The notes under the pieces were generated by a model. That model saw only the letters and a list, made by a program, of their open reading frames with translations. It was not told the origin of the DNA and did not search any database. From positions 62,001 through 126,000 of the forward strand of contig JAVYOO010000001.1 in assembly GCA_038734275.1 (NCBI GenBank): DNA of 64,000 bases. The letters run 5' to 3'. How positions within the stretch are numbered: the stretch's first letter is position 1; the number at the start of each line of letters is the position of its first letter. A program made the position numbers and the translations under genes. This DNA comes from Archaeoglobaceae archaeon (lineage in GTDB: Archaea; Halobacteriota; Archaeoglobi; Archaeoglobales; Archaeoglobaceae). Below, piece by piece: positions 1 to 64,000 of the stretch.

Positions 1-39
1 ACTCGACCACCAGGCGGTAGAAGAGGTAGGCGAGTTTAA
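1..39 (+). CDS. rps11: Ribosomal protein uS11, C-terminal end (partial)
   Basis: The first 39 bases read TRPPGGRRGRRV followed by TAA. This Gly/Arg-rich tail is typical of archaeal and eukaryotic uS11, a small-subunit protein on the platform near the mRNA exit site. The rest of the gene lies before the window. Its stop codon shares one base with the ATG of rpoD, and the order rps11-rpoD is the usual one in archaeal ribosomal/RNA polymerase operons, which supports the call even though only twelve residues are visible. Confidence 0.85.
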   Translation, partial: TRPPGGRRGRRV

Positions 40-833
40 TGCCGAAAATTGAAATTGTCAGCGAGAATGAGAATAGGATTATTTTTAAACTTCTCGATGC
101 ATCTCCAGCCTTAGCTAATTCTATAAGAAGGGCAATGAAGTCTCTTGTTCCTGTTTTGGCGATAGACTATGTTGATTTTTATGTGAATTCGAGCAATTTT
201 TACGACGAGATGATCGCTCACAGGCTTGCAATGCTCCCAATTAAAACAGACCTTACAAGATTTAACCTTCGAGAGAAGTGCAGTTGCGAAGGAGTAGGTT
301 GCCCAAACTGTCAGATCTCATTTAGATTAAACGTGGAAGGACCAAGAGTTGTTTATGCAAGGGATTTTATAAGCGATGATCCCGCGGTTCACTTTGCATT
401 TGGTGACATTCCGGTCCTTGAGCTATTTAATGGACAACAGTTGATGATCGAGGCAGTAGCAAGGCTCGGAATAGGAAAAGAGCATTCCAAGTTCCAGCCG
501 GTATCTGCTTGTTTTTACAGAGTAATTCCAAGAATAGAAATTAACGAAAAATGTAGTGCTTGCAAAGATTGCATTTCTGCATGCCCAAGAAAGGTTTTTG
601 AGGAGCATAATGGTAAAATTATCGCTAAAAATTTGGACAAATGCTCTTTTTGTATGGAATGTGTGAAAATTTGCGAACCCGGGGCAATCAGAGTAATTGA
701 AACCAATGACTTCCTGTTTTTTGCAGAAGGAACAGGTGCTTTGCCGATTAGAGAGGTTTTATCGAGAGCAATAGCGATTCTTAAAGAAAAGGCGGAGAAT
801 TTCAACAAGCTTCTATCTGAAATAGATGTTTAG
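39..833 (+). CDS. rpoD: DNA-directed RNA polymerase subunit Rpo3 (D) with two [4Fe-4S] motifs
   Basis: This is the archaeal counterpart of bacterial alpha and eukaryotic Rpb3. It pairs with Rpo11 to form the platform on which RNA polymerase assembles. The N-terminal dimerisation part contains NSIRRAM near residue 27. A CxC-x5-CxxC cysteine group sits near residues 81-91. A ferredoxin-like insert carries two complete CxxCxxCxxxC sets, C172/175/178/182 and C202/205/208/212, so two clusters are possible, whereas many archaeal Rpo3 proteins keep only one or none. The length of 264 residues is normal for the cluster-bearing form. The ATG overlaps the rps11 stop, and the 3' end overlaps hisA by 8 bases, which indicates one operon. 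Confidence 0.97.
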   Translation: MPKIEIVSENENRIIFKLLDASPALANSIRRAMKSLVPVLAIDYVDFYVNSSNFYDEMIAHRLAMLPIKTDLTRFNLREKCSCEGVGCPNCQISFRLNVEGPRVVYARDFISDDPAVHFAFGDIPVLELFNGQQLMIEAVARLGIGKEHSKFQPVSACFYRVIPRIEINEKCSACKDCISACPRKVFEEHNGKIIAKNLDKCSFCMECVKICEPGAIRVIETNDFLFFAEGTGALPIREVLSRAIAILKEKAENFNKLLSEIDV

Positions 834-1545
834 GATCATTCCTGCAGTCGATCTAAAAGACGGAAAAGTTGTTCGGCTTAGACAGGGGAGAGAAGAGGAA
901 ATAACGTTTTCAGCAGAAAATCCCGTTAAGATTGCAAAAAAATGGATTGAAAAAGGTGCTAAAGCGCTCCATGTTGTGGATCTCGACGGAGCTTTTCGCG
1001 GAAAACTTAGGCATGAGGAGATAATTACGGACATAATCTCCTTGGGAGCAGAAGTTCAGGTTGGTGGTGGAATAAGAAGCTTTGAAATCGCGGAAAGACT
1101 GCTTGAGCTTGGAGCGAGTAGAGTTATATTCGGCACTTTGGCTGTGGAGAGAGTTGAGGAGGTTAAAGAGTTCTCCAAAAAATGGAAAGGGAGGGTAATG
1201 ATTGCGGTTGATGTGAGAGAAGGGAAGGTAACGGTGAGGGGCTGGAAAGAGAAGACATTACTGGAACCTCTGGATTTCATTCGGCGTTATGAAGATGTTG
1301 AGGTTTCATTCTTATACACAAACATTGATGTAGAAGGACTCGTTTCTGGAATAGAAAGAGAGAAAATGCTTTTTTTGAAAACTATGAGCAAACCATTTTA
1401 CGTAGCGGGAGGAATTTCATCTTTAGAAGACATAGAATTTGTTAAAAAACTCAGAGCGAGAGGAGTGATACTCGGCTCTGCACTATACACGGGAAAGATT
1501 AAATTAGAAGATGCACTCAAATTTGAACATGAAGAGGGTAAGTAG
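826..1545 (+). CDS. hisA: ProFAR isomerase HisA
   Basis: This is phosphoribosylformimino-5-aminoimidazole carboxamide ribotide isomerase, the fourth step of histidine synthesis, catalysing an Amadori rearrangement on a (beta/alpha)8 barrel. The two catalytic aspartates are seen as D9 in IIPAVDL and D129 in IAVDVREGK. The phosphate loops VGGGIRS (near 79) and VAGGISS (near 194) are intact. The 239 residues match the family. The start ATG overlaps the end of rpoD, and the gene overlaps hisB by 17 bases, so translation is probably coupled. No paralogous TrpF function can be judged from sequence alone. Confidence 0.96.
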   Translation: MFRIIPAVDLKDGKVVRLRQGREEEITFSAENPVKIAKKWIEKGAKALHVVDLDGAFRGKLRHEEIITDIISLGAEVQVGGGIRSFEIAERLLELGASRVIFGTLAVERVEEVKEFSKKWKGRVMIAVDVREGKVTVRGWKEKTLLEPLDFIRRYEDVEVSFLYTNIDVEGLVSGIEREKMLFLKTMSKPFYVAGGISSLEDIEFVKKLRARGVILGSALYTGKIKLEDALKFEHEEGK

Positions 1546-2068
1546 GAAAACCAATGAGACTGAAGTGCAGATAATCTTTGATTCTCAAAAGACGGAGATA
1601 AGCACGGGTATCCCGTTCTTTGACCACATGTTAGAAACCGTTTCGAAACATTCGGGGTTTAAAATGGAAGTGAAAGCCTCAGGACTCGATAGGCACCATG
1701 TGATCGAAGATGTTGCAATTTGTCTGGGCAAAAGCATTTCAGAGATAGATAAGAAGGGCATAGAGAGGTTTGGTAATGCTATCGTTCCGATGGATGAGGC
1801 TGTAGCAATCTGTGGCCTTGATTTCAGTGGCAGGGGTGTTTTTGTATTTGATGGAGAGTTGAAGGATTGTGAAATAAAAGCAGAAGACTTTTTACACTTC
1901 TTCGACACACTCTGCAGAAATTCTGGATTGAATATTTACATGATGGTCAAAGGTAAGAATTCGCATCACATGATGGAGAGTGCATTTAAGGCATTTGGCA
2001 TTGCCTTAAAACAGGCCTTAGCCAAGACTGGAACAGAATTCAGGAGTGCTAAGGGTGTTCTTGATTGA
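1529..2068 (+). CDS. hisB: Imidazoleglycerol-phosphate dehydratase HisB
   Basis: HisB removes water from imidazoleglycerol phosphate to give imidazoleacetol phosphate, using two manganese ions. Metal-ligand motifs are present: FFDHMLE, DRHHVIEDVAICLG and NSHHMMES. I chose the ATG at 1529 (MKRVSRKTNE) rather than the upstream in-frame ATG at 1511, because family members begin directly with this basic strand and the resulting 179 residues are closer to the usual monofunctional length. The gene overlaps hisA upstream, and its TGA overlaps the TTG start of the next gene, so a histidine pair is embedded in the same transcription unit. Confidence 0.95.
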   Translation: MKRVSRKTNETEVQIIFDSQKTEISTGIPFFDHMLETVSKHSGFKMEVKASGLDRHHVIEDVAICLGKSISEIDKKGIERFGNAIVPMDEAVAICGLDFSGRGVFVFDGELKDCEIKAEDFLHFFDTLCRNSGLNIYMMVKGKNSHHMMESAFKAFGIALKQALAKTGTEFRSAKGVLD

Positions 2069-2709
2069 TTGTCTGCCAGAATCTTAGCAAGAAATTCGGA
2101 GACCACTTTGCCCTTCGGGAAATATCCTTTTCTGGTGAAGGAAAGATAGGCGTATTTGGGTATAACGGAGCAGGAAAGTCGACACTTGCAAAAATAATAG
2201 CCGGAATTCTGAAACCAAGTTCTGGAAAGATTGAAGTTTTTGGGCTTGAGCCAAGCAAGAGCCCAGAAATAAGAAGAAAAATTGGTGTTGTAACACACAA
2301 TCCTATGCTTTACAGAGAGCTCACTGTCATGGAGAATCTCGAGTTCTACGCTAAACTTTACAATTCCGAGGACTGGAGGGTTGTGGTAAAAAAGTTGAGA
2401 TTGAACGAAATTTTAAACCATAGAATTTCAGAACTTTCAAGAGGTTTCACTCAGCGTGTTGCGATAGCAAGAGCACTAATATGTGATCCAAAGATTTTGA
2501 TTTTAGATGAGGCTTTTTCAGGACTTGATGTGGAGAGCAGGGAGATATTGGTAAGAATAATACAGGAATTCAATGGTCTTCTTGTCTTTTCAACACACAA
2601 CTTTGAAGATGCAGAATTCTGTGACAGTTTTTTAGTGCTGGAAAATGGGAGGCTAAAATACTTTGGGGATAGTTATGAAAAAGCCATCGAGTCTTTATCT
2701 ACTCACTGA
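2065..2709 (+). CDS. ccmA: ABC transporter ATPase, CcmA-type (cytochrome c maturation)
   Basis: This 214-residue ABC ATPase has Walker A GYNGAGKST (near 31), a degenerate signature ELSRGFTQR (near 128), Walker B ILILDEAF and the H-loop STHNF. Its short length and the CcmB-like membrane protein directly downstream point to CcmA, which with CcmB powers release of haem-loaded CcmE at the cell surface. The start is TTG at 2065, overlapping the hisB stop; no better in-frame start gives the family N-terminus. The 3' end overlaps ccmB by 35 bases. A generic ABC-2 exporter ATPase is the alternative. c-type cytochromes are plentiful in Ferroglobus and Geoglobus, which fits. Confidence 0.75.
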   Translation: MIVCQNLSKKFGDHFALREISFSGEGKIGVFGYNGAGKSTLAKIIAGILKPSSGKIEVFGLEPSKSPEIRRKIGVVTHNPMLYRELTVMENLEFYAKLYNSEDWRVVVKKLRLNEILNHRISELSRGFTQRVAIARALICDPKILILDEAFSGLDVESREILVRIIQEFNGLLVFSTHNFEDAEFCDSFLVLENGRLKYFGDSYEKAIESLSTH

Positions 2710-3325
2710 ACTCGTAAAAAAAGATCTGAAGATCGAGTTAAGGAGCAAATCGAGTCTAAACCAAATGTTAATCTTTGCTCTAACAGTAGCGTTTCTTTTT
2801 AGCCATTCTCTGGACACAAAAAGTTTTTTTTCACAGGTAATTCTTCTTTTAATTATCTTTACCTCAATTGCAGGAATATCTGTCTCTGTTCTCAGGGAAT
2901 TTGATCTTGAGACGATTGAGGGTCTAAAGGCTTCACCGTTAACGAGTTCTCAGATAATGACAGCAAAAATGACTTCGAACTTTATCCTTGTTTTAATTCT
3001 TTCTTCAGTAATTTATCCTGTTTGCTATGGTCTTTTCAATCTCGAGGGTGAGTTCCTTTTAACCTTGGGTGTCATATTAATTGCGATTATGCCAATTTCT
3101 GGCGTAATAACTATTCTTGCACCTTTATCTACAAATTCAAAGAGTAGGGAAATGCTTCTTCTTGCAATGATTTTTCCGATAATTTTCCCGGTTCTTATGC
3201 CCGCAGTAAAATCGATATCTCTGGCATACGTGGGAATTATCGACTCCATGAGTCTCTTATTTATGCTTTCTTATGCGGGCATAATTTACACTTTATCTCT
3301 CTTGCTTTCAGATTATCTCTTCTAA
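2675..3325 (+). CDS. ccmB: CcmB-like haem exporter membrane protein
   Basis: The 216-residue protein has six hydrophobic segments and a short cytoplasmic N-terminus (ELVKKDLKIELRS) that resembles CcmB. The loop FDLETIEGLKASPLTSSQIM matches the CcmB coupling region. It should form the membrane part of the CcmAB complex of system I cytochrome c maturation. I chose the ATG at 2675, preceded by GGGGAT, over the TTG at 2663. Other ccm genes (ccmC, E, F) are not in this window, so the assignment rests on the pair itself. Confidence 0.75.
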   Translation: MKKPSSLYLLTELVKKDLKIELRSKSSLNQMLIFALTVAFLFSHSLDTKSFFSQVILLLIIFTSIAGISVSVLREFDLETIEGLKASPLTSSQIMTAKMTSNFILVLILSSVIYPVCYGLFNLEGEFLLTLGVILIAIMPISGVITILAPLSTNSKSREMLLLAMIFPIIFPVLMPAVKSISLAYVGIIDSMSLLFMLSYAGIIYTLSLLLSDYLF

Positions 3326-3335
3326 TCTAAAAGGA

Positions 3336-3343
3336 TTTTTATA
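3336..3343 (+). promoter_or_regulatory. TATA box of srp54
   Basis: TTTTTATA lies about 25 bases before the srp54 ATG at 3365 and just after the ccmB stop. With the usual TATA-to-start distance in archaea the transcript would begin at or next to the ATG, giving a leaderless mRNA. No Shine-Dalgarno sequence is visible in front of the ATG, which agrees. Confidence 0.5.
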
Positions 3344-3364
3344 CCATCCGTATAGTGTTTTTCG

Positions 3365-4654
3365 ATGGCACTTGATGCTTTGAAGGACATAGCAAGGAAA
3401 ATCATGGGTTCCACTTCCATAGACAAGAAATTCGTCGAGGAAATGGTAAGGGATATCCAGAGAGCTCTGATAAAGGCAGATGTTAACGTTAAGCAGGTGA
3501 AAGAGATAAGCGAAGCGATAAAGAAAAGAGCTCTGAGTGAAGAAGTTCCTGAATTCTTTGATGCAAGAGAACATGTCCTCAGGATTGTTTATGAAGAACT
3601 GCTCAAAGGAGTTGGTGAGGGTCTTGAAATTCCGCTTAAAAAAGCAAGAATTATGCTTGTTGGACTTCAGGGAAGTGGTAAGACCACAACAGCAGTAAAG
3701 CTTGCCAAATTCTTTAGAGATAGAGGAATGAAAACCGCCGTGGTAGCAGGAGATACATGGAGACCTGCTGCTTATGAGCAGTTAAAACAGCTTGCGGATG
3801 CAAATTCCATAGCCTTTTATGGTGAAAAGGGCAGAAATGCTGTTGAAGTAGTTAAAAAAGCTTTGGAGAACGCAAAAGAAGAAGTTATAATTATCGACAC
3901 TGCTGGTAGGCATGCACTTGAAAAGGAACTCATCGATGAGATGATTGCAATTTCAAAAGTTGCAAATCCGGATTACAAGTTTCTTGTGCTCGATGCTGCA
4001 ATTGGACAGCTCGCAAGCAAACAGGCAAAGGCTTTTCACGATGCGATTGGAATAGACGGAATAATTATCACAAAATTCGATGGGACTGCAAAAGGTGGTG
4101 GAGCCTTAAGCGCTGCGAGAGAGATAGGAATACCCATAGCATTCATAGGAACGGGGGAAAAGGTGGAGGATTTTGAAAAGTTCGATCCGGCGAGTTTTCT
4201 ATCAAGGCTTCTTGGAATGGGAGACTTAAAAACTCTGATGGAAAAAGTTGAGAGAATAGCACAAGAGGAGGAAATCGATGCAGAGGCGTTTCTAAAGGGC
4301 AACTTCACTTTAAAGGACATTTACAAACAAATTGAGGCGATGAACAAACTTGGACCACTCAGAAAAGTGTTGGAAATGATTCCTGTTTTTGGATTAGGAG
4401 TTGATGATCAGACTGCGGAGATGACACAGGAAAAGATGAAGAGATTCAAGGTAATTATGGATTCAATGACAGAAGAGGAACTTTTGAATCCAAAGATCAT
4501 AGACAGTTCTAGGATCAGGAGGATCGCAATTGGTAGTGGAACCTCACAACAGGAAGTTAAGGAACTGTTAAAGTATTATGAAACAGTAAAAAGTGTAATG
4601 AAGAAGATGAAGAAGAAAAAACTACCAATGAAGGGATTAAAGTTTGGAATATGA
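3365..4654 (+). CDS. srp54: Signal recognition particle GTPase SRP54
   Basis: SRP54 (Ffh) binds signal sequences and 7S RNA and delivers ribosomes to FtsY at the membrane. An N-terminal helical domain is followed by the GTPase domain with G1 GLQGSGKTT (100-108), DTAGR and [11 protein letters not shown], then a methionine-rich M domain from about residue 300 with the [11 protein letters not shown]-binding region. The basic tail [16 protein letters not shown] is typical. Length 429 is close to archaeal homologues. It overlaps rnhB by four bases (ATGA). The 7S RNA gene is not in this window. Confidence 0.97.
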
Positions 4655-5265
4655 AAGCCGGCATCGACGAGGCGGGAAAGGGTTGTGTTATTGGACCATT
4701 GGTGGTTGCAGGTGTAGCATGTGATAACGAAGAATATCTGAAAAGCATAGGAGTTAAAGATTCAAAAAAGTTGAGCCAGAAAAGACGAGAAGAGCTGGCA
4801 GAAAAAATTCGAAAAGTTGCGAGGGTTGAAGTTGTCAAAATACCTGCTGAAAAGCTTGACAAGATGATGGAAACGAAAACGATAAACGAAATCCTTAAGG
4901 ATTGCTATGCTGAAATAATTAAAAAGCTAAATCCTCAAATTGCTCTTGTTGACAGTCCAGATGTTAAACCCGAAAGACTTGCAAATCAGTTAAAGGAAAT
5001 GACGAGCATAGATGTAATTGCGGAGCATAAAGCGGACGAAAAATACGTTCTTGTCTCTTCTGCATCGATTATAGCAAAAGTTGAAAGAGAAAAAGAGATA
5101 GAAAGACTAAAAAAGACTTTTGGAGACTTTGGAAGCGGATATGCAAGTGATCCAAAGACGATAGCCTATTTAAAGCAGTTAAATGAAATGCCTTCGTTTG
5201 TCAGAAAAAAATGGAAAACCATAGAGAGACTATATCAACGATCGTTAGAGGATTTTAATGATTAG
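4651..5265 (+). CDS. rnhB: Ribonuclease HII
   Basis: RNase HII cuts RNA in RNA/DNA hybrids and single ribonucleotides in DNA. The catalytic motif GIDEAGKG starts at residue 4 (D6, E7), with the third acidic residue in LVDSPD near 100 and the fourth in HKADEKYVLVSSASIIAK. In most family members the first motif is DEAGRG, so Lys replaces Arg here, a mild change. The length of 204 is normal. It is translationally coupled to srp54 by an ATGA overlap. Confidence 0.95.
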   Translation: MKAGIDEAGKGCVIGPLVVAGVACDNEEYLKSIGVKDSKKLSQKRREELAEKIRKVARVEVVKIPAEKLDKMMETKTINEILKDCYAEIIKKLNPQIALVDSPDVKPERLANQLKEMTSIDVIAEHKADEKYVLVSSASIIAKVEREKEIERLKKTFGDFGSGYASDPKTIAYLKQLNEMPSFVRKKWKTIERLYQRSLEDFND

Positions 5266-5320
5266 TGAATTGGAGGGGTAAAAATCTAATGTAAATTTCT
5301 TTGATCTAAAGTAAAGAAAA

Positions 5321-5328
5321 TTTTATAT
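5321..5328 (+). promoter_or_regulatory. TATA box of the ribonucleotide reductase gene
   Basis: TTTTATAT lies about 90 bases before the nrdJ start and implies a 5' leader of roughly 60 bases. The leader ends with GGTGGTTTA directly before the ATG, a usable ribosome binding site. The leader is much too short for a cobalamin riboswitch, although the enzyme needs adenosylcobalamin. Confidence 0.45.
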
Positions 5329-5411
5329 GCAAATTCGGCTTTTCAATTGCTTCAAATGCAACGTTGGCGTAATCTTTTTGTAAAAGAAGAGGAGTTAATT
5401 CTGGTGGTTTA

Positions 5412-7658
5412 ATGATTCTCGGAAAAACAGCTGAGACTGTGCTCAGAAAGAGATACTTATTGAAAAATGAGAATGGAGAGATAGTTGAAACTCCAGAGCA
5501 AATGTGTTGGAGAGTTGCGAATGCCATCGCATGTGCAGAAGAAAATTACGGTAGCGATTCGAGGTATTGGGCTAAAAAGTTTTTCGAGATGATGTGGAAT
5601 CAAGAATTTATGCCTAATTCTCCAACTTTGATGAATGCCGGGACTCCTTTAGGGCAACTGTCCGCATGTTTCGTCTTACCAGTTGAAGACAGTATAGATG
5701 GAATTTTTAAGGCATTATGGGACATGGCAAGAGTTCAAAAAAGTGGAGGAGGCACAGGATTTAGTTTTTCAAGACTTAGACCTAAAGGAGATCTCGTCAA
5801 GAGCACCATGGGTGTTGCGAGTGGGCCGGTGAGTTTTATGAAAATATTCGATGCAGCTACTGAACAAATAAAGCAGGGAGGGAGGAGAAGAGGAGCCAAC
5901 ATGGGTATTTTGCGTTGCGATCATCCCGACATTGAGGAGTTTATAAAAGCAAAATGGGAAGAAGGGGTGCTCCGAAATTTCAACATAAGTGTGGCCATTA
6001 CAGATAAATTCATGTCTGCATTGAAGAAAGACGAGGACTATGAGCTTGTAAACCCAAGAACCGGAGAAGTTGTGAAAAAAGTTTCTGCAAGAAAGATATT
6101 CAACATGATTGTAGAAGGAGCCTGGAGAAATGGAGAACCCGGTATCGTGTTTATTGACGAAATAAACCGTCACAATCCAACTCCGCATGTTGGAATGATT
6201 GAAGCCACGAATCCTTGTGGAGAACAGCCTTTGCTACCCTATGAGTCGTGCAATCTCGGAAGTATAAATCTTGCAAAGTTCGTTAAAGGAGAGGATTTTG
6301 ACTGGGACAGGCTTAAAGAAGTAGTTTGGACTGCAACGAGATTTCTTGACAATGTGATTGATGTGAACTGTTATCCAATTCCAGAAATAGAGGAAATGAC
6401 TAAAGCAAATAGAAAAATCGGGCTTGGGGTCATGGGCTGGGCAGACGCACTTTTTATGCTTGGAATTCCTTATGACAGCGAAAAGGCAATAAATCTAGCA
6501 GAAAAAGTTATGAGTTTCATTCAAAGCGAGTCTCATAAAGCTTCACAGGCCTTGGCAGAGGAACGTGGGGTATTTCCGAACTGGAAGGGAAGCACATGGG
6601 AAAAGAAGGGGATAAAGATAAGGAATGCAACCACCACTACAATTGCTCCTACAGGGACAATAAGCATAATAGCTAACTGTAGTAGTGGAATTGAGCCAGT
6701 ATTTGCTTTAGCTTACAGGAGAGCGAATATACTCGATGGAGAGGAATTCTTCGAGACGAATCCTGTATTTGAAGCGGTATTGAGAAAAAGAGGATTATAC
6801 AGTTCAGAGTTAATTGAAAAAGTAGCTGAAACGGGCAGCATTCAGAAGCTTAACCTTCCCGATGATATGAAGAGAGTATTCAAATGTGCGCTAGAAATAG
6901 CTCCGGAATGGCATGTTAGAATGCAGGCAGCTTTTCAGAAGTATACGGACAATGCGGTCAGTAAGACTATTAATCTTCCAAACTCTGCAACTCGTTCTGA
7001 CGTCGAAAGAGCATTTTTGCTCGCTTATGAGCTGAAATGCAAGGGTATAACAGTTTACAGAGATGGAAGCAGGGAGGAACAGGTCTTAATGCTTAAAAAA
7101 GCTGAAAAAGAGAAGGAGAAAGTTAGAAGACCATCAAAATTCATAGAACCACGCCCAAGACCGAGAGTCACTGAGGGAAGAACGATTGAAACCAAGACGG
7201 GCTGTGGTTCGCTTTATGTTACGATCAATGAGGACAGCGAAGGAATTGCCGAGGTATTTGTTCAGCTTGGAAAAAGTGGAGGATGCTCCGCTTCGCAAAC
7301 CGAAGCTATTGGAAGACTTTTAAGCGTTGCATTACGAAGCTGGATAAATCCGGAAGTGCTGATCAAGCAGTTAAAAGGGATTCGATGCCCCTCTATAGGC
7401 TTTGACAACGGTGAAATAATAACGAGCTGTGCAGACGGAGTAGCAAAAGTCCTTGAAAAATGGTTAAAGGGCGAATATAAGAAGATAAAGTTTGGTGTTG
7501 AAGGTATAAAGCCGTTAACAGAATTTGCTGGGGAGATAGCGGAAGAAGAGGGAAAGACAAAGATGATCGGTGGTGTTTGTCCAGAATGTGGCAATGTGCT
7601 CGAATATGGAGAAGGTTGTGCGACATGTAGATTTTGTGGCTTTACCAAGTGCGGATAG
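5412..7658 (+). CDS. nrdJ: Adenosylcobalamin-dependent (class II) ribonucleotide reductase
   Basis: The enzyme reduces ribonucleotides to deoxyribonucleotides with a cobalamin-derived thiyl radical. Visible motifs are the redox cysteine in GQLSACFVLP (C86), the radical-site motif NPCGE (267-271), ESCNLGSINL and the phosphate-binding PTGTISIIA segment. A C-terminal zinc-ribbon-like tail with CPECG and a CATCRFCG group is typical of long class II enzymes. There is no N-terminal ATP-cone. The 748 residues fit monomeric or dimeric NrdJ. The start at 5412 has a GGTGG site directly upstream. The gene stands alone between its own promoter and the next operon. Confidence 0.95.
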   Translation: MILGKTAETVLRKRYLLKNENGEIVETPEQMCWRVANAIACAEENYGSDSRYWAKKFFEMMWNQEFMPNSPTLMNAGTPLGQLSACFVLPVEDSIDGIFKALWDMARVQKSGGGTGFSFSRLRPKGDLVKSTMGVASGPVSFMKIFDAATEQIKQGGRRRGANMGILRCDHPDIEEFIKAKWEEGVLRNFNISVAITDKFMSALKKDEDYELVNPRTGEVVKKVSARKIFNMIVEGAWRNGEPGIVFIDEINRHNPTPHVGMIEATNPCGEQPLLPYESCNLGSINLAKFVKGEDFDWDRLKEVVWTATRFLDNVIDVNCYPIPEIEEMTKANRKIGLGVMGWADALFMLGIPYDSEKAINLAEKVMSFIQSESHKASQALAEERGVFPNWKGSTWEKKGIKIRNATTTTIAPTGTISIIANCSSGIEPVFALAYRRANILDGEEFFETNPVFEAVLRKRGLYSSELIEKVAETGSIQKLNLPDDMKRVFKCALEIAPEWHVRMQAAFQKYTDNAVSKTINLPNSATRSDVERAFLLAYELKCKGITVYRDGSREEQVLMLKKAEKEKEKVRRPSKFIEPRPRPRVTEGRTIETKTGCGSLYVTINEDSEGIAEVFVQLGKSGGCSASQTEAIGRLLSVALRSWINPEVLIKQLKGIRCPSIGFDNGEIITSCADGVAKVLEKWLKGEYKKIKFGVEGIKPLTEFAGEIAEEEGKTKMIGGVCPECGNVLEYGEGCATCRFCGFTKCG

Positions 7659-7709
7659 ATTTTATCATTAATACAAATTTTTGTATGAAAAAGTGCTAAA
7701 CTTAAAGTA

Positions 7710-7746
7710 ATTCGTTATCTTTAGAAAAATTCGGTATCTTTATATA
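7710..7746 (+). promoter_or_regulatory. Promoter with tandem 14-bp repeats before the histidine kinase
   Basis: ATTCGTTATCTTTA (7710-7723) and ATTCGGTATCTTTA (7729-7742) differ at one base and repeat with a 19-base period. The second copy runs into the TATA box TTTATATA (7739-7746), which lies about 25 bases before the ATG of the kinase. The placement suits a regulator that competes with TBP/TFB binding, or two helically phased activator sites. The repeats are seen; the role is inferred. Confidence 0.45.
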
Positions 7747-7769
7747 CGTCTTAATCGATTATAGATGTT

Positions 7770-8771
7770 ATGAATGTCTATAATCTGAATCAAAATCGTG
7801 AAGAACTGTTTGAAATTCTCTTGCAAAAATCTTTAGTAGGAAATTTTATAATTCAAGATGAAAGGCTCGTCTATTTCAACGAGGCAGTTGAAAAGGTGAC
7901 TGGCTACACTTTTGAGGAGCTGAAAAATTTAAATCCCTTTGAAATTGTTCACCTAGAAGATAGAAGCGTAGTTTATCAGAAGTATGTTTCGAGGATAAAC
8001 CGAATCAAAGAAGATGAAACATATAGCTTCAGAATAATCACCAAAGATGGAGCAGTTCGATGGATTACCGCAAGGGCATTGGGGATTAATTATAAGGGCA
8101 AACCAGGTGTTGCAGTAAATGCGATGGACACAACACATTTAATTGAACTTACTGAAGAGTTAAGAAAAAAGAACGAGTTGCTATCTCATCTCTCGAGTAT
8201 TTTGAGGCACGATATTCTTGGTGATGTAGCTATAATCAGTGCTGCGATAGAATTGAGAGATGAAAATATGCTTCAGACAGCTTTTGAGAGGATAAAAAAG
8301 ATAAGGGAGAAAATTGAAGACATCAAAAAACTTGAGGAAGAAATGGGAGAATTAAAGATAGTTAACGCAGTAGAAATGGCTCGCTATGCTGTTGAAAAAT
8401 ATAGCAGAGAGGCTAATATAGTTTTTAGGTATGAAAATGTGTTCGTGATGGCAAATGAGTCTTTAAAATCAGCAATTGAGAACATAGTTAATAATGCGAT
8501 TGTTCACAATCCCGAAGGGGTTAAAATAGAAATTGATGTTTTTAGAGACGGTAAAGATTGCGTTGTGAGAGTTTCGGATAACGGAGTAGGCATAGATTGT
8601 GAGATTAAGAAAAAACTGTTTTCTGAGAGAATATCGACGAGAAAAGGAGGAGGGTTGGGACTTCTAATAGTAAAAAAGATTGTTGAAACATTTAGGGGTT
8701 CGATAAGGGTTTATGACAATAAGCCCCAAGGCACGGTATTTGAAATTCGGATTCCGTGTGTTTGGTTTTAA
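7770..8771 (+). CDS. PAS-domain sensor histidine kinase
   Basis: Residues 1-125 form a PAS domain with a PAC-like end (RIITKDGAVRWITA). A short dimerisation helix follows with the phospho-acceptor candidate H147 in SILRHDILGD, then a HATPase domain with NIVNNAIVHN (N box), DNGVGID (G1) and GGGLGLLIVKKIV (G2). No membrane segment is predicted by eye, so it should be a soluble sensor. No response regulator is adjacent, as is common for archaeal orphan kinases. It lies just before the CO dehydrogenase genes in the same direction but is separated by a 130-base gap with its own TATA box. Confidence 0.9.
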   Translation: MNVYNLNQNREELFEILLQKSLVGNFIIQDERLVYFNEAVEKVTGYTFEELKNLNPFEIVHLEDRSVVYQKYVSRINRIKEDETYSFRIITKDGAVRWITARALGINYKGKPGVAVNAMDTTHLIELTEELRKKNELLSHLSSILRHDILGDVAIISAAIELRDENMLQTAFERIKKIREKIEDIKKLEEEMGELKIVNAVEMARYAVEKYSREANIVFRYENVFVMANESLKSAIENIVNNAIVHNPEGVKIEIDVFRDGKDCVVRVSDNGVGIDCEIKKKLFSERISTRKGGGLGLLIVKKIVETFRGSIRVYDNKPQGTVFEIRIPCVWF

Positions 8772-8864
8772 AATTCAACTTATAGATAATACTATTTGTT
8801 AAATTATTGGGCAAATTTCATATTACCTTTTGTTATAAAAAATTCTGATATTAACTTTAAAAAA

Positions 8865-8900
8865 GCTTATATGTGATCTGATTCAGGGAAGAGTGGTGGT
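8865..8900 (+). promoter_or_regulatory. TATA box and ribosome binding site of cdhA copy 1
   Basis: GCTTATAT at 8865-8872 is a TATA-box candidate, and GGTGGT at 8895-8900 is a ribosome binding site three bases before the ATG at 8904. The two are close, so the leader would be only a few bases long. No palindrome like the one in front of the second cdhA copy is seen here. Confidence 0.45.
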
Positions 8901-8903
8901 AAG

Positions 8904-11306
8904 ATGGTTCTTGAATTTAGAAAGGGAGCAATATTTGTAGATGAGTTAAAGAATGTCAGTATCAAAATAGGGGAAATCACCGAAGAAGAGGAGGAATGGG
9001 CGCCAATGGGTCCAACGCCGTTTCCGCAGATCGATACGCTTCGAGACTGGGATTTTACATTACTAAAACGCTACAAACCTTTCTACGCTCCTTATTGCGA
9101 CATGTGTTGCCTTTGCACGATGGGCAAATGCGATCTGACGGAGAACAAACACGGTGCCTGTGGAATAAACCTTGAAGCTCAAACTGGCAGAATTGTGGCT
9201 GCTGCTGTCGCAATAGGCACAGCATGCCATACTGGACATGCGAGACACATGCTTCACGACATTGAGCATATAACTGGAAAGAAGCTCGAGGAGATTCCAG
9301 TTGATCTTGGTCCAGAGATAAGCGAGGTTGCCCCATTAACGCAATTGATCACGGGAATAAAGCCAAAAACCCTCGCAGATTTAGAAAGAGCTTTGAGATA
9401 CGTTGAGGAACAAATCACTCAGGTCATGGATTCGATTCACACGGGACAGGAAGGTAGTTATCTCGACTTTGAGTCAAAAGCCTTCCATCTCGGGATGATG
9501 GATGCTCTCGGCAAAGAAATCGCAGACATTGCACAAATCTGCGCATTTAATTTGCCAAAGGGAGAAAGCAACCAGCCTCTGATCGACGTTGGAATGGGAA
9601 CTTTGGACAGAAACAAAGCAATTGTGCTCGTTATTGGACACCACGCTCCTCCGGCGTTCAACATCGCAGACTACATAGAGAACAACAAGCTTGGCGACGA
9701 GGTTGAGCTCGCTGGAATCTGCTGCACTGCCCATGACACGAGCAGATACTGGCCAAAGGCTAAGATCGCAGGCTCGTTAGGGAGACAGCTGAAAGTCGTT
9801 AGAGCAGGAATTGCGGACGTTATCGTTATAGATGAGCAGTGCATCAGGGCAGACATTCTATACCACGCTGGAAAGCTTGGAATTCCAGTAATATGCACAA
9901 ACGCAAAGGCGATGCATGGTTTGCCGAACATGACGAAGAAGGATCCAAAGGAAGTGATCAAATACCTTCTCGAAGGAAACCCCGGCGTTGTTGTGCTTGA
10001 TCCGCTTAAAGTTGGCGAGATTGCGGTTGAGGTTGCAAGGGCAAGAAGGAAAAAACGTGGAGAAATAAAGCCGGTGCTTACCGAAGAGCAGTTCATGAAC
10101 TATGCAAAATCCTGCACGCAGTGTGGAACTTGCACGATTGCATGCCCAGAGAAGATTCGCATCGGCGAAGCGATGGAAGCTGCAGAGAAGGGCAACAGAA
10201 AGGAGCTTGAAGAGAAGTGGGATGTCTGCATTGCCTGTGGAAGATGTGAACAGGTTTGCCCAAAGAAGATCCCGATCATAGACATGTATAACTACGCAGC
10301 TTGGAACAGAATATTGAACGAGAAGGGCAAGGTTAGAAGGGGCAGAGGTCCAGTCAGGGATTCAGAGATTCGCAACGTTGGAGCTCCAATTGTTCTCGGA
10401 ACTATCCCTGGAGTCATCGCAATTGTTGGCTGCAGCAATTATCCAAATGGAACAAGGGATGCCTACACGATAATGAACGAATTTGCCTCACGCAATTACA
10501 TTGTCGTAACTACTGGATGCATGGCAATGGACGCTGGACTTTACAAGGATGAGGAAGGAAAAACAATTTACGAGAAGTATCCCGACGATTTCAATGGCGG
10601 TTGCGTTGCGAACCTTGGCAGTTGTGTGAGCAACGCTCATATTCATGGGGCTGCAATAAAGGTTGCAAGAATCTTCGCAATGAGAAACATAAGAGCGAAT
10701 TTTGAAGAGATTGCGGACTACATCCTCAACCGCGTAGGTGCTTGCGGAGTTGCTTGGGGCGCTTACTCGCAAAAGGCTGCAAGCATTGCTACTGGCGTTA
10801 ATCGCCTTGGAGTGCCGGTAGTCGTTGGGCCTCATGGAAGCAAATACCGCAGAGCATTCCTTGGTCGCCCGTATAACGACGAGGACTGGATGGTCTACGA
10901 TGTTAGGAGTGGTCAAAAAGTCCGCGTTGAGCCCGCTCCACAAGATCTGCTTGTTGCAGCAGAGACGGTTGAAGAGGCAATTCCACTCATTGCAAAGCTA
11001 TGCTTCCGCCCCAACGACACGGACAGAGGAAGATCAATGAAGCTCACGCACTACATCGATCTGAGCCTTAAGTATTTGGGCAGAATGCCAGACGACTGGC
11101 ATCTATACGTAAGGACTGAAAGCGATCTGCCGTTGGCGAAGAGAGAAGAACTTCTGAAGGAGCTTGAGGAGAAGCATGGCTGGAAGATCGACTGGAGCAG
11201 AAAGAAGATTGTCGAAGGGCCAATAAGACCATACCATGCGGGATTCAACCCAACTTGCGTTGAAAGATTGTTCAAGGAAGGCTTCTCAAGCCTTGCAAAG
11301 AAGTGA
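8904..11306 (+). CDS. cdhA: CO dehydrogenase/acetyl-CoA synthase alpha subunit, copy 1
   Basis: CdhA is the nickel-iron CO dehydrogenase of the archaeal ACDS complex. It interconverts CO2 and CO for the reductive acetyl-CoA pathway, or in reverse for acetyl-CoA oxidation. N-terminal cluster cysteines are in [17 protein letters not shown] (near residue 65). Two ferredoxin-type motifs, [12 protein letters not shown] and [12 protein letters not shown], lie near 405-455. C-cluster segments such as [16 protein letters not shown] and [10 protein letters not shown] follow. The length of 800 is normal. Codon use looks more G+C-rich than in neighbouring genes, consistent with high expression. cdhB follows 10 bases downstream. 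A second copy lies at 58655-61036; the two are clearly related but diverged. Confidence 0.97.
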
Positions 11307-11316
11307 GGTGGTGAAA

Positions 11317-11838
11317 ATGCCCAAAACATATGAACAGCCATTTGATGCGGCAAACATCCCTGGACCAAAGATGGCAATGCTACTTGAGAAGGGAAGGCCG
11401 GTAGCGATGGCGGTAAAGAAGGCAAAGCATCCACTGCTGATCGTTGGCCCCGACATAACTCCTGCGATGATCGAAAGAGTGAAGAAATTCGCTGAGAAAG
11501 GTGTGACGATTGTTGCAACTGGCAATGCAATAACGAAGCTTACTCAAGCAGGAATCAATGCGAAATACGCTGTTTTGCATGAGCTTACGCAATTTTTGCT
11601 TGATCCGAACTGGAAAGGCTTCGATGGCAAAGGAAACTACGACGTTGTGCTCATGATGGGCACAATCTACTATCATGGCTCGCAAATGCTTGCGGCGATC
11701 AAGAACTTCGCTCCGCACATAAGGGCGATTGCCATAGACCGCTATTATCATCCAAACGCGGCGATGAGCTTTGGAAACCTCTGGAGGAAGGAGGAGGAAT
11801 ACTTGGCCCTACTCGATGAAATTGTAGCAGATCTATAA
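11317..11838 (+). CDS. cdhB: ACDS complex epsilon subunit, copy 1
   Basis: CdhB forms the alpha2-epsilon2 subcomplex with CdhA and is thought to help electron or FAD/ferredoxin interaction. The fold is DHS-like/Rossmann, with the segments [14 protein letters not shown] and [15 protein letters not shown] chose the ATG at 11317 because GAGGTGGTG precedes it directly and family members start this way. The open frame extends 27 codons further upstream only inside cdhA. The protein has 173 residues. A T-rich stretch (TTTTTATTAATTC) after the stop at 11838 may act as terminator. Confidence 0.95.
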
Positions 11839-11849
11839 ATTTTTATTAA

Positions 11850-12612
11850 TTCTTTAAATTTTTACAGTTTGCCTACATAAAGCCCCGCTGTAGCATTTGC
11901 AGATCAAGCGAAGATTGCCTTTACTACGTGATCTACGAGAAAGAGAAGCAAAAAAGGGGAAGAAGTCAGCCTCCGAGACCGATCGTTTTTATTCCGCCAT
12001 TCTTTGCTGAGCATGTTGAGGGCAGGGGAGAAATAGACGTCGAGATAGCGCTCTTTGGCGATTTCTATCGCTTTTTACCCCACGTGATCTATGGACTGCG
12101 TTTTCTCGGCAAACTTGGCTTGAATTCGAACAGCAAATACGAAGTTGTGAGCATAAGAGATGTTTTGAGCGGAAAGGAAATTTATGACGGCGAAAAAGTG
12201 AGCGTTGAGGGACTTAAAACCGTAGATCTCGGCGAATTGAATCCAAAAAAGCTCGAAGAATTCGTTGTAAGATACCACACCCCTATAGAAGCCTCAAGAC
12301 CGATAAAGCTCGAAGAACTACTGACGATGATAAGAAGAAGGCTTATTCTTTACATGAACGAATATGGCGCTGGAGAAGTTCCAGATTTCAATTGCAAGGC
12401 TGATGTTCTTGAAAATGAATGGAAAGAACACGATCTTAAGCACCATTCAAGAAGAAAAGGGAAGAGAGTTTTTCAAAGCTGTTACGGGGTTTGCTAAATA
12501 CAGAGTTTATGAGGCAAACGATAATGCGATGAAATTACTCACAATTGGCGAGCTGATCGGTGCTGGAGCTAAAGCGAGCTTTGGAATGGGATTTTTTAAA
12601 ATAGAAATATAA
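11850..12612 (+). pseudogene. Degraded Cas6-type RAMP endoribonuclease gene
   Basis: The frame starting at 11850 has no start codon but encodes a cysteine motif (CSICRSSEDCLYYVIYEKEK), then RPIVFIPPFF and a RAMP-like domain to about residue 190. Near 12448-12470, in an A/G-rich tract, the reading frame moves by one base, and the following frame ends in GELIGAGAKASFGMGFFKIE. Together they match the layout of Cas6-family proteins of the DUF2276/PF10040 type: cysteine motif, arginine/proline-rich strand and C-terminal glycine-rich loop. The N-terminal ferredoxin-like domain is missing and the end is frameshifted, so it is most likely a dead gene. No CRISPR repeats or other cas genes are seen. 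A sequencing error could explain the frameshift but not the lost N-terminus. Confidence 0.6.
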
Positions 12613-12666
12613 AGAGAGACTATCTTTTACCCATAAAGATTTTTAATCTCAAAGCTTCTGCTGATC

Positions 12667-13914
12667 ATGGAAGTCGTTGTGCGTAAAAGCTATGTTTCAG
12701 GAGATTTAAAAGCTCCTCCTTCGAAGAGCTACACTCATAGAGCTTTTATTTCAGCCTCTATTTCAAAAAAGAGCGTTATTGTTAATCCTTTGCTATCAGG
12801 TGACACTCTGGCAACGCTGAGAGCTTGCAAGCAGATCGGAGCTTCATTCAGCAGAAAAGCGGAAGTTTTTGAATTTTCTGGAACTGATGAAATCCACGGT
12901 GGTTATTTCAACTTTGAAAACTCAGGCACCACTCTTAGGATCTTTACGGGTTTGCTCTCTCTCTGCCCAGATTTTAGCACACTCGACGGGGATTCTTCGC
13001 TTAGAACAAGACCAAATCGAGACCTTGTTCTTGCTTTGAAAAAACTTGGTGCTTTTGCAAAGGGAGATGAGCTTTTTAGAGCCCCATTCAAAATAAAGGG
13101 AATAATTAAGGGTGGAGAAATCGAAATAAAGGCGGAAAGCTCTCAGTTTATTTCTTCTCTCCTCTTTGCCCTAAGCTTGGCTAAAGGGGACAGCTTTTTG
13201 AAGATCTTGGCAACAAAATCTCGACCTTATATAGATCTCACAACAGACGTTCTCGAAAAAGCTGGCGTGAAGATCGAGAGAACAGCTGAGGGGTATTTCA
13301 TTCCCGGAGAACAGGAGTTCCACCTTAGGAATTTTGAAGTTCCCGCAGACTTTTCTTCTGCAAGCTATCTCATTGCAGCAGGAATTCTTGCAGGAGAAGT
13401 TAAAATTGTAAACGCATTCGATTCTATGCAAGGGGACAAGAAGATCGTCGAGATCTGCAAAGAGATGGGTGCGGATGTTCGCTGGGACAAAGAAAAAGGC
13501 TTAATCGTTGCAAAGAGATCTGAGCTTTCTGCAATTAGCTTCAACGCTGGAGACACGCCAGATCTTGTTCCAACAGTTGCTGTGCTCTGTGCGGTTGCAA
13601 ACGGGGTAAGCGAGATCTACAATGCGGAGCATCTTAGGATTAAGGAGATTGACCGAATTTCAGGAATTTGCAAAAATCTAAAAGCTTTAGGAGTTGACGT
13701 AGAGGAGAAGAGAGACGGTTTAAAAATTAAGGGTGGAAAAAGAGAATTCTTCGGCACAGTGGATTCATTTGGAGATCACAGAATGGCTCTGGCGTTCTCG
13801 CTACTTGGATTGCTTGGAGAAGTAAGGTGCAGAAATGCTGAAGTGGTCTCGGTTTCGTATCCGGGATTTTTTGATGACCTTAAAAAAATAGGGGCTGAAT
13901 TAGATGTCTATTGA
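12667..13914 (+). CDS. aroA: 3-phosphoshikimate 1-carboxyvinyltransferase (EPSP synthase)
   Basis: AroA joins phosphoenolpyruvate to shikimate-3-phosphate, the sixth step of chorismate synthesis. Hallmarks are SKSYTHRAF (near 19), NSGTTLRIFTG (near 86), RTRPNRDL, SSQFISSLL, DTPDLVPTVAVL with the catalytic aspartate, LRIKEIDRI and FGDHRMALA. At 415 residues it is a normal length. The conserved LRTRPM-like motif reads LRTRPN here. It stands alone, with no other aro gene in the window; the upstream neighbour is the degraded RAMP gene. Confidence 0.96.
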   Translation: MEVVVRKSYVSGDLKAPPSKSYTHRAFISASISKKSVIVNPLLSGDTLATLRACKQIGASFSRKAEVFEFSGTDEIHGGYFNFENSGTTLRIFTGLLSLCPDFSTLDGDSSLRTRPNRDLVLALKKLGAFAKGDELFRAPFKIKGIIKGGEIEIKAESSQFISSLLFALSLAKGDSFLKILATKSRPYIDLTTDVLEKAGVKIERTAEGYFIPGEQEFHLRNFEVPADFSSASYLIAAGILAGEVKIVNAFDSMQGDKKIVEICKEMGADVRWDKEKGLIVAKRSELSAISFNAGDTPDLVPTVAVLCAVANGVSEIYNAEHLRIKEIDRISGICKNLKALGVDVEEKRDGLKIKGGKREFFGTVDSFGDHRMALAFSLLGLLGEVRCRNAEVVSVSYPGFFDDLKKIGAELDVY

Positions 13915-13946
13915 CCGCTATTTGAAAAAATAAAATCAGGTATTTT

Positions 13947-15380
13947 TTATCTATAATCCGAGAACTGCACGATTATCGAATGCTTGTCAGCAGACCAAGC
14001 TGGCACCACAAAGGTTTCTTCTCCACCAGTTCGAGATTTCACCATTAAGCTAATTGTTCCCTTTGCTGGCACAACAAGATCAGCTGCGGACATGAATGGG
14101 AGTATTGAAAATCTAACCACTTCTTTATCAAGCTCGCTTTTTCCATCCGCTCCCCTATCAAAGACCCACAGACCATTCACCGCTTTAGAAATCGGACATA
14201 TCTTTTCTGTGCAGACATTCACATTGTTTACGTAGACTTCATCGACTCCACCAATTTCTTCGTCAAACTCGCCTATCATCTCCTTATATCTGACTAAAAG
14301 CAGTCCAGAAGTTTCTTTTGCCTTCGAAGAAAGTCTTTCTGGCAGAATCAGTAGCTCTATGTCCAATGGGAACACAGAAGCTAAGAACCTCACCCAACTG
14401 TCGTTTCTAAGGAATTCTGCTCTGTAATAATGGTAGGTAATTGGACTCAGGTCTTTGTATAGAACAAACTCGTATTTCTGTCCCTTCTTCAGATTAAAAG
14501 GTCCAAATGCTCCGTCATTTAGCCTAACAGATTTGATTGGATAAGCTGTTAGCCTTTTTCCGTTGCTATCAATAGGATAGATCGCAAGCCAGCCAGAAAC
14601 TTTTCCATTTGTCGCAAAGGCTAAGAACTTTCCTTGCACCTTTACGTAGTCTCCATTCTGAGGCAAAATCTCCGCTGTTGCTGGTTCGTAGCCGTTTATG
14701 AATTTAAACATCTCAACAAAAGTCTGTGGGGCTGTGCATACCTGCACATGAGTCATGTTGTTAAAGTAAACGTTCTCTGCTCCATAAATCTCCTTTTGAT
14801 CTGGTGAAATTCCAAATGAAAGGCTCTTTGGATTTCCGAAGATTGCAAGCGTCGGAATGCCTTGAGGTGCATTAACCCCGAAAATACCATCAAGTAGGAT
14901 TAGGTGTGCAACTTTCGAAGCTCTCTCTGGAGATGAGTTGACATATCGCATCAGCAATGAGGTTCCCATTGAATGTCCAACGAGGTCAACCTTATCTTTT
15001 CCACTTTCAGCCAGCGTTTTATTTATCAGCTCGTCTAATCTGCCAAAGACTTCCCCGATAACTTTATCTCTTGGCTTCTTGAGGATCTCATTTAGAGTTT
15101 CTGGGTCAATAATTTCGGTAAGATTAATGCCGAGTTCTCCACCTAAACCGCTCATCAACAAGTCTGTTTCCACTACAAGTGCCCAGATTATGGTGTCATA
15201 CTCGAATACTTTAATGTAGCTTTCTGGATATCCATTCGAGGTAAATCGCAACGCTTGGCTTTCAAACTGCGCTCCAGAACCAGCAAGACCGTGCACAAAG
15301 ATCAAGGGTCTGAAGTCTTCTGCAGTTGCAGTCTGAACTAACAAAAACACACACGCGATTACCAACAGCACCCGTTTCAT
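13947..15380 (-). CDS. Secreted lipase/carboxylesterase, AFL type
   Basis: The protein has a signal peptide (MKRVLLVIAC to ATAEDF), an alpha/beta-hydrolase domain with oxyanion motif FVHGLAGSG and nucleophile motif GHSMGT (S137), and a large C-terminal beta-rich domain. I recognise it as an orthologue of the A. fulgidus lipase AFL, whose C-terminal domain helps bind long-chain lipid. The wide similarity includes VDEVYVNNVNVCTEKICP and PAWSADKHSIIVQFSDY. The histidine of the triad is probably in NNMTHVQVC, as in AFL. I chose the ATG at 15380 because the seven upstream residues are not part of the signal peptide. It lies on its own, convergent with aroA. Confidence 0.92.
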   Translation of the reverse strand: MKRVLLVIACVFLLVQTATAEDFRPLIFVHGLAGSGAQFESQALRFTSNGYPESYIKVFEYDTIIWALVVETDLLMSGLGGELGINLTEIIDPETLNEILKKPRDKVIGEVFGRLDELINKTLAESGKDKVDLVGHSMGTSLLMRYVNSSPERASKVAHLILLDGIFGVNAPQGIPTLAIFGNPKSLSFGISPDQKEIYGAENVYFNNMTHVQVCTAPQTFVEMFKFINGYEPATAEILPQNGDYVKVQGKFLAFATNGKVSGWLAIYPIDSNGKRLTAYPIKSVRLNDGAFGPFNLKKGQKYEFVLYKDLSPITYHYYRAEFLRNDSWVRFLASVFPLDIELLILPERLSSKAKETSGLLLVRYKEMIGEFDEEIGGVDEVYVNNVNVCTEKICPISKAVNGLWVFDRGADGKSELDKEVVRFSILPFMSAADLVVPAKGTISLMVKSRTGGEETFVVPAWSADKHSIIVQFSDYR

Positions 15381-15500
15381 ATTGGAATCATCATAATTCA
15401 ATATATAAGTTTTACTGAGACAACATGTATAACAATTATAATTATAATGTTCGGCTTATCCAGTTTTGTTTAGCCCAATTGAAAAAATAGATAAAAAAGG

Positions 15501-16274
15501 TTAATCCCTTCTTCTAAGCAGGTAAAAAACTGCTATCAGTGCAGCGATTGCAAAGATCGACTCAAATCCAGGAATGAAAGCCTTTGGAGTCGCTGTTGGG
15601 GTTACTGTTGGTGTCACCATTGTGGAATCAGGATCAAATCCTGGAGCACAGTCGGGATCAACCTTGTCATCTTTCACACCATCGCAGTTGTCGTCAGCAA
15701 TCCCAGTTTCGCAGTCCTCAGGGCAATTTGCATAACTTTCGCCTTTCTCGCAAACTCCATTTGCGTTGCACAAAATTTTAATCGTTGTAGGAGCGCTTTC
15801 AAAGACGTTGCCAAACTCGTCAGCAATCGTTGCTGGAGAGAAGCTTATAGCCCCGGGAATTGAAGCTTTTATATGATAAACGATCTCTTTGCTACTCTTC
15901 GCTGGAACGCTCAAAGACCAGCCATAGTAGGGCAGTTTAAACGCCTGGTATTTAACAAATTTCACTTCAATCGGATCTGGGTATTCCAGTCCCGCAACAT
16001 GGAATTCGGTGACAAAAACCTTCATCTCTGAATTTTCGCCATTGGTGATCCGCAGTTTAATCTCGACCAATTCATTAGCTTTGGCTTCTGGCTCGTGTAT
16101 TCTTGCAATTGACATGTTCGTCTGCTTTACCACAATCGTGCCCTCTTCGATTTCTTCTCGAATTGTAACGTTCTCCTTCGGAACATTCGGAGGCAACTGA
16201 TCTTCGAGCGGTTTAATGGCTAAAGCTGTTGCCATGCTGAGCAAAGCAATTAAAATTATAGCCAATATTTTCAT
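15501..16274 (-). CDS. PGF-CTERM-anchored surface protein
   Basis: The 257-residue protein has a signal peptide (MKILAIILIALLSMATALA), a beta-sandwich-like body, a small cysteine cluster (CNANGVCEKGESYANCPEDC) and an acidic calcium-binding-like stretch (DDNCDGVKDDKVDPDC). A Thr/Pro linker and the C-terminal tripartite signal IPGFES, hydrophobic helix and RRRD follow. That tail is a PGF-CTERM sorting signal, which archaeosortases use to anchor and lipid-modify S-layer-associated proteins. It overlaps the upstream CARDB/transglutaminase gene by four bases (ATGA), so both are probably made together. The exact function is unknown. A similar tail occurs in the pseudogene ending at 41501. Confidence 0.8.
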   Translation of the reverse strand: MKILAIILIALLSMATALAIKPLEDQLPPNVPKENVTIREEIEEGTIVVKQTNMSIARIHEPEAKANELVEIKLRITNGENSEMKVFVTEFHVAGLEYPDPIEVKFVKYQAFKLPYYGWSLSVPAKSSKEIVYHIKASIPGAISFSPATIADEFGNVFESAPTTIKILCNANGVCEKGESYANCPEDCETGIADDNCDGVKDDKVDPDCAPGFDPDSTMVTPTVTPTATPKAFIPGFESIFAIAALIAVFYLLRRRD

Positions 16275-19111
16275 CTGCTCACCCCCTCACAGCTGTAGAT
16301 CTGACTGTTTGGCGGACAATTGCTCACACTCTCGGAATAATAGTCGTTGGAGCAACCTTCGTCCATATTCTTGCAGTAATCATACCACGCCACCAAATGC
16401 CCCGTTGAGTTGTAAATTGCTGGAAAGCCGGTGCCGCCGTAAACCCCACCGCCATTGTTTCCGACTGTATCAACGTAATGCCACTTCGTCTCTCCCGGGA
16501 ACTTTACGAGATTGTAGCCATGACCATCACCGTTCACCGAGAATACTTCGTCTTTGCTGTAGCCGAGCCTTCGCAAGAGTGTTGTTAGAGCAAATGAATA
16601 ATCGACGCAAGTGCCAGTCGAGAGCAAATTTATGCTTGCATGTGCTGGAACGTCTGCAGCGCTGTCGCTGTTCTTTCTGAAGTCCGTGTCAGATTTCCAG
16701 TAACCATGTTTTCCATACTTGCCAAAGATCCATGCATCATAGTATTCGCACCTATGCCCACCCATCATAAAGTCTGGTCGTGCTCCATAGGGACCCGCAC
16801 AGCTTGCAGAGGTTCCCATTTCCCATGCGGTAGGCTTAACTTTCCACTTTGGACAATTTTCAGCAGTTGGATCTCCATAGCACGAGAATTCGCCATCAAA
16901 ATACCCCTGCATGTAAACCGCTCCATAACCAAGGCTCTGAATTGCATAAAATCCAAGACATTTCTTGAAAGAAATCGCGGTTGTGGCGACATTTATTCCA
17001 GACTTGTCTCTCGCGTACTGGCAAGCGCTTATCTTTCCGCTTTCTCTGTTAGTTCCAGCAAAGATCGTTGCAAAATTCGAGTTCTCGCAACAGGCTATTG
17101 CATCGTCAACAATGTAGTCCAAGCCTGGGTGGCAGACTTCAACGATTGCACACGAATCGTCTTCAGTGTTCATACCTATAGTTGGTCCTTCATCTGTTGG
17201 CCAGTGCGTTGTGCAAGGCGAATCGTTTGGCGCCCACTTGGCTCCTGTTCTGCAGTTACCACATGGCGGGCAAAGGCTTCCACCGCAATCTACGCCAGTT
17301 TCATCTCCATCCCTTACTCCATTGCGACAGCTGAATACGAAGTTCCAGGTTACGGTTAAGCAGTTGTTCAGCTCTCCTGAAGGCGGTGGAGTAATTTCGT
17401 CCACCTGATTGTTCGCATCAGCACAAATTTGAACTCGATTTTCCTTGAAAGTTGGAGTCCACCTGACTGCAAAAGTCCTTGTTAAAGATTCCCCGTTGTT
17501 CAATCCCGGAACGTTGTCGCTTGAGATTAACTGTCCATTAATCCAGATTTTTGTCTGTGAAGCCCCACAGGCTACGTTACCCTGATTTGTTATTGTATAG
17601 CTTATAGAAAGATCCCTCGTTGAGCTTGGCGGAGAGTAATGCACTTCTGTTATTACAAGATCTGGCTTTATAACTGGAGTTGGTGGCAAGCAATCCCAAA
17701 CGTCTGTGTGGATATTATTAGTTTCGTTTATCTCTGCTATTTCATTGGCGTAATCTGCAACCAGTCTAATTATGTCTTGCGAGTCTTCACAGCGAGATCG
17801 ATCATATCTCCATGTAGTGAACTCTTCAAGCTTGGATTCCATTGGAGCCAATCTTTCGACGGAATCTGTGGCTATGAGATGCCAGGTCTCATTAAAAACT
17901 CCAACAGTAAAGTTGCATGCATATCCACTGCCACGGTTCGTAATTCTGTATTCGAGCTTGTAAACCCATTGCCTAAGCATAGTCCATCTTGTGTAATCGA
18001 TAACAAGATCTGGTGTTCCAGTGCTTGGTGAGACGAAGCAGTTGAAAGACTTGAGCAAAGCGTTGTTATCTTCGTTCCACTCGCTCACCAGCCTTTGATA
18101 GTCAACATAAACTTCAATAACATCGCTTGCTCCAGAACAAGTGCCGAAATAAGTAAACGCCCCCTCATAACTTTCCCCGGGAGCAAGTATTGGAAGACTT
18201 CGTGTTGCAACCAATGTGCCGTCGATGTAAAGGCCTGCTTCAGCGCTAGCACTCGCGTTACCCTTATTCGTAACTCTAAACTTTATGTTGTTCTCGTAAT
18301 CTCTGTTCTTGCAATAATAAATGCTCTCATTTTCCTGCCAGAAATCGACAACTACAAAATCTGGCTTTACTATGGTTGTGGGACAGCTATAGATGCGCAG
18401 ATACTTGTTATTTGCCTCATTGAGCTCATCCACAACGTTTTGAGCATCTGCTTTTGCAACGAACTCGTCTGAGCTTCCTGAGCAGGTTCCATTGTAAGCA
18501 ACTCTTTCAACTCTTACTTCGCTGGCATTCAGAGGGGCGATGCTGTGCTCAGCGACCTTTATGCTATCTATGTAAATCTCTGTCGTGCTCGCTCCTGCGG
18601 TAGCGTTGCCAATATTCTGGATCGTGTATCTAATCTCTGTGTAAACTCCTTCAACATCTCCATAGCCCCAGACGTCTAAAATAACGAGATCGGGTTTTCC
18701 AGATGGGGTTGTAGGGGTGGTTGGAGTTGGAGTGGTAGGTGTTGGAGTAATGGAGGGCTTTTCAAAGCAATACTTCGGATTCTGGTAGCTGTCATAACCG
18801 CATACAATCTGCTCATTTCTGCAGTAAACGTAGCCAAGCTTTTTGGCTTCATCCTGGGTTAGGCAACTGCAGTTCACGGGACAAGAAGGAGTAGTGGTTA
18901 CTGGGAGCTGATAACAATACATCGGATTCTTGAACTGGTCGTATCCGCAGAGGATTTTCTCTTTCTGACAATAAGCGTATCCAAGCTTTTTGGCATTTTC
19001 TTCAGTTAAACAGGTGCATCCCTCTGGACAGACTGCTGATAAAGCACTCGGAATCGTGAGAATCAGTAGAATCATTCCAACCAATACACCAATACCAAAA
19101 TTTTTTTTCAT
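16271..19111 (-). CDS. Large secreted protein: Cys-rich repeats, CARDB repeats, transglutaminase-like domain
   Basis: After a signal peptide come two near-identical cysteine-rich repeats of about 45 residues (each with CxCLT...AKKLGY and CGYD) separated by a linker, then a Thr/Pro linker (near 125-140). Four CARDB-type adhesion domains of about 110 residues each start with PDLVI or PDFVV. A cysteine motif (CRNGVRDGDETGVDCGG) precedes a C-terminal transglutaminase/protease-like domain with the triad candidates Cys in STGTCVDYSF, His in DGHGYNLVKF and Asp in HYVDTVGN. There is no membrane anchor, so it is probably released or held by its PGF-CTERM partner encoded directly downstream. Role in cell-surface adhesion or protein processing is inference. 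Confidence 0.82.
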   Translation of the reverse strand: MKKNFGIGVLVGMILLILTIPSALSAVCPEGCTCLTEENAKKLGYAYCQKEKILCGYDQFKNPMYCYQLPVTTTPSCPVNCSCLTQDEAKKLGYVYCRNEQIVCGYDSYQNPKYCFEKPSITPTPTTPTPTTPTTPSGKPDLVILDVWGYGDVEGVYTEIRYTIQNIGNATAGASTTEIYIDSIKVAEHSIAPLNASEVRVERVAYNGTCSGSSDEFVAKADAQNVVDELNEANNKYLRIYSCPTTIVKPDFVVVDFWQENESIYYCKNRDYENNIKFRVTNKGNASASAEAGLYIDGTLVATRSLPILAPGESYEGAFTYFGTCSGASDVIEVYVDYQRLVSEWNEDNNALLKSFNCFVSPSTGTPDLVIDYTRWTMLRQWVYKLEYRITNRGSGYACNFTVGVFNETWHLIATDSVERLAPMESKLEEFTTWRYDRSRCEDSQDIIRLVADYANEIAEINETNNIHTDVWDCLPPTPVIKPDLVITEVHYSPPSSTRDLSISYTITNQGNVACGASQTKIWINGQLISSDNVPGLNNGESLTRTFAVRWTPTFKENRVQICADANNQVDEITPPPSGELNNCLTVTWNFVFSCRNGVRDGDETGVDCGGSLCPPCGNCRTGAKWAPNDSPCTTHWPTDEGPTIGMNTEDDSCAIVEVCHPGLDYIVDDAIACCENSNFATIFAGTNRESGKISACQYARDKSGINVATTAISFKKCLGFYAIQSLGYGAVYMQGYFDGEFSCYGDPTAENCPKWKVKPTAWEMGTSASCAGPYGARPDFMMGGHRCEYYDAWIFGKYGKHGYWKSDTDFRKNSDSAADVPAHASINLLSTGTCVDYSFALTTLLRRLGYSKDEVFSVNGDGHGYNLVKFPGETKWHYVDTVGNNGGGVYGGTGFPAIYNSTGHLVAWYDYCKNMDEGCSNDYYSESVSNCPPNSQIYSCEGVSR

Positions 19112-19196
19112 GATTGATTTTCGCTCTTTTAGTATATATTTTTTCCTCTGTCTACTTTTATGGTAAAAATAATAAACTTAAATTTTAACAACACTC

Positions 19197-20324
19197 TCAC
19201 AACATCTTTGTCGAACTCAGCAAAATCTCAGCAATGTCCTTAACCTCAAGATCTGAACCCTCGTCTTTCACAGCATCCTCAAACATTGCTTTGCAGATTG
19301 GACAAGCAACCGCAAGAATTTCCGCCCCAGTATTCAGAGCTTCTCTAACCCTGAGCCTTGCGGGACTTTCAGAGCCACTAAGCAGATCGAAAACGAAGTT
19401 CCCGCTTCCACCGCCGCAACAGAAGGAATTCTCTTTGTTTCTTTTCATCTCCACAAGCTTTAACCCCGGAATGCTTTTCAGAATTTTCCTTGGCTCTGAG
19501 TAGATCCCATTGTGTCTACCAAGGAAGCAGGGATCATGGTAAGTAACCGTGAGATCAAGCTCTGAAAGTTTTAGCTTTCCTTTTTGAATTAGCTCGAGCA
19601 AAAGCTGTGTGAAATGGAGCACCTCGAAATCTCTGTCTGGGTATTTCTTCATTGCATTGAACGCATGCGGTGAGATCGTTATGACTTTCTTAACTCCGAG
19701 CTCCTTGAATTTCTGTGTGTTCTTGGAAGCCAATTCCTGAAACAACCCCAATTCGCCGAGCATATACGCTTCGTTTCCATCACACTCCTCTTCGTTGCCG
19801 AGAGTGCCAAATGAGAGTCCAGCGACCTTAAAAAGCTCTATAACGTTTTTAGCCATCTTTTGCCCCCTCTCCTCATAAGCACATTCGCAACCAATGTAGA
19901 GAAGATCCCCCTCGCCCTCGAATTTATTCAGATCCAACCATGACGCTCTTTGAGCTCTTGGCAAACCCCATGGATTTCCATGCTTGGCTATATTCTCAAG
20001 AAAATCTCTAACCTTAGGCGGTGCTAAGCCCTTCTCGATTGCCGAGCTCTTTGCAGAAGTGATCCAGTCAACGATCTCGTCCTTAAACCTCATTTTGCAC
20101 TGTTCAGCACAATTTTTGCATGCAACGCATGAGAAAAGGATCTTTGCAAAATTCTCTGACCATGTCAATTCACCGTTCAACCAAGCCCTTATCAGCCACA
20201 ATCTACCTCCCGGAGAGAAACTCTCGAACCTGAATTTAGCATACGAAGGACAGTTGTAGTCGACAAAGTCGCTCGGTAGCTTGCACCAGCCACATCTGAA
20301 GCATCTGTGCAATTCCATGCTCAT
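19197..20324 (-). CDS. Fe-S protein with two CCG domains (HdrD/GlpC-like)
   Basis: The N-terminus carries two cysteine groups, CFRCGWCK with a downstream cysteine, and CVACKNCAEQCKM, consistent with iron-sulfur clusters. The C-terminal half has two CCG (DUF3483/HdrB-type) repeats: YIGCECAYEERG...EEECDG and YHDPCFLGRHNG...CCGGG. Such proteins pass electrons from a flavin dehydrogenase to quinone or heterodisulfide-type acceptors. The start overlaps the stop of the FAD dehydrogenase gene by ATGA, and a second CCG protein lies at the other side. The three probably form a membrane-associated D-lactate or glycolate-type dehydrogenase complex. The substrate cannot be read from sequence. Confidence 0.85.
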   Translation of the reverse strand: MSMELHRCFRCGWCKLPSDFVDYNCPSYAKFRFESFSPGGRLWLIRAWLNGELTWSENFAKILFSCVACKNCAEQCKMRFKDEIVDWITSAKSSAIEKGLAPPKVRDFLENIAKHGNPWGLPRAQRASWLDLNKFEGEGDLLYIGCECAYEERGQKMAKNVIELFKVAGLSFGTLGNEEECDGNEAYMLGELGLFQELASKNTQKFKELGVKKVITISPHAFNAMKKYPDRDFEVLHFTQLLLELIQKGKLKLSELDLTVTYHDPCFLGRHNGIYSEPRKILKSIPGLKLVEMKRNKENSFCCGGGSGNFVFDLLSGSESPARLRVREALNTGAEILAVACPICKAMFEDAVKDEGSDLEVKDIAEILLSSTKML

Positions 20325-21703
20325 AATTCCACCTCCCAGTTGCCGGGATTCATGATCTTGTTTGGATCAAGAAGTTCTCTGATCCTTTTTATAAGCTCAA
20401 CTGAATTTTTGTCCATTCTCTCGAGGATCAACTTCTGCTCTTCCGCTCCGGGCTTCCATGGAACACCTCCAATTTCAAGCGTTGCAACGTATGAGTCGAA
20501 AAGAGCTCTCTTAGCTTTCTCCATACTCTCCAAATCCGCTCTGTTGAATGGATAGGCAAATGCAAACATCATGCAGTGCCCCCTACCGATCACTCTCCCC
20601 GTGTGAGCAAATGTTACCCCATTTCTCTCAGCGATCTCAAAAAGTTTCTTTAAAGCTTCAGGAAATTTTTCTATGGGTATTATTGCCCCACAGTAAACGA
20701 ATCCACCACCCTTTAGTATGTCCGCACTCCTCGTTAAGCTCGACATTGGCTTTTCAAGGAGTCCGACTTTCATATCTGGGGTTAATGCCATAAATCCACC
20801 CTCTTTTGCCTTTATGAGATCACTCAAACTGCTCCAAATTAGCCTCCGCTTGAATTCAAGCTCCTCTTCGGTGTCGCCAGTCAGATAAATGCCGATCATG
20901 ATCGTTCCCTGAAACATGAGCGGATAGGGCTGGGCTACAGTTGTGATGTCTTCAGCCATCTCCGTATGGGTAACGCGGTAAATTACCTCAGAGACAAGCT
21001 TTGGATCCTCCAATACGAATAGCTCAACATCTCTTAGCTTCTTTTTTGGGTATAGTCTCAAACCGACCTTCGTTATAACACCTGTTGTTCCAAACCAGCC
21101 AAGGAAGAGCCCCGCCAAATAAGGCAAAGGCTCAATAGAGAACCAGTAAGGGCTCAGAGAGCATGAGCCAATTCTGCAGATCTCACCATTTGGTAGAACA
21201 ACTTCAAGTCCTGAGATCATTGAAGAGTTGAAGCCGTAAGCTTGCGTTAAATTCCCCTGCCCATGAATTACAAGATTTCCAACTACTGTCGCTGAAGGAG
21301 GTGCTTCTGGGAGAGAATGACAGAGATCTGGTGCATTTTCTTCAAGAAAAGCCTGAAGCTTCCCTTGCGTGACTCCTGCTTCGAGCACAACATACCTGCC
21401 TTTTCGGTTTAGCTCCAAAATTCTGTCCATTCTCCTCATGTCGATCACAATGCCACCCTTTTGCGGAATCGTGAGCCCTGAAAGGCTTAGCGAGGCTCCC
21501 GCTGGAACAACATGGATTTTCTCCTTGTTTGCAAGCTGTATGATCTTCTGAACCTCCTCAACAGTCCTCGGCATTACGACGTAATCTGGAAAACGTGGCT
21601 CCGAAAGTCCAGAGTCTCGAGAATAGATATAAAGTTCTTCCTTTCGGTTTGAAACGAATTCCTCACCAACGATCTCAGCCAGAGCTTTATAGATCTTATC
21701 CAT
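20321..21703 (-). CDS. FAD-linked oxidoreductase of the GlcD/VAO family
   Basis: This 460-residue flavoprotein has a PCMH-type FAD-binding domain (residues about 35-215) with PRTVEEVQKIIQLANKE, VPAGASLSLSG and ATVVGNLVIHGQGN, and a C-terminal FAD-linked oxidase domain. Family members oxidise 2-hydroxy acids such as D-lactate or glycolate, or phenolic alcohols. The segment VEVVLPNGE-like GLEVVLPNGEICRIG fits both D-lactate dehydrogenases and the 4-cresol branch. GAGGTGAGGGT precedes the ATG as a strong binding site. It sits between two CCG Fe-S protein genes, which points to a quinone-reducing complex. Substrate assignment needs experiment or phylogeny. Confidence 0.85.
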   Translation of the reverse strand: MDKIYKALAEIVGEEFVSNRKEELYIYSRDSGLSEPRFPDYVVMPRTVEEVQKIIQLANKEKIHVVPAGASLSLSGLTIPQKGGIVIDMRRMDRILELNRKGRYVVLEAGVTQGKLQAFLEENAPDLCHSLPEAPPSATVVGNLVIHGQGNLTQAYGFNSSMISGLEVVLPNGEICRIGSCSLSPYWFSIEPLPYLAGLFLGWFGTTGVITKVGLRLYPKKKLRDVELFVLEDPKLVSEVIYRVTHTEMAEDITTVAQPYPLMFQGTIMIGIYLTGDTEEELEFKRRLIWSSLSDLIKAKEGGFMALTPDMKVGLLEKPMSSLTRSADILKGGGFVYCGAIIPIEKFPEALKKLFEIAERNGVTFAHTGRVIGRGHCMMFAFAYPFNRADLESMEKAKRALFDSYVATLEIGGVPWKPGAEEQKLILERMDKNSVELIKRIRELLDPNKIMNPGNWEVEL

Positions 21704-21707
21704 ACCC

Positions 21708-22739
21708 TCACCTCGGTTCTTCGCGGAGAGCTAATTTACAAAGCTGGTGAAGCATGATTGGCTTTATTCCCTCTTTTCTCACCCTCTCTGCTAAAGAAGA
21801 GTAACATGCGGGGCAATTAAAGACACAATACTCTGCCTTGGCGTTCTTCATGTCTTCAACATTCTTTTTTTGCACCTCAACGAAGAGATCGAGTTTCTGC
21901 AAACCCCTTATTATCCCACCACAGCAAAGTGCATTTTCTCTGTCGTATTTTCTCTCAACCCTCTCAACTCCCAAAAGCTCAAAGATCTTGTCCAAGTAAT
22001 GCTCCTTTTGTGGCGTTAATCTTGTAGAGCAGTTCCTCTGATATGCAATTCTAACGTTCAAAGGCTTTATTTCGTCTTTTAGCTCCTTAAGTCTGTTGTA
22101 TAGATACTCGAATAAATGGACTGGACGGAATGGAACCTTAATTTCATAAGCATCCGCATAAGAAGTGAAAGTTGAGTAGCATTCGTCGTGGAAAAATACA
22201 ACTTCCTTGAAGCCGTGGCTTGCAATGTTTTCTATGATCTTTGGCAGTCTTTCCCTGATCAGCGAGGGTTTTCCAAAGTGCAAATAGACAAGGTTGCAGA
22301 AAAAGTGCCTCCCAAGCACAATAGAAACGCCTTGGAAAAGCTTTCCACGGATTGAGTTAACAAAATCTGGAAAGAGGCATAAAGAAATTACTGGTTCTTC
22401 AGCACCATAAAAATGCGGAATGTCCTTCTTATCAGGAATTCCAAGATTGACCCATTGCTTAACAATTGGCTTTGGTGCGGGGAGAATTCCTTTCTTTTCC
22501 TGTAGATCGGTGATCAGGTAAAATGGATGATTTCCACGCTTGCAGTATTCCTCACAAGCGTAGCAGGTTACGCATTCGTGCAGAACGAATGAATCTTCAC
22601 CGTTGAGCAATTTTCTAATTTCTCTTTCTGCAGTCTTTGTGTCAATGTTCAGATATTGGCATCTTGTAAGGCAGTCGTATGTTGGACAAGTTTCGCAAAG
22701 CTCTTTTTGGAATTTCAAAACAAAATTTTGGCTCTGCAT
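21708..22739 (-). CDS. Fe-S protein with CCG domains, first gene of the flavin dehydrogenase operon
   Basis: The N-terminal part has an unusual cysteine arrangement (CETCPTYDCLTRCQY near residue 16, then CVTCYACEEYCKRG near 56), fitting two [4Fe-4S] clusters. CCG-type segments follow (FFHDECYSTF; ENALCCGGIIRG and CVFNCPACYSSL). It differs enough from the other CCG protein of the operon to be a distinct subunit, so the complex may have two non-identical cluster-binding subunits. It ends five bases before the GlcD-like gene. Its function as an electron carrier is inferred from family and context. Confidence 0.82.
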   Translation of the reverse strand: MQSQNFVLKFQKELCETCPTYDCLTRCQYLNIDTKTAEREIRKLLNGEDSFVLHECVTCYACEEYCKRGNHPFYLITDLQEKKGILPAPKPIVKQWVNLGIPDKKDIPHFYGAEEPVISLCLFPDFVNSIRGKLFQGVSIVLGRHFFCNLVYLHFGKPSLIRERLPKIIENIASHGFKEVVFFHDECYSTFTSYADAYEIKVPFRPVHLFEYLYNRLKELKDEIKPLNVRIAYQRNCSTRLTPQKEHYLDKIFELLGVERVERKYDRENALCCGGIIRGLQKLDLFVEVQKKNVEDMKNAKAEYCVFNCPACYSSLAERVRKEGIKPIMLHQLCKLALREEPR

Positions 22740-22916
22740 AGGAATTGTAGCATTTAAAAATATTAAAATTTATCTTTGGTCGTATTGTAAGGTTTTATAG
22801 AGAATGATTGGCGGAACCTTATCGTGCTTCTAATACTCGAATAATCATTTAGACGCTCAAAATTACCAAGTAAAAAATGCAGAAAAACTTAAATAGGGTA
22901 TTTTAAGAAAAATAGT

Positions 22917-24569
22917 ATGTATGAAGCTCGAACCGAAACTTTTACTGTACACCAGATTTTACTAAAAGATTTCTCAGAATTTCGGTTACCCCTTATACAA
23001 CGTGGATTTGTCTGGGACGAAGAGGACGTGAAAGAGTTCATAGAGTCTCTTATTAAAGGATATCCAGTAGGGATTATAACAGTTGTCAAAACAGAACTCG
23101 AATTACCCTCGATACCTTTTTTAGATCCAGATGGGTTTGGTATTGATAATTCTTCTGGAACAAAATACTACGTTTTAGACGGACAACAGCGATTAACATC
23201 ACTTCTAATGGTAAGAAACCAATGGAAAATCAAAAGAGATGGGGAAATCTTAGAGTTAAAACCAATCTACTACAATCCAGACAAGAAAGAACTCAGAATA
23301 AAAGGCAAAATTCCCGTGGGTATTGACTTCTCTTCAATCGTTAGACAGAAATTAGGATTTGAAAAACCAGATGAGCATAGTTTAAAAACTCTACAGGAAA
23401 TAGATAGAAATTTCCTTATTCGAACGATTCCGTTCTACATAATTGAGATTAAAGGTTCGAAACCCGAGGAAGAGATGTATAGAGACATGGCAGAGATATT
23501 CACCAGAATAAATAGAGCAGGAGTCAGATTGGGAAATTTGGAGATGTTTCTGTCTTTCTTTGCTTCGACTGGTCTCGGAAAGCAAAATGTAACTATGCTA
23601 TATAGAGAAATGAACAAAAAATATGGCATGGATTTGGAACCAATTATAAGGTTCATTTTTTCAAATTTTGGATTAAGCCAGAGCCAGATCTCAAAAATAG
23701 ACTCGTTCAAAAAAGCCATTAACGATTTAAGCAAAAAATATGACAAGACGCAAGCGGAAAAAATTATAAATAAATGCAAAGTAGCGATTGAAAGAGCAAT
23801 GAATTTCCTTAAAGAAGAGCTAGGAATAGTTTCTGTTGATATTTTACCTTCTGAAACCGTTCTTGTCCCGATTTTCCAGCATTTCTACGACAAAATTCCA
23901 GAGGAAAGCGAAAAAAGAAGTTTACTCTATTGGTTCACAGTCGCGTCCTTTAATGGGTTGTATTCTTCTCATACAGATAAAAGGTTAGAAGACGATCTCA
24001 AGAAAATAAGAGAAGCCAAAAAAGAGTTTCCGATTTTTAAACTTCTTGAATCAATGAAGGATAAGATCAGAACAAAAGAAATCAGCGAAAAAGATTTCAA
24101 AAACATCGAAATAAACATTTTACGTGGATCTGCTGGAAAAAGGTATCTTTTTATTCTCTACATCCTCCTTCACATAAACAAAGCTACCGATTGGGCAGGA
24201 AAACCAATTTACGAAAACTATCACAATCTCGCAAAACACCACATATTCCCGAAAGATTTGCTGATCGAGAAGGGATACGACGATCCTGTCTTGATAAATC
24301 ACTTAGGTAATCTTACTTTTATGAACAGCGGCTTGAATACTGAAATTCAAAACAAAAAACCTGAAGAATACCTTAATGATTATCTTGGGGTTTTAAAAGC
24401 GCATTTCATTCCCACTGACAAAGAAATATGGAAATTAGAGAAATACGAGGAATTCATTGAAACCAGAATGGATCTTATTTGGAAGGCATACAAAGAGAAT
24501 TTCGAGATAACTTATGTGGCTAAAAATGCAAAAGGAGGTATTGATTTAACGAAATTCGGTTTTGGTTAG
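22917..24569 (+). CDS. DUF262-HNH protein, GmrSD-like putative DNA-modification-dependent nuclease
   Basis: The N-terminal DUF262 domain has PLIQRGFVWDEEDVKEFIES (near 25) and the nucleotidase-like motif VLDGQQRLTSL (86-96). The C-terminal part contains an HNH-like motif, KHHIFPKDLL, with NHLGNLTFMNSGLN downstream, resembling DUF1524 of GmrD. GmrSD-type enzymes cut modified phage DNA and use a nucleotide. The 550-residue single chain fits a compact version. It is a solitary gene in an AT-rich setting, 230 bases from a tRNA-Gly gene, without methyltransferase or toxin partners. A horizontally acquired defence gene is the likely reading; the function is inferred from the family. Confidence 0.78.
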   Translation: MYEARTETFTVHQILLKDFSEFRLPLIQRGFVWDEEDVKEFIESLIKGYPVGIITVVKTELELPSIPFLDPDGFGIDNSSGTKYYVLDGQQRLTSLLMVRNQWKIKRDGEILELKPIYYNPDKKELRIKGKIPVGIDFSSIVRQKLGFEKPDEHSLKTLQEIDRNFLIRTIPFYIIEIKGSKPEEEMYRDMAEIFTRINRAGVRLGNLEMFLSFFASTGLGKQNVTMLYREMNKKYGMDLEPIIRFIFSNFGLSQSQISKIDSFKKAINDLSKKYDKTQAEKIINKCKVAIERAMNFLKEELGIVSVDILPSETVLVPIFQHFYDKIPEESEKRSLLYWFTVASFNGLYSSHTDKRLEDDLKKIREAKKEFPIFKLLESMKDKIRTKEISEKDFKNIEINILRGSAGKRYLFILYILLHINKATDWAGKPIYENYHNLAKHHIFPKDLLIEKGYDDPVLINHLGNLTFMNSGLNTEIQNKKPEEYLNDYLGVLKAHFIPTDKEIWKLEKYEEFIETRMDLIWKAYKENFEITYVAKNAKGGIDLTKFGFG

Positions 24570-24749
24570 CCTAAAATAATTTCTATCTTTTTTAAATCAA
24601 AAACAACAAAAAATGAGAGCAAAAATTCTTTGTCTGGATACAGTTAAAACCCTTATAGGGCTCAGAACCCAGAACGAACCGCTTAAAGCCAAGATTACAC
24701 ATAACCCCCTGATAAGGAAATCTACAGCCAAGTAATAAGCTCTAAATCT

Positions 24750-24768
24750 CATATACATCCCGTATATG
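24750..24768. repeat. Perfect inverted repeat downstream of tRNA-Gly
   Basis: CATATAC and GTATATG form a 7-bp perfect inverted repeat around ATCCC. It lies in the 230-base gap between the DUF262 gene and the tRNA-Gly gene, on the 3' side of the tRNA. No gene is convincing in this gap; a 35-codon frame starting at 24612 shows no recognisable feature. The repeat could be an operator or only AT-rich chance symmetry. Confidence 0.25.
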
Positions 24769-24801
24769 CATTAGTTTCAAGAAATGATCCAAAAGAAGAG
24801 A

Positions 24802-24872
24802 TGCGCGGACCGGGATTTGAACCCGGGCTAACGGCTCGGAAAGCCGTTGTCCTACCACTAGACTATCCGCGC
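24802..24872 (-). tRNA. tRNA-Gly (anticodon TCC)
   Basis: On the minus strand the sequence begins GCGCGGATAG and folds into a full cloverleaf. The acceptor arm is GCGCGGA/TCCGCGC, the anticodon stem ACGGC/GCCGT with loop TTTCCGA, so the anticodon is TCC, and the T arm contains GGTTCAAATCC. No intron is present. CCA is not encoded. A TATA-like ACTTATAG lies about 20 bases upstream. Confidence 0.95.
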
Positions 24873-24967
24873 TTGGGAAACTATAAGTCTTGTAGCTTAA
24901 ATTTTTTTCGAAATGCAGTATTTTCAGGGAGCGAAAAATAAAAATATTCTTTTGAAAACTAAGACTA

Positions 24968-26482
24968 ATGAGAAGTGCGATTGGAAAAATTCATGGTTCC
25001 GCATCTTCGTTTGAATTTGAGTTTGTGATAACAAATTCGAAATTGGTAAAGAGGGGAGATTACATAAAGGTTTGGAACGACAAAGACGGCTGGGTTCTTG
25101 GACAGGTTTCCGACATCTTAGCGGTTGACAATCCGAAGCTCTCTGAGTTATACAAGGTTAAGGAAGTTCTAATCGCCAAGGCAAGAGTGCTTGGAAAAAG
25201 AGAAGCGGGGAAGCTAAGAATGCCTACAAGCCCCTTTATCCCGGGAGATAATATTTACATTGCGGAAGATGAGCTGATTGCAGAAACCTTCGGTTTTGCC
25301 GAAGATGGAGCATACATAGGGCTTCTTGGAGACACTTCCGTTAAAGTTAAGCTTAATCCGAACACTCTTGTGCAGAAGCATGTCTGCATTCTCGCAAAGA
25401 CTGGTAGCGGAAAAAGCTACACCGCTGGGGTTATAATAGAAGAGCTCCTTGAAAGAAATGTTCCGCTTTTGATCATCGATCCCCATGGGGAATATGTTTC
25501 AATGAAAAAGCCAGCAAAGATTAAGGATAACGAGTTTGGAGTGGAACCAAAAGGCTACGCTGACAAAATCGTTGTTTACGCTCCTCCAACATCACCCTTT
25601 ATTGATTCTGCAGATAAGGAGTTGTCTCTGGATGGGGTAGACCTAACTGCTGAAGAGCTCATCGAATTAAGTGGTCTGAGAAGCCCAACCGCGCAGGCTT
25701 TGCTTTATCAGGCTCTCAGAGACTTAAAAAATTATACGATCGCAGATATAATAAAAGAAGTTGAGAGCATAAGACACAGCGGAAAATGGACACTCATAGG
25801 AGCGCTTTCAAAGATCGAAAAGTCAGGACTTTTTAAGCAGAGACCAACAGATCTTAGAACCCTCTTGGTTAGGGGAAAGGCAAGTTTAATAGATCTCCGT
25901 GGAATTGAGCCTGCCTATCAGAACTTAATCGTTTCAAGAGTTATCTCAAAGCTTTTCGAGCTCAGAAAGAGAGGGGAAGTTGAGCCGGGAATGATCGTGG
26001 TTGAAGAAGCACATAACTTTGCTCCTGAAAGAGAGAAGACAGTTTCAAGCAATGTGCTGAGAACTGTGGCAAGCGAAGGTAGAAAATTTGGTCTTGGGTT
26101 GATGGTGATCAGCCAGAGACCCGCAAGGATCGACAAGAACGTCATAAGCCAATGCAATACCCAGATCATTCTTCGCGTCACGAATCCTAATGACATAAAT
26201 GCGATAAAGAAGGGAATTGAGGGAATAACCGCTGAGATGGTTGAAGAAATAAAAAGGCTTCCGACGGGTAGCGCAGTGGTTGTAAGCCCTGAGCTTGAGG
26301 TTCCAGTTATAGTAAGGGTCAGGGTTAGGAGAAGCCAGCACAGCGAGGCTAAGAGTGTTTTAGAAGAAGAAAAAGAGGAGATTGAGGCAAAAGAAGAGAC
26401 TGCAGTGGAGACGAAAGAAGTTAAAGAAAAGGAGAAAAGGAAGGGATTTTTAAGTAGAATTTTCAGAAGTCGCAAACCCTAA
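24968..26482 (+). CDS. HerA-type hexameric ATPase (DUF87)
   Basis: HerA-like proteins are FtsK-related hexameric motors; true HerA works with NurA in DNA end resection. The N-terminal HAS-barrel (residues 1-120) is followed by Walker A in CILAKTGSGKSYTA (140-153), Walker B with VVEEAHNFAPE and the sensor-like SQRPARIDKNVISQCNTQI. The C-terminal 45 residues are rich in Glu and Lys and end in basic KGFLSRIFRSRKP. No nurA, mre11 or rad50 is adjacent, so it may be one of the HerA paralogues of Archaeoglobales. The 3' end overlaps the convergent ATP-grasp gene by 20 bases. Confidence 0.88.
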   Translation: MRSAIGKIHGSASSFEFEFVITNSKLVKRGDYIKVWNDKDGWVLGQVSDILAVDNPKLSELYKVKEVLIAKARVLGKREAGKLRMPTSPFIPGDNIYIAEDELIAETFGFAEDGAYIGLLGDTSVKVKLNPNTLVQKHVCILAKTGSGKSYTAGVIIEELLERNVPLLIIDPHGEYVSMKKPAKIKDNEFGVEPKGYADKIVVYAPPTSPFIDSADKELSLDGVDLTAEELIELSGLRSPTAQALLYQALRDLKNYTIADIIKEVESIRHSGKWTLIGALSKIEKSGLFKQRPTDLRTLLVRGKASLIDLRGIEPAYQNLIVSRVISKLFELRKRGEVEPGMIVVEEAHNFAPEREKTVSSNVLRTVASEGRKFGLGLMVISQRPARIDKNVISQCNTQIILRVTNPNDINAIKKGIEGITAEMVEEIKRLPTGSAVVVSPELEVPVIVRVRVRRSQHSEAKSVLEEEKEEIEAKEETAVETKEVKEKEKRKGFLSRIFRSRKP

Positions 26483-27371
26483 GCGCTACACTACCAACTT
26501 TTGCGACGCAGTCTTCAAAATCTCCCTTTTCAATTTTCTGTCTCCTAAATCCAGAATATTCAAAGTCGCCCAAGATCATATCCGCAACGTTTACCCCATA
26601 GGCACGCTCGAATGCAACCACCGGTGTTGTGATTCGAGCATTTATTTCTATAACGTATGGCTGGTCAGCGTAAACAAGGTCGACACCAACATAGCCATTC
26701 AGCCCCTTAATTGCTTCGACCGCATTAATTGCCTCCTCGCAAACCTCTATGGCGGTTTTCTCATCTATTTTTGCGGGAACAATCGCCCCTTTATACCTGA
26801 AATCCTCAAGAATTTGTTCGTTTACACTTACTACCTCGATATCGTCTTTAACTACAAGGCTGACACTCAGAGCTTTTCCTGAAATGAATTCTTGAGCTAT
26901 AAAACCTTTTTTTACTTCTTTGCCAAAGCCTATGCCTTCGCCACCACATGAAACCCTTGGTTTAACGAGGAATTTCTCGCCAAGAGGTCTTTTTGAGGTC
27001 TTAGGAACTAAAACTCTGCTTTTGAGCTTTTTGTAAAGCCTCCACTTGTCTGAGGTTATTGCAATTGCTTTACTTGAAGATCCAAGGTTTTCACAGTATT
27101 TCTCTGCTTTCTTGGTTAGATTTAGCAAAATAAATTCGTCCTCAGGAGCTACGATTAAGAAACTGTCGCAATTCTCCAACCAATTCTCAATTCTTTCCAA
27201 TTTGTCTGTTGGAAAACCGAGCGGGCTAAATTCTTCTCTTACAAAAGCTTTAACCTCGCAATGTCTTCTGAAACCATTGTAGAGAGTCTTAAACATTGCC
27301 AGTCCTTCAACCGCAATGGAGTCAACTACCTTCTCGCCACATGTGGCAAATTCAAACAAGAACAGACTCAT
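26463..27371 (-). CDS. mfnD: ATP-grasp ligase, probable tyramine-glutamate ligase MfnD
   Basis: The 302-residue protein has an ATP-grasp fold: the lysine of FLVKPRVSCGGEGIGFG (near 131), the adenine-loop IAQEFISG and the metal-binding EINARITTP near the end. The N-terminal LFLFEFATCG with EGLAMFKTLYNGF resembles MfnD, which joins tyramine to glutamate in methanofuran synthesis. Archaeoglobales use methanofuran in their C1 pathway, which fits the CO dehydrogenase genes in the window. The start overlaps the upstream NYN gene by four bases. PurK- or CarB-like ligases are alternatives; no other mfn gene lies nearby. Confidence 0.65.
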   Translation of the reverse strand: MSLFLFEFATCGEKVVDSIAVEGLAMFKTLYNGFRRHCEVKAFVREEFSPLGFPTDKLERIENWLENCDSFLIVAPEDEFILLNLTKKAEKYCENLGSSSKAIAITSDKWRLYKKLKSRVLVPKTSKRPLGEKFLVKPRVSCGGEGIGFGKEVKKGFIAQEFISGKALSVSLVVKDDIEVVSVNEQILEDFRYKGAIVPAKIDEKTAIEVCEEAINAVEAIKGLNGYVGVDLVYADQPYVIEINARITTPVVAFERAYGVNVADMILGDFEYSGFRRQKIEKGDFEDCVAKVGSVALRVCDF

Positions 27372-27871
27372 ACTTCAAGTAGATCCTTTTCTTCCTCCTC
27401 TTCCTCATTTAAAATGATAGCAATGTCTGCAGAGTTCTTCAAGGCGGTAGAGAATCCAGGCTCAGCACCGACTATGATCGTCTCTTTGCCCATCTCCATT
27501 GCCTTCATTAGGACCGCTTTAAAGTCAGCATCTCTCGTTACGAGAGCTATAACGTCTATTGACTCATTGTAGATCAGCTCCATCGCTTCGACCGCCATTC
27601 TAACGTCGACATCGCCCGAGGTAACCACAGGCTCAAAACCTTGGTTTTCAATTGCCTCAACGAGCTTGTCAGTGGCGTATTGATTTAGAAATACCTTTGC
27701 GATCTTTATGTCGCCATACTCGGCTAACAGTTCCCGTATCTCTTTTAAGTTGGTATTAAATTCCTTTCTGAGCATGTTCGGACCATCAACTAAAACACCG
27801 ATTTTCTTGGTTGAGAGCGATTTTCTCTTGGAGAGATACTCTCTTATTTTTTGAATTTTTGAGCTTTTCAT
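27368..27871 (-). CDS. NYN-domain (PIN-like) protein
   Basis: The 167-residue protein carries the NYN/LabA fold of PIN-like ribonucleases. Acidic residues are placed as in the family: VLVDGPNM (D in strand 1), TSGDVDVRMAVEAM and VTRDADFKAVL. The tail is very acidic (EEEEEEKD). Family members are uncharacterised or act on RNA. It is the first gene of a two-gene minus-strand unit with the MfnD-like ligase, overlapping it by four bases. Nuclease activity is inferred only. Confidence 0.85.
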   Translation of the reverse strand: MKSSKIQKIREYLSKRKSLSTKKIGVLVDGPNMLRKEFNTNLKEIRELLAEYGDIKIAKVFLNQYATDKLVEAIENQGFEPVVTSGDVDVRMAVEAMELIYNESIDVIALVTRDADFKAVLMKAMEMGKETIIVGAEPGFSTALKNSADIAIILNEEEEEEKDLLEV

Positions 27872-27992
27872 TCTATAACACTGAGATTTTAAAGTTTAAA
27901 AATCTTATGATGGACATTTTTAATAATATGAGGATATGTCTCTCCAAAACCTTAAAACGTCGGTTTTAGATAAATAGCTAAATGCAAAAAAA

Positions 27993-28012
27993 TTTATATA
28001 CTCAATAGTATA
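27993..28012 (+). promoter_or_regulatory. TATA box overlapped by an inverted repeat, before an HTH gene
   Basis: TTTATATA at 27993-28000 is a good TATA box. TATACT and AGTATA (27997-28002 and 28007-28012) form a perfect inverted repeat around CAAT that overlaps the box. The gene behind encodes an HTH protein starting at 28036, with GAGGTG as binding site. A repressor bound here would block TBP, so autoregulation is likely. The repeat is AT-rich and could be chance. Confidence 0.4.
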
Positions 28013-28035
28013 TCTACTATCTATCTGAGGTGAGC

Positions 28036-28407
28036 ATGATGGTTGAGGAACTATCTGAAACTGACGAAAAACTGGTCTCTCTACTTGCGGAAGCAGGGCT
28101 TAATAGGAATATTGCAAAGGTCGTTGTATTCTTATCCAAAGTAGGAGAAGCAGTCTCAAGGGACATCGAAAGAACCGCAAACCTTAGACAACCAGAAGTA
28201 AGCCTTGCAATGAAAGAACTAAAAGAGTGGGGATGGGTAAAAGAAAGGGAGCTGAAGAAAAAAGGAAAGGGTAGACCACTAAAAAGCTATAAGATGACAA
28301 GAGAACTTAGAGAGATAGCAATGGAAATTATCCAGAAGAAAAGAGAGGAGATAAAGAAAATCGAAAAAGACTTGGAAGAACTTGAAAGAATCGTTTCTAC
28401 AAAATAA
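28036..28407 (+). CDS. Winged-helix transcriptional regulator
   Basis: The 123-residue protein has a winged-helix DNA-binding domain (residues about 20-80; SRDIERTANLRQPEVSLAMKE carries the recognition helix) and a basic wing KKKGKGRPLKSYKM. A C-terminal helical dimerisation region follows, rich in Lys and Glu (KKREEIKKIEKDLEELE). It resembles predicted archaeal ArsR/TrmB-like regulators. I chose the ATG at 28036, with GAGGTG 4 bases upstream, over the GTG at 28030. It overlaps the hydrolase gene by one base and probably controls this pair through the inverted repeat at 27997-28012. Confidence 0.85.
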   Translation: MMVEELSETDEKLVSLLAEAGLNRNIAKVVVFLSKVGEAVSRDIERTANLRQPEVSLAMKELKEWGWVKERELKKKGKGRPLKSYKMTRELREIAMEIIQKKREEIKKIEKDLEELERIVSTK

Positions 28408-29111
28408 TGTTTTTTGATACAATTTTTGGAAGAAATTTTGGGAGAGTATATGTAAGCTATGCGATAATAGTTTGTCATGGATTCCCATACGAAGCCGGAT
28501 CAGTGATTGATAAGGGATATGGGGCTTTAGCAGAGTTATTATCAAGTGTAGCTCCTACGGTTATTTTTGATTTTTCTGGCTGTGGAAACAGCTCCGGAGT
28601 ATTTGGCTTAGAAAGATGGGTAGAGGACGTCAAAAATATTGCTGAAAAATTCGAAAAAGTCTCTCTTGTCGGTTATAGCATGGGCGGGATGATTGCAATA
28701 AGAGTGGGAGCAGAACTGGACAATCTGGAAAAAATTGTAGCGGTTTCAACCCCAGTCCCGGATATTTTCACAAAAGAAAGAATCGAAATTATCTTCGAAA
28801 ATGCCAAGAAAATTATGAGAGTAGGAAGCTTTGAGTATTTTTACGAGGAATTTAGCAAAGCAAAAGAAATGGATCCAAGAAAATTTGCACGTGAAATAGA
28901 GGCTTCGAAGCTTATAGTTCATGGGACAAACGATGAAATAGTTCCTTTTTGGTGCGGAGAAGATATTTACAGGAACTCTAAAGAACCAAAAGCTTTTCTT
29001 AAGGTTTTAAATGGGGATCATTTTCTCAGAAGAAACTTTAAAGTCATGAGCGTTATTGCGGAATGGCTTGCTGGAGGAATAAAGGATAAAGAATTAGAGA
29101 TCAGAGTTTAA
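28407..29111 (+). CDS. Alpha/beta hydrolase
   Basis: This 234-residue protein has the nucleophile elbow VGYSMGGMIA (Ser near 93), an aspartate in VHGTNDEIVPFW and a histidine in NGDHFLRR, which makes a complete Ser-Asp-His triad. The oxyanion region is VCHGFPYEAGS. It resembles small soluble esterases or acylaminoacyl-type hydrolases; the substrate is unknown. The ATG overlaps the stop of the regulator gene (TAATG), so both are co-translated. The 3' end overlaps the convergent adk gene by 11 bases. Confidence 0.88.
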   Translation: MFFDTIFGRNFGRVYVSYAIIVCHGFPYEAGSVIDKGYGALAELLSSVAPTVIFDFSGCGNSSGVFGLERWVEDVKNIAEKFEKVSLVGYSMGGMIAIRVGAELDNLEKIVAVSTPVPDIFTKERIEIIFENAKKIMRVGSFEYFYEEFSKAKEMDPRKFAREIEASKLIVHGTNDEIVPFWCGEDIYRNSKEPKAFLKVLNGDHFLRRNFKVMSVIAEWLAGGIKDKELEIRV

Positions 29112-29754
29112 TCTTCTCAAGAATCGATAGAATTTCAGCCTTTACTTTTTCAATGTCCTTTGTGCCATCAACATCGAAAAGAATGCCTTTTCTTTTGTAA
29201 TATTCTATTAAAGGCTCGGTATTCTTTCTGTAAACTTTGAATCTTTCTCTGACCACTTCTTCCTTATCATCATCTCTCTGATATAATTCTCCCCCGCATT
29301 TGTCGCATACCCCATTCTTTTTTGGGGGATCATAAATCAAGTGGTAAATCGCACCACATTTTCTGCAGATTCGTCTGTTCACAATTCTTTTGACTATTTC
29401 ATCCTCAGAAACGTTTATATTAATTACAGCGTCTATTTTTTTACCTAATTCGACCATCATTGCGTCTAAGGCTTCTGCTTGGGCTATAGTCCTTGGAAAG
29501 CCATCCAAAATGAAACCTCTTTCGCAATCCTTTTGTTTGAGCCTTTCCTTTACTATGCCCACTACTATCTCGTCGGGAACGAGTTTTCCTTGGTTCATAT
29601 ATTCTTTGGCTTTTTTCCCAAGCTCAGTGCTCTTTTCCACTGCCTCTCTTAACATATCTCCCGTGGATATCTGCGGTATTCCATATTTCTCTGCCAGAAA
29701 CTTAGCTTGCGTCCCTTTTCCTGCTCCGGGAGCACCTAGAAGAATTATTTTCAT
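29101..29754 (-). CDS. adk: Adenylate kinase (zinc-containing)
   Basis: This is a bacterial-type long adenylate kinase, interconverting ATP, AMP and ADP. It has the P-loop GAPGAGKGT (7-15), the AMP-binding ISTGDMLR, GFPRT, and the LID domain with four zinc cysteines (CRKCG...CDKCGG) followed by YQRDDDKEEVVRERF. The length of 217 is typical. Many euryarchaea have the unrelated archaeal AdkA, so this form is worth noting, but it is known in Archaeoglobales. It is transcribed alone from a promoter after 29754. Confidence 0.96.
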   Translation of the reverse strand: MKIILLGAPGAGKGTQAKFLAEKYGIPQISTGDMLREAVEKSTELGKKAKEYMNQGKLVPDEIVVGIVKERLKQKDCERGFILDGFPRTIAQAEALDAMMVELGKKIDAVININVSEDEIVKRIVNRRICRKCGAIYHLIYDPPKKNGVCDKCGGELYQRDDDKEEVVRERFKVYRKNTEPLIEYYKRKGILFDVDGTKDIEKVKAEILSILEKIKL

Positions 29755-29819
29755 GAGAATTAGCTAAGAAGAGCGGTATAAATTATTTCTGATTTTTCTT
29801 CTTGAAAAATAAGGAAACG

Positions 29820-29880
29820 GGGAGCCACCCCTCATGGCTCAGCAAAAGCTTTCAAAGCTTAGGGTGGCGAGAGCTGATAA
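29820..29880. ncRNA. Candidate structured RNA or regulatory element with competing stems
   Basis: A G+C-rich patch lies in an AT-rich gap. GCCACCC (29824-29830) can pair with GGGTGGC (29862-29868), enclosing a hairpin AAGCTT/AAGCTT (29846-29851 with 29855-29860). GAGCCA (29822-29827) can instead pair with TGGCTC (29835-29840), which excludes the first stem. TCAGC (29839-29843) and GCTGA (29873-29877) give a further alternative. Both strands can fold. No C/D or H/ACA box set is clear. It lies 66 bases upstream of adk on the opposite side of its start, so it might be an adk leader or an independent RNA. Confidence 0.35.
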
Positions 29881-30311
29881 AAATTAGTGCTGGGATTTTA
29901 AAATTTTTCTCAATCAATTTTTTGATCTTGGTTTAGTTTTGGGAATAATTCAACATCTTGAACTACCCACCAATTAGGACTCCGGGCAAAAATCAGCGGT
30001 AAACTAATCTTTTGCCTCTATGAGTAAAAATATTCTTAGATTGTAGACTTCGCGGTTTTAATTGCAGAGTTGGTTGAAAAGAAATTCTAAAGCTGAAAGT
30101 GAGTTTCAGGAGTAGTTATCCATTAGGTCTATCTGAAAGTTTTGACGTAGCATAATGCTTTGGCTGTCAGCTCCTCTCAGGAAAAATTGGATGTCTTCTT
30201 CTCTTCAAGTCGCACCTATAGCCAACTTATAGTTATATGGATCCATTTGTTGAAAAGCAGGTATATGAAAAAAGATGAAAGATAATTTTTGATAGCAATT
30301 CAACTCCACGC
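29881..30311. other. Gene-free AT-rich stretch
   Basis: No open frame longer than short random ones, no tRNA and no convincing promoter is seen here. The bases look like decayed DNA between adk and the frameshifted ribbon-helix-helix gene. I found no clear terminal repeats that would mark an insertion sequence. Confidence 0.5.
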
Positions 30312-30490
30312 ATGGGAAGAAAGCCAAGCGGTAGAGTTAATTGTTCCGTGTGGATAAAGATCTTCTCTCAGAGTTGCGAGAGATTGCTAAAGTCCACGAC
30401 ATTGCCATTTCAGATTTAATCGAGCGGAAAATACTCGAATTGATAAAAGAGTTTGATTCTAAGAAAGGCGAATCTCATATGCGAAAAAAT
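30312..30490 (+). pseudogene. Frameshifted ribbon-helix-helix (CopG-like) gene
   Basis: The ATG at 30312 starts MGRKPSGRVNCSV, the usual basic N-terminus of archaeal ribbon-helix-helix proteins. The matching continuation RVDKDLLSELREIAKVHDI, then SDLIERKILELIKEF, lies in another frame that opens at 30341. A small indel near 30350 must have broken the gene. An alternative is translation from the TTG at 30341, which would keep most of the fold. The downstream part of the open frame runs into the tRNA-Val gene and is not believable as protein. A direct repeat of TCTCATATG lies near 30473-30503. Confidence 0.5.
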
Positions 30491-30610
30491 TTCTCATATG
30501 AGATATCCAGCAAAAATAAAACTCCAAAGCCCTCAAACCGAAAATCAAGCCATTCAAAAAATCGAGAATTTAACGATAACCTCTCAAATTGCTCAAATTC
30601 CCGCAAAAAA

Positions 30611-30683
30611 TGGGCTCGGAGGGATTCGAACCCTCGAACTTCGCCGTGTGAAGGCGACGTCATAACCGCTAGACCACGAGCCC
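30611..30683 (-). tRNA. tRNA-Val (anticodon CAC)
   Basis: On the minus strand the gene starts GGGCTCGTGG and folds fully. The acceptor stem is GGGCTCG/CGAGCCC, the anticodon stem TCGCC/GGCGA with loop TTCACAC, so the anticodon is CAC. The T arm is GAGGG-TTCGAAT-CCCTC. There is no intron and CCA is not encoded. It lies immediately downstream of the large acyl-CoA operon, in the same direction. Confidence 0.95.
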
Positions 30684-30766
30684 TGAAAGTCGTAAGCTTT
30701 ATTGTTTTTATCCCTTTCTCTTCTCTAACTTAAAGGAATTTTATATCTCAGAGGGAAAAATTAGTA

Positions 30767-31486
30767 TTAGCCAAGGAGCTTTTCTGTCAGATCTATAGCC
30801 GAAGTTAGGGCAATTGAATCGCTGATGCTCAGCAAAGGCTTTCCTTCGACATCAAGTCTGAATATAGCCTCATCTTCAGGAATCGTGAAGACAAAGTCAA
30901 AATTCTTATTTTCAACTCTTATCGCCTCTCGAACCTTGTTGATCACGAGTGCACATTTTCTGAATTTTACAGCCTTTTGGGCTACGGATCTAATTTGATC
31001 CGCCACCAAAAATCCTTTTTTGCTCATGTCTGATACAACTAAAAGCACGTCAACGTCTCTCATCACTCTTCTGTTTATCTGCTCAACTCCCGCCTCGCCA
31101 TCGATCACAACGTAGTCAAAAGATCCTGAAAGAATTTCAATTGCTTCTCTTAGCATCGAATTCAGCTGACAGTAGCATCCCTCTTCTTCAGGTCTTCCCA
31201 TCGCCAGAAATGAGAATTTATCACTCTCAATCAATGCTTCGAGTATTTTGTAATCTATCGAAGTTGCAATCTCGACCTTGTCGTATTTTTCTCTGATCAT
31301 TTCGACTATTTCTTTCCTTATATCTTCCAGCGTTTTTTCAATCTCGACTCCAAGGGCAATCGAAAGCCCTCCTGCTGGATCTGCATCGATTGCCAAAACC
31401 TTGCCTTTTTCAGACAGAACTCTGGTTAACAGTGCGGAAACGGTTGTTTTACCAGCACCACCCTTTCCAACAACCGCAATTTTCAT
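30767..31486 (-). CDS. cooC: CooC/AcsF-type nickel-insertion ATPase
   Basis: This MinD-family ATPase has the deviant Walker A GKGGAGKTT (7-15), DADPAGG, VIDGEAGVEQ, and the CooC-specific CxC motif C104-Y-C106 in EEGCYCQLNSM. CooC proteins dimerise on ATP and bring nickel to CO dehydrogenase through this cysteine pair. Here it is the last gene of the nine-gene acyl-CoA reductase-type operon, overlapping the preceding gene by four bases, rather than being beside either cdhA copy. It may serve CO dehydrogenase, or may assemble a metal site in the enzymes of this operon. The identity is secure; the target is not. Confidence 0.85.
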   Translation of the reverse strand: MKIAVVGKGGAGKTTVSALLTRVLSEKGKVLAIDADPAGGLSIALGVEIEKTLEDIRKEIVEMIREKYDKVEIATSIDYKILEALIESDKFSFLAMGRPEEEGCYCQLNSMLREAIEILSGSFDYVVIDGEAGVEQINRRVMRDVDVLLVVSDMSKKGFLVADQIRSVAQKAVKFRKCALVINKVREAIRVENKNFDFVFTIPEDEAIFRLDVEGKPLLSISDSIALTSAIDLTEKLLG

Positions 31487-32151
31487 ACTCTCTTGATTTT
31501 CTCTCTTATCATTTTAAGTTCTGGAATTTCGGTGCAAACGTCCTTATAATCACATTCTTCGCAATTCAGCAGTTTTTCCTCGTGCATTTTTATCAAAGCG
31601 TTGGTTATCTTTCTTGCTTTTTCAAAAACATCGCTCAGGGCATCGATATCCTTTTTTGAAGTCAGAATTATCACATCGGTAGCCTTGACAAATTTAATTG
31701 AATTCATGGCTTCCAGAACAGCTCTTCCAAAAACTCCAAGACTGAAGCCACTGGCTGTGGCATTCTTGCCTACCCTAAGCCATACTTTCATCTGGCTTGG
31801 AAGGCTTCTGATTGTTACCCCTGACAATCCAAGATCATAGAAGGCATCTCTCATAGCTTTAAAGCACTCATACTTCTCAAGCTTGTCATTCCATAAAATT
31901 TCGCAGATAACAATAATCGCAAGAGATCCATCAGAATCCTCAGAGATATAAATCCTGTTTTCAGCCTTCCCCCAGATGAGCAGGAGTGCTGAGCTATTTT
32001 TTCCGAGTTCATAAGCCAGTTCATTTCTTGTCACAACATCTCTTTTTCTGTTCCACTGCTGAAACAGAAAAGGATCGTATTTGCGAACTTTTCCCATTTT
32101 TATCTCTTCCTCAACGTAGTCCCTTATTCTATCGACGATTTCGTCAAACAT
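31483..32151 (-). CDS. Unrecognised protein of the acyl-CoA reductase-type operon
   Basis: The 222-residue soluble protein has mixed alpha/beta character and a C-terminal cysteine motif (NCEECDYKDVCTEIPE, near 195-210) that could bind a metal or cluster. Remotely, this end reminds me of acetyl-CoA synthase beta-subunit segments, which together with the adjacent cooC would hint at a CO dehydrogenase-related role, but I cannot support this from sequence alone. It begins next to the stop of the ATPase gene (32152) and overlaps cooC by four bases, so it is certainly part of the operon. Confidence 0.75.
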   Translation of the reverse strand: MFDEIVDRIRDYVEEEIKMGKVRKYDPFLFQQWNRKRDVVTRNELAYELGKNSSALLLIWGKAENRIYISEDSDGSLAIIVICEILWNDKLEKYECFKAMRDAFYDLGLSGVTIRSLPSQMKVWLRVGKNATASGFSLGVFGRAVLEAMNSIKFVKATDVIILTSKKDIDALSDVFEKARKITNALIKMHEEKLLNCEECDYKDVCTEIPELKMIREKIKRV

Positions 32152-32898
32152 TCAAAATTCCTCTGCCACTATTCCCGCTCCAATTGCTACCGCAAGCTGT
32201 GGTTGTGGGAAGCTTACATAATCTCCGCCAATTGTTTTTCTTATTCTTTCTGTAATGGTTGCAAAGTTTGCAACTCCTCCTGTAATCGTGTATTTTCCAG
32301 CTATATTCAGCTTTTTCACCTGAGATGCCACAATTTTCGCAATGGAGTCGCAGACTGCAGAGATAATATTTTCCCTCTTTTCCCCATCATTTACGTATGA
32401 AATTACCTCACTTTCAGCGAAAACAGCACACTGCGAAGTTATGGAGAGCTTTTTATCAGAATTCACCGCAAATTTATCCACATTGCGAATGTCTAAGCCG
32501 AGTGCAGAACTCATTACTTCCAAGAATTTACCGCTACCACTTGCACACTTGTCGTTCTTAACGTAATCAATTACGTTGCCATCTTTATCAATAGAAACTA
32601 CAGTTATGCTTTGCGCCCCGATGTCGATGACGTAGTCAGCGTTTACTATGTCTCTTCCAGCTATTGCAAGACACACAACATCGTCTTCTTTGATCTCAGC
32701 AAATTCAACAAGTTCTGCACCGCTTCCTGTTGCACAACATTTCTCAAATTTTCCAAATTTTTTAATCCCGCCGAGCACAGACTCAAACACGGGCTTCAAG
32801 TTTCCCGCAGTTTCTTCAATTACGTAGCCCTTGACTTTTCCATCCCATAAAACAGCTTTAGTGAATCTTGTTCCTACATCAATCCCGAGAAACATCAT
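32152..32898 (-). CDS. BcrD/BzdP-like ATPase subunit (activator family)
   Basis: This is a member of the BcrA/BadF/BzdQ/HgdC family, ASKHA-fold ATPases that drive electrons to very low potential. Residues seen are GIDVGTRFTKA, GAQSITVVSID, C118 in KNDKCASGSGKFLE and C157 in SQCAVFAESEV. These two cysteines are the ligands for a [4Fe-4S] cluster shared between two subunits. The length of 248 is slightly short. Two different ATPase genes side by side are typical of benzoyl-CoA reductase, whereas 2-hydroxyacyl-CoA dehydratases usually use one gene for a homodimer. It overlaps the upstream ATPase gene by four bases. Confidence 0.85.
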   Translation of the reverse strand: MMFLGIDVGTRFTKAVLWDGKVKGYVIEETAGNLKPVFESVLGGIKKFGKFEKCCATGSGAELVEFAEIKEDDVVCLAIAGRDIVNADYVIDIGAQSITVVSIDKDGNVIDYVKNDKCASGSGKFLEVMSSALGLDIRNVDKFAVNSDKKLSITSQCAVFAESEVISYVNDGEKRENIISAVCDSIAKIVASQVKKLNIAGKYTITGGVANFATITERIRKTIGGDYVSFPQPQLAVAIGAGIVAEEF

Positions 32899-33683
32899 TT
32901 ACCTCCATATTTCTCCTTTGCAAAAATCGCCGCTCCAAGGGCTCCGATTATCTGTGGATCCATACCCAAATCGATAAACCTTATGTTCAGAATTTTCTCG
33001 AGTTCCCATTTAACTCCTCTGTTTTTTGCCACACCACCAGTCAAAGCAACTTCCCTTTCAACCCCTACACGTCTTGCGAGGTAGTAAATTCTTTGAGCCA
33101 TCGATCTGTTCACTCCTGCTGCAATGTCTTCCTTTGGGAAACCTCTCTGTAGAAAATGAAGAACTTCGGTTTCAGCAAAAATACTGCATCTTGCAGTAAT
33201 CTCAATTGGATTTTTTGATATAAAAGTCATCTCTCCGAGTTCTTCAAGCTTTATCCCGAGTGCTCTTGCCTGAATTTCCAAAAATCTCCCAGTGCCTGCT
33301 GCGCATTTATCGTTCATCACAAAGTTTACAAGCTTGCCTTTTTCATCTATTCTTATAACCTTTGCATCCTGTCCGCCTATGTCGATAACAGTTCTAACCG
33401 TGGGATTAAGCCAGAAGGCTCCTTTTGCGTGACAGCTTATCTCGCTAACGTGTTCTTTGGCAAATCCAGCTTCGACAAGTTTCTCTCTTCCATAGCCAGT
33501 TGAAAAAGTTATTATATTGTTTTTGCTCAAACCAAGCTCATCGAGTAACTCACCCATCACCTTTTTTGCAGATTCCACTGGATTTGGAAGCACTCTCATG
33601 TTTTTCCAACCGATGACCTTGTTATCTTCAATTATAACAGCCTGAGCCGTAAGAGAACCTACATCGGTTCCTGCGAATAGCAT
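32895..33683 (-). CDS. BcrA/BzdQ-like ATPase subunit (activator family)
   Basis: This is the second ASKHA ATPase of the operon. It shows GTDVGSLTAQAVI, GGQDAKVIRID, C127 in MNDKCAAGTGRFLE and C166 in TARCSIFAETEV, the same positions as the cluster ligands of HgdC from Acidaminococcus, plus GGVAKNRGV and GALGAAIFA. Together with the 248-residue partner it should form a heterodimer bridging one [4Fe-4S] cluster and couple ATP hydrolysis to single-electron transfer to the catalytic subunits. The gene start lies inside the end of the preceding catalytic-subunit gene (25-base overlap). Confidence 0.88.
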   Translation of the reverse strand: MLFAGTDVGSLTAQAVIIEDNKVIGWKNMRVLPNPVESAKKVMGELLDELGLSKNNIITFSTGYGREKLVEAGFAKEHVSEISCHAKGAFWLNPTVRTVIDIGGQDAKVIRIDEKGKLVNFVMNDKCAAGTGRFLEIQARALGIKLEELGEMTFISKNPIEITARCSIFAETEVLHFLQRGFPKEDIAAGVNRSMAQRIYYLARRVGVEREVALTGGVAKNRGVKWELEKILNIRFIDLGMDPQIIGALGAAIFAKEKYGGK

Positions 33684-35044
33684 AATATCAGCCTTTTCGC
33701 CTCCTCTTCTTGCCTTTTGCTATGAAGAACGCTAATCGGCGTTATTCTACGATTCCAGCAGTCCCCATCAAGTCTCAAAACTGGTATTCCTTCTTTCGTC
33801 AGTTCATCTCTTAGAATTCTGAACACGCTTTGGGACTGCTTACATGCATGATGCCCGCTATAAACAGCGCAATTCGCATTCAAATCTTTTACCAGATGCA
33901 GAGTATCTTCAACCCACTTGAGTCCCATGTTTTCCGCACCCATCTGCCTCGTCATAACGTAGTTCCAAGCATTGTTGGCAAGAGCGTCAATCGCTTCTTC
34001 CTTTGTGCTAACTTCATGCATCTCCTTCAAAACCTGAGAATTAAGGAGATCGTTGAGATAGCTTATTCCGTTGTCCTCAAGCCAGAGCCAGAACTCAAAG
34101 AGGTCGATGTAATAGCCAGTATAAACCCAGAGACTTCTTGCAATCTCCTTTTCAGCAGGGTATTCTCCTTTACGTAGTCTCTTCTCTGCCACTTCTATGA
34201 ATTTCTGAAACATCTCGATTGCTTCATCTCTTCCCCACATTGTAAAGCGGGTTCCGTAGCTCATCAGTGTGAACATGTTTGGCACAGGGCACGGAGAATT
34301 TTTCTTGAGCTCATAAAGCTCCCAGTAAAGCTCTGTCGCTTCATTGCATTTTTCGATCGTTTTTATCAATCTGTCTTCATCAACCTCACCCAATTCCGCC
34401 TCAAGCTTTGAAAACATCTTATGAAATAGTCTCCTGTATAGTTCGAAATCCCTTGCACTTTCTCCAGTTTTGTCAAGTATTATCTCAGGTATTCCAAGAT
34501 ACTCAGAGACAAATTCATGAATCTTCGAGTTTGCATCACAGGATCCGGGAGCTGCAGAGATCATCATATCGGGAACAAATTCTCTTGCCTGCGTGGACAA
34601 CAAAATAGAACCCAATGCTATTGTATTTGCTGAGCACACAAAGTCGGGAATTCCGAGAGAGACTGCGAAATCCCAGTATGGCTCGCCCTGATGAGCAAGA
34701 GCGAGTGTGCCAGTTGTAGTTACAACTTCAGTTGTAAACGGAACCGCGTTATCAAAAGCATTTATAACTTCAGGAGGGAAGTTAAAGGGTATCATTACGA
34801 CTTTTTTGCCCTTATCCTTCGCTTCCACAGCTTCAATAACGTGTTTACCAAGAATATCCTGCAAAAATTGTAGTCCGGCCCCATCATGTCTTTCATCAAG
34901 AAAGCTTTTGAGCGTGTGAGCCTGCTCCTTTACAAATAGATCCAACATGCTGTTGATTTCATCTCTTGTATAAGCACCAAAATTCCTGATCGTTTTCAGA
35001 ACCTGATAACTTCTCAAAACCAGCCCATTCTTAATTTCCGACAT
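33659..35044 (-). CDS. BcrB/BzdO-like catalytic subunit (HgdB-type, 2-hydroxyacyl-CoA dehydratase family D)
   Basis: The 461-residue protein belongs to the family of benzoyl-CoA reductase and 2-hydroxyacyl-CoA dehydratase catalytic subunits. Cysteines that could ligate the active-site cluster are in DFVCSANT, APGSCDANS, SGHHACKQSQS and LDGDCWNRR. The length fits BcrB/BzdO (about 440). It ends inside the ATPase gene and starts 3 bases downstream of the stop of the second catalytic-subunit gene. Together they would form the heterodimer that accepts electrons from the ATPase. Whether it reduces an aromatic acyl-CoA or dehydrates a hydroxyacyl-CoA cannot be decided from sequence. Confidence 0.85.
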   Translation of the reverse strand: MSEIKNGLVLRSYQVLKTIRNFGAYTRDEINSMLDLFVKEQAHTLKSFLDERHDGAGLQFLQDILGKHVIEAVEAKDKGKKVVMIPFNFPPEVINAFDNAVPFTTEVVTTTGTLALAHQGEPYWDFAVSLGIPDFVCSANTIALGSILLSTQAREFVPDMMISAAPGSCDANSKIHEFVSEYLGIPEIILDKTGESARDFELYRRLFHKMFSKLEAELGEVDEDRLIKTIEKCNEATELYWELYELKKNSPCPVPNMFTLMSYGTRFTMWGRDEAIEMFQKFIEVAEKRLRKGEYPAEKEIARSLWVYTGYYIDLFEFWLWLEDNGISYLNDLLNSQVLKEMHEVSTKEEAIDALANNAWNYVMTRQMGAENMGLKWVEDTLHLVKDLNANCAVYSGHHACKQSQSVFRILRDELTKEGIPVLRLDGDCWNRRITPISVLHSKRQEEEAKRLILCYSQEPM

Positions 35045-35047
35045 AAT

Positions 35048-36160
35048 TCACCTCCCCAGCCTTTCCATAAAAGCCTGAACCCTCGTTTTTATTCTGCCAA
35101 TGTCTGCTGATGAAGCGTATTCTTTTTCCAGCAAAAGCACTGGAATGCCCTCTTTTTCAAGATCCAATCTTAACTTGGCGTTTTCAATACCAAATAAATC
35201 ACAGAACTTGTTATGGGTCAAAATAACCCCGTCTGCTTCAGCCATTTCAACCATTTGTTTTATAAAATTCTTCCTGAAATTGTATTCTCCGAACATCCTT
35301 GCGCATATCTTCAGAGTTTCGAGATACTTTTTCGCAAGAAACTCGTAGATGTCTCCACCATCATACTCCATCGCATTCCAGAATCCACCTGTGCCAAAGC
35401 ACGTTGTTTCTGCCACAATCAACGCACCCATTTCTTCGATCTTTTTTAGAAGTTCAATTTCATCTAACGGACTTCCTCCAAGCACGATTTTAGCCCTAAA
35501 GTCTATTTTTCTGCCTTGGCTCAAAACTTTATCAAGCAAAGAGTTGAAAGTCTCTGAAGGCAAGGATTCGCGTGCGATAGCCAGTGCTATGGCTTCGTGT
35601 CCATAAAAATTTGGAATCTTGTATCTTTTTTTGCCAAAATCTGCGAGCTTTTTGTTAATCTGAGCTTGGAGCCTTATTTGACCTATAATATCATCCTCGT
35701 GTATTTTCAGCTGGAATTGTTTCTCAAAAAAGCTTTTTAGATCCCTTATTTCATCTGCGAAAAATTTTAGGGTATCCTCATTGACAATGTGTGGGACTTT
35801 AAAGTAATAAATGAATTTAGCCTTCTTTGCGTGGTTGATTTCATCGAAAGTGCCCATCCAGTGATCACAACCCCTAACTCTAACAAAGCCATCGAGAAAA
35901 TCGTAGCTCCCATTTAAAACAAGTTCAAGACAACTTCTGCACAGACTACAGTTATATCTGGAGAGGTAGGAATCTGCTGTGGAAGTATCTGGATTGCTGT
36001 TTCCTCTTAGCCTAAAGGGCAGAATTTTACCTGCTTCAGCAACTTCTTTTGGCAGAGCTATGCATGCATGACCAATTACAAAACCGCCTTTAGACTTCCA
36101 GTCTTTTATATAATCATTTTCCAGAATTCTGGAGATTTCTTGGACTTTATCCAGCCCCAT
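35048..36160 (-). CDS. BcrC/BzdN-like catalytic subunit
   Basis: This is the second subunit of the same family, 370 residues. The N-terminal cluster-ligand region holds C71, C74, C77 (YNCSLCRSCLE) and C98 in VRGCDHW; a later cysteine is in VAETTCFGTGGFW. The length resembles BcrC/BzdN (about 380). The start ATG shares one base with the stop of the helical protein gene (TAATG), and the next gene follows after three bases. The pair of catalytic subunits plus two ATPases is the gene set of an ATP-dependent benzoyl-CoA reductase. The ferredoxin usually needed is not in the operon. Confidence 0.85.
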   Translation of the reverse strand: MGLDKVQEISRILENDYIKDWKSKGGFVIGHACIALPKEVAEAGKILPFRLRGNSNPDTSTADSYLSRYNCSLCRSCLELVLNGSYDFLDGFVRVRGCDHWMGTFDEINHAKKAKFIYYFKVPHIVNEDTLKFFADEIRDLKSFFEKQFQLKIHEDDIIGQIRLQAQINKKLADFGKKRYKIPNFYGHEAIALAIARESLPSETFNSLLDKVLSQGRKIDFRAKIVLGGSPLDEIELLKKIEEMGALIVAETTCFGTGGFWNAMEYDGGDIYEFLAKKYLETLKICARMFGEYNFRKNFIKQMVEMAEADGVILTHNKFCDLFGIENAKLRLDLEKEGIPVLLLEKEYASSADIGRIKTRVQAFMERLGR

Positions 36161-37443
36161 TATCTCTCACCTTCTCTCCTCATGCTCATAAAACCCGCAA
36201 AGGACTGGAGCAGTGGAAGTGCAAGAGCTGAGAGTATTTGCGGATTTGATGCTATGACGTCCATTATTGACTTTACTAAGTTGTTTAGTAATTTTTCGAG
36301 CTCTTTCTTGTCTGAAGAAGCGATTACAGAATTTATAATTCCTGAAATCGCCTTTGGATCACTCTCAGCAATTCCATTTATGATCTTCGCAATCCCGCTT
36401 AAAATTTCGCCAAGTTTCTTTGTGTCAACCTCCTTAAGCAAAGATGTTGTAACCTGTGCAGAGAGATCTGGTGGTAGTTCGTTAAACTTCGAAATTGCTT
36501 TGCTTCCCATACTCATCAAGAGGTTAAGTGCAGTGGGTGCCAAAGGAGCTAAAGCCATAATTGTTAGCGGATTTTTCCACAGCGCATTGTTTAATGCATC
36601 GCTTAAATCGCTTAAATCTTCTAAAATTGCGTTGATCGCTTTTCTGAACTCTTCAACGTCTAAAGAGTTGAAAAACTTCTCCATTGTAGCCTCAGCTACC
36701 TCTTTGAACTTTCTGTCGCCCTTCCCGAGCACATAATTACCCTCATGCACCTTATTGATCAGTGCGGAAACGCTTCCCACGGTTTTTCCCAATTGTTCCA
36801 CGTCAAACTTGCCGATAGTTCCAAAAAGAGCACTCGCAAGAACTTCGGACGGCATCTCGACTCTTTTGAGCGCATCATTAGCTATAGTCAAGCTGGCATT
36901 TACAACAGCGGGAATAGGTGTTATCAGATTCCCGAGCTTTACAGGATTTCCAAAAATTTTCTCATTTATAATCTCAAATGTTCCAGTTGCGCAGTATGCG
37001 GAATCCTCAATGAATTTCTTGAGTTTACCAAAGTCCATAGTGTCGATAAATTCACCAATTTTGCTTCCCAATACTTCTGCAACAAGCTTTGGATGCTCCT
37101 TTCTTAGCCTTTCCATCTGATCGAAAAAGTCGTTGACCGCCTTGGCTGCGTAAATTGCATTGAGATCGTTAGCGACTCCCTTGAGTAGTCCAAATACCGC
37201 ATCAGTGGCAAAATTTCCAATATAGGAATTTAATCCACGAAAAACTCCAAAAGTTGCATTTATTGTTCTCGGTGCAAGGCTGAAGAGAGTTGTTGCAAAC
37301 TCCAGATCTTTGCTGAGAAGCTCTCTAACGTCTTTTTCTATCTTAACAGGACTCGCAAACTCCGTAGCCATTCTTCTAACAAGATCTTTGGCAAATACCG
37401 AAGTCCCCATCGTTTTCATCAAACCGAAAAACATGTCGAACAT
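36160..37443 (-). CDS. Unrecognised helical protein of the acyl-CoA reductase-type operon
   Basis: I do not recognise this 427-residue protein. It looks almost all-helical, rich in Ala, Leu, Lys, Asn and Phe, with repeated amphipathic segments of the type KFDVEQLGKTVGSVSALINK and KKLGEILSGIAKIINGI. A moderately hydrophobic stretch lies near ALWKNPLTIMALAPLAPTAL. There is no signal peptide and no metal motif. I chose the ATG at 37443 because GGAGGTGAT precedes it; the longer frame to 37530 runs only into the dehydrogenase gene. It sits between the dehydrogenases and the catalytic subunits, translationally coupled to the latter. A membrane-bound scaffold or lipid/acyl-binding role is conceivable, without direct evidence. 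Confidence 0.8.
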   Translation of the reverse strand: MFDMFFGLMKTMGTSVFAKDLVRRMATEFASPVKIEKDVRELLSKDLEFATTLFSLAPRTINATFGVFRGLNSYIGNFATDAVFGLLKGVANDLNAIYAAKAVNDFFDQMERLRKEHPKLVAEVLGSKIGEFIDTMDFGKLKKFIEDSAYCATGTFEIINEKIFGNPVKLGNLITPIPAVVNASLTIANDALKRVEMPSEVLASALFGTIGKFDVEQLGKTVGSVSALINKVHEGNYVLGKGDRKFKEVAEATMEKFFNSLDVEEFRKAINAILEDLSDLSDALNNALWKNPLTIMALAPLAPTALNLLMSMGSKAISKFNELPPDLSAQVTTSLLKEVDTKKLGEILSGIAKIINGIAESDPKAISGIINSVIASSDKKELEKLLNNLVKSIMDVIASNPQILSALALPLLQSFAGFMSMRREGER

Positions 37444-37460
37444 AGCATCACCTCCAAATT

Positions 37461-38714
37461 TTAAAGCTGGGTGCAGGCATAAAAATGTCTTGCAACATCC
37501 ATCTGGCACAACTGCCTTCCGCCCATCCATAGTTGAATTATTTTAACATCTCTCCAGTGCTTTTCAACATCGAAGTTCCGATCAATACCGTAGTGTGCGA
37601 GAAGATTCATCGCCTTCTCTGCAACATTGCAGCAGGCATCACATACCTTCAATTTTAAAGCTCTCCCTCTGGCAATTATCTCAGAAGAGAACCTCTCGCC
37701 ATAGAGCTCAGGGTTGTCGAGCATTCTTGCGTAGGTGTAAACAGCAGATCTGCAGATCTCTATTTCAGCAGCGATATCAGCCAGAATTCCTGCAACTGCT
37801 GTGTTCTCCTTTAAAGGTTTGCCTCTATACCTGAACTCACTGCATTTCTCAAGCAGAATTTCGTAAATGTTCTCCATTGCTCCAAGTGCCATCCCAGCGC
37901 TACCAAGACAGCCTGTAGAGATGATTATTCTGAAATACCTTGCATCCAGTCCTTCGCCCCAGGCTCGGTAATGCTTTGGAACCCTTACGTTTTCAAACCA
38001 GATGTCAGAATTTTTGTCTGCAGCCATTCCCGCCTTTCTGTATGGCTCCCCTTGCTTTACTCCTGGCAAATTCGCAGGAACGTAGATATAGGCAAAGCAT
38101 CTCTCATCTGCCACGCCTGGATTTGTCGTGCAAACAACCCCAAATAAATCTGCAAGACCTCCACTGTTTGTTGGCCAAAGTTTGTGACCGTTTATGACCC
38201 ATTCGTCGCCTTCGAGCTTTGCGGTAGTTCTTATGGTTTTTCCTTTAAGCTCATCGAGGTTCTCTATGTCTGAGCCACCCTGTGGTTCTGTCATAGCATT
38301 TGCTGAAATTGTCAGCTTTTTACGCCTGTAAAGTGGAGCAAACTCTGCACAAAGGTCATAATTTATGTGAGGCTTCACAGCTATCACGAAGAGTGGCCAT
38401 AAAGAAACGCCTACCGATACTGCTATTCCAGTGTCGTATCTTCCGATTTCTTCCATTACTCTTGCGGTGATTGAGCCAAAATAGTCTGAACTGCCAAGCC
38501 CCCATCCACCAACTTCTTCTGGAAAAATAGCCATCTGAATTCCGTAGTTAACCATTAGCTTCTCCAAGGCGGGTTCTATTGTTTTGTGCTCTTTCCAGTC
38601 CTCATCGAAGTTTCTTCTATGTGGTATAACGTATTTCTCGCCCCAATCCCTTATCATCTCAGCGAGATACCTTTCAAGAGGAGATTCAAATTCTTTAATT
38701 CTCGCAAACTCCAA
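37461..38714 (-). CDS. Acyl-CoA dehydrogenase-like flavoprotein lacking the usual catalytic glutamate
   Basis: The 417-residue protein has the three acyl-CoA dehydrogenase domains, with the FAD/substrate motifs ISANAMTEPQGGSDIENL (near 142), VINGHKLWPTNSGGLADL and FRYRGKPLKENTAVAGILAD. At the place where family members have IYEGT, it reads LWMGG with M397 instead of the catalytic Glu. The alternative glutamate site of isovaleryl-CoA dehydrogenase (LDLER) reads LDARY. It may use another base, act with the neighbour as a heteromer, or have a different reaction. It is 11 bases downstream of the second dehydrogenase-like gene. FAD binding looks intact. Confidence 0.85.
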   Translation of the reverse strand: MEFARIKEFESPLERYLAEMIRDWGEKYVIPHRRNFDEDWKEHKTIEPALEKLMVNYGIQMAIFPEEVGGWGLGSSDYFGSITARVMEEIGRYDTGIAVSVGVSLWPLFVIAVKPHINYDLCAEFAPLYRRKKLTISANAMTEPQGGSDIENLDELKGKTIRTTAKLEGDEWVINGHKLWPTNSGGLADLFGVVCTTNPGVADERCFAYIYVPANLPGVKQGEPYRKAGMAADKNSDIWFENVRVPKHYRAWGEGLDARYFRIIISTGCLGSAGMALGAMENIYEILLEKCSEFRYRGKPLKENTAVAGILADIAAEIEICRSAVYTYARMLDNPELYGERFSSEIIARGRALKLKVCDACCNVAEKAMNLLAHYGIDRNFDVEKHWRDVKIIQLWMGGRQLCQMDVARHFYACTQL

Positions 38715-38725
38715 AATATCACCCC

Positions 38726-39865
38726 CTACCAGAGTTTAGCACCAAAGTAACCAGAGGATAGTTCCAGAAGCAGATGATATTGATTTAGAACTGTTTTTAG
38801 GCTCTTTGCATCTCTCCACTGCTTCTCCAAAAGCCCCTCTCGCGCATAGCCTTGAGAAGCCATTAGCTCCATGGCTCGGTCTGCAGATAAGAAAGCGGAA
38901 TTTGAGCATTTCAGAGCAGAGAGTATCGAGAAAAGGTATAATTCTTCTTCGTTTCTATCTTCAAGCATCATTTTTGCCAGAATTTGTGCAATTGACTTTG
39001 CCTCAATCGCTTCTCTTGCAACCTCAGCTATTACAAGCGCATCAACTGTGTTGTCTCGTAGAGGCTTTCCCCTGATCGTTCTTTTTTCTGCCCAGTCTCT
39101 AAGAATTCTGCATGAATCAAAAGCTGAGCCTACGCAGAGCGCTGAGAGACATAGATTTAGATACGTGTATAATTTCATCCAAGCGTTTCCAGTCAGTATT
39201 CTGTTTTTCTCAATCTCTGCGTTGATCTTGACATCACAATTCCTGCTTGCGATCAATCCAGTGTTTTTAACCAATTCGCCTTTTTCAACATCTTCGGAAT
39301 CTATGAGAGCAAGAGATACACCATTGTAATTGCAAAAAACAACAAATAAATTTGCATCAAAGCCCGAGTTCAAAGGTCTTCCAAAACCCTTTATTTTTAT
39401 TTTATCCCCCCTATCTACAGCTTTAGCAAGTTCGAAACCCCTAAAATCACTCTTTCCAAACTGTGGCGGAAAAATAGAGATCCTTAGCAAATCCTGTGAA
39501 GATTTTTTAGCAATTAAATCAAATGCCTCGCTTCCCTGAGCGGAAATCATCGAAGCCAATACTGCAGAGAGCACAAAACCTATTCCAGAATCTGCTTTCC
39601 CTATTTCCTCAAAGCTTCTGAGTAAAACCGCTGGTAATTCCTCACCACTAACACCCGCACCACCCAATTCTTCGGGAAGCACTAACTTCTGCATCCCAAT
39701 ATCCAAAAAAAGCTTCTTCATGGCTTTTTCAGCTATTTCAAGTTCGTCGTCTATCTGTGCTCTGAAGGGAATAACTTCCTTCTCTGCCCACTCATTTATG
39801 CTTTTTCCAAGCATCTCTGCAACGTCACTTCTAAGTTCGGAAATACTCTCAAATTCCATTTTCAT
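38726..39865 (-). CDS. Divergent acyl-CoA dehydrogenase-like protein, first gene of the operon
   Basis: The 379-residue protein is a shorter, more diverged acyl-CoA dehydrogenase homologue. The N-terminal helical domain (EVIPFRAQID, LVLPEELGGAGVSG) and the C-terminal RTIRGKPLRDNTVDALVIAE and KQWRDAKSLKTV are recognisable. The central beta domain lacks the TEP-x-GSD motif that contacts FAD in its relatives. The position of the catalytic Glu is Leu (L360, in RDAKSLKTVLNQ). This may be the non-catalytic partner in a heteromeric dehydrogenase, as described for some FadE pairs. It is read from the divergent promoter region next to the ribbon-helix-helix regulator at 39982. Confidence 0.8.
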   Translation of the reverse strand: MKMEFESISELRSDVAEMLGKSINEWAEKEVIPFRAQIDDELEIAEKAMKKLFLDIGMQKLVLPEELGGAGVSGEELPAVLLRSFEEIGKADSGIGFVLSAVLASMISAQGSEAFDLIAKKSSQDLLRISIFPPQFGKSDFRGFELAKAVDRGDKIKIKGFGRPLNSGFDANLFVVFCNYNGVSLALIDSEDVEKGELVKNTGLIASRNCDVKINAEIEKNRILTGNAWMKLYTYLNLCLSALCVGSAFDSCRILRDWAEKRTIRGKPLRDNTVDALVIAEVAREAIEAKSIAQILAKMMLEDRNEEELYLFSILSALKCSNSAFLSADRAMELMASQGYAREGLLEKQWRDAKSLKTVLNQYHLLLELSSGYFGAKLW

Positions 39866-39920
39866 CGTATTTTATTTGCAGACACATCGATAAAACTGTT
39901 TTGTATAAACATGATAATGT

Positions 39921-39961
39921 CTTGCACAAATCTTTAAATATCATGCACAAAAGTTTTAAAT
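39921..39961. promoter_or_regulatory. Tandem TGCACAAA repeats between the operon and its putative regulator
   Basis: CTTGCACAAATCTTTAAAT (39921-39939) and CATGCACAAAAGTTTTAAAT (39942-39961) are direct repeats with a 21-base period, two helical turns. They lie between the divergent ribbon-helix-helix gene and the acyl-CoA operon. The first copy contains TTTAAATA (39933-39940), usable as a TATA-like element for the rightward gene. This arrangement is typical for binding of ribbon-helix-helix dimers side by side. The binding protein is inferred. Confidence 0.5.
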
Positions 39962-39981
39962 CGACTAAAAAACATTCGATC

Positions 39982-40596
39982 ATGAAGAAAAGACTTCACA
40001 CCACTATAAGTGCTGAGGCGAGTAAGATAATTGAAAAGTATCTCGCCGAATATGGCAGAGTGAATAATGTTATTGAGGAAGCTTTAATGGTTTTTGATCG
40101 GTATAAACAGGGCAATTTCGATACCACCTGCAATCTCATCGAGCTGATGGATGAAGCGAATCTCGTTGCGTTCAATGCAAAAACAATCGAACTCGTGGTT
40201 TCAGGTGAAATCGAAAAAGCTTTGTGCGATAACGAATTGGAGATAATTATAAGAAGGATCTATAAAAAACCACTTGCCGAAATATCAGTTCTCGAGGCTA
40301 TTCAGGGTATTGAAAAGTGCCTTTTGACAACTAGAAAGGCAATAAAGGTCAACTTGAAAACCGATAACAGAGGTCATTACTTGCTTGTGACGTCCAATCT
40401 CGGAAAAAATACGGATATAATCGTATGCGAAGCGATAAGAAGATTTCTTGAGAAAAACTTCAACGTTAAAGTTTCATTTGAAGTATTTTCGCAAGGATAT
40501 AGCATTTTTGCAGAGTTAAAGCATATAAAACAGGATCTTGTGATCCCAGAACAGTCTGGGAGACTTGAAGCGGGCAAAGAATTCCAGATTGCCTGA
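39982..40596 (+). CDS. Ribbon-helix-helix transcriptional regulator with a C-terminal domain of unknown role
   Basis: The N-terminal about 45 residues (KKRLHTTISAEASKIIEKY, then GRVNNVIEEALMVF) fit a ribbon-helix-helix DNA-binding domain. The remaining about 155 residues form an alpha/beta domain that I do not recognise; it ends with a hydrophobic strand pattern and could bind a ligand. I chose the ATG at 39982 because the upstream in-frame part (from 39901) covers the TATA-like element and the repeats. It is divergent to the acyl-CoA operon, so it is the natural candidate for its regulator. The length of 204 is larger than simple CopG proteins. Confidence 0.78.
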   Translation: MKKRLHTTISAEASKIIEKYLAEYGRVNNVIEEALMVFDRYKQGNFDTTCNLIELMDEANLVAFNAKTIELVVSGEIEKALCDNELEIIIRRIYKKPLAEISVLEAIQGIEKCLLTTRKAIKVNLKTDNRGHYLLVTSNLGKNTDIIVCEAIRRFLEKNFNVKVSFEVFSQGYSIFAELKHIKQDLVIPEQSGRLEAGKEFQIA

Positions 40597-40759
40597 TTTT
40601 TACCTAAAATTATAACGAAATGGCTTTGGAAAATAGGAAATTTTTTAAGAGTAAAGCAAAGCTTAGCTATAGTTTGCAAGATCGATTAAGGGAAAAGTTC
40701 AGAATGTTGGTTATCACTTTTTTTGATTGAAGAAGCTGACTCGCTTTCCGTTCCATGCT
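40597..40759. other. Non-coding gap before the surface-protein pseudogene
   Basis: No gene or RNA is seen. A short run resembling a promoter (AAATTTTTTAAGAG, near 40640) follows the regulator stop, but there is nothing intact for it to drive. Confidence 0.4.
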
Positions 40760-41501
40760 TCGATCGAGAGTTCAAGAGGCAGAGTTAGAGATATTCGAAG
40801 TTCAGAGCGAGTTTCAAAAATTCCCAGCTCTCAAAGATCGTTCGAATCGGAGTAAAGATGCTTGAAAACAGGACAAGATGCCCGAAAAGAAAGACACAAT
40901 GCTAAGAAAAAAGAATGATGCTCGAGAAGCACGACGAAACGATAAAGAATAGTAAATTGAAAATAAATTTGATCAGACGATAGAGGAGCTTCAGAAAGAA
41001 GATAGACTTCGTTGCAGAAGCTGAAGATCTTTGCGCTTTCGAAATCGAAATAGCATTTGATCCAGGTAGTTCAGTTCAAAATCTATCGATAGAAAGAACT
41101 TTTAACGGAGATTTTAACATAGATCGGGAAGTTGGAATCATAAAGATAGTTGGCTTTAGCGCCGAACCTTTGAATGGAAAAATGAATCTCGCAAAAATAG
41201 AATCTGAGGGTGAACTGAAAATAAATTTTGCAAAGCTCTACAACTCACAGGGAGAAGAAATTTTCTCGAAAAGGGGGAAATGAAAACCTTTTCTAACTCC
41301 AACTGTTCAAACTTCGGAAAAATTTGTTCCAACTGCAACAGAAACTCCAGAAAAATCGGAAACTCCCGTGCAAACACAAATTCCAGCAGATAAAAAATAG
41401 AGGTTACAACACACACTCAAGGATTCATTTCTGGATTTGAAGCTCTCTTTGCAATCGCTGGGCTCTTAGCGGTGGCTTATCTGCTTAGGAGGAAGAATTA
41501 A
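40760..41501 (+). pseudogene. Decayed cohesin-like PGF-CTERM surface-protein gene
   Basis: Protein-like sequence survives in several frames. Around 40856-40935, heptad-like units of 20-21 bases repeat (MLENR, MPEKKD, MLRKKN, DARE). From 41011 to 41280 one frame reads a cohesin-like domain (FVAEAEDLCAFEIEIAFDPG ... GEEIFSKRGK) and then hits TGA at 41281. The same frame continues into a Thr/Pro linker (TPTVQTSEKFVPTATETPEK) up to a TAG at 41398. One frame over, the tail FISGFEALFAIAGLLAVAYL with LRRKN ends at 41501, a PGF-CTERM-type anchor. At least one stop and two frameshifts make it a pseudogene. Cohesin modules are known in A. fulgidus. Confidence 0.6.
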
Positions 41502-41989
41502 ATTCTATTTTTTAATTTTGAAACGCAATTCTTGCAAAAATTCGAAGTCTTTTTATCGACTTCCAGAACATTGTTCGAAAAGTTCATAACGCATCCAGGA
41601 GTTTTGCAGTGCTCCAAACCAAAAACATGCCCTAATTCATGCACTGCTTCTTTTAGAAGCCTAATCTTGAGCTCTTCTCTGTCAACTCCTAATTTTAGCC
41701 TATGATAAGAAACAACCGCTTTTTTGCCCCCTACTTCCGCTTCGCCAAAGACAAAATTAAGCCCTCTTGCGTATAGATCTTCTGATGTTACCGCAAGTGT
41801 GATCTCAGACACTTTCAATGTAGCAAGGATACAGGTTGAATTGTATTGTCCCCGCTTGCTGTAGCAATTCGAAGGCATCGGGATTTTGGGAAGAATCGAG
41901 ATCTCAGTGTTGAATACATTTCTTAATTCTCCTGCAAGCCACTCTAAAAGTTCCACATCAACTTCTCCGAGAGGCTGAAGCTGGATCAT
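41498..41989 (-). CDS. amzA: Archaemetzincin
   Basis: This small zinc protease has the extended motif HELGHVFGLEHC (H117-C128) followed by C133, the Met-turn residue in CVMNF, and C152/C155, the exact archaemetzincin pattern HExxHxxGxxHC-x4-CxM with a CxxC that binds a second zinc. The length of 163 is typical. The cellular substrate is unknown for the family. The 3' end touches the pseudogene, and the start overlaps the stop of the TraB-family gene by four bases, so it is the last gene of a three-gene minus-strand unit. Confidence 0.95.
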   Translation of the reverse strand: MIQLQPLGEVDVELLEWLAGELRNVFNTEISILPKIPMPSNCYSKRGQYNSTCILATLKVSEITLAVTSEDLYARGLNFVFGEAEVGGKKAVVSYHRLKLGVDREELKIRLLKEAVHELGHVFGLEHCKTPGCVMNFSNNVLEVDKKTSNFCKNCVSKLKNRI

Positions 41990-43137
41990 AAAAATCGCAG
42001 GTTTTCGGAGATCACTTTTGCAACGTCTACACCAAAGTTTGTAAGGATATAATACCCCCCATAGATCGTTCCAATCGTGCTACCGAGATTCGTTAACGCT
42101 GCGACAAGGATCACTCTGAAGAATTTGTTGTTGAGCATTTCTCTCAAGCTATCTGTCTTGAAAACATCCTCTACATCCTTCATCGTTGGCTTTCTGATCC
42201 AAGCTTCAACTGCTCCAGAGATCCATCCAGCTGCTAAAAACGGGTTTAAAGACGTAAGCCATGCGCATAAAAATGCTGACAGCACAGACAACGGATGTCC
42301 TCTTGCAATAAGTGCTCCAAGTCCTGCAAGAATTCCATTGATCAGAAACCAATAGATAAAGACCTTGTATAGCAACTCGAATGCAAAAATCGCAGTCAGA
42401 GCGAAGAATGTAAGTATTATGCCAATGAATGCAATCCCGATCCACCTGAGCTTATTGCTTTGCTTTACCTCAAGCAGTTTCTCAGGATTCTGCACACCTC
42501 TCTGCATCGCCTCAACGATCCCCTTCTTGTGCCCCGCTCCTACTACCGCAACAACTTTGTTGTATTTCTCCATTGCCCTAAGCAAATTGTAAGCCATGAA
42601 CTCGTCTCTTTCGTCGATCAAAACCTTTGCAGCCTTTGGCGAAATCTTTCTGAACTCCCTAACGAGAAGATCTATTATGTCCTCCCTAAGCACTTCCTCG
42701 ACTTCAACATCTTTGCCAAAAGAACCCCTGAGCATGTAATAGAAGAACTTTAGCTTTTCAAAGAAGCTCATCTGTCCCCAGAGGCGCTTAAAGGTAATCG
42801 TAATATCCCGATCTATAAGCAGAATATCTGCATTGACCTCCTTTGCCTTGTTTATTGCTGTAAGCATTTCTTCTCCGGGCTTTGTCTTCATCTCTTCTCC
42901 CATTTTTCTCTGGAAATAGCCGAGAATTAGCTGTAGCAATATTAAGAAGAAATCACCCCTCTTAAGTATCTCAGACACTTTTACTTCTTCTCTTTCTCCA
43001 ATCAAAGCTCTATATCTTGCTGGACAAAGCTCCACAGCCACTGCGTCGGGCTTTTCGTTCTCTATGACCGCCTTTACTTCTTCAACGCTCTTCTGCAAAA
43101 CATGAGCGGTGCCAACAATGATCAGCTTCTTTTCCAC
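41986..43137 (-). CDS. TraB-family membrane protein
   Basis: The 383-residue protein has the TraB/Tiki-type motifs GTAHVLQKSV (near 8), AVELCPARYRAL and the second GxGH site VVGAGHKKGI, then four to five hydrophobic segments from residue 235. The fold is related to erythromycin-esterase/Tiki-type metalloproteases, but archaeal roles are unknown. The second motif precedes the membrane part, so the catalytic-like domain is soluble. It overlaps the M50 protease gene upstream by 16 bases. The grouping of three putative proteases in one operon (M50, TraB, archaemetzincin) is suggestive. Confidence 0.88.
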   Translation of the reverse strand: MEKKLIIVGTAHVLQKSVEEVKAVIENEKPDAVAVELCPARYRALIGEREEVKVSEILKRGDFFLILLQLILGYFQRKMGEEMKTKPGEEMLTAINKAKEVNADILLIDRDITITFKRLWGQMSFFEKLKFFYYMLRGSFGKDVEVEEVLREDIIDLLVREFRKISPKAAKVLIDERDEFMAYNLLRAMEKYNKVVAVVGAGHKKGIVEAMQRGVQNPEKLLEVKQSNKLRWIGIAFIGIILTFFALTAIFAFELLYKVFIYWFLINGILAGLGALIARGHPLSVLSAFLCAWLTSLNPFLAAGWISGAVEAWIRKPTMKDVEDVFKTDSLREMLNNKFFRVILVAALTNLGSTIGTIYGGYYILTNFGVDVAKVISENLRFL

Positions 43138-44204
43138 TCCAACACCTCCAGAAATTCAAGCAGTTCTTTGATCTTCATTAGATCACTCCTTGAAACTATT
43201 CCAACAAGCTTTCCGTCTTCGACAACTGGAATTCTCCCAATTCCCCTCTCACTCATGAGCCTAAAAGCCTCAAAAGCCCTGTCTTTTGGAGAGAGAGTAA
43301 TAACTTCTTTGCTCATTACTTCTTCCACTTTTGCATTCGGATCTGCATTCATAATGTCCTTTAAGGTCACTATTCCAACAAGGTTGTTATCTTTAACAAC
43401 GGGATAGCCAAGATGTTTGTGTCTGAACATAAGATCGATCACCTCTCCAACTCTTGTCTCTGGAGAGACTGAGATCACGTCTTTTGTCATTATGTCTCCT
43501 ATTGAAAACCTCGAAAATAGATCTTCAGCGGTCACGATCTTCTCTTCTTCGCTTGCTCCGAGATATATAAAGAGTGCGATGAGCATGAGCCAGATATTCA
43601 CACCAAAAAATCCGATTATTCCCATGGCAATCGCTATCGCTTTGCCAATTCCTGCAGCGGTTTTTGTAGCTTTTGTGTAGCTTGCCTTTCTTGCTATTAT
43701 GCTACGCAAAACTCTTCCGCCATCCATTGGAAAAGCGGGAATAAGGTTGAAGATCGTAAGTATTGAGTTGAAATAGGCACTGATCAGGAAAAACATAGAA
43801 ATTCCGCCCGCTGTGTTTAGAGCTACAATGAAGCTCAGAATGGCAATCGTTAAACTCGCTAAAGGCCCAGCTAATGCTATGGCAAGCTCTTCTTTTGGAT
43901 TCTTTGGGATTTTTTCCATCATTGCGACTCCGCCGAAGATGAAGAGCATTATTCCCTTCACCTTAACGCCGAACTTCATTGCTATAAGTGAGTGGGCAAG
44001 CTCATGCAAAAGCACCGCAATGAATACAAAGATCGAAGCCAAGATTGAAAAAGCAATTCTTTCAGGTTCTTTAAGATTTGCAAAGCCAAATGGCTCACTT
44101 GAGACGTAGAAGTAGCTTGAAAGTATGAATAGAATTATGAAAAGGCTCCAGTGGATCATAATCTCGATACCTTTCACCCTTGCGATTCTGAGAGAGGCGT
44201 CCAT
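43122..44204 (-). CDS. Site-2-type membrane metalloprotease (M50) with CBS domains
   Basis: The 360-residue protein has about six membrane segments, the zinc motif HELAH (67-71) and a third ligand motif NLIPAFPMDGGR, in which LDG of the family is MDG. Two C-terminal CBS domains (residues about 235-350; MTKDVISVSPETRVGEVIDL, MSKEVITLSPKDRAFEAFRL) usually bind adenine nucleotides and gate the protease in this group. The role is intramembrane proteolysis; the substrate is unknown. It starts the three-gene unit and has its own promoter in the 90-base gap to alaS, which is divergent. Confidence 0.94.
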   Translation of the reverse strand: MDASLRIARVKGIEIMIHWSLFIILFILSSYFYVSSEPFGFANLKEPERIAFSILASIFVFIAVLLHELAHSLIAMKFGVKVKGIMLFIFGGVAMMEKIPKNPKEELAIALAGPLASLTIAILSFIVALNTAGGISMFFLISAYFNSILTIFNLIPAFPMDGGRVLRSIIARKASYTKATKTAAGIGKAIAIAMGIIGFFGVNIWLMLIALFIYLGASEEEKIVTAEDLFSRFSIGDIMTKDVISVSPETRVGEVIDLMFRHKHLGYPVVKDNNLVGIVTLKDIMNADPNAKVEEVMSKEVITLSPKDRAFEAFRLMSERGIGRIPVVEDGKLVGIVSRSDLMKIKELLEFLEVLEWKRS

Positions 44205-44293
44205 AGTCTCTCTTGCTCATGCAATCTTTAAGCTTTTAGGTTCTTTCTGCAAATGAAGAGTAAAGATATATACCGTGATTAGAACAGAACTCG

Positions 44294-46987
44294 ATGACTC
44301 TCGAAAAGGAATACCTTGACATCACGTTTCTGAAGGAGAATGGCTTTGTCAGGAAGAAATGCGTCAAGTGTGGCAAGTTCTTCTGGACTGCGGACGAACG
44401 TGAGATCTGCGGAGACCCACCTTGCGGTGGTTATACCTTTATAGGCAATTCTCCTTTTAAGAGAAGCTTTGAGCTCGATGAAATGCGGGAATTCTACCTC
44501 AAATTCTTTGAAGAGCGAGGACATGCAAGGATTGAGAGGTATCCGGTGGTTGCGAGATGGAGAGATGATATTTACTTAACAATCGCAAGCATTGCGGACT
44601 TTCAGCCATTCGTCACCGCAGGAATTGCTCCACCTCCAGCTAATCCGCTTACAATTTCTCAGCCGTGCATAAGGCTTGATGATTTGGACAGCGTTGGTAG
44701 AACTGGAAGACACTTGACACTTTTTGAAATGATGGCACACCATGCGTTCAACTTTCCGGGCAAGGAGATCTACTGGAAGAACGAAACCGTTGCTTACTGC
44801 ACGGAGCTCCTTGAAAAGCTCGGAATTAAAAAAGAGAACATAGTTTACAAAGAAGAACCATGGGCGGGTGGAGGAAACGCTGGACCCTGCTTGGAAGCAA
44901 TCATCAGCGGACTTGAGCTTGCAACGCTCGTCTTCATGAATTTAAAGGCTGACGAAAACGGGGACATTGAGATCAAGGGGGAGAGATATCGCAGAATGGA
45001 CAACTACATCGTCGACACGGGCTACGGGCTTGAGAGATTTGTATGGATGAGCAAGGGCTCTCCGACGGTTTACGATGCAATTTTTGGCAAAGTTCTTGAC
45101 AAGATCTTTGATTCAAGTGGTCTTAGGGATCTTAAAGGCAAAGACACGAGGGCAATAGTTGCTGAAACCTCAAGACTTGCGGGAATGGGCTATTCGAGGG
45201 ATAAAATACTTTCAGAGATCTCTAAAAAGTTCGATATGAGCGTTGAAGAAGCAAAAAGCCTAACGGAGCCAATAGCGAAGATTTATGCTTTGGCGGATCA
45301 TACAAGATGCCTTCTTTTCATGCTTGGCGATGGCTTAGTGCCTTCCAATGCGGGAGCGGGCTATCTTGCAAGGCTGATGATTAGAAGAAGCCTTAGACTT
45401 GCAGACGAGCTACAAGTTAGCCTCGATCTTTACGATCTTGTCGATCTGCACAACAAGACACTTAAATTTAAGTTTGAGATTCCTTTGGAGACAATTGAAG
45501 AAGTTCTGAAGCTCGAAAAGGAGAGATTCATGGCTACGATTTCTAAGGGGTTAAAGCTTGTAGAGAGAACAGTTGAGAAAAAGAAGAGCATAGGAAAAGA
45601 AGACCTGATTGAATTCTACGACTCACACGGCATTCCTGCGGAGCTTGTGCTCAAGATCGCAGAAGATAAGGGATTGAAAGTTGATTTGCCAGCTGACTTT
45701 TACTCTGAGCTTGCAAAGAGGCATTCTAAAGCTGTAAAAGAAGAAAAAGAGGAGATAAAGCTTACAAGAAGTTATCCAAAAACTGAGAAGCTTTACTATG
45801 ACAATCCAAAGCTCTTTGAGTTCAACGCTAAAGCGATTGGCTACGAAAATGGGTTCCTGATTCTTGACAGAACCGCATTCTATCCAGAGAGCGGAGGACA
45901 GGACAGCGATGCGGGTTACATAGTTTGGAATGGTGAGAAATTAAGGGTAGTTTACGTTACTGAAGTCGATGGCGTAGTCTTGCACAAACTCGAAAAGCCC
46001 ATAGCTATCAGCGGTGAGATTAAAGGTATTATCGATTCAGAAAGAAGAATTAGGCACATGAGACATCACTCTGCAACGCACGTGCTTCTTTACACACTAC
46101 AAAAACTCTATGGAAAGCACATATGGCAAGCTGGAGCTAAAAAGGAATTTGAAAAGGCGAGGCTTGACGTTAGCCATTATAAAAAGATTGGCGAAGAAGA
46201 GGTCAGAGAAATCGAGAGACTTGCAAATAAGGAAGTCTTTGCGAATAAGGAGATAAAGTGGTTCTGGATGGACAGAATCGAAGCGGAGAAGAAATTCGGC
46301 TTCAGGCTCTACCAAGGCGGAGTTCCACCAGGAAAGGAGATTAGAATTGTAATGGTTGGAGACGACGTTCAGGCTTGCGGAGGGACGCATTGCAGTAGCA
46401 CGGGAGAGATTGGAGTAATCAAAATTCTAAGCGTTGATTCAATTCAGGATGGTGTTATCAGGTTTGAATTTGCGGTCGCAGAATCAGCAATTGAAGCGAT
46501 TGCAAAAATGGAGTCTCTGCTTAGAGATTCAAGCAGAATATTGCGAGTTGAACCACAGATGCTTCCAAAAACTGTTGAGAGATTCTTTGAGGAGTGGAAA
46601 GAACAAAAGAAAGAGATAGAGAGGCTAAAGGAAAGAATTGCAGAGGCAATTGGAGAGAATTTGCTGAAAAATGCAGAGGAATTTAACGGTCTGAAGGTTG
46701 TCGCTGAAATCGTCACAGGAGATATGGCTGAACTGCTCAAACTTGGCGATTATTTAGCTCGTAAAGGCGTGGTTGGATGTCTTATGTCTTCCGGCGAGGG
46801 AAAGGCGTTTATTGTAGCCTTCGCCTCTGGGAATTATGACGCAAGGGAAATTATAAGGGAGGTAGGGAGACATGCAAAGGGAAGTGGTGGGGGAAGAAAA
46901 GAGCTCGCTCAGGGAGCAGTTGAGAAATTGCTCAGCAGAGACGAGCTTGCGAGCATCATCTTCGGCTATCTGTCGAGAAAAGGTTGA
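44294..46987 (+). CDS. alaS: Alanyl-tRNA synthetase (archaeal type)
   Basis: AlaRS charges tRNA-Ala and edits mischarged Ser and Gly. The archaeal N-terminal zinc region (CVKCGKFFW, CGDPPCGGY) precedes the class II core; the editing domain contains HHSATHVLL and CGGTHCSSTGEIG; a C-terminal domain of oligomerisation type follows. At 897 residues it is normal for archaea. The start ATG at 44294 has no strong binding site but lies about 30 bases behind a TATA-like stretch. The 3' end overlaps cofE by about 40 bases. Confidence 0.97.
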   Translation: MTLEKEYLDITFLKENGFVRKKCVKCGKFFWTADEREICGDPPCGGYTFIGNSPFKRSFELDEMREFYLKFFEERGHARIERYPVVARWRDDIYLTIASIADFQPFVTAGIAPPPANPLTISQPCIRLDDLDSVGRTGRHLTLFEMMAHHAFNFPGKEIYWKNETVAYCTELLEKLGIKKENIVYKEEPWAGGGNAGPCLEAIISGLELATLVFMNLKADENGDIEIKGERYRRMDNYIVDTGYGLERFVWMSKGSPTVYDAIFGKVLDKIFDSSGLRDLKGKDTRAIVAETSRLAGMGYSRDKILSEISKKFDMSVEEAKSLTEPIAKIYALADHTRCLLFMLGDGLVPSNAGAGYLARLMIRRSLRLADELQVSLDLYDLVDLHNKTLKFKFEIPLETIEEVLKLEKERFMATISKGLKLVERTVEKKKSIGKEDLIEFYDSHGIPAELVLKIAEDKGLKVDLPADFYSELAKRHSKAVKEEKEEIKLTRSYPKTEKLYYDNPKLFEFNAKAIGYENGFLILDRTAFYPESGGQDSDAGYIVWNGEKLRVVYVTEVDGVVLHKLEKPIAISGEIKGIIDSERRIRHMRHHSATHVLLYTLQKLYGKHIWQAGAKKEFEKARLDVSHYKKIGEEEVREIERLANKEVFANKEIKWFWMDRIEAEKKFGFRLYQGGVPPGKEIRIVMVGDDVQACGGTHCSSTGEIGVIKILSVDSIQDGVIRFEFAVAESAIEAIAKMESLLRDSSRILRVEPQMLPKTVERFFEEWKEQKKEIERLKERIAEAIGENLLKNAEEFNGLKVVAEIVTGDMAELLKLGDYLARKGVVGCLMSSGEGKAFIVAFASGNYDAREIIREVGRHAKGSGGGRKELAQGAVEKLLSRDELASIIFGYLSRKG

Positions 46988-47726
46988 ATTCATTCCAATA
47001 AAAGGATTACCAATAATAAAAAAAGGGGATGACATAGCCAAGCTAATTGTCGAAAGAGCCACACTTGAGGAGGGGGACATAATCGTAATTTGCTCCACAA
47101 TTGTTGCAAAGGCGGAAGGGAGAGTTAGAAAGCTTAGCGATTACAAGCCAAGTCCTTTAGCTTTTGAATTAAGTGCCAAGGTCGGAAAACCTCCAGAATT
47201 CGTTCAGGCGGTCATCGAGGAGAGCGAGGAGATTCTTATAAAAGGTCCATTTTTGCTTGTAAAGGCAAAATATGGAAATATTTGTGTAAACGCTGGTATC
47301 GACGCTTCGAACATTGAAAAAGGAAGTATAATTCTGCCCCTCGTGGATCCGGATCAGAGTGCTGAAAGGCTCAGAAAAAGAATTGAGGAGCTTACCGGCA
47401 AAAAAGTCGGGATTATAATTACTGACACAAACGGAAGATGCTTCAGAAAAGGCGTAGTTGGAGTTGCAGTTGGCATCTCTGGACTTTGGGCAATGAGGGA
47501 CTGGCGCGGAATCAGCGACCTCTACGGAAACGTTCTTGAAGTAACGGTGGAATGCATAGCGGACGAGATTGCGGGTTTTGCAAATCTGCTGATGGGCGAA
47601 GCAAACGATGCAATTCCCGCTGTGCTTGTCAGGGGTTTAAAAGTCCTGGGCAATGGGAAAGTGAAAGACATTTACAGAAGTGAAGAAGAAGACTTAATAA
47701 GAAGATGCCTGAAAAAGTGCTTCTGA
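46947..47726 (+). CDS. cofE: Coenzyme F420-0:L-glutamate ligase
   Basis: CofE adds glutamates to F420-0 with GTP. It has VEFIPIKGLPIIKKGDD at the start, ICSTIVAKAEGR (near 50), LVKAKYGNICVNAGIDASN, IITDTNGRCFRKG and LLMGEANDAIPAVLVRG, close to the A. fulgidus enzyme of known structure. The start is uncertain: the longest frame reaches 46872, but family members begin close to KVEFIPIKG. I propose the TTG at 46947, which gives 259 residues. All candidates lie inside alaS. The 3' end overlaps the ATP-grasp gene by 22 bases. Confidence 0.94.
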   Translation: MRASSSAICREKVEFIPIKGLPIIKKGDDIAKLIVERATLEEGDIIVICSTIVAKAEGRVRKLSDYKPSPLAFELSAKVGKPPEFVQAVIEESEEILIKGPFLLVKAKYGNICVNAGIDASNIEKGSIILPLVDPDQSAERLRKRIEELTGKKVGIIITDTNGRCFRKGVVGVAVGISGLWAMRDWRGISDLYGNVLEVTVECIADEIAGFANLLMGEANDAIPAVLVRGLKVLGNGKVKDIYRSEEEDLIRRCLKKCF

Positions 47727-48730
47727 TTGGGACTAACGTTAGAAATGTCGCAAGTTCCGCAAGAAGAGCGGGTTATGAGGTCTATGCGATAACGAAGTAT
47801 CCAGATCTGGACCTTTATCTTTACTGCAACGAAGTATATTCAATTGACAAGGTTAAAGAGGCTGAAGCAATTGCTCAGGAAAAGAATGCCAAGGTGGTGC
47901 TCTGTTCAAACTTCGAAAGTTTCGAAATAAAAGCGGAATTGCTCTGCAATGAGCCGAAAAAAGTTAAGGGAATTGTTGACAAACTTGAATTCTATAGAAC
48001 TCTCGAAAAAGCGGGAATTCCGCATCCAAAGGTTTTGAAAAAGCCTGAGGGCAGAACAATTGCAAAGCCAAGGTTTGGTGGTGGTGGAGAGGGGATAAAA
48101 TTTGCAGAAAAAAGCGAAGAAGGCTACATTTTGCAGGAATTCATTGAAGGAATTCCTTGCAGTGTTTCTTTGCTTGCTTCACGTGAAATCGTTCCTTTAG
48201 CTTGTAACTATGTCTTTTCTGGTTGGAAAGAGATGAATGCGGAAGGTTTCAGGTATAGCGGAAATCTAACCCCTTTGAATGTGCGAGAGGAGCAGAGAAA
48301 AATGCTTGAAAAGGTAGCCATAGAGACAGTGGAGCTTTTTGAGCTGAGAGGCTCAATCGGCATCGATTTTATTCTTGCAGACAAGCCATACGTTCTGGAG
48401 CTCAATCCGAGATTTCAGGGCTCATTGGACAGTGTTGAATGGAGTTTAGATGTCAATCTGTTCTCTTTACACGTAAAGGCTTTCGAGGGTAGAAAAATTG
48501 AAAGATTAAAGCCCAAGCGATTTGCAATTCGGGCAATTTATTTTGCAGATCGGGAGCTGAAGATCAAAAAAGACCTTTGTGGCAACCCATTCTTTGCAGA
48601 CATCCCCAAGGGCTTCTACAGCAAAGGGGATCCTTTGGTCTCTATAATGGCAAGCGGTGGCTATGAAGATGTATTTGAGAAAGTTGAGGGCAGAAAGGAG
48701 TTGTTTAAAAAGCTAATTGAGAACTCTTGA
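47705..48730 (+). CDS. ATP-grasp ligase of unknown substrate
   Basis: The 341-residue protein has a preATP domain (VLLIGTNVRNVASSARRAGY) like PurK/COG2232 proteins, then the ATP-grasp core: KPRFGGGGEGIKF (near 123), ILQEFIEG and VLELNPRFQGSLD, where Glu/Asn bind magnesium. It is tightly linked to cofE, so an F420-related or peptide-ligase role is possible, but CofF, the known ATP-grasp enzyme of that pathway, looks different. It shares its general plan with the MfnD-like protein at 26463-27371. The substrate is not readable. Confidence 0.82.
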   Translation: MPEKVLLIGTNVRNVASSARRAGYEVYAITKYPDLDLYLYCNEVYSIDKVKEAEAIAQEKNAKVVLCSNFESFEIKAELLCNEPKKVKGIVDKLEFYRTLEKAGIPHPKVLKKPEGRTIAKPRFGGGGEGIKFAEKSEEGYILQEFIEGIPCSVSLLASREIVPLACNYVFSGWKEMNAEGFRYSGNLTPLNVREEQRKMLEKVAIETVELFELRGSIGIDFILADKPYVLELNPRFQGSLDSVEWSLDVNLFSLHVKAFEGRKIERLKPKRFAIRAIYFADRELKIKKDLCGNPFFADIPKGFYSKGDPLVSIMASGGYEDVFEKVEGRKELFKKLIENS

Positions 48731-48833
48731 ACTTAGATTTTCTCTATTCAGTGAACTTTTAATTTTCTTTGTGGATCTCAAATGCACATCTGAGCTTCTT
48801 CTTGGTTAAATAGCTAAATTTAGAAAATGAAGC

Positions 48834-49745
48834 ATGAGCGCGGTTGTGATTGAAAACTTGACAAAACTCTATGGGGACTTCAAGGCTCTCGACTCATTAA
48901 ATCTCGTGGTCGAAGAGAGGGAGATCTTTGGCTTCCTTGGCCCAAACGGCTCAGGAAAGTCGACTACAATTAACTGCATCCTCGGGCTCATAAGACCAAA
49001 CGCTGGAAGAATTGAAGTCTGCGGTATAGATGTGGAAAAGAAACCGCTTGAAGTCAAGAAGATCTGCGGTTACATGCCTGAGAGATATGGACTCTATGAA
49101 AATCTGACCGCAATGCAAAATCTGAAATACTTTGCTGAATTCTACGGCGGAATTTCCAAGGACTGGCTTTATGAATTGCTTGAGCTCGTGGGATTAAGCG
49201 CGGTAGCGGACAAAAAAGTTGCAGAGTTCAGCAGAGGAATGAAGCAACGCTTAGCTTTAGCTCAGGCTTTAATCAACGATCCACAGGTTTTATTTCTTGA
49301 TGAGCCTACGAATGGCTTAGATCCGCAAGGTATTGCAGATTTCCGCAGAATTATAAAAGAACTGCAGAAAAAAGGCAAGACGATCTTTTTCTCTTCGCAT
49401 ATCCTTGCAGAGGTAAAAGAGGTTTGCAAAACGATTGGGATCATTCATAGGGGCAGGCTTGTTAAGAGCGGAAAGATCTCGGAATTAGTGAATAAAACTA
49501 AGATCGTGCTTCAAACGGAACCAGAGATAAGCAAAGAAATGCTTGAGAAATTTGGGAAGGTCAGCTACGAAGAAACAACAAAGAGCTTTTTGCTCGAAGT
49601 AGAAAAGGATTGCAGACTCGAATTATCGAAGTTCTTGGTCGAGAACCGCTTTCTTGTGAAGGAATTGCACTTGAAAGAGCCAAGCCTTGAAGAGGTTTAT
49701 TTCAGTCTCGTGGGGGGTCCAAATGAGGATCTATTACCAAGGTAA
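48834..49745 (+). CDS. ABC transporter ATPase (ABC-2 exporter type)
   Basis: Walker A GPNGSGKST (35-43), signature EFSRGMKQRLALAQAL, Walker B VLFLDEPTNGLDPQG and H-loop SSHIL are intact, and a C-terminal about 80-residue extension is typical of NosF/CcmA-like drug or protein exporters. The length is 303. The last codons overlap a 36-codon frame and lie 84 bases before the permease gene. It likely energises the permease at 49830-50720. The substrate is unknown; the downstream surface protein may be secreted by it or work with it. Confidence 0.92.
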   Translation: MSAVVIENLTKLYGDFKALDSLNLVVEEREIFGFLGPNGSGKSTTINCILGLIRPNAGRIEVCGIDVEKKPLEVKKICGYMPERYGLYENLTAMQNLKYFAEFYGGISKDWLYELLELVGLSAVADKKVAEFSRGMKQRLALAQALINDPQVLFLDEPTNGLDPQGIADFRRIIKELQKKGKTIFFSSHILAEVKEVCKTIGIIHRGRLVKSGKISELVNKTKIVLQTEPEISKEMLEKFGKVSYEETTKSFLLEVEKDCRLELSKFLVENRFLVKELHLKEPSLEEVYFSLVGGPNEDLLPR

Positions 49746-49833
49746 ACCCGCAAGGCTTTCGAATTGGAGTGTTAAGAGGTCTATTATTATAGAAACGGAG
49801 CCAATGGTAATGCACTTGGAGGAATCGGAATGA
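49723..49833 (+). other. Possible 36-residue ORF bridging ATPase and permease genes
   Basis: A frame from ATG 49723 (MRIYYQGKPARLSNW...) ends with TGA at 49831-49833, overlapping the permease ATG as ATGA. At its 5' side it overlaps the ATPase gene by 23 bases. GGGGGGTCC precedes the ATG. The geometry fits translational coupling through the operon. The product is basic at first and acidic at the end, with no membrane helix, and I recognise no family. It may be a real small protein or only a coupling device. Confidence 0.3.
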
Positions 49834-50720
49834 GGGCTCTGATCGTTGCAAAAAAAGAGCTTGCGGACATAATTACGAGCAGAAGGTTCATTGCACTGCT
49901 CTCCGCGTTGGTGATCTTCTACCTCATGAGCGTTCTGCAAACTCTAAGCTCGACAGCGGGTGGGAGAATTTCGATGGCTCCAGCAATCGGCTTCTTTGGA
50001 GGCTCGGTAGCTTTTGTTGGTGGGATCTTCGGCATCGCCCTTGGCTTTGACCTGATCACGAGGGAAAAGGAAAGCGGAACTCTAAGGACTTTGCTCACAC
50101 ACCCTGTTTTCAGGGATGAAATAATAATTGGCAAAGCAATCGCAGCCTTCTTCGCAATCTGCATCGCGGTAGCGATCACCTCGCTATTCATGCTCGGTGC
50201 ACTTGCAATGCGCTACACACCCAGTTTCGACGAAATCGTTAACCTTGGGAAGATGATGCTCGTGACCATAGCTTATCTTTACACATTCTTCTCCATCGCC
50301 TTCCTGATCTCTGCAACTGTCAAAAGTTCTTCAACTGCGTTAACAATAGCGATAGGGGTTTTCATAGTCCTTGCACTCTTCCTCCCACTTTTCAGCAACT
50401 ACATCGCTCAATCGATCGCTGGTCCTCAGCCAGAAAATCCATTCGGAGACTTTCGAGGCATTGGTAATCTTAGCACCGACGATCCAAGGTTGAGGAGCTA
50501 CATGGAGGAAATGCGGAGTTACAGGGAAAAAGTGCAGAGCATAACTTCCTCGCTCTCGATCTTCTCTCCAGTTTCCAGCTATACAACGATCCTGAGCAGT
50601 CTAACCGCGGGAGGATACTTCAGAACCGTGGATGTGACAAAGAATTTGCTGAGCTTCATAATAATCCCCATAGTTCTTTTTGCCATTGCTTACGTTAGAT
50701 TTACGAGGGAAGAACTATGA
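49830..50720 (+). CDS. ABC-2 type permease
   Basis: The 296-residue protein has six membrane segments and the layout of NosY-like permeases: a cytosolic N-terminus (ALIVAKKELADIITSRRF), the motif ITREKESGTLRTLLTHPVFRDEIIIGK that contacts the ATPase, and a large outer loop between helices 5 and 6 (residues about 190-250). It belongs with the ATPase at 48834-49745. The 3' end overlaps the surface-protein gene by four bases (ATGA), so the exporter and that protein are co-translated. Confidence 0.92.
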   Translation: MRALIVAKKELADIITSRRFIALLSALVIFYLMSVLQTLSSTAGGRISMAPAIGFFGGSVAFVGGIFGIALGFDLITREKESGTLRTLLTHPVFRDEIIIGKAIAAFFAICIAVAITSLFMLGALAMRYTPSFDEIVNLGKMMLVTIAYLYTFFSIAFLISATVKSSSTALTIAIGVFIVLALFLPLFSNYIAQSIAGPQPENPFGDFRGIGNLSTDDPRLRSYMEEMRSYREKVQSITSSLSIFSPVSSYTTILSSLTAGGYFRTVDVTKNLLSFIIIPIVLFAIAYVRFTREEL

Positions 50721-52378
50721 AAATATTTTTATATTATATGCTAATAATTTTTGCTCTTACATCTGCAAATGCATTGGAGTGCAAGATTACAGAGATAAAC
50801 GCTGTGCCGGGTGAAGAAGTCGCGATTCCGCTCAAAATTATAAATACTGAGAATCGAGAAGAAACATACTACCTCTCATACTACGGCGAAATCGAAGGCT
50901 ACTTTTACTACGAAAGTAAGCGGATTAGTTCGATAAAGCTGAATGCAAACGAATTCGCGACGCTTAGCTTCGTCTTCAAAGCTCCGGAAAAACTTGGGCT
51001 CTATTACATATCTCTGCAAGCTGGAGAGAGTGTAGGCATAACTCTTAACGTAAGCTATCCCGAAAACTCTCTCGAAGTGATTCCAAAGATAAAAAGCGTA
51101 ATTCTGGAAGCTGGGGACACAGTAAGCATCGATCTTACGCTTAAAAACAAGCTAAACGCTCGTTATAACTTGAACTTAAGCTGTGAAGTCCCTGAAAGCT
51201 GGGAATGTCGGTTTTACGATGGAGGCTATGAAATACAGAAGCTGACACTTTCAGCGGGAGAAACAAGGACTATTAAGGTTTCAATCGAAACTGAAAGCTC
51301 CGCAGAGGTCGGCACTTATTTTGTTAAGCTGAAATTCGACAATAAAATCGAAGAGCTTGAGATCTGGATCAATAAAACTCATGTTGGGGAAAAAGGAGAG
51401 ATAAGGCTAAGGCTAATCGATAAAGATGGAAAGGGTGTCGCTTCAGCTAAAATCACAGTTGGTGAGGAAGTGTTCTACACATCAGGAGATGGCGAAGCGA
51501 TCATCGAAGTTCTGCCGGGCACCTACGAGCTAAGGATCACGAAAGGAGGTTATGAAGAGAAGACGATCAGGGATGTAAAAGTTAAAGGTGGAAGGACAAC
51601 AGATCTTGGCACAATTTTGCTCGAAAAGAAAGCTTATTATGCAGAGATAGTTGTAAGTTCAAGAGTTTCTGCGACGATTGGCGAGATAACGAAAATTCCA
51701 GTTAAAATAAAGAATTCCGGCTATGCAGACGACAGCTACGCTTTAAGAGTGGAGGGATTACCTTCGGGATACACCGCTACTTTTAAGCAAAACAACCTCG
51801 CGATCTCAGAGATCTTCATTGAAAGCGGAGATGTTGAAGAATTAACTCTTGAGATCTACGTTCCTTCAACAGCTGAGCCGGGAGAGATAGCGCTTAAGGT
51901 TGTTGTGGAAGGTGCTTACACTGCGGTTGAAAATTTAAATCTTAAGCTCATAGGGACGTTTAAACTCTATTTCGAACCTGAAAACGGCAAATACACGATC
52001 ACAACTTCTCAAGGCGAAGCGGTTGTGCTTAAAGGCAGTGTAAAAAATTCCGGAGTTGGAACAACGCTAACCAATATACGCATTTCGGTAACTTTACCAA
52101 ACAGCTACTGGGAACTTGAAGACATAACACCAGAGCTGATTTCTTCGCTCAAGCCCGGAGAAAGTTATCCGGTGAGCATAAAGATCAATGTCCCCTCAGA
52201 TGCTTATCCGAGTGAGTATAAGGTTACGATTGACGTTAAAGCAGATCAAACTGAGACCGCAGAGAGAATAACCTTTGTTGTTCAGGAAAAGGGCTATGGA
52301 ACGCTCGTCGGTATTGCGATAATCACCGCTTCGCTGTTTGTGATCTACTTGCTGATAAAGAAGCTCGGAAGGAGATGA
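50717..52378 (+). CDS. Membrane-anchored surface protein with NEW3-type and carboxypeptidase-regulatory-like domains
   Basis: It has a signal peptide (KIFLYYMLIIFALTSANA), two or three immunoglobulin-like NEW3 domains (residues about 25-220 and 310-525; AVPGEEVAIPLKIIN, ATIGEITKIPVKIKN, TSQGEAVVLKGSVKN), a carboxypeptidase-regulatory-like domain (about 228-305; VASAKITVGEEVFYTSGDGE) and a single C-terminal membrane helix with KKLGRR. This is the COG1470 type of archaeal surface proteins. Its coupling to the ABC genes by ATGA suggests that it is the extracellular partner of the exporter. Function is unknown. Confidence 0.87.
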   Translation: MKIFLYYMLIIFALTSANALECKITEINAVPGEEVAIPLKIINTENREETYYLSYYGEIEGYFYYESKRISSIKLNANEFATLSFVFKAPEKLGLYYISLQAGESVGITLNVSYPENSLEVIPKIKSVILEAGDTVSIDLTLKNKLNARYNLNLSCEVPESWECRFYDGGYEIQKLTLSAGETRTIKVSIETESSAEVGTYFVKLKFDNKIEELEIWINKTHVGEKGEIRLRLIDKDGKGVASAKITVGEEVFYTSGDGEAIIEVLPGTYELRITKGGYEEKTIRDVKVKGGRTTDLGTILLEKKAYYAEIVVSSRVSATIGEITKIPVKIKNSGYADDSYALRVEGLPSGYTATFKQNNLAISEIFIESGDVEELTLEIYVPSTAEPGEIALKVVVEGAYTAVENLNLKLIGTFKLYFEPENGKYTITTSQGEAVVLKGSVKNSGVGTTLTNIRISVTLPNSYWELEDITPELISSLKPGESYPVSIKINVPSDAYPSEYKVTIDVKADQTETAERITFVVQEKGYGTLVGIAIITASLFVIYLLIKKLGRR

Positions 52379-52525
52379 CTGCTCCAAATATGCTCAATCC
52401 AAATTAGAGAGCAGTTGGACAAAATTTTTCAAACAGCATAATTTTTTATAAATTATATTTTTGAGGTAAAAAAATTATGTATCTAAGATCCATATCTCTT
52501 TTTAAACCATAGAAGAAGTAAAAAT

Positions 52526-53203
52526 ATGCCGAATTTCATTCTACCTCCCTTGGAAATCTTCGCCATAGAGGCGATCTTCTCTGGAGTGATTTTCATTACA
52601 AGCTTCGTTATCTATTACCGAGTTCACGAACTTTACAAGCTCACAGACTATCCTGGGCTTCATTACTTCTCGAACACATTTTTATTCCTTGGTCTTGCAT
52701 ATTTTTTGCGTTTTCTCGTCTTCATATTCATTTACAGCCAGCCAGAGATAGGATTTGAAAGAGTGAGATTCGAGGACTTTCGAGGAGTGATGGTTTTTAG
52801 CATTGCCTTCATGAGCTATTCGAGTTCAGCATCAATTCTATATCTCATCTACAGTATAACTTGGAGATTGAGCAAATTGCTAAGGAACGAAGCCCTACTC
52901 CATAGCCTTGCATTGGTATTTGCAGTTATTTCAGTGTTTAGAATCGCCTCGTTTCTCCTGATTCAGCCCGCACTGCTTGTATTGCTTCTCATAGCCATCG
53001 CATTTAGCTACAAAAAGCTGGAAGCAGAAAAGAAGACTACGAATATCACAATTTACCCCCTCTACGCTTTGATCTTCGTCTTCTGGGTTTTAAATCTGCT
53101 CGTGTCTTTCAGAATGATTCTTCCCGAGTTTAGATTCGTTATATATGCTCTCTCTATCATTGTTCTTCTGATCATTGCTTACAGAATCCTGAGAAGGATT
53201 TAG
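52526..53203 (+). CDS. Seven-helix membrane protein of unknown function
   Basis: The 225-residue protein has seven hydrophobic helices with short loops and a basic tail (YRILRRI). I see no catalytic motif. It is followed, after 9 bases, by a winged-helix protein gene; such a pairing of a small multi-helix protein with a cytoplasmic HTH protein recurs in Archaeoglobales and could be a membrane sensor with its regulator, but this is inference. TTTTTATAAATTATAT near 52445-52460 may be its promoter. Confidence 0.75.
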   Translation: MPNFILPPLEIFAIEAIFSGVIFITSFVIYYRVHELYKLTDYPGLHYFSNTFLFLGLAYFLRFLVFIFIYSQPEIGFERVRFEDFRGVMVFSIAFMSYSSSASILYLIYSITWRLSKLLRNEALLHSLALVFAVISVFRIASFLLIQPALLVLLLIAIAFSYKKLEAEKKTTNITIYPLYALIFVFWVLNLLVSFRMILPEFRFVIYALSIIVLLIIAYRILRRI

Positions 53204-53212
53204 GTGGGGCAA

Positions 53213-53491
53213 ATGACGAAAGAGAAGCGGGAAAGACTCGAGATAATCTATGACATCCTAAGAATAATTGTCTCACACGGCAATTCCATTCTCCCAACAC
53301 CACTGCTAAGATTTTCAAATCTCTCTACGCAGAATTTCAACCGCTACATGAATGAGCTCATTGAAAAAGGTTTTGTTAGGGAAATCTATGACGAAGAGGG
53401 CAGAAGATACTATACCCTTACTGACAAGGGATTCAAATTCCTTGAAAAATATCAAAAAATTCGTGAGCTTATAGAGGAGTTTGGGCTTTAA
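53213..53491 (+). CDS. Winged-helix DNA-binding protein
   Basis: The 92-residue protein has a winged-helix fold: helices at EIIYDILRIIV and LLRFSNLSTQNFNRYMNEL (recognition helix), then the wing FVREIYDEEGRRYYTLTDKGFKFL and a short dimerisation helix. It resembles small archaeal regulators with PadR-like end motifs. I chose the ATG at 53213, as GGTGGGG lies just before it; the GTG at 53204 would add three residues. It shares a transcript with the membrane protein upstream. Confidence 0.85.
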   Translation: MTKEKRERLEIIYDILRIIVSHGNSILPTPLLRFSNLSTQNFNRYMNELIEKGFVREIYDEEGRRYYTLTDKGFKFLEKYQKIRELIEEFGL

Positions 53492-53518
53492 GCGATTTTT
53501 ATTAGGTGGTTAAAGCTA

Positions 53519-54400
53519 TCATTTCGGTATAACTCTTAAAACTTTTGCCCTCTCGCTATGAATTGAATAACTCCCAGTAGAGGCGGGAATTAGGCATGAA
53601 TATCCTTTTTGCAGATCCGCAACCCCTTTTTCGCTTCTCAGCGTTGTGTAGCCCTCAAGGCATAACAAGAGGTTAAAGGTGTTTATTGTAAAATCCGCTC
53701 TTCCCGCAACCTCAATAACTTCTGCAGAGAAAAATTCTGTTTCAATTTTGCCCTTTTTACCCTTAATTTCGAAATCTTCAGTTTTGTTTAACCTAATAGC
53801 TTTCTTAGCCTTTTCTTCATTGAATTTGTAGCTTAGTTCTGAATTTGTCGAGATCTCGATGATTCTCGCATTCTCCGCAGAATGTAGCACTCCCGGGGGG
53901 ATCAAAAATGTGTCGTATGCTCCAGCGTTGAATTTGTTCAGTTTTTCAAGGATCAGCTTCTCATCGCTCAAGATCTCTTCGAATTTCTCCTGATCGAGGT
54001 CTTCTGAAAAGCCAATAAAAGCGGTTCCGCTCAGCATGATCCAGGCTTTTTGCTTCTCTTTTTCACTCTCTCCAAAGCTCTCTGCAACCTTCGCTGAAGG
54101 GTGAACGTGCAAATCAAGCTTTCCAGAAACGTCAAGGATCTTTAAGAGTATTGGAAAACTCGTATACTTTTCAGAAAGTTCACCAAGGATCTCCTTCTTT
54201 GCTTCAATGAACAATTCTGTAAGCTTCGCCGTCCCTCCTTTTAGAATTACTTGAGAGGGATTTGAGGGATGAGCAGAAAACTCCCAGGATTCGCCAATCC
54301 CCTTCTTTCTGAAGCCCTTAAGCAATGAGATCCATTCACCACCCCATGGTTTTTCTACAAGATTTTCTGTCGCCTGAAATATGAAGTTTGGAATTTCCAT
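53519..54400 (-). CDS. manA: Mannose-6-phosphate isomerase-like (class I type) cupin
   Basis: The 293-residue protein follows the short bacterial/archaeal ManA layout. The first cupin has KPWGGEWISLLK, ILLKILDVSGKLDLHVHP (zinc ligands LHVHP) and IPPGVLHSAEN with the third histidine and glutamate; a second small cupin lies at the end (DLQKGYSCLIPASTG). The enzyme would interconvert mannose-6-phosphate and fructose-6-phosphate for glycan synthesis. The long KFNEEKAKKAIRLNKTEDFE linker is usual. It is alone; the neighbour bpsA lies 42 bases upstream on the same strand. Confidence 0.88.
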   Translation of the reverse strand: MEIPNFIFQATENLVEKPWGGEWISLLKGFRKKGIGESWEFSAHPSNPSQVILKGGTAKLTELFIEAKKEILGELSEKYTSFPILLKILDVSGKLDLHVHPSAKVAESFGESEKEKQKAWIMLSGTAFIGFSEDLDQEKFEEILSDEKLILEKLNKFNAGAYDTFLIPPGVLHSAENARIIEISTNSELSYKFNEEKAKKAIRLNKTEDFEIKGKKGKIETEFFSAEVIEVAGRADFTINTFNLLLCLEGYTTLRSEKGVADLQKGYSCLIPASTGSYSIHSERAKVLRVIPK

Positions 54401-54442
54401 ATCTTGAGTATTCGTTCTAAATATATATTTTGCAGTGGATTC

Positions 54443-55456
54443 CTAATAAGGAGTTGCGAGGCTTTCGTCGTCTTTGTAAACGTGCTCGTCTATGATCATT
54501 TCACCCTCCACGAGCGGTTTTGGTTCACTTATGGCTTCAATTCTGAAAAGACTCGACGTATACCAGTCGTAGTCCGTTTTAACGCCCAGCTTCTTGAAAA
54601 TTGGAAGTTTCTCCTCAAACTGGGAGTAACTTTTCTCGGTTGCGGGATAAACGTTAAACCTTCTTTTTATGTCTGTAATCACAAAGCCCATTTCAAGGAT
54701 CATCTTCTCGATCTCAAACCATTTCTTTCTTGAGGCTTCAAGAGTTGTCAGGCCAAAGTAGGCGGAACTGCCAGCTCCCTTAAGAGTTGAGGCTCCCCTT
54801 GATAAGAATAGTTTTATTCCAGGAATGGTTTCAACTGGATCTGTTACAAAAACGTCAAACTTCTTTCTGAATTTATCAGGAAAAGCTTTTTGAACGTCGT
54901 AGATATGCGCTTCAACTTTTAATCCGAGTTCTTTGGCTACAGAATTTATGAAATTCACAAGTCTTTCGTCGATATCCACTACCACAACTCTTTTTGGCAA
55001 ATCCGTAAGCGCAATGGCAAGACTGAATAAGTCATCGTCTCCGACAACAAAAAAGGATCCGTAGATGTCTCCCCTTTCGTGAATAAATTCAATTCTTCTT
55101 ATGACTCCCTCCTCGCTTATAAACCCTTGATCAAATTTCTCCACTGCTGGTGGACGATTTTTGGTTATTTCCAGAAATTCGGAGAGTATTTTTCGAAAAA
55201 ACAGATCTATTTGGTATCCAGTCCCATCACAGGCTTTACATTTCGTATCCGAGGTTAAAAGATTTTTTGCAATATTCTTTCCTTTTTCCGTTAGTCTTAC
55301 CTTTCCATTTGTAATTCTCAGAATTTCTTGAGATCTCAGATTTTCAAAGGTTTCAAAAAACTCCGGCAAAGAAGCGTCTTGCTCGTCTATGAGCTTGTAA
55401 ATACTTATCTCTCCTTTCAAAAGGCTTTGGAGTATCTGATTTTCTATTCTATCCAT
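54443..55456 (-). CDS. bpsA: N4-bis(aminopropyl)spermidine synthase (branched polyamine)
   Basis: BpsA makes branched-chain polyamines that stabilise nucleic acids at high temperature. The N-terminal winged-helix-like part is followed by CKACDGTGY (near 72) and a Rossmann methyltransferase-like domain with the VVGDDDLFSLAIAL motif and VTDPVETIPGIKLFLSRG. The length of 337 fits the Thermococcus enzyme (about 350). It begins 3 bases after the speH stop, so decarboxylated SAM supply and use are encoded together. This pairing is a good marker of a thermophile. Confidence 0.94.
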   Translation of the reverse strand: MDRIENQILQSLLKGEISIYKLIDEQDASLPEFFETFENLRSQEILRITNGKVRLTEKGKNIAKNLLTSDTKCKACDGTGYQIDLFFRKILSEFLEITKNRPPAVEKFDQGFISEEGVIRRIEFIHERGDIYGSFFVVGDDDLFSLAIALTDLPKRVVVVDIDERLVNFINSVAKELGLKVEAHIYDVQKAFPDKFRKKFDVFVTDPVETIPGIKLFLSRGASTLKGAGSSAYFGLTTLEASRKKWFEIEKMILEMGFVITDIKRRFNVYPATEKSYSQFEEKLPIFKKLGVKTDYDWYTSSLFRIEAISEPKPLVEGEMIIDEHVYKDDESLATPY

Positions 55457-55459
55457 TTT

Positions 55460-55798
55460 CTAACCCCTATCAAGTATATAGTGTCTATACGATTTTGGTT
55501 TAAATTTCTCCAGAAAGAGTTTAAAAGCTTTTTCTGCGCGTGTGGCGTCGCCACATGTGAAAACGTCAAGATTAACAAGCTCGTATTCAGGCCAAGTGTG
55601 TATAGAAACGTGGCTTTCAGAGATCAAAACAATCCCAGTAACACCGTGGGGATTAAACTGCTTGTAAACACTACCCACTTTATTCAATCCAGCCTCCTCC
55701 ACCACCTCCTCCACTATCCCGCGAACAATTTCTTCCTTTGAGATAAGCTCTGGCCTCACTCCATAGAGTTCTGCTATAATATGCCTGCCTACTATCAT
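55460..55798 (-). CDS. speH: S-adenosylmethionine decarboxylase (pyruvoyl, SpeH type)
   Basis: The proenzyme self-cleaves at a Glu-Ser bond; here the site is E61-S62 in ISESHVSIHTWPEY, and C82 in FTCG is the second catalytic residue. It supplies decarboxylated SAM for bpsA downstream. I chose the ATG at 55798: it puts the pyruvoyl serine at position 62, as in known short SpeH proteins, and GGAGG lies 10 bases upstream. GTG 55807 and ATG 55804 are alternatives that leave the binding site too close. A different ATG with a stronger site lies just upstream, out of frame (see 55680-55814). Confidence 0.93.
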   Translation of the reverse strand: MIVGRHIIAELYGVRPELISKEEIVRGIVEEVVEEAGLNKVGSVYKQFNPHGVTGIVLISESHVSIHTWPEYELVNLDVFTCGDATRAEKAFKLFLEKFKPKSYRHYILDRG

Positions 55799-55814
55799 AG
55801 TCATCACCCTCCAT
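55680..55814 (-). other. Out-of-frame upstream start overlapping speH (possible uORF)
   Basis: GGAGGTG (55821-55827) stands six bases before an ATG at 55814, the best translation signal in this region. The frame gives 44 residues (MEGDDYDSRQ..., ending in seven glycines and WIE) and stops at 55680 inside speH. Its start codon overlaps the binding site of speH. It could be a regulatory uORF limiting SpeH synthesis, or the strong site might simply serve speH. A one-base error here would instead extend SpeH by a few residues. Confidence 0.3.
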
Positions 55815-55827
55815 CGAGCTCACCTCC

Positions 55828-56121
55828 TTTTCAAATTTTGATTTCAAGGTATTTTCAGGCTTTTTTTCGAATATTGAATTTTACGCACAGGATTCGTTAA
55901 GTTTACACAATCCTAACTAAGAAGGATTTGAGTTCGCTTGACTTTTAAATTTTTCGCTAAATTCAAACTGAATTTTAATCCCCAAACCTGACATTAACTG
56001 GCGTCTATTGTTCAGAATTGGAGATTTCAGGCACATTTTTATATCTTAAGGCAAAATCCAAAAATTTCACTCCTTTTTCGGCTTAAAAGCGAAAAAATTA
56101 GTATTTTTTGTTAAGATAAAT
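55828..56121. other. AT-rich gap between speH and proS
   Basis: No gene is seen. It should hold the leftward promoter of bpsA-speH; the TATA-like candidates are not sharp. AAAAAGTGAGTTT-like and TTATATCTTAAGG stretches near 56040 are AT-rich. No stable hairpin stands out. Confidence 0.4.
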
Positions 56122-57543
56122 TTAGTAACTTCTTGCAGAAACAGCTAAGGAAGCGTTACCACCGCAAACGATACACTTCCCCTCCTTACTTAAATTTAGG
56201 AAGTCAGGAATTTCTTCTAACCAACCAAGAAGCTTTCCACCATGCTTCTCTATTTCTTCACCGCAATCTTTGCTTTTACATAGATACATAATTGACACGA
56301 AATTTTTAACAACTTCCGAAAGCTCAGAAAGATTTTCTATGAACTTCAATTTCGATAAAATAGACTCAACTGCTTTTTTTCTAAGTCTGTGTCTTAGATC
56401 TTCTGCCCATTGCCTGATCTTATGCTCATTGATTTCTTCAATCGGAATGCTGAATTTTCTCCTTTCATCTCTGAACGAAACCACAATTTCCCTTCTTTCC
56501 GCTTCTTTTGGACCAATTTCGAAGCGTATTGGGACTCCCTTAAGCTCCCACTTGTAGTATTTTGCTCCCGGTCTATCTTCTCCTTTGTCAAAAACAAATC
56601 TGAATCCTTTTATCTTTTCTATTACCTCTTCAGAGAATTTTAGAACTGCTCCCTCTTTCCCCTTGTAAAGTATTGGAATCACAACGATCTGAATAGGGGC
56701 GACTTCGAAGGGCAAAACCAGGCCAAGATCATCACCGTGAATGCTGATCAGCGAAGCTATACATCTTTCTGAGATCCCGTAGCAAGTCTGGTGAACGAAG
56801 TAGTGATTGCCGTCAACCGCTTCATAGGTTATTTCAAAGGTTCTTGCAAAGTTGTCTCCAAGATGATGAACCGTGCCGATCTGCAAGCTCCTCCCGTCTG
56901 GCATTACTGTGTCGAAGGCGATCGTATAAACTGCCCCGGGAAACTTGTCCCAGTCTGGTCTGCGGATCACCATGTATGGAATTGCAAGGAAATCGTAGAA
57001 TTCTTTGTAGTAGCCTATAGCCTTTTTAACCTGTTCTTCCGCTTCTTCGTAGTTTTTATGTGCAGTATGGGCTTCCTTAAACGATGTAATCTCTCGGAGT
57101 CTTATAAGTGGTCTTGTATGCTTCGTTTCATATCTGAAGGTATTTACGATCTGATAAACCCTTAATGGCAGATCTGCGTGATTTCTGATCCATAACTTGA
57201 ACATCGGATACATCGCGGTCTCACTCGTTGGGCGTAAGGCAAGTTTAATGTCGAGTGGAGAACTCCCACCGTGTGTGACCCAGTAAACTTCGTCTTCAAA
57301 ACCCTTTATATGTTCCCCTTCTTTTCCAAGTTCTGTTTCGGGGATCAAAGTGGGAAAGTAGACCTCGCTGTGCTCCCTGTCCATGATCTCCCTTAGCTTT
57401 CCGTAAACAAGCTGTCTTAGCTTGAAACCAAATGGGAACCAGACGTAGAGTCCTTTAACTGGATACCTTATATCCATAATTTCTGCGGTCTGAATGATCT
57501 CGTGGAACCATTCTGAGAAGTTTTCCTTGCTTGGCAAGCTCAT
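56122..57543 (-). CDS. proS: Prolyl-tRNA synthetase (archaeal/eukaryotic type)
   Basis: This class II synthetase has motif 1 and 2 regions (GFKLRQLVYGKLREIMDREH; RYETKHTRPLIRLREITSFKEAHTAH) with the family-specific PTSETAMYPMFKLW and TVHHLGDNF, then the anticodon-binding domain (PIQIVVIPILYKGKEGAVLK) and a C-terminal zinc-like domain with CKSKDCGEEI and CIVCGG, ending in Tyr (SARSY) as in archaeal ProRS. The length of 473 is normal. It is transcribed alone, divergent to the PUA protein gene. Confidence 0.97.
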   Translation of the reverse strand: MSLPSKENFSEWFHEIIQTAEIMDIRYPVKGLYVWFPFGFKLRQLVYGKLREIMDREHSEVYFPTLIPETELGKEGEHIKGFEDEVYWVTHGGSSPLDIKLALRPTSETAMYPMFKLWIRNHADLPLRVYQIVNTFRYETKHTRPLIRLREITSFKEAHTAHKNYEEAEEQVKKAIGYYKEFYDFLAIPYMVIRRPDWDKFPGAVYTIAFDTVMPDGRSLQIGTVHHLGDNFARTFEITYEAVDGNHYFVHQTCYGISERCIASLISIHGDDLGLVLPFEVAPIQIVVIPILYKGKEGAVLKFSEEVIEKIKGFRFVFDKGEDRPGAKYYKWELKGVPIRFEIGPKEAERREIVVSFRDERRKFSIPIEEINEHKIRQWAEDLRHRLRKKAVESILSKLKFIENLSELSEVVKNFVSIMYLCKSKDCGEEIEKHGGKLLGWLEEIPDFLNLSKEGKCIVCGGNASLAVSARSY

Positions 57544-57621
57544 CGGGTTAAGTTTGTCTGCGTTATTTATTTTTTATCGAAAGTTTTCGTAAGCTTTAAA
57601 AGTTCCCGGAATAGGGAGTAT

Positions 57622-58092
57622 GTGCACAGAAGAAGGCTGAGAAAAAAGGAAGCAAAGGAGATAGCCAGAGAGGTTTTTGAAAGGTCGGGTGTAAGCGTTG
57701 AAGGAGATATGGATTTACTTGAATTTGGCGAAGTCAATCTGATTCTCGTTAACAATGAGCCTTTGCTAATCGAATATCACGGAAAACACTATGTGTCAGT
57801 TTACGGAGCAATAAAGCTCAAACCCGAGAAATACAGGATTACTGTAGACTCGGGAGCTTTGGAGTTTATAATGAACGGCGCAGATGTCATGAAACCGGGC
57901 ATTGTGTTTGCGGACAGCAGAATAAAAGAGGGGGATTTCGTCTATGTTACTGTTGAAGGAAAAGAAAGTCCAATTGCGGTAGGCATAGCACTTTGCAACG
58001 CTGAGGAAATGAAAGGCAAGGGGAAGGCTGTTAAAAATCTGCACCACTTAAAGGACAGACTTTGGAATTATATGCTGGAAAACAAAAAGTAA
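57622..58092 (+). CDS. PUA-domain RNA-binding protein
   Basis: The 156-residue protein has an N-terminal pre-PUA-like domain (RLRKKEAKEIAREVFERSGV) and a C-terminal PUA domain (ITVDSGALEFIMNGADVMKPGIVFADSRIKEGDFVYVTVEG) as in the archaeal MCT-1-like family. Such proteins bind tRNA or ribosomes; the archaeal role is unclear. The start is GTG at 57622; a GGGAG sequence lies before it. The ATG at 57620 is out of frame. The gene stands between divergent proS and the convergent second cdh pair. Confidence 0.88.
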   Translation: MHRRRLRKKEAKEIAREVFERSGVSVEGDMDLLEFGEVNLILVNNEPLLIEYHGKHYVSVYGAIKLKPEKYRITVDSGALEFIMNGADVMKPGIVFADSRIKEGDFVYVTVEGKESPIAVGIALCNAEEMKGKGKAVKNLHHLKDRLWNYMLENKK

Positions 58093-58113
58093 ATTTTATA
58101 AAAAATTTTAGAA

Positions 58114-58650
58114 TTATATTCTGCTCAAGATCTCTTCAAGCATCGCATAGTGCATTTCCTTGTCTTTCGTCAGATTTGTAAAGCTGAACTTCGCATGCGG
58201 ATGATAGAATTCGTCGATCGCAATTGTTGTTATGCTCGAAAAATGCTTAAGCGCTGAGAGCATTCTCGAAAGGTAATAAGGCAGGAAGCCCAAGAACAAA
58301 ACGACGTCAAAGTTTTTGCCATTCGGTTTAAACTCCTCGTCGAGCAAGAACTGAGTTATTTGGTGCAGGGTGTATGTTTTGAACAAAGGTTTCACACCTT
58401 TTTCGATCAACGGTTTGCTTGAACCGCCGGTTGCAATCACGGGAATTCCCTTTTCGTAGAATTTAACCGCGATTTCAACGAGCTTTGGCTCTTTAAGCAA
58501 AGCCCCGCCAGTTACGAGCACTGGATTCTTAGCCTTCTTTATGAGGTTTGCAACGACTACTGGCTTAACTGCGGTTGCGTCTCTTGAAACCTGCACATCA
58601 GCGACGTTGTAGCGCTTTGCAATCGGGAACTTCTCTTCCTTGCTTATCAT
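58114..58650 (-). CDS. cdhB: ACDS complex epsilon subunit, copy 2
   Basis: This is a second CdhB. It has KNPVLVTGGALLKEPKL and GIPVIATGGSSKPLIEKG, and FNGKNFDVVLFLG-type strands parallel to the first copy at 11317-11838. I chose the ATG at 58650 (MISKEEKFPIAKRY), giving 178 residues; GGAGGTGAGAGA lies just before it. It is 4 bases downstream of cdhA copy 2 and belongs to the same transcript. Having two alpha-epsilon pairs is known from A. fulgidus. Confidence 0.95.
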   Translation of the reverse strand: MISKEEKFPIAKRYNVADVQVSRDATAVKPVVVANLIKKAKNPVLVTGGALLKEPKLVEIAVKFYEKGIPVIATGGSSKPLIEKGVKPLFKTYTLHQITQFLLDEEFKPNGKNFDVVLFLGFLPYYLSRMLSALKHFSSITTIAIDEFYHPHAKFSFTNLTKDKEMHYAMLEEILSRI

Positions 58651-58654
58651 TCTC

Positions 58655-61036
58655 TCACCTCCTGTATTTTGCAAACACATCCTCGACTATCGTTGGATTG
58701 AAGCTTGCATCGTAGCCTCGCAACGGTCCTTCAACGATCTTCTTTTTATCCCAGTCTATCTTCCAGCCGTGCTGTTCCTCGAGCACCTTTAGAAGTTCTT
58801 CTCGCATCTTCAAAGGCAGATCTGCCTCACTTCTAACATAGATGTGCCAATCATCAGGCAAATCGCCCATGTATTTCTTGCTGAGCTCAATGTAATGCGT
58901 TAACTTAATCTGCCTACCCATCGAAGTATCGTTGGGGCGGATGCAAAGCCTTGCAAGCTGGACTATTGCCTCCTCTTTGGTTTCAACTGCTACAAGCAGA
59001 GAATCCGGTGCGGGTTCTATGAATGTCTTTTTCCCACTCTTAATATCGTAAACCCACCACTTATCGTTTTTCCAAGGCTTCCCTATGTAGGCTCTGCGAT
59101 ATTTCGTGCCATGTGGTCCAACCACCACTGGAACACCAAGGCGGTTGAATCCAGTTGCAATGCTCGCAGCCTTATGGCTATATGGCCCCCAGCTGAAGCC
59201 AACCGCACCGACGCGATTGAGAATGTAGTCCGCAATCTCAGCGTAGTTACCACGCAAAGGTCTCATTGCGAAGATGTTCGCAATCTTTATCGCCGCTCCC
59301 GCAATATGTGCATTGCTCACGCAACTGCCTACGTTTACTATGCAACCCGCGTCAAAGTTTCCGGGATACTTTTCATAGAGCGTTTTTCCTTCTTCGTCCT
59401 TTATCATCCCTATGTCCATCGCATGGCAACCAGAAGTTACGACGATGTATTTTCTCTTCAGGAACTCCTCAAGAATTTCAACAATGGACTTCATCTCATC
59501 GGGGAAGTTTATGCACCCAACCGCTGCGATTACGCCGGGAATTTGCCCAAAAACGATTGGCTGTCCAACCTTGCGAATCTCAGTGTCTTGAATTGGCCCT
59601 CTGCCAACCCTTGTCTTTCCAGTTTTCGCATAGAGCTTTTCGAAGTTGCTCCTCATTATCACGTTAACGATCTTTATTTGCTTTGGACAGCTTTGTTCGC
59701 ATTTACCGCAGGCTAAGCATTGCTCCTCGAGAATTGCAAGTTTGCTCAAATCACCAGTTTTCTGCGCCTGAGCCATACCGATGTCGATTCGTAGATTGTG
59801 CGGGCACGTGAAAACGCAACTCATGCACTGCGTGCACTTCGCGATCTCAGCTTTTAATTCATCGTCGCTTGCAAAGAACTTGTATTTTCTGTCCTTATTT
59901 CTCTTGAAAATCTCTTCAGCAACCTTAGGAGCGACTTCTCCAACCTTTTCAGGCACTGGTAGAAAAACTCCTTTCAGCTTTCCGCTCACAAGCACTTCAA
60001 CTATATCTTCGACTTTCCAATCGCTCACATCAGGTAATCCGCGAACTGCAGCGTCGCTTGTTGCGATCAGCGGAATTCCCATTTTGCTACATGCATCAAC
60101 CAAATCCGCCCTTATGCATTGCTCGTCGCTAACAACAACGTCTGGCAATCCCGCTCTTATGACGCGGAGTTGATAGCTAATAGGGCCAAAGATCTTTGCC
60201 TTGCTTCTATACCTTGTCATGTCGTGTGCGGTGCAACAAAGCCCCGCAACTTCAAACTCATCAATTCTTCCAGATCTCTCGAGATAGTCGATGATTGGGC
60301 GGGAATACATTACGTTGTGCCCAACAACGCAGATCACAGGCTTTTTTGTGTCAACTATTCCAAAGCCCGTTGGAACTAAATCAGTGTCCGGCTTCGCCTT
60401 TGGGAAACCAAATGCAACAATTTGCGCAATGTCCGCAACTTCCATGCCAACGTGGTCTGCCATGCTTACATGCATCGCCTTGCTTTCGTAATCCACAAAG
60501 CTCTCCTCATTGCCAATGTGCGTCGAATGTAAAACCTTGACTATCTCCTTTTCAGCCCATTCAAGTGCTTTTCTCAGATCTCCAAGAGTTTTCGGTTTTA
60601 TTCCTACGACGGTTCTTATCAAAGGAGCTTCAACGTTCACATCTCCACCAAGATCAATTGGTAAGTCTTCGCCAAACTCTTCGATGAGATGGTCAACAAG
60701 ATGCCTTGCATGTGCGGTGTGAGCAGAAGCGCCAATGCAACAGGCGATCGTTACAAGCCTCGCTTTCGCAGTTCTTAAATCAATTCCGCAGGCACCTTTT
60801 TTGTTGAATGAAAGATCGCAAGGTCCCATGGTGCAGAGATTGCAGAAATCCTGCATAGGAGCGTAGAATGGTTCGTAGCGTTCAAGCAACTTGTGATCCC
60901 ATTTTCTAAGCTCTATAATCCCCGGTTTAGGTGTTGGTCCTAAAGTTTCCCATTCCTCCTCTTCTTCCGCTATTTCACCTATTTTTATAACTACATTCTT
61001 GAGTTCGTCTACAAAAATCCCTTTTTTCATTAACAT
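58655..61036 (-). CDS. cdhA: CO dehydrogenase/acetyl-CoA synthase alpha subunit, copy 2
   Basis: The 793-residue protein has the same domains as copy 1: the N-terminal cysteines (APMQDFCNLCTMGPCDL), two ferredoxin motifs (CTQCMSCVFTCP and CLACGKCEQSCP), then C-cluster segments [16 protein letters not shown] and GAVGFSWGPY. In copy 1 this last stretch reads [10 protein letters not shown], so one cysteine there is replaced by valine here; the two enzymes may not be equivalent. No beta, gamma or delta subunit genes are in the window. The promoter carries a perfect palindrome (61087-61098). Confidence 0.97.
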   Translation of the reverse strand: MLMKKGIFVDELKNVVIKIGEIAEEEEEWETLGPTPKPGIIELRKWDHKLLERYEPFYAPMQDFCNLCTMGPCDLSFNKKGACGIDLRTAKARLVTIACCIGASAHTAHARHLVDHLIEEFGEDLPIDLGGDVNVEAPLIRTVVGIKPKTLGDLRKALEWAEKEIVKVLHSTHIGNEESFVDYESKAMHVSMADHVGMEVADIAQIVAFGFPKAKPDTDLVPTGFGIVDTKKPVICVVGHNVMYSRPIIDYLERSGRIDEFEVAGLCCTAHDMTRYRSKAKIFGPISYQLRVIRAGLPDVVVSDEQCIRADLVDACSKMGIPLIATSDAAVRGLPDVSDWKVEDIVEVLVSGKLKGVFLPVPEKVGEVAPKVAEEIFKRNKDRKYKFFASDDELKAEIAKCTQCMSCVFTCPHNLRIDIGMAQAQKTGDLSKLAILEEQCLACGKCEQSCPKQIKIVNVIMRSNFEKLYAKTGKTRVGRGPIQDTEIRKVGQPIVFGQIPGVIAAVGCINFPDEMKSIVEILEEFLKRKYIVVTSGCHAMDIGMIKDEEGKTLYEKYPGNFDAGCIVNVGSCVSNAHIAGAAIKIANIFAMRPLRGNYAEIADYILNRVGAVGFSWGPYSHKAASIATGFNRLGVPVVVGPHGTKYRRAYIGKPWKNDKWWVYDIKSGKKTFIEPAPDSLLVAVETKEEAIVQLARLCIRPNDTSMGRQIKLTHYIELSKKYMGDLPDDWHIYVRSEADLPLKMREELLKVLEEQHGWKIDWDKKKIVEGPLRGYDASFNPTIVEDVFAKYRR

Positions 61037-61076
61037 TTTCTCACCTCAATTTATTCAATTTAAAATTAGTATGCAC

Positions 61077-61098
61077 TATTTTATATACCCAGCTGGGT
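61077..61098 (-). promoter_or_regulatory. Promoter of cdhA copy 2 with a perfect 12-bp palindrome
   Basis: Read on the minus strand, ACCCAGCTGGGT (61087-61098) runs directly into the TATA box TATATAAAA (61079-61086 region). The palindrome covers the place of the B-recognition element, so a bound regulator would interfere with TFB or help recruit it. The start ATG is at 61036, with GAGGTGAG before it. Copy 1 has no such palindrome, so the two cdh operons are probably regulated differently. Confidence 0.5.
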
Positions 61099-61206
61099 TT
61101 TTACTATATTAAAAAATTAATGATTCGTGTTACTTAGTATTATTATTTTGCCTTTCTTCTTCTCGGGTGGAATAAGATTTAAATCTTCAAAACCTATATT
61201 GAACTC

Positions 61207-61440
61207 ATGGCTCTTGGATTCGTGCTGATAAAAATCGCCCCGGGGAAGGAGAGAAAGGTCTACGACAGGATTGCGAGCATAAAGGAAGTCGAGGAGCTAT
61301 ATCCACTATTTGGAGAATACGATCTCATTGCGAAGATCGTAGTTAGGGATTTTGAAGAACTGAGCGATATAGTCGTTAACAAGATAAGGGCTATTGAAGG
61401 AGTTTTAGAGACAAAAACTCTAACGGGGGCAAAGTTCTGA
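61207..61440 (+). CDS. Stand-alone Lrp/AsnC ligand-binding (RAM) domain protein
   Basis: The 77-residue protein is one RAM (ACT-like) domain without the DNA-binding part: ALGFVLIKIAPGKERKVYDR, LYPLFGEYDLIAKIVV and VLETKTLTG match the ligand-binding half of Lrp. Stand-alone RAM proteins bind amino acids and can pair with full-length Lrp proteins. It overlaps the ACT-domain gene downstream by one base, so a joint amino-acid sensing role is likely. It is divergent to cdhA copy 2, and the shared gap holds both promoters. Confidence 0.9.
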   Translation: MALGFVLIKIAPGKERKVYDRIASIKEVEELYPLFGEYDLIAKIVVRDFEELSDIVVNKIRAIEGVLETKTLTGAKF

Positions 61441-62099
61441 TGTTGCGCGGGCTAAGAATCGTTGCAGAGAACAAGATCGGAGTCTTAAGGGATCTAACCA
61501 AGATCATAGCAGATGAAGGCGGAAATGTTCAGTATGCCCAAAGCTTTCCTTTGCGTTTTGGAGAGCACAAGGGAAAGGCTTTGATCTACTTCGAGATCGA
61601 AGGTGGAAACTTTGAAAAAATGGTTGAAAAGATCAGGGAGCTCGAATACATACTCGAGCTTGAAGAAGAGAAGCCATTCGAGCAAGTGTATGGCAAGAGA
61701 GTGATCATTCTTGGTGGTGGAGCTCTTGTTTCGCAAGTCGCAATAGGGGCGATAAGCGAGGCAGACAGGCATAATCTTCGTGGTGAAAGAATAAGCGTTG
61801 ATACAATGCCAATTGTCGGCGAAGAAGAGATTGCTGAAGCTGTAAAGGCAGTTTCAAGACTTCACAGAGCAGAAGTTCTTGTGCTTGCTGGCGGTCTCAT
61901 GGGTGGGAAGATTGCAGAGGAAGTTAAAAAACTGAGGAAGAGCGGGATTAGAGTTATCTCGCTCAGCATGTTTGGAAGTGTGCCGGAAGTTAGCGATCTT
62001 GTTATCAGCGATCCAGTAATGGCGGGAACTTTGGCAGTTATGCATATAAGTGAGAGAGCGAAATTCGATATCGATCGAGTGAGGGGGAGGAGGGTTTAA
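61440..62099 (+). CDS. ACT-domain protein with DUF5612
   Basis: The N-terminal ACT domain (RIVAENKIGVLRDLTKIIADEGGNVQYAQ) is followed by a Rossmann-like part: RVIILGGGALVSQVAIGAI, LVLAGGLMGGKIAEEV and VISLSMFGSVPEVSDLVISDPVMAGTLAVM. It fits the archaeal DUF5612 family, whose function is unknown; the second half looks like a phosphate- or nucleotide-binding regulator. It is coupled to the RAM gene. The 3' end overlaps the convergent AAA ATPase gene by four bases. Confidence 0.85.
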   Translation: MLRGLRIVAENKIGVLRDLTKIIADEGGNVQYAQSFPLRFGEHKGKALIYFEIEGGNFEKMVEKIRELEYILELEEEKPFEQVYGKRVIILGGGALVSQVAIGAISEADRHNLRGERISVDTMPIVGEEEIAEAVKAVSRLHRAEVLVLAGGLMGGKIAEEVKKLRKSGIRVISLSMFGSVPEVSDLVISDPVMAGTLAVMHISERAKFDIDRVRGRRV

Positions 62100-63151
62100 A
62101 CAAACATGTGTTTTGGAGGTTGTTTTGAAGAAATTTTGAGCCTTTCTATAGCGCTCAGCAAATCCACGGTCTCTATAACTTCTTTTCCCTCTGCAATTAC
62201 CTTATGGAGCGAAGCCTTGAGGATCTTTTCAACCAGATCTCTCCCGCTAAGTCCTTCAGAAAGTTCTGCAATCAGCTCAAGATTCGCCTTAACCTCGACT
62301 GGGAAGTCTTTGACGTTATTTCTCAATATTTGAACACGATCCTCAAAGCTCGGAAGCCTGAATTCGATTTCTTCTTCAAATCTGCTTCTTATCGATAGAT
62401 CCAGGAGCTCTATTCTGTTAGTCGCCGCAATTGTGCAAATTCCCTCGTTGCTTTGCATGCCATCAAGCTCCGTTAATAACGCATTGACTATCTCGGATAC
62501 GTCTCCACGCAAGTCCTGATAGCTTCTGTCGAGAGCTATTGCATCAAATTCATCGAGAAAGACTATACAGGGCATGAGTTCTCTTGCTCTATCATATAGT
62601 TCGTGGATCTTCCTTGCTCCGTCACCAACATGTTCGCCAATTAGCTTAGTCGACTTGACTGAAATGAAAGGTGTATTGGCTTCATTTGCTATCGCCTTTG
62701 CGAGCATTGTCTTTCCAGTTCCTGGTGGGCCATAGAATAGAATGTTTTTTGGTGCCCATTTTCCGAATTTTTTGGGGTTTTTGAGATATTCAAGAACAAC
62801 TTTGGCTTTTCTTTTTGCTTCTTCCTGTCCTACTACATCCGAGAATCTTATATTTTTAACAATCTCTGTCTCTATAATCTTTGTTTCAGATTCTACTATG
62901 ATCTTGGTCGAATCTGAGATATACCCTGACGGAGGGACAGCATCCACGACTTCAAATGCAAAATCTGGAAACATTTTCATGTCAAACATCAGCTTTCCCT
63001 TGTAAACAAGTTCCCCCCTCCATTGATCTTTTGCGTAAGCGTTAAAGACTCTCGGATTATCTACCCTCGGATACTCTACATAGCTTGCTTTCAACGGGTA
63101 TCCAAGGGGTCTGAGGATTACGTATTTAAGCTCAACTTCTCTTTCGCTCAT
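62096..63151 (-). CDS. AAA ATPase (COG1223 type, proteasome-ATPase-like)
   Basis: The 351-residue protein has an about 110-residue N-terminal beta-rich domain, the AAA core with Walker A GPPGTGKTMLAKAI (near 142), Walker B CIVFLDEFDAIALDR, and the second region of homology ATNRIELLDLSIRSRFEEEI. The C-terminal helical part ends in PPKHMFV. It differs from PAN, lacking a coiled coil and the HbYX end. It could be an unfoldase for an unknown target. It is transcribed alone. Confidence 0.9.
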   Translation of the reverse strand: MSEREVELKYVILRPLGYPLKASYVEYPRVDNPRVFNAYAKDQWRGELVYKGKLMFDMKMFPDFAFEVVDAVPPSGYISDSTKIIVESETKIIETEIVKNIRFSDVVGQEEAKRKAKVVLEYLKNPKKFGKWAPKNILFYGPPGTGKTMLAKAIANEANTPFISVKSTKLIGEHVGDGARKIHELYDRARELMPCIVFLDEFDAIALDRSYQDLRGDVSEIVNALLTELDGMQSNEGICTIAATNRIELLDLSIRSRFEEEIEFRLPSFEDRVQILRNNVKDFPVEVKANLELIAELSEGLSGRDLVEKILKASLHKVIAEGKEVIETVDLLSAIERLKISSKQPPKHMFV

Positions 63152-63292
63152 TTAATTGAACTCAACCAGCGCTTTAATAAGTTTTTCTCGAAGTTGACAA
63201 AAAATTCTATCTTTCAAAAATTTTCAAAAATCATGTTCAAAACGAATTAGTAATTAAAAAATAGTTTTTGTCTTTGTTATTGTATAAAAGCC

Positions 63293-64000
63293 TCACTTGA
63301 TTTTCTCACCGGGTTTAACTTCTTTCTCTGGAGTTAGTAATATTGCTCTCCCGTTAACGTCAACTGCAAGAATCATTCCCCTGCTTTCAATCCCCATTAA
63401 CTTTGCGGGTTTCAAATTTGCCACAACCACCACGAGTTTTCCGCATAACTCTTCGGGAGAGTAATCTTCTGCAATTCCTGCTACTATTTGTCTAATTTCG
63501 TTACCAATGTCGACCATTAGTTTCAGAAGCTTTTTGCTTTTCTCAACTCTCTCTGCGGACACAACTTTTCCGATTCTGAGATCGATTTTCTTGAAGTCCT
63601 CAATTGTAATCTCTGATTCTTTCTTTTCTGAGAACCTTTCGAAGAGGGTTCTTTTTAATGGTTCAATGTCATTGTCCTCTATTTTCTTGAAGGGTAATTC
63701 AGGTTTTCTGATTTCGAGCTCCTTTTCTACCTTAAGAGCGTCTTCAATAGAGCAATCTTCGAGTTTCAGCCCTATTGCAGAGGCAACTTTTTCCATGCTC
63801 TTTGGCATTATTGGATAACCCAGAACAATCAAAGCTTTTGCAATTTGTAGACAATTTGCAACTGCTTTCATAGCCTTTGCCTTATCAGACTTCAAATGCT
63901 CCCAAGCCTTGGAATTCTGGAAGTAAACATTTCCAAAACTTGCTAATTCCATCAAAGCATCACTTGCCGTCTTAAATTCCCATTTCTTTATAGCATCCAC
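63293..64000 (-). CDS. metG: Methionyl-tRNA synthetase, C-terminal part (partial)
   Basis: The visible 235 codons cover the anticodon-binding helical domain (SFGNVYFQNSKAWEHLKSDK, YPIMPKSMEKVASAIGLK) and the appended tRNA-binding OB domain of EMAP type (IDLRIGKVVSAERVEKSKKL, GIAEDYSPEELCGKLVVVV, VEKEVKPGEKIK-like end). The catalytic domain with HIGH and KMSKS motifs lies past the window edge; the methionine at 64000 is internal, not a start. Archaea often encode the OB domain fused, as here. It ends 140 bases before the AAA gene. Confidence 0.93.
   Translation of the reverse strand: MDAIKKWEFKTASDALMELASFGNVYFQNSKAWEHLKSDKAKAMKAVANCLQIAKALIVLGYPIMPKSMEKVASAIGLKLEDCSIEDALKVEKELEIRKPELPFKKIEDNDIEPLKRTLFERFSEKKESEITIEDFKKIDLRIGKVVSAERVEKSKKLLKLMVDIGNEIRQIVAGIAEDYSPEELCGKLVVVVANLKPAKLMGIESRGMILAVDVNGRAILLTPEKEVKPGEKIK

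Follow-up and report, generated by a model that had tools for sequence, protein, structure and literature searches.

A nine-gene operon of an Archaeoglobaceae archaeon probably specifies a two-electron reductase of low potential that is driven by ATP, belongs to the BCR-I/HAD/DCCP family and works with dedicated partner proteins, a reading to which we assign a probability of about 0.6. The operon (genes A to I) lies at 30767–39865 on the minus strand of the window, the 64,000-nucleotide stretch analyzed here. Its nine reading frames were confirmed where the initial annotation places them and are tightly packed, with spacings and overlaps of 25 bases or less. A and B are 11 nt apart, B and C 17 nt, D and E 3 nt, and G and H directly adjoin (0 nt); C and D overlap by 1 nt, E and F by 25 nt, and F and G as well as H and I by 4 nt. 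New beyond that annotation are the origin of H in acetyl-CoA synthase, an H-I order mirroring cdhC-cooC, a B that has no known catalytic base, a triple helical repeat in C, and a bacterium carrying the same operon.

When relatives were searched for the same gene order, A to I was found again in 6 of 55 Archaeoglobaceae genomes. The order is also present in one archaeon with alkyl-CoM-reductase-type McrAs (ACR archaeon) and, split across two contigs, in a Syntrophomonadaceae bacterium, so that its hosts are uncultured hot-spring and vent archaea plus one bacterium. Because it is kept in eight genomes of two domains, chance grouping is ruled out, and because it is shared by Archaeoglobaceae, the ACR archaeon and the bacterium, the nine parts belong together as one functional module. 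A literature search found no paper that describes the nine-gene operon. Viral contigs yielded no related loci, and plasmids yielded only distant dehydrogenases with at most ~30% identity among the matches listed. A scan for sigma-70 promoters and terminators gave nothing above shuffled sequences, such a scan being uninformative in archaea.

Beside A, four Archaeoglobaceae loci keep a divergent plus-strand gene (39982–40596 in the window), whose homologs in L022, L023 and L024 occupy the same place. It has no match in Pfam or NCBIfam. Its N-terminus resembles a ribbon-helix-helix repressor, making the gene a possible regulator of the operon.

Genes D to G form a core whose plan, judged from sequence, is that of class I benzoyl-CoA reductase. 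This agrees with the ATP-driven architecture proposed initially, as the core has two ATPases, two HgdB-type subunits and six conserved cysteines in D. By Pfam, D and E are HGD-D proteins (PF06050), and F and G are BcrAD_BadFG proteins (PF01869); NF040772 is the top NCBIfam match for both D and E. Gene D (35048–36160, minus strand, 370 aa) aligns with BzdN over its full length (E 2e-34), and its C33, C71, C98, C254, C286 and C320 align with BzdN C36, C73, C100, C263, C293 and C327, the published ligands of the [8Fe-9S] double-cubane cluster (PMC11971306). All six are invariant across the orthologs, including the bacterial one. Gene F (32895–33683, minus strand) encodes an HgdC/BzdQ-type ATPase (TIGR00241, 257.8 bits), and gene G (32152–32898, minus strand) a second, divergent HgdC-type ATPase (169.9 bits). 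Their cluster cysteines are C127 and C166 in F and C118 and C157 in G, exactly as annotated before, and the two are separate genes in every copy of the operon.

Gene E (33659–35044, minus strand, 461 aa) encodes an HgdB/BzdO-like catalytic subunit with only three cluster cysteines. These (C137, C169 and C401) and Glu106 correspond to Cys95, Cys128, Cys380 and Glu65 of BzdO. On the other hand, Trp46, Tyr97 and His131 of BzdO are replaced in every E ortholog by Leu/Met, Ala/Ser and Asn, respectively, so the benzoyl-binding residues are lost. Tyr97 is a thioester contact and Trp46 a ring-packing residue. HadB, unlike E, retains both. Since E lacks these two residues common to BzdO and HadB, it is uncertain whether E binds an acyl-CoA at all, and the earlier proposal that the reductase acts on an acyl-CoA is not supported. 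Site residues E106, N172, H398 and K402 of E are invariant, and the C-terminal tail of E in the window genome is altered relative to the orthologs by a short deletion or frameshift.

The nearest described system, BzdNOPQ, whose BzdNO part has been produced in E. coli (PMC11971306), likewise has two HgdB-type subunits and two ATPase subunits, one HgdB-type subunit carrying the six [8Fe-9S] cysteines and the other a three-cysteine [4Fe-4S] site with Glu65. Given this shared plan, the operon might encode a genuine class I reductase of benzoyl-CoA or another aryl-CoA, placed in a novel gene context. Besides the replaced pocket residues, several observations speak against it. D and E fall outside the BzdN and BzdO clades in our trees, so the placement among benzoyl-CoA reductases by which the initial annotation might have been overturned was not obtained; the bzdN HMM score is 119.8 bits, far under the cut-off of 453.8 bits. 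Genuine Bzd-type enzymes occur in 12 Archaeoglobaceae genomes of other genera, none of which has the nine-gene operon, and identity with the Archaeoglobaceae Bzd-type reductase is ruled out by tree and distribution together. As had been noted, CoA ligase, hydratase, ring hydrolase and ferredoxin genes are all absent near the operon. The operon differs from bzd and bcr clusters, as previously claimed, adding to the BzdNOPQ plan a dehydrogenase pair, a helical-repeat protein, a CdhC-like protein and CooC, with no aromatic pathway genes. An aryl-CoA reductase is thus very unlikely.

Another possibility is a 2-hydroxyacyl-CoA dehydratase like HadI/HadBC, working with an enoyl-CoA-reducing dehydrogenase as in clostridial amino-acid fermentation. 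Pairs of dehydratase and dehydrogenase are indeed known, and the best PDB profile match of E is the dehydratase subunit HadB (2e-16), with which it has in common the catalytic-subunit fold, three cluster cysteines and, after the third of them, a C-K motif (C401-K402). HadC, however, belongs to a redox-neutral dehydratase and has no equivalents of BzdN C36 and C263, whereas D has the complete double-cubane set. The operon also has two different ATPase genes, not one, and E, lacking the Tyr and Trp of HadB, lies outside the HadB branch in the tree. With B missing the dehydrogenase base (below) and ETF genes not alongside, we consider a dehydratase quite improbable. The low-potential reductase that we favor shares the double-cubane cysteines of D with DCCP (6eno, 7yyl), but DCCP has two identical subunits, each with its own double-cubane cluster, whereas in the operon only D can bind one.

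In the trees, D (84/95) and E (96/94) lie closest to their counterparts in a four-gene D-E-F-F cluster of ACR archaea (L031 and L032), which is followed by a small ferredoxin gene; the nine-gene operon contains no ferredoxin or ETF gene. The E protein of that cluster also lacks Tyr97 and His131, yet keeps Trp46, unlike E of the operon, and the cluster is without A, B, C and H.

Genes A (38726–39865, minus strand, 379 aa) and B (37461–38714, minus strand, 417 aa) encode acyl-CoA-dehydrogenase-like proteins, both matching the N- and C-terminal ACAD domains (PF02771 and PF00441) above the Pfam cut-offs. A has neither a Pfam match to the middle domain nor the FAD/middle-domain motif, and an alignment of six orthologs shows no catalytic Glu; A is probably a non-catalytic partner of B. 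In B, the FAD motifs are kept (TEPQGGSD), but the EGT glutamate of acyl-CoA dehydrogenases is replaced by Met397 (WMGG), and the position of the isovaleryl-type (IVD) Glu is Gly. The third-best PDB profile match of B (1.5e-32) is cyclohex-1-ene-1-carboxyl-CoA dehydrogenase (7p98), in which the EGT Glu is Thr. In that enzyme the catalytic base is Asp91, whose position in B is Trp106. B is therefore not a cyclohexenyl-CoA dehydrogenase of the 7p98 type, although both have lost the EGT Glu; it is an acyl-CoA dehydrogenase in which none of the known catalytic bases is present. The top NCBIfam equivalog match of A and B is cyclohexane-1-carbonyl-CoA dehydrogenase; this weak match would favor an aryl-CoA reductase, but B has no counterpart of the base (Asp91) that ring-specific dehydrogenases use.

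Of the operon proteins, B shows the strongest conservation, with 82–89% identity within Archaeoglobaceae and 61–64% identity with its counterparts in the bacterium and the ACR archaeon. This conservation between domains, the loss of Tyr97 and Trp46 from E, and FAD motifs without a base in B, as expected for reductive working, could mean that A/B is the true acyl-CoA-transforming enzyme, with D to G supplying B's flavin, or a cofactor of A/B, with electrons of very low potential and not acting on a CoA ester themselves. However, such electron delivery is without a known case, and the four invariant site residues of E resemble a catalytic pocket. We regard this arrangement as unlikely and retain a reductase with its active site in E.

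The remaining enzyme-like genes point to carbon monoxide dehydrogenase/acetyl-CoA synthase (CODH/ACS) loci. While the previous domain calls hold for A, B, D to G and I, as does the absence of a family for C, H had been left unrecognised and is here identified as a truncated CdhC. Gene H (31483–32151, minus strand) encodes a free-standing version of the N-terminal part of the acetyl-CoA synthase beta subunit (CdhC). In alignment with the genome's own CdhC, it stops after the CxxC-x5-C motif and misses the Ni-site (CGC) domain; its A-cluster is incomplete, the fourth cubane cysteine and the CGC nickel site both missing. PF03598 scores 71.8 bits on the H ortholog of G156 and 41.1 bits on that of the bacterium (cut-off 24), the window copy alone scoring under it at 18.4 bits, and PDB profile matches are to ACS/CdhC. 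Gene I (30767–31486, minus strand) encodes a CooC-type metallochaperone ATPase of the CooC/MinD P-loop type (GKGGAGKTT) with a CxC metal motif (C104, C106), and is 42% identical to the CooC adjoining cdhC in the window genome.

The adjacency of H and I mirrors the order cdhC-cooC. In the tree, I proteins form a clade (99/98) that is sister to CooC of the CODH/ACS cluster (86/89). Since the I orthologs of three lineages fall in this one clade and H is present in all, the H-I pair is old, and a recent duplication of the window genome's cdhC-cooC is ruled out. Compared with the archaeal CODH/ACS cluster (cdhC-cooC-cdhD-cdhE), the operon thus shares a CdhC N-terminal part and CooC, but has no methyltransferase or CODH subunits. 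The operon has CooC and a protein derived from CdhC, ATPases of the HgdC type participate in Mcr activation, and the window genome (Archaeoglobi) has one canonical McrA. These points could favor a role in activating a cofactor or metalloenzyme such as Mcr/Acr instead of one in carbon metabolism. The link to Mcr is rejected on genome distribution, as four operon-bearing Archaeoglobaceae genomes have no McrA and three McrA genomes have no operon. Nor does the acyl-CoA-dehydrogenase pair fit a function of that kind, which leaves activation extremely unlikely.

Gene C (36160–37443, minus strand, 427 aa) encodes a helical protein. Its start, annotated before at 37530, is most likely 37443, where a ribosome-binding site (GGAGGTGAT) lies ahead of it, as in the orthologs, whose starts agree. 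The protein consists of three homologous repeats of ~125 residues (repeat-repeat hhalign E 9e-17, 1e-8 and 7e-8) and has orthologs in seven loci. A domain search gave no known family, and no transmembrane segment was found; matches (E 0.001–1) to the spike protein of coronaviruses and to various helical Pfam families were dismissed as chance helical matches. AlphaFold models from four-sequence alignments had pLDDT values of 43.5 for H and 31.1 for C, a confidence too low for use.

In the low-potential reductase that we propose, reduced ferredoxin would pass electrons to the F/G ATPase pair with its bridging [4Fe-4S] cluster, and ATP hydrolysis would drive them into the [8Fe-9S] double-cubane cluster of D. 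ATP-driven double-cubane reductases attain potentials near −1 V. D would store two electrons and deliver them to the three-cysteine [4Fe-4S] site of E. There, Glu106, Asn172, His398 and a ligand bound to the metal may together reduce a non-aromatic acceptor. By homology, the A/B pair, with FAD in B and A probably structural, would act on a CoA thioester before or after the step at E, through a reaction in which no alpha-proton base of the usual kind is needed. Homology likewise suggests that H and I, which descend from cdhC-cooC, work as a pair in assembly or metal delivery; C may be a scaffold.

A bolder version, which we hold to be doubtful, is that the E cluster is unprecedented, for example carrying a heterometal such as nickel at its open iron site, and is built by H and I. 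With the double-cubane cluster of D, E would then reduce substrates outside the known BCR/HAD range, and A/B would process the product. If true, Archaea and Bacteria would share a new class of enzyme.

Being compact and specific, the operon lends itself to direct expression tests. Among ATP-driven double-cubane reductases, the module is a further architectural type, with all its genes retained in both domains, and it provides the first apparent link between the double-cubane reductase family and the acetyl-CoA-synthase/CooC metal-assembly machinery.

The nine-gene minus-strand operon proposed in the initial annotation is real. Its genes, lettered A to I from first to last transcribed, lie close together at 30767-39865 of the window, and Pfam and NCBIfam uphold the domains assigned earlier. 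F and G are two different ATPases, each bearing cluster cysteines at the positions first reported. The start of gene C moves to 37443, behind GGAGGTGAT, matching the orthologs. The C protein consists of three homologous helical repeats, with no known family and no transmembrane segment. At the C-terminus of E (33659-33740), a short deletion or frameshift removes the basic tail (such as KKRRRRR) found in E of other Archaeoglobaceae, and the basic stretch is now in the next frame; this change is either real or an assembly error.

D aligns with BzdN across the whole length. The [8Fe-9S] ligands of BzdN are Cys36, 73, 100, 263, 293 and 327 (PMC11971306), and their aligned counterparts in D are Cys33, 71, 98, 254, 286 and 320, invariant in all orthologs, including a bacterial one. 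HadC, the dehydratase counterpart of D, lacks two of these six double-cubane cysteines, whereas D has all. E keeps the BzdO cluster residues Cys95, Cys128 and Cys380 as C137, C169 and C401, and Glu65 as E106. In all copies of E, Trp46 is replaced by Leu or Met, Tyr97 by Ala or Ser, and His131 by Asn172 (BzdO numbering for the replaced residues). In BzdO, Trp46 packs the benzoyl ring, Tyr97 holds the oxygen of the thioester, and His131 contacts the cluster water (PMC11971306). HadB retains the Trp and Tyr, while E has lost both. Around the cluster, E has invariant residues of its own: Asn172, His398 and Lys402. Archaeal BzdO numbering drifts past about residue 100 in one alignment; residues were read from aligned motifs and the BzdO-E alignment. 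Because of these D and E residues and the two cysteine-bearing ATPases, the D-E-F-G core is predicted to be an electron pump like class I BCR whose pocket differs.

The operon had been considered unlike known bzd clusters, and in trees of the catalytic subunits both D and E fall outside the BzdN/BzdO clades, which is the safe part of trees with some long branches and weak deep nodes. D makes up a clade by itself, whose nearest neighbour is the D-type subunit from a four-gene cluster of archaea with alkyl-CoM-reductase-type (ACR) McrA (branch supports 84/95); BzdN lies apart from it (100/100). E groups with ACR-archaeal E (96/94), apart from BzdO and HadB. The closest kin of the core are the D-E-F-F clusters of ACR archaea of genus g63 (L031:8595-12802 and L032), followed by a small ferredoxin gene. 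Genuine Bzd-type operons are present in 12 genomes from four other genera of Archaeoglobaceae, and none of these genomes has the nine-gene operon. Five that were examined contain BzdN-O-P-Q and further genes, without A, B, C, H or I; in several, genes of HMG-CoA-synthase-like/OB-fold and F420-type oxidoreductase kinds come after the operon (L104-L108). The window's genome also has a distantly related HgdB-HgdB-HgdC unit (L037:7919-10815; G000:C1:211900-214800), present in a related genome (L033) as well.

B, the most conserved operon protein, is an acyl-CoA dehydrogenase with the FAD motif. It has Met397 in place of the EGT glutamate, Gly at the isovaleryl-type Glu position, and Trp106 at the Asp91 position of cyclohexenyl-CoA dehydrogenase. 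A lacks the FAD middle-domain motif.

H, formerly unrecognised, corresponds in alignment to the N-terminal part of the beta subunit of acetyl-CoA synthase, CdhC. It ends just past a CxxC-x5-C motif and thus has no nickel-binding domain. PF03598 scores above cut-off in ACR-archaeal and bacterial H, although the window's H taken by itself falls below it. I is a CooC-type ATPase with a P-loop and CxC, and its nearest relative in the window's genome (42%) is the CooC adjoining cdhC in the CODH/ACS cluster, whose cdhC-cooC order matches H-I. Local duplication was rejected as the source of H-I because I of three lineages forms one clade (99/98), sister to cdh-cluster CooC (86/89); by the same tree, the pair has belonged to the module for a long time. 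In G147, an archaeon whose three McrA genes are of the ACR type, there is a second, divergent CODH/ACS-like set of CdhA-, CdhB- and CdhC-like genes, then thiolase-like genes (L068:5769-10244, G147:C2), which might handle something besides acetyl groups.

Ligands, motifs, residue losses and gene order can be read from sequence, and they allow a mechanism to be proposed. Ferredoxin would reduce F/G, which would pass electrons to the D double-cubane at the expense of ATP. D would deliver two electrons to E, which would reduce a non-aromatic acceptor. A/B would process a CoA ester without the usual base, and H/I may serve cluster assembly or metal delivery. BzdNO made in E. coli obtained its [8Fe-9S] cluster (PMC11971306), which speaks against the double-cubane itself requiring a dedicated chaperone. 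The presence of H/I therefore hints that E or D may differ in some way, a speculative reading rather than a result.

The window's genome (1.73 Mb in 12 contigs) carries a single McrA gene, with canonical motif GGVGFTQYATAVYTDDILDD. It probably belongs to the Mcr-bearing Archaeoglobi treated in PMC7380581, because WYZ-LMO2, with the same operon, is in the same genus. A tie between operon and Mcr was rejected from their distribution across genomes.

Using H as the marker, the operon was counted in 6 of 55 Archaeoglobaceae genomes, from three genera. The A-to-I order is identical in Archaeoglobus sp. JdFR-41, UBA230, GB_MAG2_100, WYZ-LMO2 (over two contigs) and G234, and E is tandemly duplicated in some Archaeoglobaceae copies. 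In JdFR-41, the region upstream of the operon (L020:710-4146) encodes, using both strands, a MaoC-like hydratase, an acetoacetate-decarboxylase-family protein and an Old Yellow Enzyme-type reductase, which could be pathway partners. The same order occurs outside the family in an ACR archaeon (G156) with two low-scoring McrA genes lacking the canonical motif, probably a relative of multicarbon-alkane-oxidising Syntropharchaeia given the genomes it accompanies in the comparison. No paper retrieved from literature outside subscription journals describes the operon.

A Syntrophomonadaceae MAG has A-B-C-C'-D-E-F-G on one contig, ending inside G, and partial G, then H-I on another, which starts inside G; the order across the unseen join is inferred. 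Aldehyde:ferredoxin-oxidoreductase-type genes flank the operon on both contigs, upstream of A, past an opposite-strand gene and accompanied by a ferredoxin-like gene and HdrA (L115:79-5319), and downstream of I with thioredoxin and MoaD-like genes (L118:1985-4716); they are a lead only to the substrate. A solitary extra E without D or ATPases lies on another contig (L025:9980-11386), near methylenetetrahydrofolate-reductase-like genes. Misbinning in this MAG is conceivable but improbable: the other genes on both operon contigs are ordinary bacterial ones, and the bacterial proteins are about as distant from both archaeal groups as those are from each other. Identities among the three are 61-64% for B, 45-49% for D, 40-44% for E and 55-60% for F. 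Co-inheritance across the distance between Archaea and Bacteria means that the nine parts work together.
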